The translations under genes and the position numbers were made by a program. A stretch of DNA of 64,000 nucleotides from Ustilago trichophora. Its lineage: Eukaryota; Basidiomycota; Ustilaginomycetes; Ustilaginales; Ustilaginaceae. The notes under the pieces were generated by a model that saw only the letters and a program-made list of their open reading frames with translations, had not been told where the DNA came from and did no database searches. Positions 1-64,000 of the stretch are shown here, in pieces. The DNA lies in NCBI GenBank assembly GCA_900323505.1, contig OOIN01000001.1:1240001-1304000 (forward strand), in the 5' to 3' direction. How positions within the stretch are numbered: the stretch's first letter is position 1; each line of letters starts with the position of its first letter.

Positions 1-639
1 CTGACACACCTAGCATACTTGCTCCCCAACGCAGGTTCTCGACATGGCCCCTACAGGTCATCAGGATTGGCAACGGAAAATGGATCGGCCAACGGCGGAA
101 AGAAGGGCTCTTCTTCGAGCTCCTCGGCTTCCAACGGGGGCCCGTCGCCGCCTGGAGGCCCGTCGTTTCCGACACCATTCCAAGTGCTCTCGTCGATCGA
201 GTCATCCACCAAGGTTCGGTTCCCTAGTCGTCGCATGACGATGGGTGAGATGCGAAAGCGGGTGCGCAACATTGGCGAGTATGTGACACGAAGTCAGATT
301 GAAGCGGTCGAGCGCGAAAAGCGCATGAAGCTGCTTGGCATCGTGCCACCCTACATGGATGAGTTGGAGGAAGAAGTCGAGGCGATGCATGAGGATGTCA
401 AAGACACCACCGCCCCTGCCACAACCGAATCGTCAACCGAGCAGACTGCAAATGAGGAGAGCAAGAAGGAAGATGCGCCAACAGCAAGCGCACAAGGCAA
501 AGTGGAACAGCTGCCGTTGAGCATGCGACTGATGGAGGAGCTGACACGAGAGCTGATCAACTTTCAGCGAAAGTTTGGCATCGGCCCGGGCAGCTACGGT
601 AGCCTGAGCAGCTCGCATCAATCTGCCACTGTCAACTAG
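1..639 (+). CDS. 3' end of a nuclear-type protein, possibly Cti6-like (partial)
   Basis: The reading frame is open from the left edge and stops at 637-639. The first bases look like the end of an intron: CTGAC at 1-5 could be the branch site and AG at 33-34 the acceptor, so the visible exon probably begins at 35. The product starts with a Ser/Gly/Pro-rich segment. A basic conserved-looking block follows (GEMRKRVRNIGEYVTRSQIE), then an acidic Glu/Thr-rich linker and a hydrophobic helix (LMEELTRELINFQRKFG). The basic block resembles, from memory, the region after the PHD finger in fungal Cti6 proteins of the Rpd3L deacetylase complex. That identity is tentative because the diagnostic PHD finger would lie outside the window. 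That a real gene ends here is well supported; its function is not. Confidence 0.6.
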   Translation: MTHLAYLLPNAGSRHGPYRSSGLATENGSANGGKKGSSSSSSASNGGPSPPGGPSFPTPFQVLSSIESSTKVRFPSRRMTMGEMRKRVRNIGEYVTRSQIEAVEREKRMKLLGIVPPYMDELEEEVEAMHEDVKDTTAPATTESSTEQTANEESKKEDAPTASAQGKVEQLPLSMRLMEELTRELINFQRKFGIGPGSYGSLSSSHQSATVN

Positions 640-2610
640 CTGGCGAATCCTGTGTCAGCTATTGCATGTACGTCTACTTGTTTCACACGCTGAATCCAGC
701 ATTATCATTGGAATGACGGGAGCGTAGCACACGTGTGATCAGGTTTTGAATAACGTCGAAACAGTATTTGTCTATGGTGTGTGCGGGTTACAGTGGCAAC
801 AGGTGGTCTAACGAGATGCGCAAATTGTCCACAGCAAATGTGCGGTTCGTTTCGCACAAGCTTGCTTGCGTTTGCGGCTGACCTGCGATGTAAAGCAAAT
901 GGGGAAGGTCGACCGGGCTTTACGCAAGCGACGAAAGAAAGTCGAGATACAGTAACCTTGTCAGCGTTGAGCTTGTCCGTCGAGCCTTTGCGCTAACAGC
1001 GGCTTTTCCGATCAATCGTGCTTGGAAATGACTCTGCCTTGAGCATCTGACAATGATTGATGTGACGAGAACAGAGGCTTGAGCGTCGTCAAGTGTATCA
1101 GACTTTTTGCTTCCTCCTTCCTCCTCCCCTTTGATGCATGGGTCTGCTGTTACCTTCTCAGCTGTTTTACGATCACACAATTCTTCCATGCTTTCGAATC
1201 TGTGACTCTCACGCATACACGGCACAGAGAACGGTCCACTTGAGTGCGATTTTTTCCCCAAAGGTTGTCCATTCTTGCCTCGCGTCGCCACAATGAAAGA
1301 CACAAAAGGCCGATTCTCAGTGTCTCCTTCTCATACAGTATTTGAGGCGCCGATGCACCTGCGTGTGTGACTGTGCAAAGGTTTGTCGAATTTCGGCGAG
1401 GGTGTCGTCAACGTGCACACTTTGTCAAGCCCACAGTCACCAGCCGCGATTGATTTGTGTGTTTTCCCGCTACTCAAATTGGGGCAGCGAGCTGCAGTCA
1501 TATGTGTTACTCAGTCTCACCTGGGACCTGGGACATGATGATATCTTGACCACGAAAGTCTCTGTCGCCAGAAAGAGAAAGGACCCTCCTACAGAATGAT
1601 CTCACCAGTTGAGCGGCTGTCTGCTTTAGCGATGAAAATTTAAGATTTAAAAAAAGACAACAGCGCGTCTCCCTTACGTACAGCACGACTTCTCGTGTGC
1701 CCTGCTCGCTTTGAAACCCCAGGAGACACAGGCACGCACACGCAGGGACACGCAGATTTGCGCTTTTGAACTTTTGGCTTGGTTCTCTCTGTGTCTTCGA
1801 CCCTGAAAAAGCGTAACTTTACCGGCTTTGTGCATTCATTTTCACTTTTTGTTCTACACAGCAGCTCGCAGTGACGCGCCAAACACCGACCAAAGCCTCC
1901 CACCTCTCCTTTCTTTTCGCCCTGCTGGCTCGCGCATCCTTGCATTGCATCAGCCCACCTGAATTGACTTTCTCTCTTCCTCTGTGTGTGTGTCTCTGGC
2001 ATTTGCAAGTTTGCAAGACACACACTGCTGAGCATCTCCTTGCCTCCCGTCCACATCGTTATCCGTCGCACTTCTTTCCCCGTCTCTTCATCTTCAACCC
2101 CACTCCTCCTTTCCTCCATACCATTTCCACCTTCTTTCGATTGCACATCATCACCCATCGCCGCCCATCCACCATCCTTCCATCCTTCCTTCTTTCAACC
2201 CAACAGCATCAAAAGGGTCGAGAATCGACAATCGAAGTCAACATCACCGCCTCTCTCTTTTCGACAGCCATTTTTTTTTCCAGAAATTCCATTTTTCTCC
2301 AACAACACACACACGTCGTTCAATTCAGGGTGCGACTCGACGCGGACACCTCACCGTATCATCCTCCAATTTCTCATCGCGTGTGTCGTCCGTGGCGAGC
2401 ATACAGTGCATGCGCATTCACTTCTGGCATTCTCGCGACAACAAGCATTCAGCATACACATCGGTGCCAACCCAGTCACCCATAGCATAGTCACAATACA
2501 ACAGATTCCTTCTCTTTCGACATCTTTTCCTCGATCTTTCTATTCGTGCAGGAATCTGAAAGGCATCGCCCATGTTCTGAGGTGCACCTTGCACTTGCCT
2601 TTCGCGTGCC
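640..2610. other. Intergenic region and pyrimidine-rich leader of the SET gene
   Basis: No convincing gene is seen. From about 1870 to 2600 the plus strand is strongly C/T-rich with several CA and CT runs, which fits a long transcribed 5' leader of the methyltransferase gene starting at 2611. Open frames here (for example 1871-2485) translate to Ser/Pro/His-rich sequence typical of pyrimidine tracts and not of protein. Confidence 0.6.
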
Positions 2611-5600
2611 ATGGCCCCCGCACGTAAATCGGCTCGTCCGAGTTTGTCGGCCTCAGCCAACTCTCCAGCCACTGCCTCAGCCGCCACCAAATCTCAACAA
2701 ACTTCGACCGCCGCAAACACTTCTAGCTCAGCTTCAACCTCGACCTCGAAGCCAGCATCACGCACTGCCCGCCAATTCGTTGTCAGCCAAGTTGCCCCCG
2801 TCTCACCATCCAAGACCCAGGGCAACAACTCGTACGAACACCCTATCGTCCTATCCGATACTAGCGACACCGACAACGAAGTTGAGGAGGTTCCCGACAG
2901 TTCAGACGACGAAGTTACCGCTCCCACTGCACTGACACCCAGCCCAAACGCATCCAAACAGAACATGTCGCTCCTCTCGCCATCCGCTCATGCCAACATC
3001 TCTGTCGAGAGAAGTCACTCGACCAGCAGTCTCGACCGATCCTATGCTGCCTCGTTGAACAGCGATCTCAACGCCATATCGGACGGCACTCTTTCCTCGC
3101 TCAGCTCTATCGACTCTGACAGCGATGGAACCGACTCTGACGACAGAGGCGCCCAGTCTTCCAAGCGCATCTTTCGTCCTTCGCAAAGTAACAGACCTGC
3201 CTCCACGCCATCACGTGGCTCGGTAGACCCTCAGGAAACCACCAGCCAGTCCTCTTCTTCCACACCAACACCCAGCCGTAGATCGGCTCGCATCGTGACC
3301 TCTGGCTCGAGTGTTCAAAAGGCACTTCAGAGGCGCGACGAGCTCGACGCCAAACTCACCGCCAGTCCAGCTCGCAAAAAGCTCGACTCTCCCGAGGCAC
3401 CACCACCATCAAAGAGATTGCTTATAAGGCCGAGGAAGTCGGCGCCTGATGCCACCCTCGCAGCCTCATCGAACGTTGGCCTTGCGGCGCAGCAAACACC
3501 AACGTCTGCGTCTCCCCAGAGCTCGTCAGCTTCTGCTTCGGCACGACGAAGTTCCCGGCTGTCATTGCCCTCGGCGTCCGCGATGGCCGCGCCAGCGTCT
3601 CCTTCCAGGCACGAAGCAGTCGCACAGAGTCCTGTGGTCAAAGAAGCCCCATTGCAGGAGGCTGGGCGTGAAATCAGACGAGGGAGACGCTCTCGAGGCT
3701 CAGAACCGGCAGCAGAGGCATCTACTTCCTCGCTTTCTTCTTCTCCGGTATCGTCTTCTATGCCATCTTCCGTCGTATCGACGTCGGCTGCTCCTTCTGC
3801 CAATGCTGGCGCCAGCGCAGCAGACAATCCTGTGAAGCGAGGTCGAGGTCGACCAAGAAAGTCCGCAGATGTCGCTTCGCCCTCGCCACTTACTCCGGCG
3901 AGCTCAGCCGCAGATCCCAGGGAGGATGCTGTGACTGCTCGTCTGCGTAAGCGAAGCTTGTCTTCCGTCGCTACAAGCGCTGCTCCCGCATCTCCGATCG
4001 TGGCTGACAAAGAGGACTCCACGTCACCTCGGCGCAAGAGAGGCAGGCCTACGCGCAAGTCGCTCCACCTCGAAGAAGAGGTCAGCAACAGCGCGGCCCC
4101 TGGAACACCAGAGCCTCCGCAAGCTGCACGAGCAAATGGCATCTCTAGACAGCAAGCGATCGACATGCTCGACGATGACCTCAGCGAGTTGAGCGATGAC
4201 AGCGATATGTCTGTCGACTCGCCCGCACCTTCCCAGAGTGAACCAACCGGTCCGGCACGAAGAGGACGTCCTCCTTTGGCTCGTGCCGCCGAGGCCAGAA
4301 GGATAAAGCGTGCCGCCAGACAGGACAAGGATGGTAAATCGTATCACTACACTGGTCTGTATGCTGGCGAGGCTGACGCCGTGGCTTCGACCTCGACGCT
4401 CCGTCCGGGGGAGGCGCAGAATCCGGTCCTCCCAATGCCCATCCACTTTGGTGCCAAACTCCTGACAGAGGAGCGAGACTTCTGCCTTCCCTATCCGATC
4501 CATCAGAAGATGGACCAGCTTCGTGATCGCGTCAACGCCAAGCGCAAGCCTCCCCGCTACCAGCACATCAGCAAGAACAAGTACGTTTCCCGTCCCAAAC
4601 TGCATGGTGAAGTGCCTCTGTGCAACTGCAAGCCGGGCAGCGGATGTGGAGCTGACTGCCTGAACCGCATGCTTATGTTCATTTGCGATCCGAGGACCTG
4701 CCCGAGCGCGAGCAACTGCACCAACGTCAGCCTTGGTCGACGACCGGCGGTCAAGACAGCCGTTTCTTATTACGGTCGTCGTGGCTTTGGCTTGAAGACG
4801 CTCGAGCCCATCAAGAAGGACGACTTTATCGACGAGTACCGAGGTGAAGTCATCGACCTTACCGAAGCTGGCAAGCGAGTGACCGAAGAGTACAAAGCGA
4901 CCGGCAACTTTTACCTGCTCGACTACGACTCGGCTGCAGGTGAGCTGCTTGACGGAGGTCGCAAAGGCAACATTACCCGCTTTGCCAACCACTCTTGCGA
5001 CCCCAACTGCCGCATCGAGAAGTTCATCATCTGCGGCACCGACGAGGCGCTTTCGGCGGAATTCCAGATCGGTCTCTTTGCGACCCGCGATATCGAAGCA
5101 GGCGAGGAGCTAACCTACAACTATGGTTGGTCCAGATTCCAGCCTCGAGATATCACCGGAGCTCCCACGCACCAAGTCCCGATCGAGCGGTGCCTCTGCG
5201 GAGCCGCCAATTGCTCTGGTATTCTGGGCGGCAAGAAAGCGCCGCCGACCAAGGCTGCAGTGGCAGATGTGGTGGCCAATTCACGCAAGAAAACAGCCAA
5301 AGGCAGAGGCAAGGGCAAGGGCAGAGCAAGGAAGGCAGTCCAAGGTTCACGAGTCCGGATGCGCGCCATGACACCGATGCACAATGCTTCGCGTCTGTCG
5401 GCAGCAGCTATGCCGAGTTCATCGCTGGCGATCACAGCGAGAAACTCTCGGAAGCGGGACGAACCTCAGTCAAGCTTCCTCAGCAAAGTCGCCATCAAGC
5501 GCCGCGAGCGCTCAGCACGCGCTGCCAACGATGCAACCTCGTCAGCCTCGTTGTCAGTGCCGGGCAGCATGGTGGCAGCTGCAACCAGCGAGAGCTCAGT

Positions 5601-6723
5601 GGGAGCTGTCGACGCAATGGATGTTGACGAACCGTCTACTCCCACAGTGACGGAACAAACAATTGCGGCACAGCAATCATCTACATCGTCACACGCTTCG
5701 TCGTCGTCCGCGTCGATCGTTCCATCCTCACATGCTCGCACGACCTCGATCGTAACATCGCACGGGGCTCGGGTTGTTGGCCCCATTGCATCCAAGGACG
5801 GGGACGCATCAGGATCAGGATCGTCAGGCTCTGAAGGGCCGGCCAATGCAACGTCAGCAGCGCCTGTCAAAGCAACCTCCAAAACCAGTGGCAGTCTCCT
5901 CATGCGATTGCCATTGTTGAAGGGACTGTCCACTTCGAGGGCCGGAAGCGCCTTTGGACGCGCGGCGACCGCCGCTCGTGGCACCAAGGATCGACGATGC
6001 TCGGCGGCGGAAGCCTTGATCTCGGACAACGACGAAAGTTCGTCGTTGGAGCGCGATCTGTCGGACTCGGACGGTCTCTTGTCGGATTTTCAGAAGCAGG
6101 ATGATGGTCCGCAGCAGCATCCTGCTTTGAAGAAAGCTGCCGGCAAACCAGGTCGCCGCGGTCGTCATAAGCTGCAGCTGAGCAGCGAAGAGGCAGAGCG
6201 CCGAGCAGCGGATCGGCGGGCTCGAAATGCCTTCCTTGCACGTGTCCGGCGTGCGTCGAAGCGCGGGATCGTGATCCAAGATCCTACGCAGCATCCTCTC
6301 AAGAAAATCAGCATCCAGTGCACTGCCGCCCCGGAAAACACATATATCCCGGACCTGCCCTCGTCGCTTGTGACACTGGGCATGAGCACAGCCGACGCAC
6401 GTCGAGCGCGTAATGCGTTCCTTGCGCGTGTGCGGAGGGCCATGAAGCGCGGATATGCCAAGGACTTGGCCATCAAGATGGCAGCCAAGCCACTGCCGGG
6501 AGATGCAGCACGAGATACGCCAGTAATGAAGGCTCAACGAGCGTACATGGAGCAACTGGAGCGCGAGGCTGTGGATGAGCTTTCGGCTTCGGTGGGTAGT
6601 GGCGCTCAAGGTGGCGAAGGGTCGCGTATGGCGAGCAACAGCCAGCAAACTACAGCTTCGGGAGCAGCAGCAGGTGAAGATAGCTGGGTGGACGAGTCCA
6701 GCTGGGCGTCCCCTCAGAAATGA
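2611..6723 (+). CDS. AT-hook and AWS-SET-postSET histone methyltransferase (Ash1-type, probable H3K36)
   Basis: A 1,370-residue intronless protein. The first ~600 residues are Ser/Ala/Pro-rich and disordered, with three AT-hook cores (GRGRPRK near 411-417, RGRP near 477-480, RGRP near 551-554), which would bind the minor groove of AT-rich DNA. A Cys-rich AWS segment starts at C671. The SET domain spans about 720-845, with the NHSCDPNC motif (793-800) and the YNYGW motif (836-840) that form the cofactor and catalytic site. The post-SET cysteines are C861, C863 and C868. Order and motifs match the Ash1/Set2 class of nuclear H3K36 methyltransferases. No SRI or WW domain is visible, and the AT-hooks favour Ash1 over Set2. 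The C-terminal third is disordered but holds two copies of an 18-residue basic motif (1202-1219 and 1264-1281). The start at 2611 has a good context and is the first ATG in frame. Confidence 0.9.
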   Translation: MAPARKSARPSLSASANSPATASAATKSQQTSTAANTSSSASTSTSKPASRTARQFVVSQVAPVSPSKTQGNNSYEHPIVLSDTSDTDNEVEEVPDSSDDEVTAPTALTPSPNASKQNMSLLSPSAHANISVERSHSTSSLDRSYAASLNSDLNAISDGTLSSLSSIDSDSDGTDSDDRGAQSSKRIFRPSQSNRPASTPSRGSVDPQETTSQSSSSTPTPSRRSARIVTSGSSVQKALQRRDELDAKLTASPARKKLDSPEAPPPSKRLLIRPRKSAPDATLAASSNVGLAAQQTPTSASPQSSSASASARRSSRLSLPSASAMAAPASPSRHEAVAQSPVVKEAPLQEAGREIRRGRRSRGSEPAAEASTSSLSSSPVSSSMPSSVVSTSAAPSANAGASAADNPVKRGRGRPRKSADVASPSPLTPASSAADPREDAVTARLRKRSLSSVATSAAPASPIVADKEDSTSPRRKRGRPTRKSLHLEEEVSNSAAPGTPEPPQAARANGISRQQAIDMLDDDLSELSDDSDMSVDSPAPSQSEPTGPARRGRPPLARAAEARRIKRAARQDKDGKSYHYTGLYAGEADAVASTSTLRPGEAQNPVLPMPIHFGAKLLTEERDFCLPYPIHQKMDQLRDRVNAKRKPPRYQHISKNKYVSRPKLHGEVPLCNCKPGSGCGADCLNRMLMFICDPRTCPSASNCTNVSLGRRPAVKTAVSYYGRRGFGLKTLEPIKKDDFIDEYRGEVIDLTEAGKRVTEEYKATGNFYLLDYDSAAGELLDGGRKGNITRFANHSCDPNCRIEKFIICGTDEALSAEFQIGLFATRDIEAGEELTYNYGWSRFQPRDITGAPTHQVPIERCLCGAANCSGILGGKKAPPTKAAVADVVANSRKKTAKGRGKGKGRARKAVQGSRVRMRAMTPMHNASRLSAAAMPSSSLAITARNSRKRDEPQSSFLSKVAIKRRERSARAANDATSSASLSVPGSMVAAATSESSVGAVDAMDVDEPSTPTVTEQTIAAQQSSTSSHASSSSASIVPSSHARTTSIVTSHGARVVGPIASKDGDASGSGSSGSEGPANATSAAPVKATSKTSGSLLMRLPLLKGLSTSRAGSAFGRAATAARGTKDRRCSAAEALISDNDESSSLERDLSDSDGLLSDFQKQDDGPQQHPALKKAAGKPGRRGRHKLQLSSEEAERRAADRRARNAFLARVRRASKRGIVIQDPTQHPLKKISIQCTAAPENTYIPDLPSSLVTLGMSTADARRARNAFLARVRRAMKRGYAKDLAIKMAAKPLPGDAARDTPVMKAQRAYMEQLEREAVDELSASVGSGAQGGEGSRMASNSQQTTASGAAAGEDSWVDESSWASPQK

Positions 6724-7795
6724 GGGGACGCAAACAGGCAGTCAACTCCTCGCAACTTGTCGATCCGCTCATATGTGGCTTGGCCGAGGGAGTGTCCATC
6801 TTTTCATCATGATCATGGTACACGCCACGTACCAAACAGTACATTAACAGCATTCCTTGTAATCTCACCAAGTCGGAAACAAGGCTGGAGCAAGCCTGAG
6901 GCACGAGTCTGAAAAACAACTGCCGTCGGCAATGCAGATCGAAGAGTGAGCCATACTTGAACGGAAAACCAAACGCAACAAGGCTGTCTGTAGATCCGAG
7001 TGTGCTTGCTTTGTCCGATGATCTCATGCTGTCCACCGTCAACATCAGTAGCAAGAATGGATAGATGCTACTGCTCGCAAGTTGTGCTGGCTGCGAGTTG
7101 CAGCCAAAAGAACGGGCAAGATTCTGCGGTCTGGGTTGGCCTTAAACTCGTGCTCCGGAACGGAAAGAAAATCCAGAGGGCGAATTCATCCGTGGAGAGA
7201 GACGCGGATTCGATTCACGGAGTCTGCAGCTAAATTGACTCTGCTGTTTGGACCCGGTTTTTGGAGGATCGGTTTGGTGCGCGGCGGATGGGAGGGCGAG
7301 CCAAATTGCAATAAGAAGGAAGCACCTAGCTGCTCGCCATCTCTCGGATCCGCTCTCTCCACCCAAATTCGATATACCTCAAGCTCATTCTCGGACCCGC
7401 AATCCTCCCCCGCATCCTTGGTGCCCCCCGCTCAGCTGCAGCCCATCCTGCAGACGTCAACGTCAGACTCTACCTTCCACCACCCGCCACGCTCCTGCCA
7501 ACGGGCTAGGCCTAGGTGCCTGAGGGCTCAACTACATTCCCCGCCGTCGTCGATACTGGCGAGGCATTGCAATACATCTCCTGCGCAGTCGTCGTCATCA
7601 TTCACGCGGACTGTACCGGCAACATAGCTTCAGCGCGGACTTCATATGCAGTCGTGACAGACTCTTGACCGGTGGACCGCCTTGATTGTTTTCCTCTCCT
7701 TGGAGGACTTTGGATGACAGCGCGCTTGAGACGAAGCCAGACAACAACGCCGACATTGCACCATCCGCGTCCGAAAGGTAGGTTCGATCGGCATT
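6724..7795. other. Intergenic region
   Basis: This holds the 3' flank of the SET gene and the leader of the zinc-cluster gene. Nothing with coding character was found. A C/T-rich tract from 7320 to 7600 probably belongs to the promoter and leader of the downstream gene. Confidence 0.5.
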
Positions 7796-10660
7796 ATGTC
7801 CGATACAGCAGGATCGAGCAGGCAAGACACGTCGTCCGGGGCAGTTCCGGCTTGGCACGATCAGTCCGAGGCTCAACAGCATGGGGACTCACTGCATACC
7901 CATTCACTGCTAACTGAGGCAGGTGCCGGTGATATTGGCGGTAGCCAAGTGCAAGGTGCCGATGCACACGCAAACTCGGATGGCACCATGGCAATCAGGG
8001 AGCATGGAGAGAGCAGCCCAGCGCAGAGAACTTCAGATGTCTCGCCCTCGTCCAATGGAGCAACAGCAGCTACTAGCGCACGCGACCTTACTGACTACAG
8101 CACACAGCAGCCTTCTCCGTTCGGGGTCGGTATCGCCAGCAGCAACGGAAATCACGGAACTGCCAGCAGCAGTGTGGCCGATGACTCCGCGTATCAATCG
8201 CCAACTGTGCCGCCATCTGCGTCCGCATCTCCCAGCAAGAGTGGCGCCACCATCTTGATGGCATCGCGAAAGCAGAACAGCGCCTGCGATGCGTGTCGAA
8301 GCCGCAAGGTGCGCTGCAACAGAGATCCCGGTGAGGCCAAATGCAACCACTGCAAGGCCAAGAACATCGATTGCACCACCCTTTACGTTCAATGGGCCAC
8401 CTCATCGTCCAAGCGTCCTACCAAGCGTGCCAGAACCTCGTTGCAAGTGCCCGTAGACGAGAAAAAGGAGGCGCCCAAACCACCAGAGATCATTGACGCG
8501 GCGGTGCAGGCCCAGGATCGCGTGCTCAACGCGCTCTTCCAACGAGATACCGACTATGCACCGAGCGACAATCGTGTCTACGTTTACCAAAACCTTCCAT
8601 GCAATGCACCGCTAACAGCGAGCGGATACACCACCCGCAACATCCTGCCAACCGCCTACCTTCCAGGACCCAAACCAGCAGCGACCACCAGCGCAGAGTT
8701 GCATCTGTTGGACCGACAGCGAAGGGAGGACTTTGTCAATGATCTGGTCGAGACCTACTTTTCGGTCGTCCATGCCAGACTCCCACTGCTCAATCCTCAG
8801 ACCTTCCGCAAGCGCTACTACGAGCGCAGCGAAGAGCTGGGAGGGCCGCCGTCGGACATCATCCTTGCCATCGTGATTGCATGGGGTGCCAAGTTCAGCG
8901 AAAATCCGCTGATCGCTCAGGATCGCAACGAGAGCGCGGTCGAGTTGCAGAAAGCATATGCACAGGCTCAGGCAGCACTCATCAAAGGCGAGACCGAAAA
9001 GGCCGATCAGATCACCGGCGTCAAGGGCGGTATCGAGCAGCCCATCTTGACAGTATCCGAGGAACTTCGGGAACAAGGTCGAAACAGGATTGCAGATCAT
9101 CTGACATGGCGGGCTCAGGACATCATGGACCGTCTCCGCGTCGCCAGAGTGGCCACATTAGAGAACGCACAGGCCTGCTTCCTGATGGAGCCCATGCTGT
9201 TGCATCCTTCCGTCTATTTCAATGGCAATCCCAACATCTCTGGAACACCTGTACCAGCCAAGCACCGAAGCTTGCTGGCATACACCAACGGACACTGGTA
9301 CGTCATCGCGATCAAGCATATGCTTGACTTGGGCATCAACTGCAAGGAGAAAGTCATGACCATCAAGGATCCTGCCTTGCGAGGAGAGACGCTGTTTGCA
9401 TGGTGGCTCGCCTGCATGGCCGACTCGGCCTCGTCGCTTTTCTTCCAACGCCGCTGTATCATCTCTGCTGACGACTACAACAGCGATCCACCGGCAGGTG
9501 ACGCAGACAACAAGAAGGAGGCACCGCATCCGCTTGGCAGTTTGGATTCGTATCTGGCTTTCTTCGGATCTGCGCACGACGCGGTCACGTTCCAGCGCAA
9601 GCTTGCCGCCATGTACTTTGCGCCGCGCAGCCACATCGAAGGCGTTCGCCTCGACAAGGTGGCCGACATTATGGAGATGCTGCAGAAATGGCGAGTGGAT
9701 CACCTTGAGAAGGTGGGTGTTCCACTCCCCCACTGGCCTCCTCACTGGGACTACATTGCTGCCGTGAGTGCATGTACTAGCGACATCAACTATCACGCCA
9801 ATTGGATCGTGCTGTGGCGACTCGTCGACGAGATGGGCATCTACGGCACCGACCGATCGGACGCGACCTCGCCCATCCATCAGGATCGACTGAAGCGACG
9901 GGTGGACCAAGACGCCACACCACGTGGTGAAGTTCCGGATCCAGACCGCGTCCAAGTGGTCTTGGCAACCATCCAGGAAGAGGCGCTCAACAGTGCCCTT
10001 CGAATCGCGGGTCTCACCGAAATCCTTCGAAGCAACCAGTATCTGCGTCTGGACCCTTGCAACTCGCTACAGAGTCTCGAACAGGCCGCACATATGCTGA
10101 TCCGATTTCAGCGAAGTGAAGTCGACATTATCGTCGCAGGATTCCGACAGTACGGTCTGTCGTACGAGGACTGCTTTGACAAGGCTGATCTGATGGAAGA
10201 TCTGGCTGCCGCTTACAACGAACGTGCACGTACCGATGCCAGTTTTGTCCCCGGTTCTGCGCTCGGTCTGGCGCTGGAACGCGATGCGAACAATGCCGAG
10301 CACAACGGTATTCCAGAGCTCGCCATTGCAGCTGCGGCCCTGTCGAACGCTGCTGCTTCTGCCAATAGCGATGCAGCTGGACAGTACGACTTTGCAGCTC
10401 AGACGACGCAGCCTCAACCATCGTCGACCGTAGACCAGGATGTGACCACCGATGTCAAGGATCCTTCCAACACGGCCAGTTTCGACAGCATGTTTACTAC
10501 CGCTGGCGATGCAAACGGACCGCATGGCAGCTCGTTGCATGACGACGAAGCGCGTAGCGACGTTGCTGTTGTCGGACAGCCGATATACAATGATCCCAGG
10601 GACTCTTCGACACATGCAGGCTTCGATCCCGACGGCGTTGCAGAAACCACTACAGATTGA
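7796..10660 (+). CDS. Zn(II)2Cys6 fungal transcription factor
   Basis: A 954-residue protein with no intron. The binuclear zinc cluster has cysteines at 164, 167, 174, 183, 186 and 193, in the Cx2Cx6C...Cx2Cx6C pattern that defines the fungal Gal4-type DNA-binding domain. A basic linker follows (KRPTKRARTS), then a long helical region from about 310 to 650 of the fungal_trans type, recognisable from YFSVVHARLPLLNPQTF. The N-terminal 150 residues and the last ~130 (Ala/Ser/Asp-rich) are disordered and could hold activation regions. The protein should act in the nucleus on CGG-type half sites; its target pathway cannot be read from the sequence. The ATG at 7796 is the first in the frame. Confidence 0.92.
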   Translation: MSDTAGSSRQDTSSGAVPAWHDQSEAQQHGDSLHTHSLLTEAGAGDIGGSQVQGADAHANSDGTMAIREHGESSPAQRTSDVSPSSNGATAATSARDLTDYSTQQPSPFGVGIASSNGNHGTASSSVADDSAYQSPTVPPSASASPSKSGATILMASRKQNSACDACRSRKVRCNRDPGEAKCNHCKAKNIDCTTLYVQWATSSSKRPTKRARTSLQVPVDEKKEAPKPPEIIDAAVQAQDRVLNALFQRDTDYAPSDNRVYVYQNLPCNAPLTASGYTTRNILPTAYLPGPKPAATTSAELHLLDRQRREDFVNDLVETYFSVVHARLPLLNPQTFRKRYYERSEELGGPPSDIILAIVIAWGAKFSENPLIAQDRNESAVELQKAYAQAQAALIKGETEKADQITGVKGGIEQPILTVSEELREQGRNRIADHLTWRAQDIMDRLRVARVATLENAQACFLMEPMLLHPSVYFNGNPNISGTPVPAKHRSLLAYTNGHWYVIAIKHMLDLGINCKEKVMTIKDPALRGETLFAWWLACMADSASSLFFQRRCIISADDYNSDPPAGDADNKKEAPHPLGSLDSYLAFFGSAHDAVTFQRKLAAMYFAPRSHIEGVRLDKVADIMEMLQKWRVDHLEKVGVPLPHWPPHWDYIAAVSACTSDINYHANWIVLWRLVDEMGIYGTDRSDATSPIHQDRLKRRVDQDATPRGEVPDPDRVQVVLATIQEEALNSALRIAGLTEILRSNQYLRLDPCNSLQSLEQAAHMLIRFQRSEVDIIVAGFRQYGLSYEDCFDKADLMEDLAAAYNERARTDASFVPGSALGLALERDANNAEHNGIPELAIAAAALSNAAASANSDAAGQYDFAAQTTQPQPSSTVDQDVTTDVKDPSNTASFDSMFTTAGDANGPHGSSLHDDEARSDVAVVGQPIYNDPRDSSTHAGFDPDGVAETTTD

Positions 10661-11048
10661 AAGGGCGCCAACTCGTCACGACTCGATACCTTGTTCGCTT
10701 CTATTTGCTTTGATACCGCTCCATGCCCAAAAACAATCTCGACGAATTCTACGACAGATCCTTATGCTACAGCTACTCTTCCTTGAAATGCATCGTGCTG
10801 CTACACAGACTTCCACATGAACCGACGACAATGAGGCTCGTCTTAGAAAAGGATGAGAGAGGAAGGGTAAATTTTTGGCATTGGTTGTCAAACAGTATGG
10901 AGGAGGAAGGCGTGTAAGGTTTGGGTTGGGTTCCTCTTAACAGCATTTCAACGGCATTGCTGCTGCTGCTCAGTATGTTAGGCCGTGAGAATGCTGCCAC
11001 ACGAGATCCCGTCATAGTATGTTGTCCGAGCAAAAAAAAAACCCCAAT
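10661..11048. other. Convergent intergenic region
   Basis: This separates the tail-to-tail zinc-cluster and malate dehydrogenase genes. A poly-A run at 11031-11040 lies just downstream of the latter's stop codon, in the position of its 3' UTR (poly-U in the transcript). No other feature was found. Confidence 0.5.
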
Positions 11049-12080
11049 TTAAGGGTTGGCAGCGACCCACTCGACACCCTTCTTGATGTTCTTGGCAAGC
11101 TCGGGGACGGCGGCCTCGAGGAGCTTCTCCTCCTCGGCGGTGACCTTGCCGACGGGGTGGATCTCCTCGACACCGTTCTTGCCGAGGGTGATGGGGGTGG
11201 CGAAGAAGGTGGCGCCCTGGTCCTTGTAGAGGGGCGACTCGACGTAGGCGCACTCCTTGATGCCCTTCTCGCCGTTGAGGGCCTTGAGGAGGGAGTCGGA
11301 GAAGACGGCGGCGGCGTAAGCCATGGAGAGGGTGGCGGAACCGGCACCGTCCTTGGCCTTGACGACCTCGTCACCACCGAACTGGATGCGGTGAACGAGC
11401 TTCTCGTACTGCTCGCCCTTGGCGACGGCGTCACCGCCGTTGGCCTGGGAGAGGAGGGGGACGATGGTGACACCAGAGTGACCACCGACGACGGGGACGA
11501 TGGTGTCGGCGGGCTTCTTGCCCGAGATGCCGGAGAGGAAAGTGGACGCACGGGTGACGTCGAGGGTGGTGACACCGTAGAGCTTCTTGGGGTCGTAGAC
11601 ACCGGCCTTCTTGAAGACCTCGGCAACGATGGGGACGGTCGAGTTGACGGGGTTGGAGATGATCAAGAGGTGGGCGTTGGGGGCGACCTCGGCGGCCTTC
11701 TTGGCGAGGTCACGGACGATGGAGGCGTTGGTGTTGAAAAGGTCGTCACGGGTCATGCCGGGCTTACGGGGGACACCGGCGGGGATGACGATGACCTCGA
11801 CATCCTTGAGGGCCTCACCGAGCTGGTCAGCCTGGTAACCGGTGGTGGTGGAGGGAGTGTTGACGTGCGAGATGTCGGCAGCGACACCGGGGGCGAGACG
11901 AACATCGTACAGGCGGAGGTCGGTGACGAGAGGGTTCTGCTTGAGCAAGAGCGAGAGGGGCTGTCCAATACCGCCCGAAGCACCGAGAACCGCAACGGCA
12001 CGGTTGTTGGCGGCCGAGGACGAGAAGGAGCGGACGGATGCCTGAGGCAGAGCCGATCGGAGAGCCTGACGAGCGAACAT
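11049..12080 (-). CDS. MDH1: Mitochondrial NAD-dependent malate dehydrogenase
   Basis: A 343-residue enzyme that interconverts malate and oxaloacetate in the mitochondrial TCA cycle. The ATG at 12080 was chosen because it opens a typical import presequence ([20 protein letters not shown], rich in Arg/Ser and without acids). An ATG further upstream in the same frame would add a His/Leu-rich stretch that looks like leader sequence. The Rossmann motif [13 protein letters not shown] follows directly. NPVNSTVPI, the DVTRAS active-site segment and [15 protein letters not shown] with the catalytic His are all present. Length and motifs match the mitochondrial-type family with no gaps. Codon use is strongly C-ending, as expected for a highly expressed gene. 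It diverges from the eL8 gene across about 1.5 kb. Confidence 0.95.
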
Positions 12081-13554
12081 GTTGAGGTAGCGAGGGGGAA
12101 GAAGAAAGGGGGTCGATATCAACAGGTGGTGATGATGATGAGATGGAGGAAGAAGGAAGTGGAGCAAATTGGCGTTTAGTGATGGCGACCAAAAAGTCCG
12201 GTAAAGCTTGACCGAGGCAGAGTCACAGAGAGACAGAGATCACGAAATGGATATTGTGTGCTCTCAAATCAAAATCAACGGGGCCAGTCGGAGGATCCTC
12301 TTTTTCTCCCTCTCTCGAATCAAGCAAAGAGCGCGCTTTGACTTTCTTTCTTTTGCTCGTCTGCCGCTTTCACCCAGTCACCGACATCAGTCCAAGCGAA
12401 TGAGGTGGAGTTGCGTGGGCGCAAAGGCACTTTAGCCCTATTTCGTGCTCTCTGTGTCTCTTCTTCTTCTTCTTTTTCTTCCTCTTTCGCGAGAAAAATA
12501 AAAACCTGTCTAAAATCAGTGTGCTTGCCCCAAGCGCGCATCTCGCTACATGTCTGCCCTTTGGTGCACAGGCGAGCGGAAGGATCAGGAAGGGTACACT
12601 CCAAACAATCTCTACATCGATCCCTGTGAGCCCTGCACCACGCAACACAGTCGACGACCCTGAGATCGATTTTGAATGTTGGGTCAACAGCTCATTCCAC
12701 TACAGTACAACTCTCTTCTTTTGCTCGTTTCGCACGTAATCAAGAGCGTGCATCTTCGCCTCAATCCTTTCATAGCGCGTATCGCCCTTGTGCGCCGAGA
12801 CACAAAATCCACCGTGCAACATCCCAGACGATGGTTTATGCTTTGAGATAGGGTCGTGAGCAGGACAAGATTATCAGATCGTGCAGCACCCGATCCCAGA
12901 ACAAGCTCGAGTCAAGTTGGCCAGATGGGCTGCCTCAAGCACTTCAAAGATGTCACAGCGTCGTGCTACGATGTCCTGTTTCACACGCCATCGTACAATG
13001 CTAGCGCCAACCAACACCCTATTCTTTCCGATAGTGACCAACCTCGCCATCGGAATTGATATCCACCTTCCACACTCAGTGCCAAGATGAAGCACACTAT
13101 GAGCGTCCTCAAGACTTGATTGTTGGTGCGAGCTTAAGACCAAGCAGCTCTCCACCGCGAGGCAGGCAGGAGACAACAAGCATTTCGCAAATCTCGAGAC
13201 CGGGCCGCTTCTCCGGATCGGCATTCTCTGTAGAAGATGGTGGCTCGTACTATCGGTGATAAAGGCCACCGATTTGGTGATGGCCAAAATGGGAACTTTT
13301 GTTAGATCTCTGAGCTCTATGTACACGTGATGCTTTTTGAGCTCGGCCGAGGTAATTTGGCCAATTTTCGCGCGCGCTCGGCAAAACTGTTCAGCACACG
13401 ACTTTGAATTTTGGCCTGCAAATCTGGGCTGAGTTCGACTCAGGCGAGGGCAAAGTGAGGGAGGCAGGGAAAGTTCTTGTAAGGCACCGAGCCAGCGTCA
13501 CTCCTACTTGTCCACCATCATCATCCCTCCTCAAGACCGTTGATATCATCCAAA
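12081..13554. other. Divergent promoter region between malate dehydrogenase and eL8
   Basis: There is no gene. The region serves two highly expressed, divergently transcribed genes. It holds T/C-rich tracts at 12290-12370 and 12440-12500, and the stretch just upstream of 13555 is pyrimidine-rich, as is typical of ribosomal protein leaders. Confidence 0.5.
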
Positions 13555-15135
13555 ATGGTACGCATCCCAGCATATGGCCCGACATGACGCCATTGACAAC
13601 GCCAGCTTCGGGAAGCTTGAGTACATAATGCGGTGCTCTCGACAAATACTACAACCCTCGCCAACAGCGGCACTCATAACGACAATGCCGCCTCGGCTGT
13701 ACTCGACAAAGTGCCCGCATATGATGCATCGTGCAAGGGAACGGGACTTGTCCAACAGCAGCAGGATATCGTTGAAAGGAGATGCAGCAGCTTGAGCTTG
13801 TCAAGTGACGCTCAACACGCGCCCTTCCCACACTCCGCTTCGCGACTATTTCAGTTCTCTCTCTATTGCTTTGCATCGCGGTGTCCCTTGACCGTGGGAC
13901 GGTGGAAGATGGATGGATCTTGTTTAAGGGCAGAACACAATGTCGCCTTGCAGCAGCCCCCCAAGTCCACCCGACCTTTAGTACCTAAAGGGGATGAGGT
14001 GATTGGTTTCGCTCTTGCACTGTTCGACGAAGCTCTGGTCAGCTCTTGTTCCACGCAAGAGGTCAACCTTTGCCGTCGCTCCGAACTTTACTCGAGCCGC
14101 CGAACACCTCTGTAGAGCACCGAGTCTGTCTCAATCCCGTTGCCGTTTCAATGTCTGCTTCCCTTTGTGGTTTCAAACATGGCACAGGACGCTGACTCGT
14201 CTCAATGACCCCCGCCTTTTACATGCGTTTTCACAAACGTTGTTCCTCTTTTCCCGTGATCTGTTGTGTTTTCTTTTTTTGTTCCTCTTTTACAGCCCAA
14301 GGCCAAGACCGGATCCGCTAAGAAGCCCGCTGCCGCCCCTTACTCCAAGGGCAAGGCTACCAAGGCCCCCAAGAACCCTCTCTTCGAGAAGCGCCCCCGT
14401 AACTTCGGTATCGGCCAGGACATCCAGCCTCCTCGTGACCTCAGCCGCTTCGTCAAGTGGCCCGAGTACGTTCGTCTCCAGCGCCAGAAGGTTATCCTTA
14501 ACCAGCGCTTGAAGGTTCCCCCCGCGATCGCCCAGTTCGCCAACACCCTTGACAAGAACACCGCCACCAACCTTTTCAAGCTCCTCAACAAGTACCGCCC
14601 CGAGTCCAAGCAGGAGAAGAAGGTTCGTCTCGATGCCGCTGCCAAGGACATTGCCGACGGCAAGAAGGCCGACGCCAAGGCTGACGGCAAGAAGCCCCTC
14701 TTCGTCAAGTACGGTCTCAACCACTGTGTTGCCCTGATCGAGGCCAAGAAGGCTGCCCTTGTTGTCATCGCCGCCGACGTTGACCCCATTGAGCTCGTTG
14801 TCTTCCTCCCCGCCCTCTGCCGCAAGATGGGTGTCCCCTACGTCATTGTCAAGTCCAAGGCTTCCATCGGTGCCCTTGTCCACAAGAAGACCGCCGCTGT
14901 TGCCCTTATCCAGGAGGTCCGATCCGAGGACGAGCGTGAGCTCGCCAACCTCGTCTCGGCCGCCAAGGCCAACTACCTTGACAAGGCCGAGGAGATCCGC
15001 CGTCACTGGGGTGGTGGAAACCTCTCGCAGCGATCCAACCACAAGCTCGCTAAGCGTGCCAAGATCGCCGCTCTCCAGCCCAAGCCCGTCGCTGCTCCCG
15101 CTCCCGTCGCTGCCGCTGCTGAGGACGACGAGTAA
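13555..15135 (+). CDS. RPL8: 60S ribosomal protein eL8 (L7a/L8)
   Basis: Exons are 13555-13557 and 14296-15135, giving 280 residues. The body is unmistakable eL8: [16 protein letters not shown] near the N terminus, then the L7Ae fold with [20 protein letters not shown] and the conserved [14 protein letters not shown] segment, ending in an Ala/Pro/acidic tail. The open frame has no ATG of its own upstream of the conserved part; it begins just after a perfect acceptor (TTTTACAG at 14288-14295). I place the start at ATG 13555-13557, which sits in pyrimidine-rich leader sequence and is followed at once by a GT donor (GTACGC). The first exon therefore codes only for Met, and the protein would begin [11 protein letters not shown]. 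The intron call rests on the acceptor and the frame; the donor is the most plausible one rather than proven. The product acts in the large cytoplasmic ribosomal subunit. Confidence 0.9.
13558..14295 (+). other. 738-nt first intron of eL8
   Basis: This intron starts immediately after the initiator ATG and ends in a T-rich tract with TTTTACAG. A CTGAC branch-like motif lies near 14190. It is by far the longest intron in the window. I searched by eye for box C/D snoRNA motifs, because vertebrate L7a introns host them, and found no convincing pair. Confidence 0.65.
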
Positions 15136-18100
15136 ATGTTTCGCACATCTGCTCCTCCTTCTCTGCACCGTCGCTTCCCTATGCCGGGCATCAGCCCTTC
15201 AAAAGCTGGTCTCTAGGGAATCTCTAGGATCAACACCCCCTTTTTCTTCTTGGTCGATGTCATGTTCGCTCCTTCGTATTTAGTGAATGGATCGTGATAC
15301 CGTACCAACTTTTTGCTTTGCATCTGAGTCGATCGGATGTGCCGTGTGCCGTTCGATCGCTCGATGCTTGTGATTCTTTTGGTGCTGCCCAGCTGGCACT
15401 TTGTACAATACCCTCCGAATCTCCTTGATTTGTGATCTCTCGCCGAAACCTCGTCACGTGTGATCGCCTGTAGTTTGGTGAGATTGCGAAGATGCAGAGA
15501 GCGAAATGAGCTTCTTGTGGCGAGGTGGTGAGCTGAGATATCTTGAGGAGAGAAGCCAGGATGGTGTGACTAACGCCGATCGGTCGTACCGATAAGAAAG
15601 GCATACCGATGGATCTCATCGGGGTTAGGGAAGACGCCAAAAAGAAAAAGTGGCGTGACGCACAGACCGCTTTCACACATGAGCTGCTGAAAGAGTTCAA
15701 TTCGGATCTTCCGGCCACCTATTCCTCGCCTACACCATCCACCATGCAACTGTTAGTTATCATCGTGGCTACATTGCACATCGTTCAGGCCTATCAGGCG
15801 CCTATTCCTGCTACCTGCGAGCCAATCTCGGCCATTTTGTACGACCTCGAGACCGATGACGCCGTGATGAAGATGGGGGCGGGGTGGAGAAAAAAAAAAA
15901 AAGGTTGGTGGAAACACCTCCACATCTTGCCCAGCCCAGACCCACGCGAGGCCTTCTTTTTCTCTCGCCCTTGAAAGTGACAGGGATAAGAAAAGAAATA
16001 AAAATAAAATAAATTAAAAAAACTTGATCATCAGAAGAAGAGGAGACTTTTGGATGTCTCACCCGATACGACTGGACCCTTGATGAGCCAAGTCTCGAGC
16101 CGATCCATCATTTGAGATCCATTCAGAGGTCCCTGTGCGGTACAGGGAAATGAGCATCATGAAGATCAACGGGAGATAAAAGATGCCTCGGTCTTCGATA
16201 GCTGCGGCGGATTGGATTTTTCTTTTCCCGCTTTGACGTTGGAAAACCGAAAAAGCGACGCATGAGATCCGCAGAGCGGACGCCCTCGGATAAAAATAAG
16301 AGGAAGGAAAAAGCGACAAGCGTGCAACCACAAAACGAGCGGGGTCGACGAGGCGAAACGAGACGATTCCTAGAAAGGGTCCAAGCGAGCCAAGAGAAGC
16401 AAGAGCTGCGGAAGATCCGCCAAACCTGCTTCCCTGCCCACAACGGGAAGTATCGCAGTTATGACGGTCAGCCCAAAGCGAGCTGTGTGTGCGCGCTTAC
16501 GACGAGGGGCTCGTGGGAGTGTGCGGCAACGTTGGTCTAGCTCCGATCTGCCTTTTTCGAAAACGTGCTTGTTAGTGTTGTGTGTCGTTGCACAAAGGTT
16601 TCTATCTCTTCCAGGCTGATGAATGGGATCAGACGCCGAGGGTCGTCTATCTTTCCGCTCTAAGCAGCCCTCTGGTACATGTTAAAGAGTATCACTGTGC
16701 AACTCGGGAGAAGCCCACAAGGCTGTGAAATCCCGCGCCGGGTTGATTCCGATGGGGTGATGGTGCAGGTGCACAGAGCACACATAGCGATGTTCGATAC
16801 GGTGAGCATGGGTCGAGTGAAATGGGGCCCATACGACTGGTGTTGCAGTAACAGGAGTGTGGGTCGTCACTAAAACTGTTAGACCTGCGTTCTGCGGGAG
16901 TCGTGCCGGTCATTCGGAGAAGCCGCCTTCGTTGTCCTTGTCGTGCTTACAGTACACAGCCCACCACGTTGAGAACCCTGCTGTCTGTACGACTTGCTTC
17001 GGATGTCTCCCGAGCTTGATGCTTTGCTACAGTACTCATCCTTGTCCTCCCTTCGACTCCTGGCCTTGGGCTGATGAACGACGGCTGAATAGGTCTGGTG
17101 ACATGTCGTACCTATCCATAGATCACTCCCGATCAAATCGCTCATCTAGCTAAGCTTCGCCTACAGTCATCGGCAAGGGTCCGCATGCTGAGAAATCGCA
17201 AGCCTGTGCGACTTTCTCCTTGCAAGCTTGATCGGCGCCAATTTGGCTCTAATGCTCATAACCTTGCACCGTTTCTGTACAATGGGCTGTCCCCTCTGAT
17301 CATCTTCCTTTTAGGCTTTGCTGCGATGCACTTGGTAAGTGAAACAACCTTTTCGCGCAAGCGCTGCGCACAAAAGGAGGCCGGCTTTCAGCCGAAGAGC
17401 AAATGAGAAAAGGTTGCTGGCCCAACAGCAGCCGTACAATGATTTCAACTGCAGGTCAGCCAAGCTCTTTCGTTGGTTGGTCAAATGAGGATACAGGGCT
17501 GAGAGAAAGGATTTTTTTTTTGCCTTGCATTTTCACTCTTCTTTTTTGAGCCATTTTTTTGACATTTTTATTATTTTTATTTTTATTTAAGTTTGTTGCT
17601 TTTGACTGGTCTGGAGTTGCAATTTTCTCTCTGTTGGTTGCTCTGTGTCGCCTTCTAGAGTCCCGCTTCAGAGAGAAATGGCAAGTGCGCTGCCTGTCCG
17701 CTTCCTGATCCTCAGCTGCTCCTGGTATTTGACCAACCTCGCTTCCTCGTTTCCTCCCTCCCTTCTCTACTCTTCATCGCCTTCCTCTTAGGCGCTCGCT
17801 CAAATTCCCACCCTCAAAGTTGCCTTCGGTATCCACGTCCCATCTTGCACTTGGGAACGTCAGAACAGTGGTCATACTCGCTCTCCAGCTTCCACAGTCT
17901 GGGCAGTTGCACCGAGGCACTTGCACTAACGTTCCGCCGCGGTCGTCCATACCCAAGCCTGACCTCGTTCGCAATTTCATCCTTCGCCTATTCGGATCTA
18001 GCAGTAAGTGTCCGCAAAGCTGGGCCAGCGATCCGAAAAGCGTTGGTCGAGATCGGTTCCACCCGCAACGGCAGGGCTCGCAGCACTACCTCGATTTCCG

Positions 18101-18574
18101 CAGCTTCGTCCCACCCCTGGTCAACTGTAAGGCTGCCCTATACTTCCCGCGATACAGCCATCTCTAAGCGCGATCTTCAGCTTTGACTCCGTATCTCGCC
18201 AGCCTAACGCTTCATTCTCTAGCTCGACTCACGAACCATCACGATCCTTACGACCTCCCCCTGAATCGTTGACAAAGCCCGTTGTCAGTGCTCCCATCTT
18301 CAAGGCTCGACGCTGTGGTGCTTCCCGAAACACAATCATTGCCATTCATCTGCGTTCTTCCTCTCATGCCAGATTGCAAGCTCGCGTAAGCTCGCCGTAC
18401 CCTCAGACCTCTCTAATAACAACGGGCACGCCGCTTGGCCTGCTGGAGCTGCAGACCTTCACAGGCTGCGCTATTCGGGTATTGCCCAGCTCCTGACCTC
18501 ATAACAAGTCCCGAATAGCCCAGTGTATCGACATCTAGATTGCTACGTTGGCACTTCGCCTGCACGACAGGACC
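15136..18574. other. 3.4 kb gene-poor region
   Basis: Apart from the weak secreted-peptide candidate at 15744-15974, no gene is supported. Simple sequence includes a poly-A run at 15890-15901, an A/T-rich patch at 15985-16022 and a T-rich patch at 17513-17590. The last ~800 bases have C/T-rich leader character and a possible donor (GTAAGT at 18005-18010), so the next gene may have a spliced 5' UTR. Confidence 0.45.
15744..15974 (+). CDS. Possible small secreted peptide (weak)
   Basis: The 76-residue frame opens with MQLLVIIVATLHIVQA, a good signal-peptide-like hydrophobic stretch with a plausible cleavage after Ala, followed by a short segment with one Cys. After about 45 residues the frame runs into a poly-A tract coding for a Lys/Trp-rich tail that looks non-coding, so the frame may be interrupted, spliced or fortuitous. 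I do not recognise a family. Confidence 0.2.
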   Translation: MQLLVIIVATLHIVQAYQAPIPATCEPISAILYDLETDDAVMKMGAGWRKKKKGWWKHLHILPSPDPREAFFFSRP

Positions 18575-21379
18575 ATGACCGATCATCAGAACGAAGTTGG
18601 TCTCGGTCTGAAGATGGGCGAAACGACCCACTTCAACGACCTCACCAATCTCGTCACTTCACCTCGCAATGCGTTGGCCAATGTTCACAATGGCGGCGCG
18701 GAGGCAGGTCAGCAGGCCCATAACGGCCTCGTTCATCAGAGTCATGTCAGTACGGCACAAGGAGCCACCTACGACACCAGCTCGCAGGTCACGCTCATGA
18801 AGCATGGGGCCACAGATCTCAACGTCTTCAACGACGCTCAGCTCGGCGGCGAGAATATGCAATCCACGGGCGGACCCTGCCAAAACCAGCATTTGGAAGG
18901 CAATAGACAGCCTCAAGCGACTGATCCCTCATCGGCCGATCCGCATTCAGCAGGCCTCGCTCAAGCTTTCAACGTTGACATGTCCTCTCAGTCTAACAAC
19001 GCTCAAGGGCCAGTTCAGCCAACTGCAGATGTGCACGACTACTTTTGCCCTCCAGTTCAGAGCTCGGAATCGCAAGAAACCATTCAAGGACATGCTGCAC
19101 CGGACGGCGGCGCGCGACAGCTCCAGATGATGCACGACCAGCCACATCCCGTTGCCATGCAGCTCAAAGCGGAGCCATCGCCGGGCTTCGAACGAAATCA
19201 GGTGAGATCTTACCCATCGTCGCCCCCTTCGCGGTCCCAGATACTGCAGCAGTCAGATCTTCGATCTTTTGAAGGCGCTATGCGACCAGCCGAAGGTCGT
19301 CATGTGCCTTCGCATCGACCGAGTCACAGTCTTGGACAGGCTGCCGCTTTCATGTCGGGTGTGACCAACCGCGACATGTTTGCGCACAACCATGTTAGCG
19401 CGCCCGTCTCGCCATCGGAGGGCATCGGTGCCGGCCCGTTCCCCACTCTTTTTCATTATCACGGCCCTCGGCACGAGATGGGAATCAACATGGCAGACCA
19501 CGGTCACATGTTTGATCAAGGTGGCCATCCGATTGCTGCACGGAACTCGGGTCATTTCTCGAGGTCGTGTGCTCCGTCGGTGCGATCGACCTCGCCTTCG
19601 GCTAGCATGGCTTCGACCTCGATGACCTCAATCTCGCCTTTAGGTAGCGCTCGCATCAACCCTGACGGGTCTTTCACCTCGCAAGAAACATCGTTCGACA
19701 GCCTGTCGAATGCTGCTTCTGGGTCGTTCAGCCGCGCCTCGTCCACATCGGAGGATGTCTTTTCGTATGACATGGGCTCTCTCGGCCTGGCCCATTCTCT
19801 TCGCATGTCAAAGCAGAAGAAGAAGCTGCGCAACATTGACCGCAAGTTGATCTGCGACTATTCGATCGCCAACCCCACCATCAAACAGGACGCTATTGCC
19901 AACGAGTTCGGAATCGAGCGCAGCACCGTCAGCAAGATCCTCAAGCAGAAGGACAAGTGGCTGGCGATCGATCCCAGCAGCGATGCCGCACGAATCGCCA
20001 AACACCGGGCTGTCAAGTTTCCCGCCGTCGAGGATCGTCTCACCAGCTGGGTCGCTGCATTGAAAGCACAAGGCGAGCCCATCCGAGACTCGACGATCCG
20101 AAACGAGGCTTTACGTATCGCTCGTGAGCTTGGTCTCGGCGAAGACAAGTTCAAGGCTTCCGGTGGCTGGATCGAAAAGTTCAGGGAGCGCAACATCATC
20201 CCAAAGCCGAGCGCTGATGCTACCAACATGACTTCGGACGCCTCTGAGGCTACACGAGAACCCACTCCTTCACCGAGCAGAGGCGCCGTTCCTCTTGCAC
20301 CTCGACCGGCTCCTCCGATGGATGCATCTTCAATGCCTCCGATCAACGCAGCAGGCAACGGCGCGCAGACTCAGCCTGCTCGACGCCAACCTGCAAGGGG
20401 CAGCAAGGCAAAGGGGACGCCTCAGAAGCGAGCCAGAGATGAAGAGGAAAAGACGCAGGCCATCCTGGGCATGTCTCCTCTCAGTCAAGACATGGCTCGC
20501 ATGCACTTCCACAATATTGGCCCTTCCGCATCAATGCCGGACGCTACCTTCTTGAGGCCCCCTTTCTACGAAGGCCATCCAGCCCCACCGCAGCAGGCCA
20601 TGCAGAATTGCAACCTCATGTACGAGATGCACGGCGTTCCTGGACCTCTGCACCCTATCGAGGATGGCGATCATGAGCGCAAGCGGAGGCGAGCGATTCA
20701 GGAGTTTCAAGGCCACCAGGCAGCGATGGGGCTCGGTCCTGCGATCGAGTTTCAGTTCCCCCAGCCTCAGGGTACTGCTCCGGGCTCGTCGTCTCAGATG
20801 ACCATGCCTGATCAGCTAACGCAGAATCTGAGCCAAGCTGACATGAGTCCTGAGAAGGGCAGTCCTCGAAAAGGTCGAGCGGCGGCCAAACCTCCCGGCG
20901 GCAGCAGCCGCGGGCGTGCTCGTCGCGGCAAAGGTCGGCTGTCCAACGCCAATCACACTCCTCAAACTCCATCGCCGCTGTCCATGTCGCCGGCAGATGG
21001 AAGAGGCGAGACGAGTTTCCACGGTCTCAATGCGGCCGACGCCGAGCAGTTCACCGCTGCGACGTTGGAACGTCTCCGAGCACTGCACAACTCGGGCGAC
21101 AAGTCGTCGATTGTAACCGCAGAGCAGGCACAGCGGTCCTTGGAGCTTGTGCTCAGGTTCTTGAGCGAGCAGCCCAGCGGGTTTGTGCCGCCCAACCACT
21201 TTGTCGTGTTTGGACATTTGCAGGCCAACATCGAGCAGAAGATCAAGGATGAGTTGAGGGACAGTCCTGGGGCTGAAGGGTCTGGAACGCAGTCGGTGCC
21301 ACAGCCGCAGATCCAGGCGCCTCAGCAAATCGCTTCGCCCGATGGCGAAGGTCTTACTGCAGACGCTAGCGGACAGTGA
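18575..21379 (+). CDS. CENP-B/Tc5-type HTH DNA-binding protein (domesticated transposase-like)
   Basis: A 934-residue protein starting at ATG 18575 in an ACCATGA context; the frame extends slightly upstream but without an ATG. The first 410 residues are Gln/His/Ser-rich. From about 413 a basic KQKKKLRN patch leads into a psq/CENP-B N-terminal helix-turn-helix (about 418-468, DAIANEFGIERSTVSKIL). A second, Tc5/CENP-B-type HTH follows (about 470-550, ending GGWIEKFRERNI). These are the two DNA-binding modules of pogo/Fot1 transposases and of CENP-B/Abp1 proteins. No DDE catalytic core follows; instead there is Pro/Gln-rich sequence with an AT-hook-like basic patch (RGRARRGKGR) and a C-terminal helical region. 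It is probably a nuclear DNA-binding regulator built from a transposase DNA-binding domain. Its target is unknown. Confidence 0.85.
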   Translation: MTDHQNEVGLGLKMGETTHFNDLTNLVTSPRNALANVHNGGAEAGQQAHNGLVHQSHVSTAQGATYDTSSQVTLMKHGATDLNVFNDAQLGGENMQSTGGPCQNQHLEGNRQPQATDPSSADPHSAGLAQAFNVDMSSQSNNAQGPVQPTADVHDYFCPPVQSSESQETIQGHAAPDGGARQLQMMHDQPHPVAMQLKAEPSPGFERNQVRSYPSSPPSRSQILQQSDLRSFEGAMRPAEGRHVPSHRPSHSLGQAAAFMSGVTNRDMFAHNHVSAPVSPSEGIGAGPFPTLFHYHGPRHEMGINMADHGHMFDQGGHPIAARNSGHFSRSCAPSVRSTSPSASMASTSMTSISPLGSARINPDGSFTSQETSFDSLSNAASGSFSRASSTSEDVFSYDMGSLGLAHSLRMSKQKKKLRNIDRKLICDYSIANPTIKQDAIANEFGIERSTVSKILKQKDKWLAIDPSSDAARIAKHRAVKFPAVEDRLTSWVAALKAQGEPIRDSTIRNEALRIARELGLGEDKFKASGGWIEKFRERNIIPKPSADATNMTSDASEATREPTPSPSRGAVPLAPRPAPPMDASSMPPINAAGNGAQTQPARRQPARGSKAKGTPQKRARDEEEKTQAILGMSPLSQDMARMHFHNIGPSASMPDATFLRPPFYEGHPAPPQQAMQNCNLMYEMHGVPGPLHPIEDGDHERKRRRAIQEFQGHQAAMGLGPAIEFQFPQPQGTAPGSSSQMTMPDQLTQNLSQADMSPEKGSPRKGRAAAKPPGGSSRGRARRGKGRLSNANHTPQTPSPLSMSPADGRGETSFHGLNAADAEQFTAATLERLRALHNSGDKSSIVTAEQAQRSLELVLRFLSEQPSGFVPPNHFVVFGHLQANIEQKIKDELRDSPGAEGSGTQSVPQPQIQAPQQIASPDGEGLTADASGQ

Positions 21380-22040
21380 AAGAAGCTTCGACATCTTCAC
21401 ACCCATCGGTAACAATACCTACCATCTCACAAGCTGTACCATACACTCTGGCTACGATCGACACTCGACCTTGATGCGTTTCTCGACGATATCAGCATCG
21501 CTCCTTCATTACTTTTGCATCAACATTCACGCGCACAGATCTTACGGCTCCGAGCGCACAAAAGGTCAATATCGACCACGCTTACATATTGCATTCATAA
21601 AGATTCTATCAAGTTCCGTTATTTAGCATCGTCATCATCAACTCAAGCGATTCCCTCCAATTCATTTTAGCATATTTTTCCCGTTCTACAGACTACCTCT
21701 TCATCATCATAATCAATTCAAGCATCGCATCGAATCATTCCATCTAGTCACCGCCGCCCCGCAAAACCACATACGTTTCCTTTTAACTCCTTCTTTTCAA
21801 TATCATACCGTTCCTTGCCGTAAATTCCCACCTCGAGTGTCCTCCTACAATGCAAGGAGGGAGGTGGAAGCTGACTGTGGCTTTTGGCTGTGCTCGATTC
21901 ATGCGTCAAATTGGAAGGTGACCACATAGACACGTGTTGTGTGCGGGGTAATTCTATGCGGTGAAGTGCGGCTTTTGCAAAAAAGAGGGTTTGACTCGTG
22001 TTTGCAGGGAAAAAAGCAGAAAAAATAAACCGGATATTGT
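21380..22040. other. Intergenic region with degenerate CATCATCAA repeats
   Basis: 3' flank of the HTH gene. Two similar stretches near 21628-21665 and 21700-21745 share a CATCATCAactcAAGC-like pattern. No gene was found. Confidence 0.4.
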
Positions 22041-22153
22041 CGACACCCGTCGGATTTGAACCGACGCAGGCAGAGCCTATAAGTTAACTCGTCACAGAGG
22101 ACGATCGAAAATAGTATTCGAGACTTACCCCTTAACCACTCGGGCAGAGTGCC
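22041..22153 (-). tRNA. tRNA-Ser(CGA) with a 31-nt intron
   Basis: Read on the minus strand, the gene begins GGCACTC, has the D-arm GCCCGAGTGGTTAAGG, an anticodon arm TAAGT/ACTTA enclosing CTCGAA, a long class II variable arm (GGCTCTGCC), the T-arm GGTTCAAATCC and a 3' acceptor strand GGGTGTC plus discriminator G. The acceptor strands pair with two G-U wobbles. The anticodon CGA is at 22118-22120. The intron occupies 22086-22116, between tRNA positions 37 and 38 as usual for eukaryotic nuclear tRNA introns. Mature length is 82 nt. It resembles yeast tRNA-Ser(CGA), which also carries an intron. Confidence 0.95.
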
Positions 22154-22273
22154 TTTGATGCAGGGTCCTTCTTGTATTGCATATATATATTTGCTACTTG
22201 TAAGTATGGTTGAGGGCTGATGGGCGGACAGTGTGGTGTGGTCAGTGCACCATGCTTTTGTGGAGCACATCGT

Positions 22274-22398
22274 AAAAAGAGGAAAAATTCGTCATGAAGC
22301 CACCCTAGGTGGCTACCGAACCCACCCGGTGGCTTCGCAGGAAGCCAGCCAATTGGGGGTGCCTTCAAGGGTGGCTTTGTGATGGATTTTTCCTTTTT
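22274..22398. repeat. 125 bp foldback (MITE-like) element
   Basis: The left arm (22274-22308) and right arm (22366-22398) are imperfect inverted copies of about 33-35 bp; both read AAAAAG...GGAAAAATYC...AAGCCACCCT from the outside in. Inside lie two further small hairpins: AGCCACC-CTA-GGTGGCT, and TGGCTTC-GCAG-GAAGCCA near the centre. The whole segment could fold into one long stem. It carries no open frame with coding character. It could be a non-autonomous transposon remnant or a structured RNA. Confidence 0.6.
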
Positions 22399-22511
22399 CC
22401 ACAATGTGGTTGCGGTTGCAGGTGCCGCAATCTTCTTGCTTGCATGCTCCACAGAAGGTGTGATGCGTCATGCCCGGTTCAGATCCGTCCAAACGCGGGT
22501 CCATGTGCGGC

Positions 22512-22519
22512 TATATAAA
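22512..22519 (+). promoter_or_regulatory. TATA box of the MAPEG gene
   Basis: TATATAAA lies 84 bp upstream of the ATG at 22604, with a C/T-rich initiator-like stretch between them. Confidence 0.6.
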
Positions 22520-22603
22520 CATCGTGCGTCTGGTTGACGCTGCGGATCCATCCACCTTTACATCCATACATCCTTTTTTCTTTGATATCCCAACTCATTC
22601 AAC

Positions 22604-23186
22604 ATGTCGGTCTTTTCTGGATCTAGTGCGCTCCAAAGCGTCCCCAACTACTCGTTCTTTGCCATCCCCGCTGCGTGGCTGTTGGCCTTCTTGCCGCACC
22701 CTTATGCGGTTGCAGCATCCCAGGGACGTTTCAAGAACTCCTTGCCGCGTCAGATGCTGCACAATCTCATGGCCAAGAAGGATAAGACTGCTCTCGACAA
22801 GAAAATCATCAGGGCTGAGAGCACCCAGCTCAACGGATTTGAAAACTTGGGTCTCTTTGCCGCCGCTGTTGTCGCTGCAAACATCGCAAAGGTCCCCAAC
22901 CACCAGCTTAACCAGTTGACTGCTGCTTATTTGGCCAGTAGGGCTTTGTTCAACCTGTTAGTGCCCAATTTCCACCGTGAAACTGTAAAAAAAGTACAGG
23001 TTGAAGCGGAAGTAGACTTCTGACGCTTGGCTCTTGGGATTTTTCTTGGTATATGGGGCCTGTTTTGAAAGGCTCTACATCTTTGTCACTGAGGAGGCCA
23101 CCGCCAACCTTTGCAGTGCTTCGTTTGTTACCGGTGTCGGAATCATTTGGACACTGTTCATCAAGGCTGGTCTGCGCTCCATCTAA
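22604..23186 (+). CDS. MAPEG-family membrane protein
   Basis: Exons are 22604-22956 and 23072-23186 (intron 22957-23071, GTTAGT...AAAG, with CTGAC branch motif near 23020), giving 155 residues. Splicing turns FNLL into FNLLYIFVTEEATANL and continues the MAPEG fold to WTLFIKAGLRSI at the C terminus. Without splicing the frame would end in a short unrelated tail. The hallmarks are four hydrophobic segments, the RAESTQLNGFENLGLFAAAV helix pair and a basic loop after the first helix. MAPEG proteins are ER or outer-membrane glutathione-linked enzymes and related proteins; the substrate here is unknown. It is convergent with the dehydrogenase gene downstream. Confidence 0.9.
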
Positions 23187-23258
23187 AAGGTTGACTGTAC
23201 AATCTGGAAGAATTTCTTCCCACTTGCCAAGGCTGGAATCTCACAATCTGCGCTGTTC

Positions 23259-24389
23259 TCAGTGGCAAACAACCCTAAGAAAAATGAACCAAATCTGATT
23301 AAGATGGAGCTGAATCATTAGATAGTAGCAACGGCCTTGGCAATTGAGCATCTTTGTTGTGCCTTTGCCCTTCATATCCAGCATAAGCACCTCTGCGACC
23401 ACCTGACCAAGAACCGCATCGATGGCCCTGATCATCGCCTCTGCGGCCTCCTTCTCGCCCAGATGGAGCAACATCATCTGACCTGCCCAAATCATGCCCA
23501 CTGGATTTGCGATGCCTTTGCCCATGATATCCGGTGCTGAACCATGTACCGGTTTGAAGAGGCTCGGAAATTTCCCCTCGGGATTGATGTTTCCACTCAG
23601 CGCAATACCGATTGTGCCCGTCACTGCAGGACCCAAATCCGACAAGATATCACTGTGCAGGTTGGAACCTACAACGACGTCAAAGTAGCTCGGTTTTTGG
23701 ACAAAGTGTGCCGACAAAATGTCGATGTGGAACTGTTTGGTTTGCACCTCAGGGTAGTCTTGGGCCATGAGCTTGAAGCGAGAGTCCCAGTAAGGCATGT
23801 TGATTTTGATGCCGTTGCTCTTGGTTGCGCTGGTGAGCTTTTTGCATTTGGTCGTCTTTGCTAGGTCAAAGGCGTATTTGAGAATCCTGTCCACTCCGAT
23901 TCTGGTCATGATTGTTTCCTGGATAACAACTTCCTGCTCTGTACCTTCAAAGATCTTTCCTCCCACTTCAGAGTATTCACCTTTGGTATTCTCCCTTATG
24001 ATCCAAAAGTCGATCTCCCCAGGGTTCGCTAGCGGACTAGGTACACCTTTAACCAATCTACAAGGCCTCAAGTTGACGTACTGATCAAAGTGCCTCCGCA
24101 TCTGCAACAATGTTCCCCACAGCGTAACATGGTCCAGATGCCGATTGGGATCCCCTACAGCGCCAAAGTAGATTGCGTCAAACAGCGTCAAAACTTCAAC
24201 CCAGTTCTCCGGCATCATCTGCCCATGCTTGTTGAAATAGTCGCACAAGGCAAAGTCGAACGTGGTAAGATCGAGCTGGAAGCCAAAACGGCGAGATGCG
24301 GCTTTGAGGGATTGCAAGCCGCAAGGCATGACTTCTTGCCCAATGCCATCGCCGGGGATTACGGCAATTTTGTAGGTCTTGCCGCTCAT
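23259..24389 (-). CDS. Tartrate/isopropylmalate dehydrogenase-type oxidoreductase with an aberrant C terminus
   Basis: The open frame codes for 376 residues of the beta-decarboxylating dehydrogenase family, closest in feel to tartrate dehydrogenase/D-malate dehydrogenase (TtuC type). Evidence: start MSGKTYKIAVIPGDGIG, the GAVGDP motif, the basic substrate loop LRPCRLVKGV, WIIRENTKGEYSEVGG, the metal-binding DILSDLGPAVTG and the cofactor motif PVHGSAPDIMGKGIANP. These enzymes oxidise a 2-hydroxydicarboxylate with NAD and a divalent metal. Up to GKGTTK the protein is normal. Then the frame runs into an unnatural Cys/Tyr/Leu-rich tail, whereas an adjacent frame gives IAKAVATI and a stop at 23318-23320, a natural-looking end. 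A one-base net frameshift near 23340-23350 is therefore likely, from either decay or a sequence error. It diverges from the uL13m gene. Confidence 0.85.
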   Translation of the reverse strand: MSGKTYKIAVIPGDGIGQEVMPCGLQSLKAASRRFGFQLDLTTFDFALCDYFNKHGQMMPENWVEVLTLFDAIYFGAVGDPNRHLDHVTLWGTLLQMRRHFDQYVNLRPCRLVKGVPSPLANPGEIDFWIIRENTKGEYSEVGGKIFEGTEQEVVIQETIMTRIGVDRILKYAFDLAKTTKCKKLTSATKSNGIKINMPYWDSRFKLMAQDYPEVQTKQFHIDILSAHFVQKPSYFDVVVGSNLHSDILSDLGPAVTGTIGIALSGNINPEGKFPSLFKPVHGSAPDIMGKGIANPVGMIWAGQMMLLHLGEKEAAEAMIRAIDAVLGQVVAEVLMLDMKGKGTTKMLNCQGRCYYLMIQLHLNQIWFIFLRVVCH

Positions 24390-24873
24390 TGTGGAACAAT
24401 CTTGCTTTACAACGGGGAGAAATTTTTAGATGAGTGTGTGATGGTGGCAAGAATAGCCTTTAAGGGTATCTCCAAAGCCAATGATTGGGGATTGGGATTG
24501 AAGCAGGTCGAAGCAAGCCGTGGGACAGCATGCGTACATACAGTCAAGCTTGTGAATAGCTGGGAGTGGGGAAAAGCAGACCGTCTGTCCATGCAAGACC
24601 GTGCATCAGATCGCCGAAGAATTTGCCGATCCCTATTTTTCGATTCTTCATGTCGAATCGCCAAAAGTCACAGCAATTGGTCGACCGAAATCTCGGACCC
24701 GAGAAAAGTGGAAGAATTGGTGGAATTTTTTGGCTTGCTCATCCCGACACTGTCTTCCTCACCATCACCGCTATCAAAGACATCGAACTCGGTCGTCACT
24801 GGTCCAAACGAGATTCTTACTGCGCTGGTCACTCTCCCAATCAACTCGAGGTAGGAATAGGACCGTTCTCACC
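24390..24873. other. Divergent promoter of the dehydrogenase and uL13m genes
   Basis: 484 bp shared by two divergent start codons. A perfect CTCGG-AC-CCGAG-like inverted repeat lies at about 24693-24704. No other feature was found. Confidence 0.4.
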
Positions 24874-25475
24874 ATGTCACAATTCGTCGGAAACGTAAGT
24901 AGCACCCTTCACCCATCTCAGAAGCATGAAAGATCGGCGTGCTAACCCTGTTCTCGAACCGTCCTACCTGCAACATCGACAAACAACACCGCATATATCC
25001 CCAAATATCTTGTCGCACGCAGTCGACACTAGCCTTTGCACGAACATGGCACGCTGTCTCCGCCAAGGACCGCGTATTGGGTCCACTTGCCGTCAACATC
25101 GCCAAGTTGCTAATGGGCAAGCACAAGCCCATCTATGACCAATCCAAGGACCTCGGAGACTACGTTGTCGTTACCGATGCCAAGCAAGTTGTCGTGACGG
25201 GACGAAAAGCAGACCAGCGAGTATACCGTCATCACACCATGTTCCCCGGCGGATTGAAGGAGATCAAGTACAAGGAGATGATGGAGAAGCGACCCGAAGA
25301 GATCATCCGAAAGGCGGTCAGCGGCATGTTGCCCAAAAACACTTTGAGGGATAGGAGACTGGAGAGGTTGAAGATCTTCGATGGTGAGGAGCATCCGTAT
25401 GTTCAGAATGTCGTCAAGAGGTACGATTTGCAGCAGTCAAAGGTGGATGCGAGTCAGCCTGCGCCAAAGGCATGA
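24874..25475 (+). CDS. MRPL23: Mitochondrial 54S ribosomal protein uL13m
   Basis: Exons are 24874-24894 and 25023-25475 (intron 24895-25022, GTAAGT...CGCAG, CTAAC branch motif at 24941-24945), giving 157 residues. The first exon codes for only MSQFVGN; joined to exon 2 it reads MSQFVGN-STLAFARTWHAV, which matches the start of yeast Mrpl23 in pattern. The L13 core follows: LGPLAVNIAKLLMGKHKPIY, DCGDYVVV-like GDYVVVTDAKQVVVTGRK, and the KAVSGMLPKN signature. The protein belongs to the large subunit of the mitochondrial ribosome. Confidence 0.93.
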
Positions 25476-26103
25476 TGGGCCACATTCAAAGCACAGTATC
25501 GAGTCCGGAAGACTCGGTCAAGAAGCTGCGCCGACCTTGCAGAATAACATGCCTGCTCATAAGTATGCCCAAGGAAACCTGTCACAAGGAGTTACCTCGC
25601 CATAAGCCACTCTTCGCACCCCTTTTTCTCTTCAAACTTCCCTTTTGCCTACGGGCAATATGTACTTGTACCGTCCCAATCAAAATCAGCCACGCTGTAC
25701 ACTTCCCTACACCCACCTCTGATATCATTACCTGTCCAATACCTGATCCCCATCACTTCATTGAGCTTATTTCAGACGCAGAAGATAGAGCAGCCAGCAT
25801 GAGGTAAAGCGCAAAACCCGGATGTCGGCGAAATTTGGACGCTAATGAGAGAGAGAGAAAGGTGGAGCAAATTTCACGCCACGCTGAGTGAGAATTCGGT
25901 TGGACCCTGGCAAGGCGTTATTCAGCAGCCAAACATATACCTCCTCCTCAACTTGCCTTTTCATCGTTCCCATTGCACCGCTGCCACCCTCGAATCTACC
26001 CCAGAAGACTGCAGTAGGATATACAGGCAACGTCTTCTATTTGCAAGCTGCTACACACTCTGCTCCGATCGAAAAGACAATTGCAGAAGACATAGATTCA
26101 AAG
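25476..26103. other. Intergenic region
   Basis: This holds the 3' flank of uL13m and the promoter of the small mitochondrial-type gene. No gene was recognised. Confidence 0.4.
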
Positions 26104-26610
26104 ATGCTGGCAGCCCGAACCATAGCCTCCTCATCGCGCATACCTCTAGGTCGCAGTGCAAGAAGCGTGACAGCAAGACATTGTCGTCAGCTATCTAGCT
26201 CGACACAGACCCATTTGGCGTTGTTCAAGTGGCTCTCTGGCAAATTCTGCTCACCAGAATTCAGCCAAACATCATCCGTTTCGCCATCCACATCATCTTC
26301 GTCAGCATCCGCTACAGCATCCTCACCCTCTGAAACGACCACGCGCACAACGAGTTCAACGATCACCGCCAACTCCGCCGTCCCCATATCGCACATAACT
26401 ACGTCTCAAGCTGCACCTGCACCATCAGATCCAACAACAAAAGCAAACACCGAAGCGATAGTCCAAGGCAAAATGCTAGCCAGAGACCAAGAGCTGCTAA
26501 ACAAACTTCTAGATCGCGAAGGCGGATCTGCAGGAGTATCCATAGTCAACGGTCGCTATGAAGAAGGGTTAGGACCCGAGACGAAGAAGAACATGTTTAG
26601 GCTTATCTAG
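26104..26610 (+). CDS. Hypothetical small protein, probably mitochondrial
   Basis: A 168-residue frame. I chose ATG 26104 over the earlier in-frame ATG at 25888 because it opens a textbook import presequence: MLAARTIASSSRIPLGRSAR, with several Arg and no acids. A Ser/Thr-rich low-complexity middle (about 55-115) follows, then a conserved-looking C terminus (KMLARDQELLNKLLDREGG ... NGRYEEGLGPETKKNMFRLI). I do not recognise the family. The stop overlaps the 3' end of the opposing gene. Confidence 0.6.
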   Translation: MLAARTIASSSRIPLGRSARSVTARHCRQLSSSTQTHLALFKWLSGKFCSPEFSQTSSVSPSTSSSSASATASSPSETTTRTTSSTITANSAVPISHITTSQAAPAPSDPTTKANTEAIVQGKMLARDQELLNKLLDREGGSAGVSIVNGRYEEGLGPETKKNMFRLI

Positions 26611-26896
26611 CTCTGCTCGCTTCTTTGTCCACGTCCTCTCCGTACCATCGTGGGTTCTTGAACTTCGCTTTGATCTCGGGCGACAACCACGTCAGCTTGA
26701 AGGATTCGCATCGACCAAAAACTCCTGATAGATCTTTGTCTGGGATTAATTGGCTCCCTGATCGATTCACCAAGTCTTCTTCCCTGTTAGTCGTCTTGGC
26801 GTCACTTATCAGAACCGAATCAGACTTCAGGGCAAATCTTGAACACTCTTGGCTTCTCTCGCATCCATTGTTGATGCGGTTAATACTCCGGAGCAT
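26603..26896 (-). CDS. Hypothetical small protein, possibly partial
   Basis: A 97-residue frame from ATG 26896. The C-terminal half (KDLSGVFGRCESFKLTWLSP, then KFKNPRWYGEDVDKEA) has a natural composition, while the first residues are uncertain and an upstream exon cannot be excluded. Stop codon TAA at 26603-26605 and the last codons overlap the 3' end of the opposing gene by 8 bp. No family was recognised. The transposon inserted about 240 bp upstream of this ATG, so its promoter or an upstream exon may have been affected. Confidence 0.4.
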   Translation of the reverse strand: MLRSINRINNGCERSQECSRFALKSDSVLISDAKTTNREEDLVNRSGSQLIPDKDLSGVFGRCESFKLTWLSPEIKAKFKNPRWYGEDVDKEASRAR

Positions 26897-27137
26897 AGAC
26901 TTGATCAGCCTGCCGACAAGTAGGAGATTTGCTATTGCACAATCTCAACTATTCCTCGATGACCCAAAAGACTAGCCGCTCAAAACTCTTTCTCGATGTC
27001 ATTCTAGCCACACGAGCGCGACCTTGAACTGCAATCGCAGCAAAGACATCACATCTCACAAATCTTGATCAAACCCAAAGTATTCAGACTGACTGGCGCA
27101 AAAACATGTCTAATTATGCAGTGCGTACAAAGCATCA

Positions 27138-27139
27138 TA
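27138..27139. other. Left TA target-site duplication
   Basis: TA directly outside the left inverted repeat; the matching TA is at 29386-29387. Confidence 0.85.
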
Positions 27140-27181
27140 ACGTAATTACAGTAGTACCGACGCGGATGTAGTACCGACGCG
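27140..27181 (+). repeat. Left terminal inverted repeat, 42 bp
   Basis: It begins ACGTAATTACAGTAGTACC and is identical to the reverse complement of 29344-29385. It contains a 14 bp direct repeat, GTAGTACCGACGCG, at 27151-27164 and 27168-27181 (17 bp period), probably paired transposase binding sites. Confidence 0.95.
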
Positions 27182-27368
27182 CTGAGTCATTTCCGAGTCC
27201 CACCGAATCTGATGTCAGTACCCCCGTATGATCGCGTCTGTGTTTGTCCGAACCTTGCATGAGACCCACCATCCGACTTTCCGGAACCCTTCATCATCAT
27301 CGCATACACCATCAATACAACTCAATTCCATAATATAACCTTATTATACTGCTTTACTGGTCACCAGC

Positions 27369-29210
27369 ATGCCGCAACGCCCTTTCTCGAAGCGCTCTGT
27401 GGCCTTCCGAGCGGCATCAGCGGCTGATCGCGACACACGTGAGGTTCGGCTGCAGCGAGCATCTTTGGAGCTCGATAATGGACAGCATGACAGCATCCGA
27501 CAAGCCGCAGCAGCAAACAATGTTCCAGAAGCGAGCTTGCGCCACCGGAGGCAAGGCCGTCAGCCAAAAGTCCGGGCTCAGAACAACCAGCAACGCCTGA
27601 CTCCAACCGAAGAGTCGGGTTTGCTTGAGTTCATCCGGCGTCGTGCCTGCAGCGGCTTTGCCCTGACACCGGCGCTTCTCCGTGAGCATGCAAACAATGT
27701 CATCCATTCCGATCCTGCTCGTCGCCAAGCTCCAGACGTCACGCACACGTGGCTGCAGGCGTTCCTGCTTCGGCACCCGACAATTTGGTCCCATTGGTCT
27801 CGGTGCCTGGACAATGCCCGGCTTTCCGGAGCTACTGAGACTGTAATACAACAATGGTTCAATCGTTTGGCTGAGATCATGCGTGAGTATAATGTAGCAT
27901 CCACAAACATTTACAATATGGATGAAACAGGGTTCATGTTTGGTCAGGCCGGAAGCGAGCGGATCATTGTGCCTTCCGGCGAGCCGGCAGCTCGGTACAA
28001 GGCACAGCCAGGAACACGTGAGTTGGCAACTATAATCGAGTGCATCGGAAGCGGCGGTCAGGTACTATCGCCGCTTATCATCACCAAAGGCCGGGTCCAC
28101 ACAGTCGGAGAGCAGCGGCAAATGGAAGGTGTACCGGGTTCCTGGAGGTTTGCCAAGACCGACAATGGCTGGACATCACATGCACTCGGCCTCGAATGGC
28201 TCGAAACCATCTTCGAGCCAGAGACAAGGCCGTCGACGCCATCAACTTGGCGCTTGCTCATCATCGACGGCCACAAGTCTCACACCAGCGAGCTGTTCCT
28301 CGACCTTTGCTGGAACAGGAACATCATTCCGTTCCTGCTTCCAGCTCATGCAACCCACGTAATGCAACCCCTGGATGTGTCAATCTTTGGCCCACTCTCG
28401 GCTTCCGTCAAGCGTTTGATCTCGGACGCCGCGACCCACGTGAGCGACGTTGACAAGCCGATGTTTGTAACAATGTACGCCCAGGCACGAGAGAAGGTTC
28501 TGATGCAGGCACGAGCCCGGAAGGCCTTCTCCGACAGCGGAATCACACTTAATCCGAGTGCAAATAAGGTACTTGACCGACTACCTGGGTCAGGAACACA
28601 GCAACACCGACAGCCGCTGCAGGAACGTGCTGTACCAAATTCACGGACTGTATTCGAAACCACAGTCGCCGTACTAGCTCAGGAACAGGACCCACGTGAA
28701 GCCCGAAAGCTCGGTAACTCAATTTCACAAGCACACGCACAGACGGAAGCAGCACTTGCAGCTTCTCGGGTTGAAGTTGACCTCTTGCGATCGGAGCTGG
28801 AGCGAAGGAACAAAACGTCGACGAGGAGGGGCAAGAAGAGGAAGGATGGTGATCAGAGGGTATTAACACGGACAAAGATGATCACGAGGGCGGAGGCAGA
28901 GCAAAACTTAGTTGGAAAGGGAGCATACAAGGGTAGGAACACTCGAGAGGAGGAGGTGGTGGAGGAGGCCGAGGAGGCCGAGGCAGTTCCTGATGGCGAC
29001 AAAGCAGTTCCTGATGGCAACGAAGCACCTCATGATGGCGACGAAGGGCTCTTGGCATCACCAAGCATCTCTGCTACACCTGCAGAGCCAAATATCACCA
29101 ACAATATCGATCCTGAACTGTCTCTCGACGCCATCAATGATGATGACCTTGGTGGCTTTGGTTTCTTTGATATCATGCCAGTAGCAAGCTCATCACGCGT
29201 CCGACTTTGA
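27369..29210 (+). CDS. Pogo/Fot1-type transposase
   Basis: A 613-residue intact protein. An N-terminal psq-like HTH (about 40-65, IRQAAAANNVPEASLRHR) and a CENP-B-type HTH (about 75-140, ending WLQAFLLRHP) bind the inverted repeats. The DDE_1 catalytic domain shows the first Asp in IYNMDETGF, the second in LLIIDGHKSH and the third in MQPLDVSIFGPL, with 35 residues between the last two. A Lys/Arg-rich stretch (TSTRRGKKRKDG) could be a nuclear signal. The C-terminal acidic region holds a threefold 21 bp repeat (28983-29045, DGDK/DGNE/DGDE pattern). It catalyses cut-and-paste transposition at TA sites in the nucleus. Confidence 0.95.
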   Translation: MPQRPFSKRSVAFRAASAADRDTREVRLQRASLELDNGQHDSIRQAAAANNVPEASLRHRRQGRQPKVRAQNNQQRLTPTEESGLLEFIRRRACSGFALTPALLREHANNVIHSDPARRQAPDVTHTWLQAFLLRHPTIWSHWSRCLDNARLSGATETVIQQWFNRLAEIMREYNVASTNIYNMDETGFMFGQAGSERIIVPSGEPAARYKAQPGTRELATIIECIGSGGQVLSPLIITKGRVHTVGEQRQMEGVPGSWRFAKTDNGWTSHALGLEWLETIFEPETRPSTPSTWRLLIIDGHKSHTSELFLDLCWNRNIIPFLLPAHATHVMQPLDVSIFGPLSASVKRLISDAATHVSDVDKPMFVTMYAQAREKVLMQARARKAFSDSGITLNPSANKVLDRLPGSGTQQHRQPLQERAVPNSRTVFETTVAVLAQEQDPREARKLGNSISQAHAQTEAALAASRVEVDLLRSELERRNKTSTRRGKKRKDGDQRVLTRTKMITRAEAEQNLVGKGAYKGRNTREEEVVEEAEEAEAVPDGDKAVPDGNEAPHDGDEGLLASPSISATPAEPNITNNIDPELSLDAINDDDLGGFGFFDIMPVASSSRVRL

Positions 29211-29343
29211 TTCTGTTTAGCTCAACATGTATCATAGCATCTCAGGAACACACCATTGAAGTTTGACTCGGATTGATTCACAGACTGCTGAGATCACGAT
29301 CACGCCGAGTACTACCATCAGACTGAAAATTAAGCTCGGCGAA

Positions 29344-29385
29344 CGCGTCGGTACTACATCCGCGTCGGTACTACTGTAATTACGT
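29344..29385 (-). repeat. Right terminal inverted repeat, 42 bp
   Basis: Exact inverted copy of the left repeat, with the same internal 14 bp duplication, followed by TA at 29386-29387. Confidence 0.95.
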
Positions 29386-29401
29386 TACAAACTCCTCCAG
29401 C

Positions 29402-32400
29402 TCAGCTTCTACGCTGAACGGCACTGCTTGGCAGCACATCGCCGTACAAGCTGACCAGCGGTGCCAGCCCTGGCCTCTGCCTTGTGCTAACTCTGCCCGC
29501 CAAAACTTGCGTTTGAGCCTGTGCCACCATGTTTGGTCTCTGCAATGCCATCTGTTGCTGCTGTTGGTAATATGCTTGAGCATGGAGGTTGGTCATGCTC
29601 ATAGAGTGGCGTGGATCGTGCATCATGCCTCCGCCAGGTGGGAAGTGCGGCTGGGCGAGGTGGTGCATGCTTGTTGCGTGATGGAGCTCGGGAGGGACGA
29701 GTGATGTTCGGCGTTGGGTGATTTGAGGCGATGTCGGGAGCTGAGCCATGCTTCTGCGATGCGGGAGGGTTTGCGAAGGGGGAGAGAGCGTGGCCATCGA
29801 GTTCTGACGATGCAAATCGACCAAAGGCGAAGCGGCGGTGGCAGACGACCGGATACGAGGACTGGTGACGGGTGAGATGGCTGCCTCGGGCTGTGCTACC
29901 ACGCTCGTCTTTGACCTCCTCTGGCCTTCCTGCTGAATATACAAACTGGTGGTGGACCTGCTAGCGATCGGATTGCCACCTTGCAGCTTGACTAGCGCCG
30001 CATCCCTGCTTGAAGAGCCGGTACCAGGACTGATCGGGTCAAGGGCAAGATTCGGCGAGCTAGGCGAGCTACCCTGCTTCGACCTACTGTGACCCAACAG
30101 CGGGTTGCCCGCACCATAGTTGGGCTCAGCAAGCAGCACTGACTGCCTCGTAAAACCTCTCCTATCCCTTGCCTCTTGCAGGATCCTCCTATTCTTCTCC
30201 AACCTACGAGCCTCCACTGCCGCCTTGCGCTCTTCATAGGCACGTTCAGCTTCGATCCTCCTGGCCTCTTCCTCCCTCGTCTTCCGCTCCTCCTCCTCCT
30301 TCTCCCTCTCCACCTCTTTCTGGCGGAGTACCGCTACCTCATTCTCCAGCTTCTGGATCCGTTCCTTCTCTACAGCCCTCTGTGCTCGGAAGTTCTGCAG
30401 CTGCGCCAAAGGCACCTCCTCGTCACTGCTATCCCCCTCTTGATCTTCAGTCTCTTTGACTTCAGGAATCGAAGCAGTGCTGCTGTTCTGGTGCAAGGTG
30501 CTAAAGGCACCCTGCCCTTCGGACGCAGCTCGAGGGGGTCGCGTCTGCGGCATAGAAGGTGAAAGCAACTGCGGGCTTCGGGGTGCCATCCAAGGCGGCA
30601 GCCTCTTCTGCTTGCTAGAAGGCGAAGCGAGTGGCGACTCCCTAGCGGGACGAGTCGAAGAGCGACGATCGGGCCCCTCCCACACGGCACCGTCGCTCGC
30701 CGAACCAAGACGAGATGCACGCTTGGACTGCATATCCCTCGGGCGGAACTTCTTGGTCGTCACCATCGGATATCTCATCCTCCTCTCCTCCTCGACCGAT
30801 GGCAACCCGGCAAGCACCCGAATTCTAGGCGAGAAAGATACAGTCGACGTGGCACCACAACGCTCTCCCAGCTTGGCTGCACCCGATACGAGCACCTCTC
30901 CCGGCGCAAACTCTTCCGCGGGCAACAACATGACCGTTCGTGCCAAAAATGCTGGCCTTTGCGCCCAGGTGATGATGCCATTCTTCTCACTCTTCTGGCC
31001 CGGTTCCAGACCGACGATCCCACTCAGCCTGCGACTGGCCGCCAGGCCCTCTGCCGAACCAACAGCGGAATCCTGCGGCGCGGCAATCGGCGGCTTGGCC
31101 AGCGCTTCGGGACTGACCATCTGCCTCTGTCGCAACGCCTTGGCAATCTGCTCGGGCGCAATACTGGCACTACCGTACCTGCGTTGGAACCAGGAGATCT
31201 CGACCTCGTCCTCGATCCTGAGCCGATCGCGACGCAGCTTACGCATCACCTCGGTCCTCGCAAGGGCGACATGCAGGTTTCTCGAGAAGGCATACGTGCT
31301 CGAGTGCTGGCGCAGCTTCATCTCGGGGTTGATCGAGCGAGGGAACCTGAGGTCGTCGTTGGTGTACAGCATCTCTCCAGCTGCGATGACAGGGATTTGG
31401 GATCGAGCTTCAGCATCGCCGGCGAGTGTTGGCGCCAAGTGCATGTGTACCTTGAGGAGCGTGCAGTTGTATAGAGCCTTCTTGGCGGCCGAGTCGAGGC
31501 CAGGTGGTCGATTCGTAGTCGCCTTGTCATCATTGCTCGGGGAGCGCGTCCTTGCCTTTGAGAAGGAAGAAGGATAGCGAGCCACCTCGTCGCTTCGCGG
31601 TGGCCCTGGTACATCGGCTTGTGTTTCTGCAACTGAAGCGGTGCTCTTGGACGAGGGAGCGACCACAGTGGTCTCGGCATCATCATCCTCTTCATCATTT
31701 CCATATTCGTCTTCCGATTCGGAATCATTGCCAAAGAGACCCTTGCGGTATTTGCGATGAACCACGACATATGACGGGGTCGGTTTCTCGGTAGCAAAGT
31801 CTCGTGCCGCCTCCTGGGTCAGAATCACCCTTCCGTCCGTAGTTCGACGCGGAGGAGGACGAGGCGAAGGTGTGTTGAAGCTAGAAGGGCTCGCAGCGAT
31901 CCCGGCGATCTGACCTAAGGAGCTCGACCTGGTTGGTAAGGGTGCCGCTCTGCCACCCCTGAATGAGGGTGTTGAGAGCGAGCCATCGTCGCCTTCACCA
32001 AAGTTGAGGACAGCGCGCAAGAAGTCCGAGTCGCCTTCTTCCTCAATCACCGCGGGAATCTCTCTTCTGGCAACGTTGCTGCTGAACGCCGGTGGGGCGG
32101 CAGTAGCACTGGGCAAGGAAGGGAGTGCAAAAGCACTAGAGTGATGTGAAAAGGTGCTAGTGGACCCATGCCCTTGACTCGAGTTGGCGTCAAAGGTAAC
32201 GTCCCTGCTGTCTTCATGGGAGCTGCGGTGATCGGAGAAGGTGCCTTGCCTTGTTTTTGGGCTGATGCCAGTGAAGGCGTCGCTCGGCGTCCGCAAGTTG
32301 TGAGATTGTGTGTCTGCAACATTGACACTAGAGGGTAAGCCTGAAAAGTTGGCGAAAAAGTCCTTCTGGCCGTTGGGCAGCCAGACAGGCTGGACCTGTG

Positions 32401-32932
32401 GAGGTGTCGTCGGGGTCAAAGGAGGCGACTGAGCGCTGGTGCTAGATGACGATGCCGACTGTGACCTCGAAGCCAGCAGTGGTGCTGCTTTCAAATTCGA
32501 GCTGGAACGGTTGAACAAGCGACGTCCCAAACCCCTCAGCGTGCCTACACCGCCCGAGGACTTTGTCGAGGCCTTGCCATCTTTGGTAAGCTTTGAGTCA
32601 TGCGAGACGGCCTTGGGCTTGGTCACTGACCCTCGACGCCTGCCCTGTGAGGCAAACTTGGTGTATTCGGCATCGCTCGACTCGTCGGTAGAGGATGGCA
32701 GATGAAGCTGGTTCGAGTGAGGTGAGCTGTGAGGATCAAAGTAGCCGCGCTGGTGTTCGCGAGAGAATCCACTCTGGCTGTGGTACATGCTAGTGCCACG
32801 AGATCCCTCGGGATCGTAGCCGTCGTTGCTGCTGGAGGTGAAGGAGGCGACGCTGCTGTTTTTGCGGCCATAGTTGGCGGAAGCCACGCCGGAGCGCGCA
32901 GGTGCAGGGCGTTGGGGTTGCAAGAGCATCAT
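29402..32932 (-). CDS. Hypothetical Ser-rich coiled-coil protein
   Basis: A 1,176-residue intronless protein whose family I do not recognise. The first ~470 residues are Ser/Pro-rich and disordered. A compact segment at about 485-580 (LLKVHMHLAPTLAGDAEARS ... FSRNLHVALARTEVMRKLRR) looks folded. A strongly charged coiled coil follows at about 848-925 (KERIQKLENEVAVLRQKEVE and Glu/Arg-rich heptads). The tail is Gln/His/Pro-rich. There are two consecutive Met codons at the start (32932, 32929). The stop lies only 16 bp from the transposon, so the native 3' UTR has been separated from the coding region. The coiled coil suggests a scaffold or cytoskeletal role, but that is inference. Confidence 0.8.
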   Translation of the reverse strand: MMLLQPQRPAPARSGVASANYGRKNSSVASFTSSSNDGYDPEGSRGTSMYHSQSGFSREHQRGYFDPHSSPHSNQLHLPSSTDESSDAEYTKFASQGRRRGSVTKPKAVSHDSKLTKDGKASTKSSGGVGTLRGLGRRLFNRSSSNLKAAPLLASRSQSASSSSTSAQSPPLTPTTPPQVQPVWLPNGQKDFFANFSGLPSSVNVADTQSHNLRTPSDAFTGISPKTRQGTFSDHRSSHEDSRDVTFDANSSQGHGSTSTFSHHSSAFALPSLPSATAAPPAFSSNVARREIPAVIEEEGDSDFLRAVLNFGEGDDGSLSTPSFRGGRAAPLPTRSSSLGQIAGIAASPSSFNTPSPRPPPRRTTDGRVILTQEAARDFATEKPTPSYVVVHRKYRKGLFGNDSESEDEYGNDEEDDDAETTVVAPSSKSTASVAETQADVPGPPRSDEVARYPSSFSKARTRSPSNDDKATTNRPPGLDSAAKKALYNCTLLKVHMHLAPTLAGDAEARSQIPVIAAGEMLYTNDDLRFPRSINPEMKLRQHSSTYAFSRNLHVALARTEVMRKLRRDRLRIEDEVEISWFQRRYGSASIAPEQIAKALRQRQMVSPEALAKPPIAAPQDSAVGSAEGLAASRRLSGIVGLEPGQKSEKNGIITWAQRPAFLARTVMLLPAEEFAPGEVLVSGAAKLGERCGATSTVSFSPRIRVLAGLPSVEEERRMRYPMVTTKKFRPRDMQSKRASRLGSASDGAVWEGPDRRSSTRPARESPLASPSSKQKRLPPWMAPRSPQLLSPSMPQTRPPRAASEGQGAFSTLHQNSSTASIPEVKETEDQEGDSSDEEVPLAQLQNFRAQRAVEKERIQKLENEVAVLRQKEVEREKEEEERKTREEEARRIEAERAYEERKAAVEARRLEKNRRILQEARDRRGFTRQSVLLAEPNYGAGNPLLGHSRSKQGSSPSSPNLALDPISPGTGSSSRDAALVKLQGGNPIASRSTTSLYIQQEGQRRSKTSVVAQPEAAISPVTSPRIRSSATAASPLVDLHRQNSMATLSPPSQTLPHRRSMAQLPTSPQITQRRTSLVPPELHHATSMHHLAQPHFPPGGGMMHDPRHSMSMTNLHAQAYYQQQQQMALQRPNMVAQAQTQVLAGRVSTRQRPGLAPLVSLYGDVLPSSAVQRRS

Positions 32933-35900
32933 GACTGTCGCAGATGAGTCGCAATCCTATTCCTCTGTTATTCCAGGATGGCGTTCCCCAACAAGCAGGG
33001 ATGGCTTTTTATCGGAGATGCTGGCTGGGAAGGAAATGCTAAAGGCAACGCTAGAGGGAACTTTAGTGTGGCGTTCCTGGCATTCAAGGTGTGCCCTTGC
33101 GTGAGCGAATGAAGTGGGTGGATAAGGACAGCGTGGCAGATCGGAAGAGTAGCAAACAGGCTTGATGTGGTGAAGCTTGGTGGTGGGAGATGAAGGAGCG
33201 GAAGTTGGATGAAACGCCTCTGGTGGATGAGGTGGATCAGTGATACGCAATTCGAATGGTTGTAGTCTGGCAAAGGACCTTTGGAAGAAAGACAGAGGTG
33301 GAGAGAGAGTCTGTTCGGAGATGACGTCTCGAGCTCGTGATTGATCAAGACACCGCTGCGAAATCTAGATGGGCGATAGCTCGTGGGTACGAGTATAAAG
33401 TAGACAATAGTGATGGTGGGTCTAAGGTGAGAAGGTAGTTGGAAGGGATCCGAATTGGTGGATGTCAGCGAGGGCCAAAGCAATGGATCGCTTCTGCTAA
33501 CCAGAGAACGGCAAGGAGGACAGGGACGGAATTTGGCTAAAGCCTCGTCCGTCGGCGAAAAAAGACCAAGCAGGAGACAGGTTAGATTGCGTGTGATGGA
33601 TGGCTTTGACGTAGCTCAAGCGAGGATCGAGCCAAACGATGATGACACTCGACATTGGGTAGCACAATGTAGGGCGGCATCGTGAACCCGGTAGTGAACA
33701 GTTTAGTTGCACAACTGCAGTCCGTGTTTCTTTTTCTTTGTCCGCTCTGTTTGAACGAACAGACGGGCGACATGACCCTTGGGCGCCCAGTAAGAGGGTG
33801 CACACGCACACACGGGAGCTGCGGAAGAGAAGAGGTCAGATCTCTCTCACGGGATGCCGAACGGGCATGATCTTTGGGACGTGGTTGACAGGGCACCGAT
33901 GGCTGTCTGGCTGGGCTGAAGAGTGAGCAAGGCGGGGCGGCAATTGTTCTCTTCGAAAAAAAAGATGACAAAATAAAAACGAAAGGTAGGAGGGTGCAAA
34001 AAGTGTCCAACGTATGCATGCAGGCGAAGAGAGAGAGAGAGACAGAGAGGAATGCAAAACCCATCTCATTTCAACCGACTACGGTACAGCTGGGACTGTG
34101 AATGCACAACTCGACGGCAGACCAAGCTGAAATGAGTGGATGGATGGATGCGTTTGGAGACTTTGCAGTCCAATGCCAAGTCAAAAGACGACAGGAGGCA
34201 CAGGGGCAGAGTATGTTGCCCCCTCGCTAAAAGCGACAAAAAAGAGAAAGGATCTTCAGGGTGCGAGTGCACCATTGACAGCCGGAACAGTTGAGCCTTT
34301 TGAGACAACTTTGTACCGTATCCCAGCAAGGGTCCTTTTTCGAAATTCAATTTTAAAAAAAAGTTAAAAAAAAGATGATCATCTACGCGAGCTCCAAGTG
34401 AGGCACGCAGATCGAAAAAAAAAAGGTGCGCGACTCGAAGAGCAAACGTGTGCGTCAAGGTGTAGGCGAAAGCCGATATGGCTCAGTCGTTGTGCAAACT
34501 GAGACGTTTTCTCTCGACATCGTATCAACGCCCCAATCATCAGTTCTACCGAGACGAACTCGACCCAAGACCGCAAGAGGAGTCCGAGTTCTGTCTCTTA
34601 CCAAAAGAGGTGGACTGCAGTAGTGCAAAGTCGAGTTTGGGCGCACGTTTCGTCACGTTGATCCTTCTTTTCCGTTTAGTGGTTCGATTCTCGCTTTCAC
34701 TCTCAAATCGATTCGAGTATCGTCCCGCTGAACCGCATGGCACCCTTTAAGCATGGACCTTGTTTCCGACGTCTTTATTTCCTTCGGGCCAGGCACCTTG
34801 TGTTTCGTCGGCCCGGCCCATTGTTGTTGCAGGCCTTCGCTTCTGTAGATGAAGCCTTTACTTTGCTGCAGAGAAGTGGCGGCAGCAAGTAACGAGCGAA
34901 TGTGGATTCTTTGGAAAGCGCCAAATCGTTCTTGCGAGGCAGCTGGGCTGCATCCCTTTCTGCACTCCAAACGTCAGGTCTCTGACAAAGTGTCAAGGAG
35001 AACATGCAGCCCAATGCAGCAACAATGCAACCGTGCAGCTTCCGGCTTTTCCTGGCTCCCCTCTCAACAATTCGCTTGTGCGGATGGTGCAGCTCGGTTC
35101 TGCACTCCGATGGATTTCCTCCACATCTCTGCTGCCGTAGGTTCACGCAACAATCACAAAAATCGTCGTCTCTCATGAGAGAGCAATTTTCCATTCCTCG
35201 ATGTGGATCATTTGCGACCGTTGATGCCCAAATCGTAACTCGCAGATTCGTATCCTTGCTCGCTCATCCTAACTCATATCTGAACTTCTCTATCTCATCC
35301 ATCCTTCTCGCTGCTCACGACTTGCGCCATCCTTCCAAGCTTGGCGTCGGTCAACGTGTAGCTTTGTCAATCACCGATCCGTTCCACATTGAATCGATAT
35401 GTCTAGCACCACGCACGTCTAACTCATAGCAAAAAGCTGCAACGCTGACAGCCTGCTTACGGTCCCACCAACGCCCTTTTGACTGTTTTTCATTCGGGCT
35501 CCGTTGCCGCCGCATGAGTGCAAACATCCTGAGACACCGCTAGGGTGTGCATAGCAACCGTGGGTGCGCTTGGTCATGATTGCATCTGGCTACATCCCAC
35601 GTCCAGCATAGAAGGCAGTTTAGAGATGCTCGACTCTTGCTCTTCGTCCTAGCGCCATGAAAATGTACGCGGTCAGTTCATGAGTCAGGTATACGCAGGA
35701 GTTAGAAAGCTCGACAAAAGCCAAAAGAAACGTGAGCCTCCTAAAGAAATCAGGTACAGGAAATCGGGCGCGATTTGCAACACCACATATCGAGATTTGA
35801 AAAGTGGAGGTATGCAGGTTTCAACTTTTGACATCGTCCCACGTTCGGTGCATTCTTCTGACATCTTTCTGTGCGTCCGACTTTACCATCGAGCGACGGT

Positions 35901-35952
35901 ATCGAGCAGGTCCGGCCGGCCTCTCTGACGCAAGGAGTCTCTAGCGAATGTA
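32933..35952. other. 3.0 kb gene-poor region
   Basis: Divergent spacer between the coiled-coil and RWD genes. Purine-rich simple sequence lies at 33950-34060 (GAGAGA and AAAA runs) and 34355-34425. No coding frame or RNA gene was convincing. Confidence 0.45.
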
Positions 35953-36930
35953 ATGGCTACGTCGCCGCTGCTCACATTGCACTATGCGAGCCTCGAAGAT
36001 GTTGCCCAGGACCTTGACATGGTGATTCAGTCATCTTCTTCGGAAGAGTGGTCGTGGCAAGGTGCCTCCGCACACGAGCAGCATGTTTGGTCGAGCTTTG
36101 TCCAAAATCCCTCTTTGGCTGCTTCGTCCACGGTAGCAGGTCTAGCAGGGAAACTTCAAGTAATGCCGGGGGTAGCGCTGTCGTTTTCGCTACCATCTTC
36201 ATCAAAAGAGCAAGAGGCAGCAGTCGACGTCTCAGCCCCAACGCTCCCACCCGACAGCGTAGCACGCATCAAGGAATCCCTCTTGAGCCGCTCCAAAGAG
36301 TGGTCAGAGGAAGGCATCGAATCGCTCTATCTCTTCGATCTCCTCACTACCGCACAAGCTCTTTTGTCCGGATTCCCCGATTTGCACTCCAACCACAGCA
36401 CTGCATCCGCACCCGAATCCAACCTTCAACCGGCCGGAGAAAATAATGGAACGAAGACGAGCATCAAGCTGTCACGCGCTCTTTTCTGGTCACATCACCT
36501 GAAAGCACCCTCCAAGTTGAAAGATTTCAACAATTGGTGTCCTGAGCTTGGCGTCTGGGGAGTTGTACGGGTTGGCTATCCTGGATACTTGTGCTTCGAA
36601 GGGGAGAGTAGTGCGGTCGATGAAATGGTGCGTCGGGTGAAAGGTCTACAGTGGCATGCTATTCAGCTACGCGTGCAGCGATCTTCTGTCCACGCTACCG
36701 ACCCCTCGAAGAAAGGAAAGGACGGACTCGGCCCAATGGAACAGGCGCTGTTGTCATGTGCGCTGGCCAAGAATCACCCCGATAATACCCACAAAGCCGG
36801 CGAAAAGGTCAGGACGGGCTGTCAGGTGATCGAGAACTTGGGAGAGCTGGTGGAAAGGCTGAGAGGTTGCGGGTTGGAAGAAGAAGAAATCTCGGAGGCG
36901 CTGGGGATCAAGCTCAGCGGGACGCAATGA
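35953..36930 (+). CDS. RWD and DUF1115 protein (RWDD2-like)
   Basis: A 325-residue protein. The N-terminal half reads as an RWD-like fold (TLHYASLEDVAQDLDMVIQ, later LLSRSKEWSEEGIESLYLFD). The DUF1115 region at about 175-235 is clear: SRALFWSHHLKAPSKLKDF, then LGVWGVVRVGYPGYLCFEGE and WHAIQLRV. These domains occur together in RWDD2-type proteins, whose cellular role is poorly known. The C terminus carries an acidic helix (GCGLEEEEISEALGI). The ATG is immediately preceded by an overlapping ATGTAA start-stop element at 35948. Confidence 0.85.
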   Translation: MATSPLLTLHYASLEDVAQDLDMVIQSSSSEEWSWQGASAHEQHVWSSFVQNPSLAASSTVAGLAGKLQVMPGVALSFSLPSSSKEQEAAVDVSAPTLPPDSVARIKESLLSRSKEWSEEGIESLYLFDLLTTAQALLSGFPDLHSNHSTASAPESNLQPAGENNGTKTSIKLSRALFWSHHLKAPSKLKDFNNWCPELGVWGVVRVGYPGYLCFEGESSAVDEMVRRVKGLQWHAIQLRVQRSSVHATDPSKKGKDGLGPMEQALLSCALAKNHPDNTHKAGEKVRTGCQVIENLGELVERLRGCGLEEEEISEALGIKLSGTQ

Positions 36931-37462
36931 GTTGTGTTGCACAATCGAAAATGTGACAGTCGCAGCGTTTCCTTGCGTCCCGACGAGATTTCATGTACGC
37001 CTCAGGGAACATGCATCTACATAGGCGACTTGCTATGTTCACGGCAGAGTAACAGCATATGGCAATATCACAATGTATAACATCACAATGACCAGAGGCA
37101 TCCAAGCTCGCACACGTCGATACGGGTAACATTGGAATTGAAAGCTAGACCGGTAAGGATGAGGAGCTGGGAACAAAGCTCTCAAGCCTACTGTAGGGGA
37201 GTCGGTCAAGAGCAGAACTAACGGAATTGAAGGTTGCATAATCTGTGGGGATTTGCAACGCTTGGCGTCGTAATCTGAGAGGATGGAGTGAAGAAGAAAC
37301 TTTAGATGTGAAAAAGGGCACGATTGAGATGACAGGCTTCAAACAAGTGCTTTGTGGTCCGTCACTTTATTCACCTAGGCTGATCGGTAGAAGTTTGAGA
37401 GGATCGAAGAGCGATGAACGAGGGCTCGATGTAATCCGCTATCAGGGACGATCGTAGAGCCT
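36931..37462. other. Convergent intergenic region
   Basis: Spacer between the RWD gene and protease copy 1. Nothing was recognised. Confidence 0.4.
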
Positions 37463-38613
37463 TCAGAGACCGCGATATTCCTTCGCAATCGCTTGCATGC
37501 GAACGATTTGGCCTTCGGTGAACTCGGTTTTGCATCTATCGACTGTGTAGCTGTCATAGAGCAATTAAAAAGGCAGAAGAAAAAGCGAGCAGGTCAAATA
37601 GGTAAGAAACTTTCTTCTTTTACAAGGGTCCATTGACAATCTTTCCGAAGCAAGAAAAGGAGGAACACTCACTCCATGTGGCTGTGTGAAGGAATAGATG
37701 GTCAGTTTTGTAGCAAAAGAAAGATCAAGCGTGGTCAGCAGACGCTTCGAATTCTCGACATAAGAACAATTACTCACTTATGGATCGAGTCTACGCCACC
37801 TCCGGGGCAGGTGTCAGGAGCTGTTGTCGGACAACCATCCGATGGGCCAGCCTGGGGCGGCGTGTCATCCACAGAGTCGCCAGGAGCATTGCAAACATTT
37901 TCGAAGACATGTTTCAGGCCAAACCAGTGACCACTCTCGTGCGTTAACGCCTTCCCATGGTTGACTTCGTAGTCCTTTTGGAAGACCCCTGGCACCGTAG
38001 CATAATGAATAACCACCGCGTCGTGGAATAGCCCTCGCTGTTGGACTACCCATGGATACTGGGAAAACCCGGTAGTGAATCCTTGAGGCCCAGGTTTGAT
38101 CTTGAGACTGTACAGGTTGAGTGTCTTCATGTCGCCTTTGTGGAGTGCTTTCTCCATCTCGAGGTGAAGCGGTGTGATGCCTGAGATTTCACGGGACCAT
38201 TCCTTGTTCTCAACTTTCTTGGACTCCTGCAGGTTGAACACGAACCCGGCATCCTTGAAATCATTGTTGAGCACATCCATCTGCGCCTTAATCTGATCGG
38301 GAGTGAGATCTCCCTCGGGACCGTCGTGAATGACGTGCCATACAACCTGAACGGTCTTCGGCTGCTGAGCGAGAAGCTGGGAATCAGTGAGAGCGTGAGT
38401 ATTGCCTGATTCACCCTGAGAGCTGGTGATGCTAAGCTTTTGACCAAGATCGGCAAGACGCTCGCGCTCGGCCTTGACAAGGCTCTGGATGTGCTCGTCG
38501 ACTTTAGGATCTGTGTTTTCGGGCGCACCACAGCCAAACTTGCTGCCTTCAAAGGGATTGGTTTCACGTCTGGCCAGCTTGTGAATCTTGCCTAAAGTTG
38601 TCGAGTGCGCCAT
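37463..38613 (-). CDS. M43 (pappalysin/MEP1-like) metalloprotease, copy 1, signal peptide cut off by a stop codon
   Basis: Exons are 37778-38613, the 9-nt 37673-37681 and 37463-37550, giving 310 residues from ATG 38613. The zinc motif HESGHWFGLKH has H225, E226, H229 and H235. The DDTPPQ motif and paired Cys downstream are typical of M43. The Met-turn (N-H-M-D, M281) is completed by the microexon. A conserved N-terminal Cys (GCGAPEN, C28) matches the position of the family's cysteine switch. Upstream, ATG 38686-38688 opens a signal peptide closely similar to that of copy 2 (MLPFRQLFFALSMAFLVLQ), in the same frame but ended by TAG at 38623-38625. Without read-through the product would be non-secreted, or the gene is decaying. 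All catalytic residues are intact. Confidence 0.88.
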
Positions 38614-38806
38614 TGCCTGATGCTATTGCATTTGCAGCACAAGGAATGCCATGGAGAGCGCAAAGAAGAGCTGGCGGAAGGGCAGCATATCGGTATTCTG
38701 CTACTTGTAGTCTTGAAGCCTTGCGTTTTCTATTTTTTTGGGAGGAGAGGACGAAAAGAATTGTTGTGGATGTAAGTGTGGATGGCTGGACTGTCGTCCC
38801 GGCCTG

Positions 38807-38812
38807 CTTATA
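38807..38812 (-). promoter_or_regulatory. Probable TATA box of protease copy 1
   Basis: TATAAG on the minus strand, about 120 bp upstream of the signal-peptide ATG at 38688; copy 2 has a similar element at a similar distance. Confidence 0.45.
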
Positions 38813-39299
38813 TGCGTAACGGGTGCGTGGGATCTGTGAGCGGGCTGAGCACGGCGCAGCCGTCCTTGTGCAGTTCATCCATGCAGAAGTCGGCTCCAGC
38901 CATTTTGAAGCAGATTGGTGCGATTTGTGAGCCGGAGTGCTGTAAAACACGACCTTAGACCGGGCTTGCTGAGCCTTCTCGAGGCAGGTTAGGTGGGAAG
39001 TGTAGGAGCACGTTCACGCGGGTCAAAGACTCGAATCTGGCACGTTCAGGTGTGGAATGGTGGTCACCCAAGCTTGGTGGGGTAAGAGATGCAAGGTTAA
39101 TTGTACGGAGACTGGGTGATACAGTGCGGATTCGGGGAGCCAAAACTCGATCGGCGGGCCGGGAACTCGGGTTTCGAAGATGAACGTCGCTATCGTGGGC
39201 TTCGGTAAGGGAGAACAAATGTAGATTGCGGGAACTAGATGAAACAACTTGGGTGGATCGGAGGGGCAGGGCGGGACTGAGAGTGGGATGGGAATGAAA

Positions 39300-39490
39300 T
39301 GGGTTATCGTAAGGCTGAGACTGATCACGACATTCGCATTCCCCTCCCATCGCTTCACATCCTGCGGGCTGGCAAACCCCACAATGCTGAAAATGGTAGA
39401 TAGTGCCGCGGCTGGAATTAACAAAGCTGAAAAGATGGAACTCCAGCAAGCGAAACTGCCCGCTGAGAGCAGCTATACGTTGGACTAGCA
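39300..39490 (-). pseudogene. Relic of the 3' end of a fourth M43 protease
   Basis: On the minus strand the segment from 39490 reads VQRIAALSGQFRLL, against AVRMAALSGQYRSL-stop in copy 3, but the stop codon is lost (GAG in place of TAG). The flanking sequence to about 39300 stays similar to the 3' flank of copy 3 (41380-41523), for example GTGAAGCGATGGGAGG versus GTAAAGTGATGGGCAGG and a shared TTCCCATCCC. The zinc motif and first exon are absent. Confidence 0.6.
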
Positions 39491-39581
39491 TAGACTACTT
39501 GACAGAAGTGTGATAGCAGAATCGAGAGCGATGACGAGAGATCAACGTAATCCGCCACTAAGGAAGGCAGTCATAGCGCAC

Positions 39582-40759
39582 TCAGAGCGAGCGATATTCT
39601 TTAATCATCGCAGCCATGCGGACTATCTGGCCTTCGGTGAATTCGGTCGTACATACATCCCAGGAGTAGCTGCAGGTGACACAAAGGCATCAGGAGGTGA
39701 ATCAAGTCAGTGACATCGTACTGTAAAGTAGCCGTGGCCGTGAGAATAGAGGCAAAACTCACTCCATGAAGCTGTGTCGTAGTGCGATATCCAGCATGGC
39801 GAGATAATCAGTGAAGTACAATAGCAAAACAAAATCTCAGGTGATCAGCTTAGACCTTGGCATGTCGAAGCAGCAATGCCAACTTACTTGTGGATCGAGT
39901 CCACCCCGCCTCCGGGGCAACTGTCTTGAACTTTGGTTGGGCATCCGGACGTTATAGTTTTCTGCGGCGGGGTGTCGTCCACAAGATCACCAGGGGGATT
40001 GCATCCGTTCTCGAAAACGTGGTACAGCCCATGAAAGTGACCCGTCTCATGGGTTAGTGTTCTGCCTTGATTGAAATTTTTCATTGAACCCCCTGGCAAC
40101 GTTGCGTAGTGGATCAATGCACCATCGTTGGTCAAATTTGTCTTCGCTTCCCACGGAGGATGGCAATTTCCAATGACTCCATCTGGCATATCGAGACTGT
40201 ACACATTGAATGTCTTGACGTCGCCTTTGTGGAGTGCTGTCTTCATTTCATACTGAAGATAGGAATCAGGGGTAACCTTTCGGAACCATTCCGCGTTCTC
40301 GACCCTATTGATGTCTTGCAGGTTAAAAGCGATGCCGGCTTTTTTGTAATCTTTGTTGAGCACGTCTATCTGCGCCTTGATGGCATCGGGGGAGAGGTTC
40401 CCTTCGGCACCATCATGGATGGCGTGCCAAACAACTTGAAAGGTCGTCGGCTGTTGAGCGAGGAGCTGAGCATCAGTAAGAGTGCGAGCAGCGGCGGAAC
40501 TGGTGCTGAGACTTTGACGAAGATCAGCAAGACGCTTGCGTTCGGCCTTGACAAGGGTCTCGGTGTACTCGTCAATTTTTGGATCTGTGTGGAAGTTCGA
40601 GGAGCAGCGGATGATAGGCTTTGTAGGGGCGTCGATTCCGGATTTGTCGTCCTGCATCGGTCGTGCCTCTATCTGGCATGTTCCCTGTAGCTGCTGATGC
40701 ATCTGCAGCACAAGGAAAGCCACGGAGAGCGTAAAGAAGAGCTGGCGGAGGGTAAGCAT
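39582..40759 (-). CDS. M43 metalloprotease, copy 2, secreted
   Basis: Exons are 39888-40759, the 9-nt 39763-39771 and 39582-39669, giving 322 residues. An N-terminal signal peptide (MLTLRQLFFTLSVAFLVLQ) is followed by a prodomain with a Cys at the cysteine-switch position (IIRCSSNF). The zinc motif HETGHFHGLYH has H237, E238, H241 and H247, then DDTPPQ, paired Cys and the Met-turn NFMDYS (M293) completed by the microexon. Introns are 116 and 93 nt. Pappalysin-type enzymes are zinc endopeptidases; fungal members are mostly extracellular, so an external substrate is expected but unknown. Confidence 0.93.
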
Positions 40760-41523
40760 TTCTGTCGTCTATCCTGTAACGCCTGAGAGCCTTGTCTTAA
40801 GAAGGAAAGGGGCGTGTCGATGTGAATGCGGACTTTCAAGCTGTTTTGCATGTCAGTTTATATATGCAAAGGATGCGCAACAGCACAGCGCTCAGAGGGC
40901 GCTTTGTCTTCGCACAAGTTTGGTCGCATTTCTCAGACAGTAGCCTTGAGCTTGTGGTCCTAAGCAGGGAGCTCTGGCAGTTCTCGAGGCAAATCGAGTG
41001 GCTGTGTGTTGTTGCATCTCCGAGCCTACTGCTGAAAAGCCTCTCCGAGCAGAATGATGGACGTCCTCGTTCTTCTGAGCTCTGTGGGCCATATGCGAGA
41101 CAAGTCAATGGCTTGAGAAGCAAATTTGCGATACGTACACATTCGGTGGATTCGACGCTCGACCAGTCGGATGATTGGTGACGTGGGAAAAAATGCTGAT
41201 ATTGAAGCCTTCGTTGAAGAAAAAGCAAATACAGTAATGTACAGTACAGTACATGTAAATAGCAGAACAGCATAAATTGCGACCATCCCGAACCGGCAGG
41301 AAGACCTCACTACAGCTGAGAAAGCGGGACGAGAGTTCAAGGATGGGGATGGGAATAGTGTGGGCTATGGAAGGCAGAATGATCTAGGGCAATCACTGCA
41401 TTAGCAGTTCCTGCCCATCACTTTACAACCTCCCACGCTGACGCAGACGCAATGCGCGCTGGTTCTCTCACGAGGGTGGGAAAGGTTGCTGTATCTGCTG
41501 ATTCGACTGCTATGAAGGTGGAT
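40760..41523. other. Intergenic region between protease copies 2 and 3
   Basis: This holds the copy 2 promoter and the 3' flank of copy 3. A cluster of TACAGTAC-type repeats lies at 41231-41258. Confidence 0.5.
40857..40864 (-). promoter_or_regulatory. TATA box of protease copy 2
   Basis: TATATAAA on the minus strand, about 98 bp upstream of the ATG at 40759. Confidence 0.6.
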
Positions 41524-43083
41524 CTAGAGCGAACGATACTGCCCACTGAGAGCAGCCATGCGAACTGCTTGGCCCTCGGTGAACTCAGTAAGACATGCGT
41601 CGCTCGAGTAGCTGTGATTTCCGAAAGGTGAGCAGAGAGATAGCAGGTCAGTAAGAAAATCCTTGCCATCTTTCTTTGAAGAGCATTTACTTACTCCATG
41701 TAGCTGATCCACCAACAACAGCAAAGACGTTAAAGAAAATTTAAAATGGTCAGCAAAAGATCGTGCATCTTCCCATGGTGGTAACGTGGTGGATACCTAC
41801 TTATGAATCGAGTCCACGCCGCCGCCCCTGCAGCTATCCTGACCAACGGGACATCCGTTCGTCGCCACACTCTGCGGCGGGGTGTCGTCTACGTAGTCAC
41901 CTGGTGCCTCACATCCGCCCTGAAACACGTGATACAGTCCCAACCAGTGACCCACCTCGTGCGTCGCTGTCTTTCCCAGATTGTATCCCGTCTCGCTTCC
42001 TCCTGGTACCGTGCTATACTGGAATACGACACCATCATTTTTCAGATTGTCTTTGACGTTCCAAGGGAAGGTTGCGTATCCTAACAAGCCATTGTTGAAA
42101 TCAACGCTGTAGAGGTTGAGGGTCTTCTGGTCTCCCTTGCGAAGAGCGTTTTTCATTTCGGTTTGCAGGTTGGTGTCGGGCGAAATATTCTTGTACCACT
42201 GTGTGTTGTTGACGCGGTTGGTGGTGGTGAGATCAAAAGAGAAGCCGTAAGCCTTGTAGTCGTCGTTCAAGACTTCGATTTGGTCCTGTATCATTGTGTC
42301 GGACAAGTTTCCTGCACGACCAGAGTGGATGACATGCCACACGACTTGCACTGTTTTCGTCTGCTCAGCGAGGAGCTTTGCATCGGTCAAAGAGCGCGGG
42401 TCAGTGGCTTTGCTATTGGAGCTGGAAGAGCGCTGCTGACGGATGGCGGCGAGTCGTTTGCGCTCTGCCTTGACAAGGTGCTGAGAGATGTCGTCAACCG
42501 TGCGGTTCGTGTTGGCCGGCTGGGCGCAGAAACGAGTGCGGGGCTGTTGGAGGGCATTGTGCACTGCTTTAGTTTTCGGAGGGTCCTTCTTGGGAGTGGT
42601 ATCTTTCTGGTCTTGATCTTTGTCCTGGGTGTCAGAGTTGTTCTTGGCGGAAGCCTCGCTTTTTTGGGGGTTATCGCCCTTCTTGGGCTCTTTGTCATCC
42701 TTCTTATCTTCCTTGTCTGAGGTTTTGTCCTTGACATCATCACTCGCTTTCCCATCGGCATTAGCTTTAGCCTTAGGCTGAACTGGCCCGCCATCACCAT
42801 GAGAAATGACAATCATCGGCTTATTGTCCTCTTCATCGCCATCCGTCTGGATTCCATTTGCTAGGGCCTGAAGAGCCTTCAGCACGGCCTCAGGGTCCAT
42901 TGTTGTCTGCCCATCCGAATCCGAGATCGACGCTCTCGGTTGGGTAGCAAGCACCTGTACATCACCCGCTTCGTTCTGTACCGGCCTTGCAAGCGCCTGA
43001 CCCCCTTCATGCAGAGACTGGTGCGCCTGTAGCACAAAGAGAGCGAGGGAAATTGTGGAAAGAAGCTGGCGGAAGGGCTGCAT
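41524..43083 (-). CDS. M43 metalloprotease, copy 3, with Lys/Asp-rich N-terminal extension
   Basis: Exons are 41801-43083, the 9-nt 41695-41703 and 41524-41611, giving 459 residues. The signal peptide starts MQPFRQLLSTISLALFVLQ. Between it and the conserved domain lies an extra ~130 residues, including a Lys/Asp/Ser-rich disordered stretch at about 85-170 absent from copies 1 and 2. The cysteine-switch position reads RFCAQP. The zinc motif HEVGHWLGLYH has H375, E376, H379 and H385, then DDTPPQ and the Met-turn NYMDYS (M430) completed by the microexon. Introns are 97 and 83 nt. It is likely a secreted zinc endopeptidase with a distinct propeptide or surface tether. Confidence 0.93.
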
Positions 43084-45273
43084 GTTTATCGTATATTGTC
43101 TTCTTTGGGGGAGCTTGAAATCTGTTCTTAGGAGAAAGGAAAAGGGAGCGGGATATCAGTGAGGAGTTCGGGTCTATCTCTAGGCCTTTATGTATCGAGT
43201 GACTGCAAGGCGAGAGTCGAAGGGGTAGTATGCCGTTGATGGTTGCAGAAGGGCGTTATGGTAGCAGATTCCGAGACGAAGAGTGCGCTTGCAAGATCGA
43301 GCACCGCGTGATAGGAGGTTACAAGAAAGTCGTGAGGAGCGCTATCAAAAGCAGAAAGATGGAATGTAGTAGCGGCTCAGATGGGTTGTTGGAGTTCCGA
43401 TGATGGGGGAGATGCTTTAAGTTGTTGTACAAATGCAGAAGGGGCAGTGTCGATATGAAAGAAGCTCGACCGGCGAGCTTGTCGAGTTTGTTGTTGTTGA
43501 GAATGTCTTGGTTGTACAGATCGAGGACAAAGCGTGCTGCCAGGAGGTACGCTGATTGAGTAAGAAAGCCTATCAAAGGCTTGCAGGACGGAAAGGGTGG
43601 GAACGAAAGATACACAAAGAAGAAGACACGAGCGGGATGGAGTTGGGGAAAGAAATGAATGCAGATTGCGGTATCTATATCAGGCATTTCGAGCTCGAAA
43701 GGCGCCAGTAATATTGCGTGTCTCGGAACGGCAAGGATGTGAAACGGGCCAGGGACGGTCCTCAGAGTGGATACGAGACTCGCAGATACAAAAAAACTCG
43801 AATGTCGACTGCCCTACACCCTTGGTACAGACCCGGACGCCGGTCTAGAGGGAAGGAGAAGTTGAATCGGCCATCTCAGGAACACCATTTCACTCACTTC
43901 ATGTAGCGCGCCAAGCTCTGCGACAATCGAGGTCACATCCGTTCGCATAGAAGAGGCTCAACCAGTCGTACATGGATTGGTTGCGAGGCAACTCAGGGGC
44001 GGTTGCGGCGGTGATGGACGGCGATTGAAGGCAAAGCTAGGCGAACAGAACAGACTTCTAGTTTTGGCAAGATCTACATTGAGTGCTATGAGCGAAGGCT
44101 ACATCGTGTCGACCAAAGATGGTTAGGTTGCTGCAACTCAGAGGATCTGCAGTTGTCAATGAGCATCTTTGAGTATGCGAGGAGCGTGCAGTGTGGGACA
44201 TGTCAAAAAACGCCAGATTCTTGGCTCGCCTCGGCTCGGATCGGAGGATGGGATGCACATCGGGGTCGATTTCAAGCGACAATCTCGATCTCAGAATTTG
44301 TTGAGTTTTGCCTGGACGATCAAACATAGTTTATCCAAGAACACTTCGCGGAACCTTTTGATGTCGTGGGCGCCACACCAAACCGGAAGAGCGGTCCGGC
44401 GGATTCGAATTTTGTCCGTCGAATTTACCCAAAGAGGTGGCCGTAAATTGACCGCACCGGTCGTTCGCCGAACGTGCCATTGCCCTCTCTCTCTCTGTCT
44501 ATCGAAACAAAGCGGGGGAGAAACGACAGAAACCCTTTTGCTTTGCTCGTTGTGTCCTTCCCCCGCATCTTTGCGAGGGAGTAAATCCGTTCGAGCAAAG
44601 AGAAAAGGAGCTTTCCGTGGATGCTTGCATTGTGTGTTGAGCAGTCTCTGTATGATAGAATGGTTTGCCTGCCCCACATCAAGCGACTTCATTACGGGCC
44701 ACGAACGACACACCTTGTAACGTAGTTGTACGACGCAGACACGGTCAATTCGCAGGATCTCGTTTGGCTTTTGTGTATTCCACACCCTTCTCCTGAAGAA
44801 CACCTAATCCGCGTGCCATCATCATCTTCTGACTGATTGCAGCTACCCCGGACCAGCATTCCGGTTTCCTGAGATAGCTGCTACCCGTCTCTTGTAAGTT
44901 TGACGGAAGAACATTCATGTTTCTCAAATTAGTCCCCTCACTGCCCCTCCATGAATGGTCGGTCCGACGCGCACCGCATCGCAGGACACCCTTTCACCCT
45001 GTCTCATCCCATCCCATTGCCCCCCACTTCAGATTGGCTTGCTTTGGCTCTACATCCTCATTGCTGCTTGCTCACCCCCCGCGGGCTGGCTTGACTGCGA
45101 CTACCGCTTGTGTTGCGCTGTCTTTCGTCTGGGCCGGTCTCGTCCGTCCATATTACCAACTCGCTAAGCTCTTTTATTTCTTTCTTCATCTCCCTTTGCA
45201 TCCCGTTCCTATCGTCCTTTTCACCACCATCGGTACTCGACCATCCTACCAACCCTTGAATGAACCGGACACA
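43084..45273. other. 2.2 kb gene-poor region
   Basis: Upstream of protease copy 3 and of the dehydrogenase gene, which diverge. The part from 44930 to 45270 is C/T-rich leader of the dehydrogenase. No gene was recognised. Confidence 0.45.
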
Positions 45274-46695
45274 ATGGCTCCCATCGCCGTAACAGAACCT
45301 ACCGTACCAGTGCCAGCCGTTATCAAGACCGCCGACATGAACGGATCATCATCCGCCGCCGCCACCTTCGGCCCTAACACCTCGGCCGTGCTTCACGGTG
45401 CCAAAGACCTCCGCATTGAAGAGCGTGACTACGCTGCACCCACTGGCGACGAAGTTCAGATCCGTGTCCGCGCAACTGGTCTCTGCGGCTCCGATCTTCA
45501 CTACTACCTTCACGGCCGCAACGGTGATTTCGCCCTTCAACACTCTATGTGCCTCGGTCACGAATCCGCAGGTGAAATTGTCGCCCTCGGCCCCAATGTC
45601 CCCCACGCTGCCAACCTTTCCATCGGAGACCGTGTTGCCATTGAAGCAGGTCGATTCTGCGGCTCCTGCCCCAAATGCCGTGACGGTCGCTACAACCTTT
45701 GCAAGCAGATGCGTTTCGCTTCCTCCGCCAAGACCCACCCTCACCTCGACGGTACCTTGCAAAAATACATGAATTGGCCTAGCTGGCTCGTGCACAAGTT
45801 GCCGGCCAACGTCAGCTTGACGTCGGCGGCGCTGTGCGAGCCTCTGAGCGTGGTGTTGCAGGGTATCAGGAGGAGTCAGTTGCAGCCAGGACAAAGTGTG
45901 CTGGTATACGGAGCGGGTGCGGTGGGTCTGTTGGCTTGTGCGGCCGCCAAGGCGAGCGGTGCGAGCTACGTAGCTGCTGTAGACATTGATGAGGGTCGAT
46001 TGGCGTTTGCCAGCGCAAATGGTTGGGCGGATGCTACATATCTTCTCCCCCGTGCTCCCCCCGCCGCTGCTGCCAACGGAGCTGAAGAGAACCTCGACGC
46101 CCGAGCACGCCGCACGGCAGAAGACAAACTCGCCATCTCCTCCGCCTCTTCTTCCGCAACCGCCCTCCTCAATGCACTCTCCACTTCCACATCTAGCAAT
46201 GCCACCGGCTATGCAGTGCAACCTGCACCCCTCGACCTTGCCTCGGATGGCTTTGACGTCGTATTCGAATGCACTGGTGTCCCCACCTGCGTCCAAACCG
46301 GCATTTTTGCCACCAAAGCAGGCGGAAAAGTCGTCCTCATCGGCATGGGTAACCCCATCCAGACCCTTCCTATCGGAAATGCCTCCTTGCGCGAGGTCGA
46401 CGTCATCGGCGTCTTCCGCTACGCAAACACCTACCCGGTCGCGCTTGGTTTGCTCGCCGGTGGCACACTCCGCGCCCAGGGCGGCGGTCTGCACGCTCAG
46501 ACAGCAGCTAACGTCGCCCAGACTCAGGGCGAAGGCGAAGGCGCCGGAAAAAAAATGGGCGGTATCGAAAACTTGGTCTCCCACACCTACCCTTTGAAAG
46601 AGGCCGTCAAGGCTTTCGAGACACTCGCCAACGGCAAAGACGCCGAACACGGAAGAGGTGTCGTCAAGGTCTTCATCACCGACGACGAGGCCTAG
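45274..46695 (+). CDS. Sorbitol/xylitol dehydrogenase-like zinc alcohol dehydrogenase
   Basis: 473 residues from ATG 45274; the frame extends upstream, but that part is leader-like. This is a medium-chain dehydrogenase with catalytic zinc ligands in GLCGSDLHYY (C71) and GHESAGE. The structural-zinc lobe has four Cys (GRFCGSCPKCRDGRYNLC), and the NAD motif is GAGAVGLLAC. The pattern fits polyol dehydrogenases that oxidise sorbitol or xylitol to the ketose in the cytosol. Odd feature: about 65 Ala/Ser-rich residues (about 259-324) inserted in the Rossmann domain between YLLP and DGFDVVFECTG, plus a smaller Gly/Gln-rich insertion near 415-430. An N-terminal ~30-residue extension is also present. 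Confidence 0.9.
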   Translation: MAPIAVTEPTVPVPAVIKTADMNGSSSAAATFGPNTSAVLHGAKDLRIEERDYAAPTGDEVQIRVRATGLCGSDLHYYLHGRNGDFALQHSMCLGHESAGEIVALGPNVPHAANLSIGDRVAIEAGRFCGSCPKCRDGRYNLCKQMRFASSAKTHPHLDGTLQKYMNWPSWLVHKLPANVSLTSAALCEPLSVVLQGIRRSQLQPGQSVLVYGAGAVGLLACAAAKASGASYVAAVDIDEGRLAFASANGWADATYLLPRAPPAAAANGAEENLDARARRTAEDKLAISSASSSATALLNALSTSTSSNATGYAVQPAPLDLASDGFDVVFECTGVPTCVQTGIFATKAGGKVVLIGMGNPIQTLPIGNASLREVDVIGVFRYANTYPVALGLLAGGTLRAQGGGLHAQTAANVAQTQGEGEGAGKKMGGIENLVSHTYPLKEAVKAFETLANGKDAEHGRGVVKVFITDDEA

Positions 46696-46956
46696 TCCAA
46701 CCACTAGATTTGTTCTTTAGTCTGCTCTGTTTTTTGTCACTCCTTTCACTCATGCCCGCTCGTGTAGATTCATCATCCGACGCTTTTTGCTCAATAGACA
46801 CATACAAAATTCGCAGTCCCTTTCACGCCAATGATCCTTCTCCGAAGAAGCTGACATCTTATTGAGACCATCCAAACAAGATAGGACCGAATATCGTACA
46901 AGTGAGCCTGCTGATGTTGGACAGCAGTCTGTAGAAGCGCGTTGCAGCAGCAGTCA

Positions 46957-49900
46957 TCACATCCCATCGGCAGCCGCCGAAGAAGAAGGCGAAGGGGATG
47001 GCGCCACTATCTCGGCCACGCTGGCGCTCGAGTCCCTTTCGTCGCTGATAGCCTCATCTTCCTCCTCTCGAGCTCGCTTCGTGTCGTTGCTGCTTTCGAA
47101 CAAGAGCGGATTTTGCAGTTCAGGGTTCGAAGCGGACTGACTTAGCATGGAGCTTCCAAAGCTCGGCACAATAGCATGATGCTGCTGCTGTTCCTGCTGT
47201 TGGAAGATGGGGCGCAGCGGCGCGGGGGATGAGGCTGTTAGCGTGGGCGATGACGTCTCCGGTCCTGTCAATTCTGACACGCGTGGTAAAGCGGCTGAGT
47301 CGGATGGCTGGGGCAAAACTGAACCGCTGGTATCACCCGTCGGAAAATGCAGTGATGCGCGAGGAACATGAGGCCTGAGGTTGAATGACCACTCCGAAGG
47401 TGTCTTCTGTGGCGTCGGTGGCGTCTGTTGCGCTTGCTCGTTTCTGTGCAGATCGAGAAGATGCTCTTGAGACAGTGTTTCCTTTGGCGTAGACGTAACT
47501 TGCGCGATGATACTGTCCACAGCTTGCTTGCCAGCGAGATCTCTGCCCTGAGCGTACTCATTGACAGATCGCTCTATGTCAAATGAGGATTCCAAGTCAT
47601 CACCTTTCTCTGCGCCAGTGTCCCGGTTTCCTTCAACCTGATCCGGGCTTCCTGCGGTACCGATGAGTTGTTCTGCAGCAGGCATGGGGCAATCCGAAAT
47701 TTGTGCCTCTGCCTCCGAATGTTTCTGCTGAGCTCCATTCTCCTTCGCATGATTCTCGTCGTCCGGTTTTGGCTCTCTCTCTTCATCCTTCTCTTGCTTC
47801 TTCTCCGCTTCAGCAGCCTTCTTCGCCTTGACATGTTCCTTCCACTCGTCCGACAGATCGAGGATCTTTGAGCGCCAGTAAGCGCGCTTGGTGCTGACTT
47901 CGCCTGCTTGCCACTCGGACGCGGCGCTTCTCTCCACCTCGTCCCTGTACTGTCGCCGTTTCGCAGCACTCGATTTGTTGACACTGGATATCTTCATCTT
48001 GCCCTCAACGACGAGCTTAAGCAGCTTTTCCGGCTCGTGAAAGAAGCGGTCAAAGTAGTGGAGGAGGTAAATGCCGCAGTCACAAAAGTTGGGTTGCGAC
48101 GGCACCTGTGCGTCGATGTAGGGCGTCTTGGGCAAGCTCTTTGCCAGCGTCTCTGCGTCCACCCCTTCGGCCGATTGTCGAGTGTCTAGGACTTGCACCG
48201 TGCGAACACTGCTTTGTACAGCAGCTGCCTCTTCGACGTCGTCCTTGCCATTGGTCTCGTTCATCAGAACATCATCTACGTCCTCCTGCGAAGGCTTCTG
48301 CGCAGCGTCCTGCGCCCGAGTCTGTCGCATCTCGCCCTCTTGTTGGCCTGTCCGCTTAGCCTCTTCCTTTTGTACTCGCTTTGCTAGCTGTGCAGCGGTG
48401 AGCCGATTCTTGTCCAAGGCTTCGCGCCACAAGTACTCGTGCAACTTGTTACCCAGTCTGACATGCCTTGATCCAAGACTATCAAAGGTGATGATGAAGG
48501 TTCGGTTGAGGTCCACGGGGCCATCCGCACCTTTTGTTGGCGTGCTGGCACGAGAATCCCTATCCACATCCATGGGTGCAGGTGCCGGTGGCAGATCTAT
48601 CAGGGACCGCATCGGGGGGAGTGGCGATGTTCCGGGCTCTAAGCTAGCGGAGAGCCCGTCTTGATCGGGTCGGGCGTCACCTTCGATGACGTTCCGCCGA
48701 GCACTTTCGGCGGCCGGGGCAATGGGCGGTGGTGTTGCCGTGATGCGCGCCACAGTCAGTGCCGACGCCACTTCCTCTTTGTCTTGCTCGCTCCCGCTAT
48801 CCCTTTCCTCGGTCGGATCCATCAACATGAGCCCCGGGTTGACGATGACGGCAAGGTACCAGTGGTAGGCTTCGTTGATGGGGACCACGATGTATTTCTT
48901 TGAGAACAGGTCGACCTTGGACGTCCACCTTCGCAGCTTGCGATAGCTGCTCTCGACCGTCGGTTCGTCCATCAGTATCTTGCAAAAGAAGGTGTTGAAG
49001 ACGTAGATGCTGTCGGCCAGATCTGCGTCTCTTTCTCGAATCTCTCCGAGCATGAACTTGAGGCCAAACTCGATAATGATGTCGTTGAGCAGCTGGCCAT
49101 CGAGCAGCCGTTCGAAATCACGTCCATTTATACTCATAGCACCGACACCCTCGTACGGGTACTGCAGAATTTGCTCCGTCGATGCGGCCAAAATCTGATG
49201 GCGGGTGTCCACCTTGGGGGTCGCATATGTCGCAGGCTTGCTTTTCGGTATCGTGAGAGGTGGCAGGCTCGGTGATTTTCGAGATGGAGATAGATCCGAC
49301 ATGTCAATATCGATCGGCGCTCCAGCTGGCGACTTTGGAGACGCGGGCTGGATGTCGAACGTCTTTCTTCTCTGCTGCTGCGAACTGAACGACGCGCTCG
49401 CACGAGGCGTGTATTGCGATTCGGAGGGGTGGCGGCGGTCGGAACCCGGGAAGATTAGGGTACGCGCGACTTTTGGCTGCGGCCAAGGTAGTTGCTTGAC
49501 CGCATCAACGCTGCCGACCTTGCTTTTCGAACTGGGCTGATTCAGCCAACGGATCTGAAAGTCGTCAGACTTCGACTTCGGCAGCCCCTTTTTGATGACG
49601 AAAGCAACTGCCATCCTGTGGTTGCGTAAGTCAATCTCCTCTGTTTTAGCGATGAGCTGAATCTCGGCCGCCCCGCCGGAGGCACGAGGGTCATAGTCAC
49701 TGAAAGTCTTATGTACGCGCCCAGCGCTGTCGGATCCACATCGCAGGGTGAAGCCCAAAGTGGCATGGTCTGTGACCTCTTCTTGACTGGCCACGACCTG
49801 TTGAATGTCGCTGTAGGAGATCTTGACCTGCTTGTCCGGTGTTACGGAAAAGGAGAGGGAGTGGCTCTGGAAGACTGCCAACGGGCGCGCATCCTCGTGC

Positions 49901-51081
49901 GATCTCCAAACATCAGATACGACGATCGCCTTCAGACGCACTTCGTGGGGCAGATCGAATGGATCGCCTTGCCGCTGCAATGGTGAAGCAGCCTGGTCAG
50001 TCCGCCTGCGCTTGGAAGAATGGGGGGCGCTATTGCTCTCGGCTGGCTGGCCTGATGAGGACAGTGATCGGGTCGGAGACGGCGTAGTCTTAAAAGATGA
50101 GCCGTTCGGGGAGGCCTGCTGAGAGGCTGCCGTAGCGTTTGGCGAGGGATTCCGAGGGTGCATGCGGTCCACCATCTTCTGAGAGGGTCTTCCGCTCCGA
50201 TTCAAACGAGGATTTGCTTTGACCTCGAGTGGTTCAGGACTTGCGCTATCTCGAACGTGCACGATCCGGGAATCGTGTTTCGACATTTCACGAGGCTCTT
50301 CGAGTCGAAGAGGGCCCTTCGGAGGTTGGTCCCTCGAGAAAGCGTAGAATAGATCGGGAGATGCGGCTGAAGAAGCTGCCGTGCCCCTTTTGAGCCTTTT
50401 CGCTTTGGCTTCAAGTGCAGGGCTGATATCGGTAGTGCCACTGTGTCGCTTCTGACGATGGCTTCTGGATGGTGGCGGAGAGCCAGGTTGAATCTCATCG
50501 TCTTCATTGTCGCTGTCGAGATTGATGATATCAGTCTTGGAGGCTCTCCTCTCTGACTTCGAGGCTTTCCGACTCGGATTCGAGCGGGTGGGGCGACTGG
50601 ATGATGTTTCTCTATCGCGGGCTTTGCCTTTGCCTTTGCTATGATTACTCGAGGGAGGCGTGAGGACGACAGAGACGCCGTTTGATGGACTGGAGGGTTG
50701 TGTGCGGGTCTGTGAGTTGGGTGAAGGCGTACGTTTGGCAATCGTGCGGTTCAATGTCCGCGTAGCAGTCTCGCGTAGATTATCATCGTACCCAGAATGG
50801 CTGTTGTCTGTGTATAGGCGGTCTTGAGCGGAAAATAGAGTGGGGTGTTTCGGCAGTGAAGACTTTCCTGGACGATGGGGCTGCTTGCGGGAATGAGTGT
50901 TGGAGAGGGACGACGAAGGCATCGCAGGCGTGCTGCCTTGCTTTGGTACGTCAATACGTGTCGGCGGTCGACGATGTTGTACTTCGTCCTGCCTGCGACT
51001 TGACCCGGATCCTCCAACTCCATGCAGAGAGGCAATCGCTTCGCGCTCCTTTACGATGGAGCCCAAAGGGTTGCCCGCCAT
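46957..51081 (-). CDS. Ulp2/SENP-type SUMO protease (C48)
   Basis: A 1,374-residue protein. The first ~640 residues are disordered and basic/Ser-rich. The C48 peptidase begins with LLNDIIIEFGLKFML and carries the catalytic triad: H740 in YHWYLAVI, D867 in TFDSLGSRH and C1002 in QPNFCDCGIYLLHY, with the oxyanion Gln in the same motif. The spacing is stretched: about 110 extra residues between His and Asp, and about 80 between Asp and Cys, both charged or low-complexity. Split catalytic domains of this kind point to the Ulp2/SENP6-7 branch, which trims poly-SUMO chains in the nucleus. A Lys/Glu-rich coiled region and a disordered tail follow. It is convergent with the polyol dehydrogenase gene (261 bp apart). 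Confidence 0.92.
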   Translation of the reverse strand: MAGNPLGSIVKEREAIASLHGVGGSGSSRRQDEVQHRRPPTRIDVPKQGSTPAMPSSSLSNTHSRKQPHRPGKSSLPKHPTLFSAQDRLYTDNSHSGYDDNLRETATRTLNRTIAKRTPSPNSQTRTQPSSPSNGVSVVLTPPSSNHSKGKGKARDRETSSSRPTRSNPSRKASKSERRASKTDIINLDSDNEDDEIQPGSPPPSRSHRQKRHSGTTDISPALEAKAKRLKRGTAASSAASPDLFYAFSRDQPPKGPLRLEEPREMSKHDSRIVHVRDSASPEPLEVKANPRLNRSGRPSQKMVDRMHPRNPSPNATAASQQASPNGSSFKTTPSPTRSLSSSGQPAESNSAPHSSKRRRTDQAASPLQRQGDPFDLPHEVRLKAIVVSDVWRSHEDARPLAVFQSHSLSFSVTPDKQVKISYSDIQQVVASQEEVTDHATLGFTLRCGSDSAGRVHKTFSDYDPRASGGAAEIQLIAKTEEIDLRNHRMAVAFVIKKGLPKSKSDDFQIRWLNQPSSKSKVGSVDAVKQLPWPQPKVARTLIFPGSDRRHPSESQYTPRASASFSSQQQRRKTFDIQPASPKSPAGAPIDIDMSDLSPSRKSPSLPPLTIPKSKPATYATPKVDTRHQILAASTEQILQYPYEGVGAMSINGRDFERLLDGQLLNDIIIEFGLKFMLGEIRERDADLADSIYVFNTFFCKILMDEPTVESSYRKLRRWTSKVDLFSKKYIVVPINEAYHWYLAVIVNPGLMLMDPTEERDSGSEQDKEEVASALTVARITATPPPIAPAAESARRNVIEGDARPDQDGLSASLEPGTSPLPPMRSLIDLPPAPAPMDVDRDSRASTPTKGADGPVDLNRTFIITFDSLGSRHVRLGNKLHEYLWREALDKNRLTAAQLAKRVQKEEAKRTGQQEGEMRQTRAQDAAQKPSQEDVDDVLMNETNGKDDVEEAAAVQSSVRTVQVLDTRQSAEGVDAETLAKSLPKTPYIDAQVPSQPNFCDCGIYLLHYFDRFFHEPEKLLKLVVEGKMKISSVNKSSAAKRRQYRDEVERSAASEWQAGEVSTKRAYWRSKILDLSDEWKEHVKAKKAAEAEKKQEKDEEREPKPDDENHAKENGAQQKHSEAEAQISDCPMPAAEQLIGTAGSPDQVEGNRDTGAEKGDDLESSFDIERSVNEYAQGRDLAGKQAVDSIIAQVTSTPKETLSQEHLLDLHRNEQAQQTPPTPQKTPSEWSFNLRPHVPRASLHFPTGDTSGSVLPQPSDSAALPRVSELTGPETSSPTLTASSPAPLRPIFQQQEQQQHHAIVPSFGSSMLSQSASNPELQNPLLFESSNDTKRAREEEDEAISDERDSSASVAEIVAPSPSPSSSAAADGM

Positions 51082-52234
51082 CGCTCCGCATGGGCCGTTC
51101 GGGCTTGGGCCTGGTCACTGAGGTCCGACCACGATAAATGCTCAAGCCTCTGTGCCGACGCTTTATGACGATGGTGTGGAGTACATGCGTCGTGATTGTT
51201 GATGGCGCAGAGCCGAGCGGTCGGTGGTGGTAGGCTGCAGCCCGAGTGGGGCCTTAAGACTATGGGTGTGTGTGTGCGGAGATGCGAGTCCGCCGTCGAA
51301 CACAGCAGCAGGCAGTCAGACAGGTGCGGAATGCTTTCTTTCCCCTCCCTGCGGCAAAAGTATACGTGGATCGAGGAGGTGGTGTTAGTCGTTGCAATGC
51401 CAGTGACAGAGATATGATGACTGCGGAGGGCAAGGTTGGACCCTGAAAGGATGAATGTTCCGCAGTCGGTAGCTGAAAGGCCGCTGAGGCGCTATTGGCG
51501 GCGAAGAAATGTATATGAGCGCGGATATGATGCAAGTGATTGACGACGGCGAATGTCAAGTCAAATGATGTTGTGTCAGAAGGAAGCAAAGGGTGTTGGA
51601 GTACGAGCGGCCAAAGAGCTTGTTTGATGCTCAGTCGAGGATCGAGTTTTGCAAAAGATGTCGGATTTCGCGAATTGGCCAGAGTCCAACAATCAAAGAG
51701 CCTAAATTCTCTGCAGACGTGTCGCACTTGATCTTATCACAGCTCGGGAAATGCGACCAACCCCATAGTTGCTTGAACGGCATTGAGGAGTACAATATCG
51801 ACTCAATCGAAGCCTCCATGATGATTGATGAACAGACAGAGTCCAAGTTGCTGACTATAGAATGCTCACAGTGTAGCTTGTGTCTGCTTTGCTGTGTAGA
51901 ATCGCTTCACCATATCAGGATCGGGGAGGGGACAAAATTCAAAGTGCTTGTCTATTTTTTCTATTTTTTTTTTCCCCAGCCACCTCCACATTCACTGTTC
52001 GCGGCCAACCACGCAGCGCTCAACATCAGACATTCAGTATCTTAGATCATGATCATCCTCGCTCCTCCTGGACTCCATCTCCATCTCCATTCAACGCTCT
52101 TCAAAACAGATCAGCAGACACAGCAAGGAACTGTGGTCTGTAAATATGTATCTGGTTGAAAATGTTCTATGACAGAACATTTGCCGAGTCAAGGGAGCAA
52201 TGTTGGCTTATATCAACGTGGCGGCGAGAAGCGA
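51082..52234. other. Intergenic region
   Basis: Upstream of the SUMO protease and downstream of the aldo-keto reductase. A T-rich run lies at 51953-51974. No gene was recognised. Confidence 0.45.
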
Positions 52235-53432
52235 TTACCAGCCGAGGTCGACGCCCCACTACAAAACAACGGAAGATGAGGGATATCGAGGATCCGTCAG
52301 AGAAAAGTGAAAGAGGATGTCGATCAGTACGATGCTCAACCTCGTACACACTTGAAAGCTGAGAAGGAAAGGACACTGCGATGTTAACAAGTAAGGATTG
52401 GAACTCACGTTGGGCTTGACAAGGCGTACGGCCTTGCCATCTTGCTTGTGCAGCTCGTTGAGTTGGAGCATCTCATCGTCCGAGAGTGTGATGAGCTTGC
52501 CGTTAGTCTCGATTCGGCTGGGAGTGACACTCTTTGGCAGAGCAACTACACCCCTCTGCGCAGCCCACGAGATGACGACCTGAGCGGGGTCTGCGTCGTG
52601 TGCCTTGGCAATCGACTGGACCAGCTCGTCTTGCAGGACAGGTCCACCAGACGAGCCGAGTGGCGAGTAAGCTTGCATCACAATTCCCTTGCTCTGGCAG
52701 TACTTGACCAGCTCGTGCTGAGGAAGGAAGGGGTGCAGCTCCACCCTGCAGTGCGAAACGAGCAAAGTGTGCACAAAAGTGATAAGAAATGGGCCCAGTG
52801 TCAGTAGACTGTGACCACCAGAGAGTTTGATGCTACCGCCTGAACAACTGAAACGGGTCATGATGAACTTACTGGTTGGCGGCGGGGACAATCTTGGCAT
52901 TGGCGAGCAGCTTCTCGAGGTAGGGAACACTCCAGTTCGAGACACCGATGGCCTTGGTCTTACCAGTGGCCGGCAACTTCTCCATGAGCTCCCAGGTCTG
53001 CTCGGGAGACCATTCGCGGTCGATGGCACGAGAGCCGTCCTCGTTGAGGGGGATCTTCTCATCGCCTCGCTTCTCGAGAGGTACAGGCCAGTGGACGAGC
53101 AGCAGATCGACGTAGTCGAGACCAAGCCTCTTGAGCGATTCGTCGAGGCATGCCTCAGGTTGCCTGTGATACGTACACCACACCTTGGTCGTGACAAACA
53201 GCTCCGATCGAGCTACACCGGAAGCTTTGATGCCCTCTCCCACTTCAGCCTCGTTTCCGTAGATCCAAGCGGCATCAATATGGCGATAGCCACTCTTGAT
53301 GGCGGCCTCGACTGCTTTGGCCACTTCGCCTGGTGCTGACTGCCAAGTGCCCAGACCGACGACAGGAATCTCGGCGCCGGTGTTGAGCTTGATGGTCTTC
53401 TGACCAGGAGAAGCAGATGGGTATTGTGACAT
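52235..53432 (-). CDS. Aldo-keto reductase
   Basis: Exons are 52873-53432, 52409-52745 and 52235-52258, giving 306 residues. The introns have GTAAGT...CTGCAG and GTGAGT...TTGTAG borders. The catalytic tetrad of the family is recognisable: Asp and Tyr in GYRHIDAAWIYGNE, Lys in FVTTKVW and His in VDLLLVHWP. AIGVSNWS, VELHPFLPQ and the NADPH-binding LPKSVTPSRIETN also match. The last exon is only 24 nt (WGVDLGW), restoring the usual C-terminal ending. The enzyme reduces aldehydes or ketones with NADPH in the cytosol, related to yeast Gcy1/Ypr1. The specific substrate is not evident. Confidence 0.92.
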
Positions 53433-54854
53433 GTTGGAGATGTCTGGCTGCGTACGGATCGAGGGTTGCTTCGAGGCTAGTACGATGATGAGATTTGGGA
53501 GGAAACGAGCACTTTTTGTCTCCAGCTTTTACCTACTCGCTGATATTGACTTCGACACGCACGCGCCATGCAGCTTGCCAACTTTATTGTACGTGGCTAC
53601 ATCCTTGGCGACGTTCGCCTTTAGCAAGTTGAAGCCATACTGAGTTCTTCCAAAGGCCGTGCACAACAGCTGTCCATTGGAACAGCACAACAGGCACAAT
53701 GTCGTAAACTCCAGCTCACCGTGGGGTTGACCGAAGGATCGTCCAAATCGACGTGGACGCTCCTTCGCTGCACTTGAGTCGCCGCTTCCACGCCGAGCCA
53801 TGCCTTCTCGCCGTTTTTTCGGACCGAGCACATCGCGATAAAGGTTAGCCGATCACTTTATCATCGGGAGACAAAAGGGCTGACCTATGTCCGAACCGTG
53901 ATTGCGTTGAATTTGAATAGAGTGCCGAACGCTATACTGTACACACTGCAACCATCGTGAAATCTATCAGCACTGCGTGATTTGACTTGACTGTATAGCA
54001 GCCATATCGAGAATCGTCATCAAGAACAGCCCGCGACGATGTTGTCTCAGCACAGGTCTGCATCGAGGTACGCAGATCTCGTATCGTGAGCGACGTGTCG
54101 ATCGGGAGCGAGGAAAAGTCGGCCGTCAAGGCAAAGTAGAATCGAGCCAAGCCTGTCTGCATTTGACACGCCGCATGTCACCAGGCTCCAAGCCGGAAGG
54201 GAAAAAAGGTGGAGACAACAGCGCGAAAAAGGGGCTGACATGGAGGAGGCGCGATCGACACGACTGCAACTCATCCGATGGTGCGTGGGGATTGAGTATG
54301 GCTTGCAGCTGTCCAACTCCAATCTGTCAACTCTGCGTCACGATGGATGAGGCTGCACAAAGTAGGGGTCAGTCGGTTTTCATAATCTGTGCAGCAAGAC
54401 TGGATCGTGCCTTTCGCCGTGCAGCCGGATTGGTGAATACATGCTCTCATTTCACACCTGACTCTTTCTGAAGCATATGTACTACCAAACTTTACCGGGA
54501 TGATGCCACCAGATCATTGGCTTTCAACTTCCTCTCGAACCGGCTCAAGTAGCAATGTCGGATCGCACCCCGAACTGAGCCGGGGATAGTTCAAGCGATG
54601 CACTTGACAGACAACTAGATCGAAGGGAGATGTGGAAGTGAGAGGGCGCACGCGCTCGGGAAGATGCGGGAATGTGAAAGTTGTGGAAGCCCTAAATCCT
54701 TGGGCCCTTTCAATGGCCGGATGGATCATTGGCCGTCGAGTGCGGGGAAGCGTGAGAGTGTGGAGAATTTAGCTCGAGCGTCAATTTTATCCAACAGACT
54801 CACGCTCAAGCTATCAACTGTACTGTGACCGTGACTGCACTTGCCGCGAGCGAA

Positions 54855-54881
54855 GGCAACGGGCAACGGGCAACGGGCAAC
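54855..54881. repeat. 7-bp minisatellite, GGGCAAC x4
   Basis: Four near-perfect tandem copies. Confidence 0.85.
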
Positions 54882-55942
54882 GGGGAACGCGGCGGCTGCT
54901 CAGTGTCACCCAACAGGCGGATGAGTATCGAGGCGGTGGCAACGGTCCGCAACCTATGTGACTTTGCGGTCAAGTCACTTGACCACAGCTCAACCCCATT
55001 TGAAAGGCAGCAGCAGGAAGCTGTGTCTCTCTGCTCTCCGAGAGCAAGTCCGCCCATCGGCCGCGTCGCGCAAAGCTTGAATCGACAAACGCTCATATGT
55101 TACTGTACGAGCAAACTGTTCGGTTTGAAGAGAAAGGATCTGCCCAAAGCTTTGAGCAACGTGCGTCCGCCATCGGTTGTTTTTTTGCGACGGATGCGAG
55201 CGTGACCCAAAAGACCCTGGATGAACATGAGAGCGGGCAAGCGAGAGCAACCGAGTTCAGGTCACACGCATTGAGCTCATTTTAACGTCATTCTCCTCCG
55301 CGTATGCGTCACCTCTGTCTCTCTGTGTAAACTTTGACACGAGCTCGAGTGTCAACTCTTTCCCCACGCTCTTGGCAAAAGGCTGGCAAAGTCTATGGTT
55401 GAGCATTCCTCCGTCGCCTCGGCCCAAGGCATCCTCATCTTCCCCATTGTCCCTATCGAAAGACGGAATGCGCCCTCAGTCGTGTCGTCATGTTGAGCTG
55501 TGTCACCAAGGCAGACTGTCACCTCTGGTCTGAGCAACGAAGAGAAAAACAAGAGAGGTTCAAGCACGGAGCGGGTGTTTCCGTGTCACATTCGGCGAGA
55601 TATCCGAAGCGGCCCAGTATTTCCAGAGCGGGGCTCATCCAACAGGACCTTTGCGCAGACCATCTCGAATTGACAGCGAGCCAAACGAGCTTGTTTTTAT
55701 CTGAGTGCTCATGTATCGCTCCAGATGGTGGTTCTTGAATCTACTCTGGAGACTGACTGCATGAGCGTATGGCATGGAGCTTCCCCGCACGTTGGAAGTG
55801 GGAGCACAACGGTACAAAGCGATCTTCACCCCACCGGCGTTCATGCCGTTACCTGCCAGGCGGCGTCCACATTGCCCGATGCCTCTCCCCGCTTCATCAC
55901 CAAAGATGGAGCAGGTTCATGTGGCTTAGAGAGTTGGGGCGG

Positions 55943-55977
55943 GGCAGACGGCAGACGGCAGAGGGCAGAGGGCAGAG
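55943..55977. repeat. 7-bp minisatellite, GGCAGAC/G x5
   Basis: Five tandem copies: two ending in C, then three ending in G. Confidence 0.85.
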
Positions 55978-57906
55978 AAAAGAAATGCACGACCGAGCAC
56001 CGAGCAAGGGCCGATGAAATCCTTTGCAGCACTTTTTCAGTGCGGCGCCGGTCAAATGAAATGAAAGCGCCGTCGCCGGTCTGCTTGATCCCATTTTGGA
56101 ATTTGGCAAACCAAAAGGCCTCTCTTGCAATGTGCAGAGTGTGGAAAGTGCAATCTACAAAGTGCAAGCTCGCCTTTCCAAACAGCGGAGGGCGAGCTTC
56201 CGATCGAGTCTGGGGAAGAAAGATTTAGCAGCGCTGTTTGATTCGTGCCTCTCTCTATGCACGACCGGTCCGGCGCGCTCACTGCCTCCGGCATGTTGTT
56301 GAGAACCAAGCCATGCTATCTACACAGTATTTCACGTACAGTGCCAGTTACAGTAACCAATTCCAGCCGAGCTTTGCAGCTCATATCCCTCTCTGGTCTG
56401 AAAGTGGGGCCGATCGTGTGAGTGTCGGTACCACGGTTACGAGGTTATCATGCTCTCATGCGTGTGCCTATAGCAGTGCTACGCTTCTCCCCACGATCAG
56501 CCCGCGTCCACATCTTCTTCGCTCGGGAATGGGCTGGACAACAGCGTTCTTTTTGATACAGCATTCGATCTCATGAAGAGGTGTTGGATCAGAGTGAGCC
56601 TGGGCATGGCATCGCTCTTTGTCGGGCCGTTGCTCGTCCGTATCTCGGTCGCGCGAGGCTAGCCTGTGGGGTTGAGAAAGGGACGAGAAATCCGAAAAAA
56701 GAAAATGAAACCAAATTTGAGCCTGGCCACGCCAAAGGAAAAGGCTTGTCAGTGTTCCACCTGACCGGCATTCTCAGATCTTGCTAGACGAGCAGGAGAC
56801 CTTTACAAGAGGTCAAGCACAGTACAGTACAGTACTGTACGCAACAAAGCCGCTTTCTGGCCGCGGCTCATTCCAGGTCCAAGCACTTACTCAACAATGA
56901 CCTTTTTTTTTCCCACATTTCAGCGAGTGCCCCGAATCACATCAGCACCCACATCACGACCGTCGGCGTGTGGGCGCATCGAGAGTAATGCTCACCCGTA
57001 CACTGCAGGTGCGGTTGAAGCAGAAGAGCAAAGTCAGGTGTCCAACTGGCCCACCATCAACTGACGGGCTTGACGCGGTCGTTCGGTCCCTTTCCGCCTG
57101 TGCCGCGCTGAGAAAGCGCGTTTGTTCGGTTTATCCTTTTTGTTTTTTGTCAATTTTTTTTTTCCCGAATCTTTGTCTAAATCTGATGAGCCGACGCGTG
57201 GTCGACGGGAGCGGTGTGCAAGTTGAGCCGGTGAAAAAGAGAGAGATGCGATTCTCACGCTCCAGCGCTGTTCCGCTGGGTGGACGATTGGAGCCTCTCT
57301 TTTTTCCCTTTTTGCCCTTTTTTCTTTTTTTTTTTTTTTTTGGCTGGTTCAACCCGTAACTGAACTTACCTCACACAAATCCGCAAATCTTACTCTCCCG
57401 CAGTCTCTCTCCATTTTGGCACGCGCTCGCCTCTCTCTCTTTTTTGCCTCTCTGTCCGGCCCTGTACCGGTCAACCTCCTCGTGCCCCTCTCTCTTCCTC
57501 GGTTCCACTGTACCTCTCCGCATTCCTCTCTCCATCTCTATCGCCACTCTACCATCACGACTGCTCCTGGTACCACCACCACCATCACCACCATTACCAC
57601 CTATTACACCCACATCAGCAGCATCTTGATCACCATTAGCATCCGAACGATTGGCACAGCTACAACCGGTTCTGTGTATCCAGCGGTCACTTGACATCAG
57701 TTCGACCCGACAGCTTTCGATACATTCAACGACACAGGATCACCGCTGCAAAGCGCGATTCGCATTCACACATCATCTTCATCGAGGAAAGCTTCGAACC
57801 ACTCCGCTCCTCGACATCGGGCACCGCTTTTAGCATCTCCTCGTCTCTCCTGCAATCTATAGCGCACTTGACAGCAGCCTAGGAATGGCGCAGCAGACGC
57901 TGTAAC

Positions 57907-60900
57907 ATGCACCAGGGTGCAGCGCCCCAATCTTTGTCTCTTTCTACTTCGAATCGGATCCATACTATACCTGCCGCGCTTCCCAAGTCGCACAACCTGG
58001 ACAGCATGCCATCATCACTCCCAGACCCTGTTCTGGCTCTGTCTATGGATAACGTGCTCAAACTGAACGATCTCAGCCTCGACCAACTTGCAAATCTCTG
58101 GAATGGTTAGTCTCATCTCCTTTCCGCACTTTCCTGCGCCTATATCGTGGCAGAGCTTGTTGGCCTACTTTGTCGCTTTGTGTCGTTAACTGACCTTGTT
58201 TTCACCTCCTGCATCCGGTCATGCCTACACAACAGTCTTCACAAAGTGCAAAGAATCTCTCGAATCCGGACGACGACTCGAGAACCTCTCTTGGCGTCTC
58301 TGGTTCCGCGAAGCTCACATTCTCCCAGCCGATACTTCGCTTTCGGACCTTACCGACTTTACACCTCTCGATACGCCTCTGATCAGCCGCGCCAACAGCA
58401 TCACGGGCAGCTACAGGCCAGTTCGTCTTGCTTCTACCACAGCTGCTCGTTCAGGTAGTGCACTTTCCGATCCCGAGGATGGCAACGACTCGGAATACTC
58501 GACAGATAGCGAGACTGATGGCGTCTCTACCAGCACAGCAGCCGCCCCTTCGGCCCCTACTTCGACTCCGGTCAAGAGGCGAGTCAAGTTGGATCACAGC
58601 AGCAGGCCTTCTACACCCTCTTCCTCGAGCGCGGCCACCGTCACTGCATCCACATCATCCGCCCTCCCAACCCGCGCCAGCCAATCGCAGAAAATCGCAG
58701 ACACTGTTGCAGAGCGCACCAGTCGTGCCATGACCGCTGCCTCTCGCCGAGCCAACCTGGCTGAAATCGATGGCGACAGTCTCAGACGCAAACGTGGCAT
58801 CTCCTCCTCTTCGGCCTTCGGTAGTAAGGCCCGCGTCAAACAGCGAAATCAGGAAGGTGCCTCGCGCCGACGCCCTCTCAGCTTCCAAGCAGCGCTCGAG
58901 AACCTCGTTCTGACTAGCCGTGCCGATAACTTTGTCTCTCTTCGTGGCAAGCAGGGCAGCATGCCTCAACTTGATATGCACATGAACGCCAGCACCGGCG
59001 CACTGGATGCCCCACGCAGCCGCTATACCACCAGCGACACCGATGACGCTGAACGAAACAGCGCCCCTGCCGAGCTTAGTCCCATCAAAAGCTCTAGCAT
59101 CTCTCAGGCTGCGTTCGCCTCTCAGCTACGCAGCGCTCTCGAGCCTCCTACCTCCAACATGTCCAAGACACCCGTTTCGTCCAAGGCCTTTGGAGGAAAC
59201 GCTCAAGAGGAGCATTGCGATGCGCCCGAGACGTGCGGCCCTCTTTCTCCAACCAAGATGCCCGTCGCATTGGCACCTACCATTGGAGCCATCTCTCGAC
59301 GTGGCTCGCAGACCATGCTTTCGGATGCCAACAATGCCAGTCTGAAGGAAGTTACAGCCACGTCTGCTCCCCGTGGAAGCAAGGACGTCGCATCTGACAA
59401 CGCTGAGGCCTCGTCCTCAGCACAGCAAGTCATGCCACCTCCACAAGGTCTTCCTGAGCCAACTCCTGCCGCATCTGCCTTCAAGCAAAAGGCCAATGCT
59501 GAGCAGCAAGCTTTCTCAGCTGCGCCTACCGAAGAGTCGACTGCGAATCACAACGACCAGGTCCACGCATCCATCGGCATGGTACGTTCCGATTCGGCTT
59601 CCAGTGCCTCGACGCAAGCATCTCAACGCTCGGCAGCGCATGGAGCCGGCGTCCGTCGTACCAGCGATGCCAAGATCAGAACCCGATCTGCTGTCGGTGG
59701 CCTGCATGCTGGACACCGCTCCAAGTCTGCGACCGGCTTGCATCGCAATGCCAAGCACAGCAAGAGCTCGGACAGGATCGCTGGCGCACCCGTTCGCCCG
59801 GCCCCACGTCACAACCTTCTCTCCGGTCTTGCCATGACGCGAGCAGCACCGGAACCAGCGCCTACACACGCTGTAACACGCAAGCCTGTGCCTGCCGAGG
59901 CCCAGATCACCACCCCCAAGGCTCCAGCAGCCGCCTCCAAAAAGGCGCCCGTCAAGTTCACCATGGGCGGTGACGAGACCGACTCGGAAGAGTACGAGGA
60001 CGAGAGCGACGATGCCGATGCAGGCAAGCCTGCACCCGCTCCTCCTGCCGCAGAAAAGGTCACCGCCAAGAACGGCGCAACCGAAAAGCAGAGCAAAGAC
60101 GAGGATGAGATCGTCGAGGCAGACGACGGAGAAGATGACGACGAATGGGCCAGCGACAGCGAAGCTGAGGAGCAAGAGCGACGAGCTCGCCAAGCTGCCG
60201 AGGCCCAACGCCGCAAGCGCGAAGAAGAGGAACGACACAGAAGCATGTTCCAAAAGCAGCCCATCCGCTCCAAGTCGGCCGCCGACATTCGTCTGCTTGC
60301 CCCGCACGAGATCAGCTCGATCGGACCCAGCCCGCCTACTCAACCTGTGCGCGGTCTGCTCAGCTCGCTCTTCCACCCCGACGAGCAACACTCCCCTCCC
60401 GGTCAGCTTGCCGGTCGTCTCCACGCCTCGGCAGCGGATCTGCGGACCAAGCCTACCATGTCGTCTCGACGAAGCCCGTCCGAGGCCGCAAGATCGCCTC
60501 CGGCTGTGCGACGCAACCGTGCACACCGCGACAGCAGCGACAGCACCAGCCAAGCACCTCGATCGCTGCGCGAGGGCGGCTTTGCAGGCCTGACAGGGCT
60601 CAAGACGAGCAAGAGTGCCGTGGCTCTGCCTCTGCTCGACACGCACATTACGCGATCCTCCACTGCCGGCAAGGCCAAGCAGGAGGAGCAGAGTGTCGGT
60701 GGCGATAGCCACCACTCGGACGGCAGCGCCAGCAGCCCTGACTCGCCCGTAGCTGCTGCTTCGTTCGGCCGACCTGGCAGCATGGCCTTGGCGCGCCTGC
60801 ACGCGCTGACCAACATGAAGGCGCACTCGAAGCGCAACTCGACTTCGACCGTAACTTCGGAGCAGCAGGCGCAAGCACACTCACGACGCCACTTGTCCGA

Positions 60901-61537
60901 GGCCGATGTGCATCTGGACCGGGAAGCGTCGTCGCGCTCGCTGCGTCTGGAGGTGAGCCCTGATGATCGAGACTTTGCCATTCCTTCACGCGCTTCGCTG
61001 ACCAACTTGGCAAATAGCCAGCAGCAGCGTCAGTCGGCACCTTCGCTTGCCTCGCGTCACTCGGACCAGCACCAGTCGCGCCTGCAGCGTGATCACCTCG
61101 GCTCGGGCTCTCGCTCCAACAGCGAAGGGCTGCCCTCGGGTCATGGCTCGCAGCAGAGCGGCACCAGCGTCAATGGACCCGTCTCGATCTCGCGTCCTCG
61201 ATCGTCGCTCAATCTGCCCGAAGCCGCTGCTCCACAGACGCCTCGAACCACGCGACGCAACATGCTCCGCGATGAGCTGTCGGAGTCGCTCCGACAGAAC
61301 TTGCTGTGGGAGCGTCAAAGTCGCTCAAGAATGATGGGCATCGGTGCTCCCATGGCTCCTCTTCACCAGTCTCAGGCGCATCCTACGGGTCATCGCCGAG
61401 ACAATGTCCTGAATGGCAACGCGCTCCGACCGCTGACCAGTACAGGTGCATCTGCTGCTGACCGAAGGAACGGCGACGAACCCAAGCCCAAGCGCTACTC
61501 TGAAGAGTGGGGCAGCTTCCATCACAAGGGATGGTAG
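57907..61537 (+). CDS. GATA_AreA (DUF1752)/DUF3295 protein, probable nitrogen-response regulator
   Basis: Exons are 57907-58105 and 58236-61537 (intron 58106-58235, GTTAGT...ACAG, with a TTAACTGAC branch region), giving 1,166 residues. Splicing restores LANLWNVFTKCKESLESGRR followed by LENLSWRLWF, the conserved block called GATA_AreA/DUF1752. The C-terminal DUF3295 features are present: KFTMGGDETDSEEYEDES, FQKQPIRSKSAADIRL, RGLLSSLFHP and the final TRRNMLRDELSESLRQNLLW. The rest is Ser/Ala-rich and disordered, with an acidic tract and Glu/Arg helix at about 655-700. The family is fungal and linked by domain association with nitrogen-catabolite control, but it lacks the GATA zinc finger. The first ATG (57907) is taken as start; the N terminus is not conserved enough to prove it. 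Confidence 0.87.
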
Positions 61538-62399
61538 TCGAGTTGCCACTCGACGATCAACCCTGCCCTTGATGCATTGTTACGGACCATCCTCATTACT
61601 TTTATAAATCCTTCATGTACTTTTACGATATCACGATTACGCAGCCCTTATCCAGTCACCCTACCCTCATAACACGTCACTGCAACCTTTAATATACCAT
61701 TCGGATCCACTGGGGATCCAGCCAACCATCCGATCTTGCATTGTCCTTGTGTCTGTGGCTTTCTCGGACCAGTCCTACTCCACAAAAGAGCGTGATCTAA
61801 CACTTTGAAACTCGAGCTCGGCCCGTGTCAAGCGAGCCAATTCCGAGTCAGAATGTGCCCGACTGGTGTGTGTTGGAGATGACGGATCTCAGCTGCCAAA
61901 ATCTCGAACAACACACACACACCACACACACACGCACGCACACGAGTATTTTTCTTAGCCGCCCTAATTTTGACTGAATCTGCTGCCCCAAGATTGATTT
62001 TCTAGAAAAAAAAAAAAAGGAAAGAAAGGCAGCACGGGAGCGCGCTACCAGCCAGCCGTGTGACTTTGTCAACGCACGGAACTCAATCTCAAAATCACTT
62101 TACGTCTCACGGCTGAGTCGGTGTCGTTCATTGTTGTGGCTTGTTGATCGAGTTGCTTGCCTTCTTACAGTCACCATAACCTATCACCACGGCATCAATC
62201 TGAAGCTGCAGCAAACGAGCATTGGCTATCCTCTCGTCAAGGCTCTTTGCATCCAACGTCCGACAGCAGAGCAGCTCAGATCCGATCCTCGATCCCAGCT
62301 GCTTCTCGTGGTAGCTCGGCTCTGGACTCAGCATCCTTCCCCACAGCAGCTGTCTGCTACGAGCTGGTACAACAGTCATCGACACCGAGTGGAAGCATC
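61538..62399. other. Intergenic region
   Basis: 3' flank and promoter region. It contains the CA-repeat at 61908-61943 and a poly-A run at 62006-62018. No gene was found. Confidence 0.45.
61908..61943. repeat. CA microsatellite
   Basis: An interrupted (AC)n tract with a few CG variants at its right end. Confidence 0.85.
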
Positions 62400-64000
62400 A
62401 TGTCGTCCAGCTTTGTCCCGCCACAGTCGGACCCCTTCATGAGCCCAGGCACCTTGGGTAACACCAGCTTCGGTCTGTCTGCTGCTCTGGGACGCGCATC
62501 CTCGCCTTCGATACAACAGTGGACTTGCCCGTGCCTCAACATTCGTCTTTCGCTGGCATCATCCTCCTCTCCCCGCTCTGCCCATGGCGATCGCTCTCCG
62601 TGGCTTGCTGAGCTCGCCTCCGACAGTGCCATCCACGTCCAATTCCCCTCGTTGACCTCTCGCGAAACCGTCAGCTTAGCCGAGAACACCAACATTGCCT
62701 GCGCAAAGTGCTTGAACTGTGACACTGTCGTCTATGCTGCAAGCAAGCCGGCTCCGCCAGGTCCCAACCGCTCTCTTGGCTTCAACACGTCGTCTTCTAA
62801 CACAGCCGGGGCTTCCAGTGAAGCGCTTAAGGAGGCGGGTGGCCCAGTCAGTCCGACTGCGGCAAAGCAGTACCGTTCTCCCTCTCGAGACTCAGCAGTC
62901 AAAGCCGATTGCCTTGGCTCTCGCTCCAACGAGCCGCTTGTTCGACCTATTGACCGCAAAGTCTGGATCCTACCCGATGCCTTGAGTCCAGAACAGGCTT
63001 CTAGCGCTGCTGGCAGCGAGGCTTTCTCACCGGCTTTCAACGTTTTGATCTCTCGGACCGGTACACTTCAACGCGAAGAGGCACTGGGGAATGGAGCAAC
63101 TGTGGCTGCTGTCGACGACCTGCGCGATGCGACACCCACACGTCCTGCTGTCGGTGCCAGCAACCGACAGTCCAGCTACGGATCTAGTCAGAGCAACATT
63201 GCCTATGCTTTGCCCGCCGTACCTCAGCATCTCATCACGTCGCCCCCGGCTTCGCCTCGTGTTGGTGCTCCGCCGTCGTCTAGTGCATCTGCCAATGCCA
63301 ACTCGTCGCCGGCTCCGCCAAGCAACGCTTCTGGCGCTCTCGGATCCTCTTCCAACCCACTCTTTGCTACCAACCCACTTGCAAACCAGCTCGACTCGGT
63401 CGCCATCGAGAGACTCAAAGACATGCGCTCCAAGGCTGAGGCCGAGGTATTCGAGCTCGTCCGCCAGAAGCGCCGCGAGATGGAACTGCTCGAGAAAAGG
63501 TTCAGAGAAGAAGCACAGTCGCTACTAGCTGTCACAAAAACGCCCAGGCAGAACAAGACCAGCACCAGCAACGGCTCAACCGCCTCTTTGATCGAAAAGG
63601 CGCTCTCCCAGCAGCAACAGCAGCAGCAGCAAACTCAGCAGTCCACCACTTCTCAGCCAGCAATCGGCACGGCTAGCGCAAAGCAGAGCACAGCTGTCAA
63701 GCCGTCAGCTGCGGCTCCCAGCGCCAATGCTACATCGACCAGCTCAGCTGGGCCACGCGAGATCAGCACGGCACAGAGCAGCGTATCGAGCAGCGGACGC
63801 CGCGACAGCCTTTACGACGAGTACTCGGATCTGCCGCCATCGGCTTTCGAACGACGTCCAACCTACGCAAACGCAGGTACTAGCAGCACTGCCATAGCCA
63901 ACGGCGGCGCGCAGCACACCGTGGCTTCATCCCTTGGTGGGCTCAGTGCTTCTTTTGCCATGCGCGGCCGCGACCTTCCCACTCAGATGCAGGACTGGGC
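62400..64000 (+). CDS. Hypothetical Cys-motif and coiled-coil protein (5' part, runs off the window)
   Basis: The frame is open from ATG 62400 to the right edge, 533 codons without a stop. Near the N terminus WTCPCLNIRLSL (about 42-53) and ACAKCLNCDTVVY (about 102-114) place two Cys pairs that could form a metal site. A predicted coiled coil at about 340-380 (SVAIERLKDMRSKAEAEVFE and the following Arg/Glu-rich helix) precedes a Gln tract coded by CAG/CAA repeats (63609-63631) and Ser/Ala-rich sequence. The family is not recognised. The C terminus lies outside the window. Confidence 0.75.
   Translation, partial: MSSSFVPPQSDPFMSPGTLGNTSFGLSAALGRASSPSIQQWTCPCLNIRLSLASSSSPRSAHGDRSPWLAELASDSAIHVQFPSLTSRETVSLAENTNIACAKCLNCDTVVYAASKPAPPGPNRSLGFNTSSSNTAGASSEALKEAGGPVSPTAAKQYRSPSRDSAVKADCLGSRSNEPLVRPIDRKVWILPDALSPEQASSAAGSEAFSPAFNVLISRTGTLQREEALGNGATVAAVDDLRDATPTRPAVGASNRQSSYGSSQSNIAYALPAVPQHLITSPPASPRVGAPPSSSASANANSSPAPPSNASGALGSSSNPLFATNPLANQLDSVAIERLKDMRSKAEAEVFELVRQKRREMELLEKRFREEAQSLLAVTKTPRQNKTSTSNGSTASLIEKALSQQQQQQQQTQQSTTSQPAIGTASAKQSTAVKPSAAAPSANATSTSSAGPREISTAQSSVSSSGRRDSLYDEYSDLPPSAFERRPTYANAGTSSTAIANGGAQHTVASSLGGLSASFAMRGRDLPTQMQDW

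What the first reader, a model, noticed from the sequence alone, without database searches (positions are those of the whole stretch)
37673..41703. A 9-nt microexon carrying the Met-turn, conserved in three tandem M43 metalloproteases
In each of the three proteases the frame stops one codon after DSIH unless it is spliced. Splicing to a 9-nt exon (37673-37681, 39763-39771, 41695-41703; CCACATGGA, CTTCATGGA, CTACATGGA) and then to an 88-nt exon gives N-x-M-D-Y and a normal C terminus in all three. The ATG in the microexon codes for the Met-turn methionine, a structural hallmark below the metzincin zinc site. Because the exon is 9 nt, skipping it keeps the frame but deletes the Met-turn. Retention of the first intron gives an immediate stop (AAG then TGA, TAA or TAG). 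Splicing could therefore switch between active and inactive protease. The exon pattern is read directly from the sequence; the switch is inference.
Basis: partly seen in the sequence, partly recalled or inferred. Interest (0 to 1): 0.8.

Follow-up and report, generated by a model that had tools for sequence, protein, structure and literature searches.

The report
Nine-base exon completing a fungal protease
[quoted passage not shown] it looks like a normally included exon rather than an on/off switch.

Summary
The anatomy is real and the coordinates are exact. In all three tandem M43 protease genes of this Ustilago trichophora window only one of the GT-AG models tested restores N-x-M-D-Y: long exon, 9-nt exon, 88-nt exon, both introns in phase 2. 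The three homeologous genes on the other chromosome set match. Homology to mirolysin puts the methionine at the Met-turn. Deposited models for two window genes and two homeologues already include the exon. It is old: 24 of 31 rows of the smut clade are scored as having intron 1, and one 3-row clade has the exons fused. Four deposited models (K. brasiliensis, U. bromivora, U. nuda, U. hordei) lack exactly its three residues, though a 98%-identical relative includes them: probably misannotation. The switch is unsupported: the stop on retention follows mechanically from a phase-2 GTRAG donor, one relative lacks it, and one lineage cannot skip. I read it as a constitutive microexon, closest in kind to the 9-nt DPN exon of plant invertases. 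No RNA was available.

The parts
37778..38613 (-). copy 1, long exon of the deposited model (ends ..DSIH + AA); holds HESGHWFGLKH; deposited model P0008 starts at MAHST
   Evidence: PF05572 E=8.9e-9
37682..37777 (-). copy 1, intron 1, 96 nt, GTGAGT..ACACAG, phase 2
37673..37681 (-). copy 1, microexon CCACATGGA (with flanking bases: N-H-M-D)
37551..37672 (-). copy 1, intron 2, 122 nt, GTGAGT..TGACAG, phase 2
37463..37550 (-). copy 1, last exon, 88 nt, to TGA
39888..40759 (-). copy 2, long exon; HETGHFHGLYH; deposited model P0001 (322 aa)
   Evidence: PF05572 E=4.7e-11
39772..39887 (-). copy 2, intron 1, 116 nt, GTAAGT..ACACAG, phase 2
39763..39771 (-). copy 2, microexon CTTCATGGA (N-F-M-D)
39670..39762 (-). 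copy 2, intron 2, 93 nt, GTGAGT..CTGCAG, phase 2
39582..39669 (-). copy 2, last exon, 88 nt, to TGA
41801..43083 (-). copy 3, long exon; HEVGHWLGLYH
   Evidence: PF05572 E=3.8e-10
41704..41800 (-). copy 3, intron 1, 97 nt, GTAGGT..GATCAG, phase 2
41695..41703 (-). copy 3, microexon CTACATGGA (N-Y-M-D)
41612..41694 (-). copy 3, intron 2, 83 nt, GTAAGT..TCACAG, phase 2
41524..41611 (-). copy 3, last exon, 88 nt, to TAG

Best explanation
A constitutively included 9-nt microexon. It exists because two ordinary short phase-2 introns sit 9 nt apart in the ancestral gene of one smut-fungus M43 subfamily, in the codons for the Met-turn. Splicing of both introns (probably one after the other, since the two splice sites are too close for two spliceosomes at once) gives N-x-M-D-Y and a normal pappalysin-type zinc protease, secreted to judge by its N terminus. 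Skipped or retained transcripts would be splicing errors that yield a dead or truncated protein. Shown here: anatomy, homology, conservation of the split, deposited models with and without the exon. Inferred: inclusion in mRNA, order of splicing, precise loss of intron 1 in one lineage (from protein frames), inactivity of the skip form.
For: Only tested model that restores the family motif, in all three genes. Same structure in the three C2 homeologues; the 9 nt are identical at 26 of 27 positions while intron 1 is 59-80% and intron 2 62-78% identical. Purifying selection on the long exons between C1 and C2: dN/dS 0.16 (copy 2), 0.11 (copy 3); copy 1 was not computed. In 11 of 12 introns the last branch-site-like NCTRAY is followed by no AG before the acceptor; 1 of 12 (copy 1 intron 2 on C1) has no such site. 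Deposited models P0001, P0004, P0008 and P0030 include the exon. In the 31-row smut clade 24 rows are scored as having intron 1 and 3 end in ..DSIHNYME, i.e. the exon1-microexon junction without an intron. P0132 reads through a 111-nt intron 1 into S-Y-M-E and stops at intron 2. P0123, a 428-aa frame with NYMDY on a 1,856-nt contig, nested among intron-bearing rows, may be a cDNA.
Against: No transcript was seen. Four deposited models lack the exon's residues, and U. bromivora models were checked by hand with RNA-seq (82.3% confirmed by assembled transcripts; 20 genes with splice variants; PMC5106213 passages), so a real skipped isoform there is not excluded. Long branch-site to acceptor distances in intron 1 of copy 3 (46-47 nt) could lower efficiency.
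Confidence: 0.86

Rival explanations
1. Regulated splicing switch: inclusion makes active protease, skipping makes a full-length but inactive or inhibitory form, and the ratio is controlled by growth stage or host contact.
For: 9 nt and phase 2 on both sides keep the frame on skipping. Four deposited models have exactly the skip form, one from a species whose models were checked against RNA-seq. Precedent: Trichoderma Xlr2 microexon switch (PMC11121469, abstract and introduction read).
Against: The P. hubeiensis-like clade cannot skip, by its protein frames. The U. bromivora skip model and the Ustilago sp. UG-2017b inclusion model agree at 378 of 387 ungapped columns, with tails that differ only by YMD (the two models also differ by other gaps, 54 gap columns in all), so the difference looks like annotation. 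Introns are poorly conserved between homeologues and paralogues (46-80% identity); I made no search for short conserved regulatory motifs. The stop on retention is automatic.
Confidence: 0.08
2. Unproductive splicing as a dimmer: retention of intron 1 or 2 gives a premature stop and lowers protease output by transcript decay.
For: Retention of intron 1 or of intron 2 gives an immediate stop in all three window copies. Retention is the common fungal form of alternative splicing (recalled); in Cryptococcus 11.4% of introns have an intron/exon transcription ratio above 0.05 (PMC3990503 passages).
Against: Any phase-2 GTRAG intron does this; the intron-1 stop is absent in P0132. Nothing here is specific to these genes.
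Confidence: 0.05
3. The genes are decayed and the microexon is an accidental reading of a broken C terminus.
For: Copy 1 carries lesions on both chromosome sets.
Against: Copies 2 and 3 have open long exons and are under purifying selection; the same split is seen across the smut clade.
Confidence: 0.01

Closest known systems
9-nt mini-exon (DPN) of plant acid invertases and 1-FEH (GH32)
   Same: 9-nt exon that supplies three residues inside an active-site motif of an enzyme; frame-neutral; dropped by genome annotations (PMC8831610 passages); loss of the mini-exon in chicory 1-FEH IIb gives a putative non-functional allele (PMC4477480 passages).
   Different: Different enzyme, kingdom and codon phase (phase 1 there, phase 2 here). 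Cold-induced skipping was reported for potato invertase (title seen in a reference list; paper not held); no RNA evidence here.
Xlr2 microexon of Trichoderma virens
   Same: Microexon in a fungus; inclusion decides whether a DNA-binding domain is present (PMC11121469 abstract).
   Different: There two isoforms were reported under low and high glucose; a transcription factor; ascomycete. Here no isoforms are shown.
Microexons of Phanerochaete chrysosporium P450 genes
   Same: Basidiomycete; exons down to 6 bp between small introns, spread over many genes (PMC1184071 passages).
   Different: Not tied to one active-site motif or P450 family.
Lower pappalysins mirolysin and ulilysin (M43)
   Different: Prokaryotic genes; 26-33% identity to P0001 in the structural alignments.

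Membership tests
M43 pappalysin family (lower pappalysins) | HEXXHXXGXXH zinc motif | tested here: met
   HESGHWFGLKH, HETGHFHGLYH, HEVGHWLGLYH in copies 1-3; PF05572 over cut-off in all three
M43 pappalysin family (lower pappalysins) | Met-turn N-x-M-D and switch tyrosine after it | tested here: met
   NHMDY, NFMDY, NYMDY when the microexon is included; P0001 aligns to NYMDY of mirolysin; Met-turn = Asn282-Asp285, Tyr286 in mirolysin (PMC6949598 passages)
M43 pappalysin family (lower pappalysins) | Pappalysin fold | tested here: met
M43 pappalysin family (lower pappalysins) | Prosegment with cysteine-switch Cys | tested here: inconclusive
   Cys52 of P0001 lies in a column conserved in 90% or more of 50 rows; zinc binding not tested
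M43 pappalysin family (lower pappalysins) | Proteolytic activity | not testable with these tools
   no assay
Microexon (internal exon of about 3-30 nt) | Length and canonical flanking splice sites | tested here: met
   9 nt, CAG before, GTRAGT after, in 6 of 6 gene copies
Microexon (internal exon of about 3-30 nt) | Seen in mRNA | not testable with these tools
   no RNA held; P0123 may be a cDNA frame
Regulated microexon switch (Xlr2 type) | Two isoforms with condition-dependent ratio | not testable with these tools
   no RNA held
Regulated microexon switch (Xlr2 type) | Possibility of skipping conserved across the family | tested here: not met
   3 of 31 rows, one supported clade (99/96), show no intron 1; read from protein frames: P0121 is a deposited model, P0005 and P0006 come from unnamed contigs whose DNA was not seen

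The most novel reading that the evidence does not exclude
Smut fungi regulate inclusion of the 9-nt Met-turn exon in this protease subfamily, so that a frame-preserving skip makes a secreted, catalytically dead look-alike that competes for substrates, inhibitors or host sensors; the four deposited skip models would then reflect real transcripts.
Probability: 0.06. Interest if true: 0.75.

Novelty: new member of a known kind. Interest (0 to 1): 0.36.

Why it matters
It is a clean fungal counterpart of the plant invertase mini-exon: an active-site motif split by two introns and kept so through most of a family. Deposited models of four smut species lack the Met-turn residues of this protease and two more models stop at intron 1, so structure predictions and secretome tables built on them would be wrong at the active site. 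If skipping did prove to be regulated, it would be a simple one-exon control of a protease.
Full report
What was checked. The three genes lie on the minus strand of a 64-kb window from an assembly of 38.8 Mb in 45 contigs. Contig sizes and an identical protein name the organism: P0001, P0004, P0008 and P0030 are deposited from Ustilago trichophora, on contigs of 2,679,685 and 2,685,375 bases, which are C1 (with the window) and C2 here. P0001 is the window's copy 2 and P0008 its copy 1; P0004 and P0030 are the C2 homeologues of copies 3 and 1; a deposited model of the window's own copy 3 was not among the listed rows. Each gene reads openly to ..VDSIHK and a stop. With the 9-nt exon and the 88-nt exon each reads DSIHN-x-MDY and on to a stop at a C terminus typical of the family.

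Is it more than chance? The sequence pattern alone is not: three matches against 1.30 expected. But an enumeration of GT-AG models shows that in each gene one and only one of them gives N-x-M-D-Y (1 of 77, 1 of 7, 1 of 5 open two-intron models; none of 4, 1 and 7 single-intron models). The homeologous genes on C2 have the same structure. Between C1 and C2 the 9 nt agree at 26 of 27 positions over three gene pairs, the last exon at 64, 75 and 81 of 88, intron 1 at 59-80% and intron 2 at 62-78%. Copy 2 and copy 3 long exons have dS 0.67 and 0.44 and dN/dS 0.16 and 0.11; copy 1 was left out because its frames are broken.

What the exon encodes. The long exons match PF05572, and P0001 aligns with mirolysin and ulilysin over the zinc motif and on through N-Y-M-D-Y of mirolysin. 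In mirolysin the Met-turn is Asn282-Asp285 and the switch tyrosine is Tyr286 (PMC6949598, passages). So the microexon, with the bases beside it, gives residues 2 to 4 of the Met-turn. A model of P0001 (pLDDT 87.5) has mirolysin, ulilysin, PAPP-A and PAPP-A2 entries as its 18 best rows. Skipping would leave N-Y: the turn is gone and the tyrosine moves up. The methionine itself is not sacrosanct: 5 of the 216 relatives read N-x-L-D-Y (P0025, P0165, P0166, P0201, P0210), M290L and M290C ulilysin have solved structures (PDB titles), and in other metzincins its replacement ranged from minor to harmful (PMC1266349 passages). Three missing residues are another matter, but inactivity is inferred, not shown; a model of the deposited skip form still folds as a pappalysin.

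How widespread. Of the 216 proteins listed in two searches (best 120 of 212, and best 120 of 3,428), 173 read N-x-M-D-Y, 14 end in DSIHK, 4 end in NxME, 3 in MDYS, 2 in DP and 20 are other. On a tree of 53 rows (51 of the 216 and two long exons from DNA) with the trait's own columns cut off, one clade of 31 rows (97/92) holds the window's genes. In it 5 rows show the split in DNA seen here, 14 have frames that end in DSIHK, 4 are models that lack the three residues, 1 reads through intron 1, 3 end in NYME and 4 are full models whose DNA I have not seen. The first 24 are scored as having intron 1; for the 4 skip models that is inference. The three NYME rows (P0005, P0006, P. hubeiensis P0121) form one clade (99/96) inside. 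Two changes of intron-1 state are the fewest over 28 scored rows, one of which is a Tilletia row outside the clade. I read this as an old intron lost once, precisely; direction rests on the outgroup, where frames of Exobasidiomycete-like rows from an unnamed source are whole (P0151, P0157, P0188, P0206), and is inference. Frames that end in DSIHK could in part come from intron-retaining transcripts, but contigs of up to 423,445 bases (P0124) and 63,494 bases (P0122) speak for genomic DNA.

Annotation. Deposited models of this subfamily, P0030 included (it was not in the tree), fall into: exon residues present in 7 (P0001, P0004, P0007, P0008, P0030, P0128, P0136), exactly the three residues missing in 4 (P0010 K. 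brasiliensis, P0127 U. bromivora, P0130 U. nuda, P0135 U. hordei), stop at intron 1 in 2 (P0134 Melanopsichium, P0124 unnamed), stop at intron 2 in 1 (P0121 P. hubeiensis). P0127 and P0128 agree at 378 of 387 ungapped positions, with 54 gap columns in all, and their tails differ only by YMD. U. bromivora models came from U. hordei proteins mapped by exonerate, GeneMark-ES and TopHat2 reads, with manual curation (PMC5106213, passages), so the skip models may not be independent of each other; how the others were made I did not look up. Misannotation is the simple reading, as in plants, where most small microexons were not annotated (PMC8831610, abstract and passages).

Why not a switch. First, an intron in phase 2 that starts GTRAG or GTAGG must put TAA, TGA or TAG in the next codon; all six gene copies start so, and any such intron would. 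P0132 does not: its intron 1 (111 nt, donor GTAYGT by back-reading) stays open into S-Y-M-E and stops at intron 2. Second, a lineage that seems to lack intron 1 keeps the gene. Third, donors are strong, and in 11 of 12 introns no AG lies between the last branch-site-like sequence and the acceptor. Fourth, the introns themselves are poorly conserved. None of this excludes low-level skipping, and only RNA can settle it.

Mechanism. Two short introns, each recognised as a unit (intron definition, established for fungi; recalled), are removed in turn. In plants the downstream intron of a microexon tends to go first (PMC8831610, passages). The product is a normal protease. Confidence 0.86 that the exon is constitutive.

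Known kin. The nearest match in kind is the 9-nt DPN exon of plant invertases. Fungal microexons are known (P450 genes; Xlr2). I found no paper on this one in the searches, which cover open-licence full text only and of which two showed part of their lists. Hence: a new member of a known kind, with moderate interest.

Noticed in passing
window 37463-43083 against L001, L003, L006: The 38.8-Mb assembly seems to hold two diverged chromosome sets: C1 and C2 copies of genes 2 and 3 differ by dS 0.67 and 0.44, far beyond usual alleles, while other U. trichophora assemblies are 20.7 Mb (PMC4966473 abstract start in a listing; PMC8951962 outline). It looks like a hybrid or a two-species dikaryon; only this locus was compared.
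   Followed up: partly
window about 38614-38700; L006 about 1680-2340: Copy 1 is decaying on both chromosome sets: on C1 a stop lies in frame upstream of the annotated start, in what looks by eye like the signal-peptide part; on C2 a stop in the same part (by eye) and a break of the frame before the zinc motif (two separate matches). The deposited C2 model P0030 lacks the HExxH part. Splice signals are intact in both. Described only.
   Followed up: partly
proteins P0017, P0021, P0029, P0051, P0053, P0058, P0061, P0072, P0081, P0104: In Agaricomycete-type M43 rows other introns seem to crowd round the Met-turn (frames end at VDP or MDYS, or run on as PDR or LDR..), and a Ceratobasidium model (P0061) lacks HNYMDYT(I): perhaps an independent small exon of about 24 nt over the same motif.
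   Followed up: no
[quoted passage not shown]
   Followed up: no
protein P0123 (contig of 1,856 bases): Frame without introns and with NYMDY inside the intron-bearing clade: a cDNA contig (direct evidence for inclusion) or a gene that lost both introns.
   Followed up: partly
window 35953-36930: Gene on the + strand next to the cluster with a match just over cut-off to the Prp3 C-terminal domain (PF06544, E=7.2e-7).
   Followed up: no
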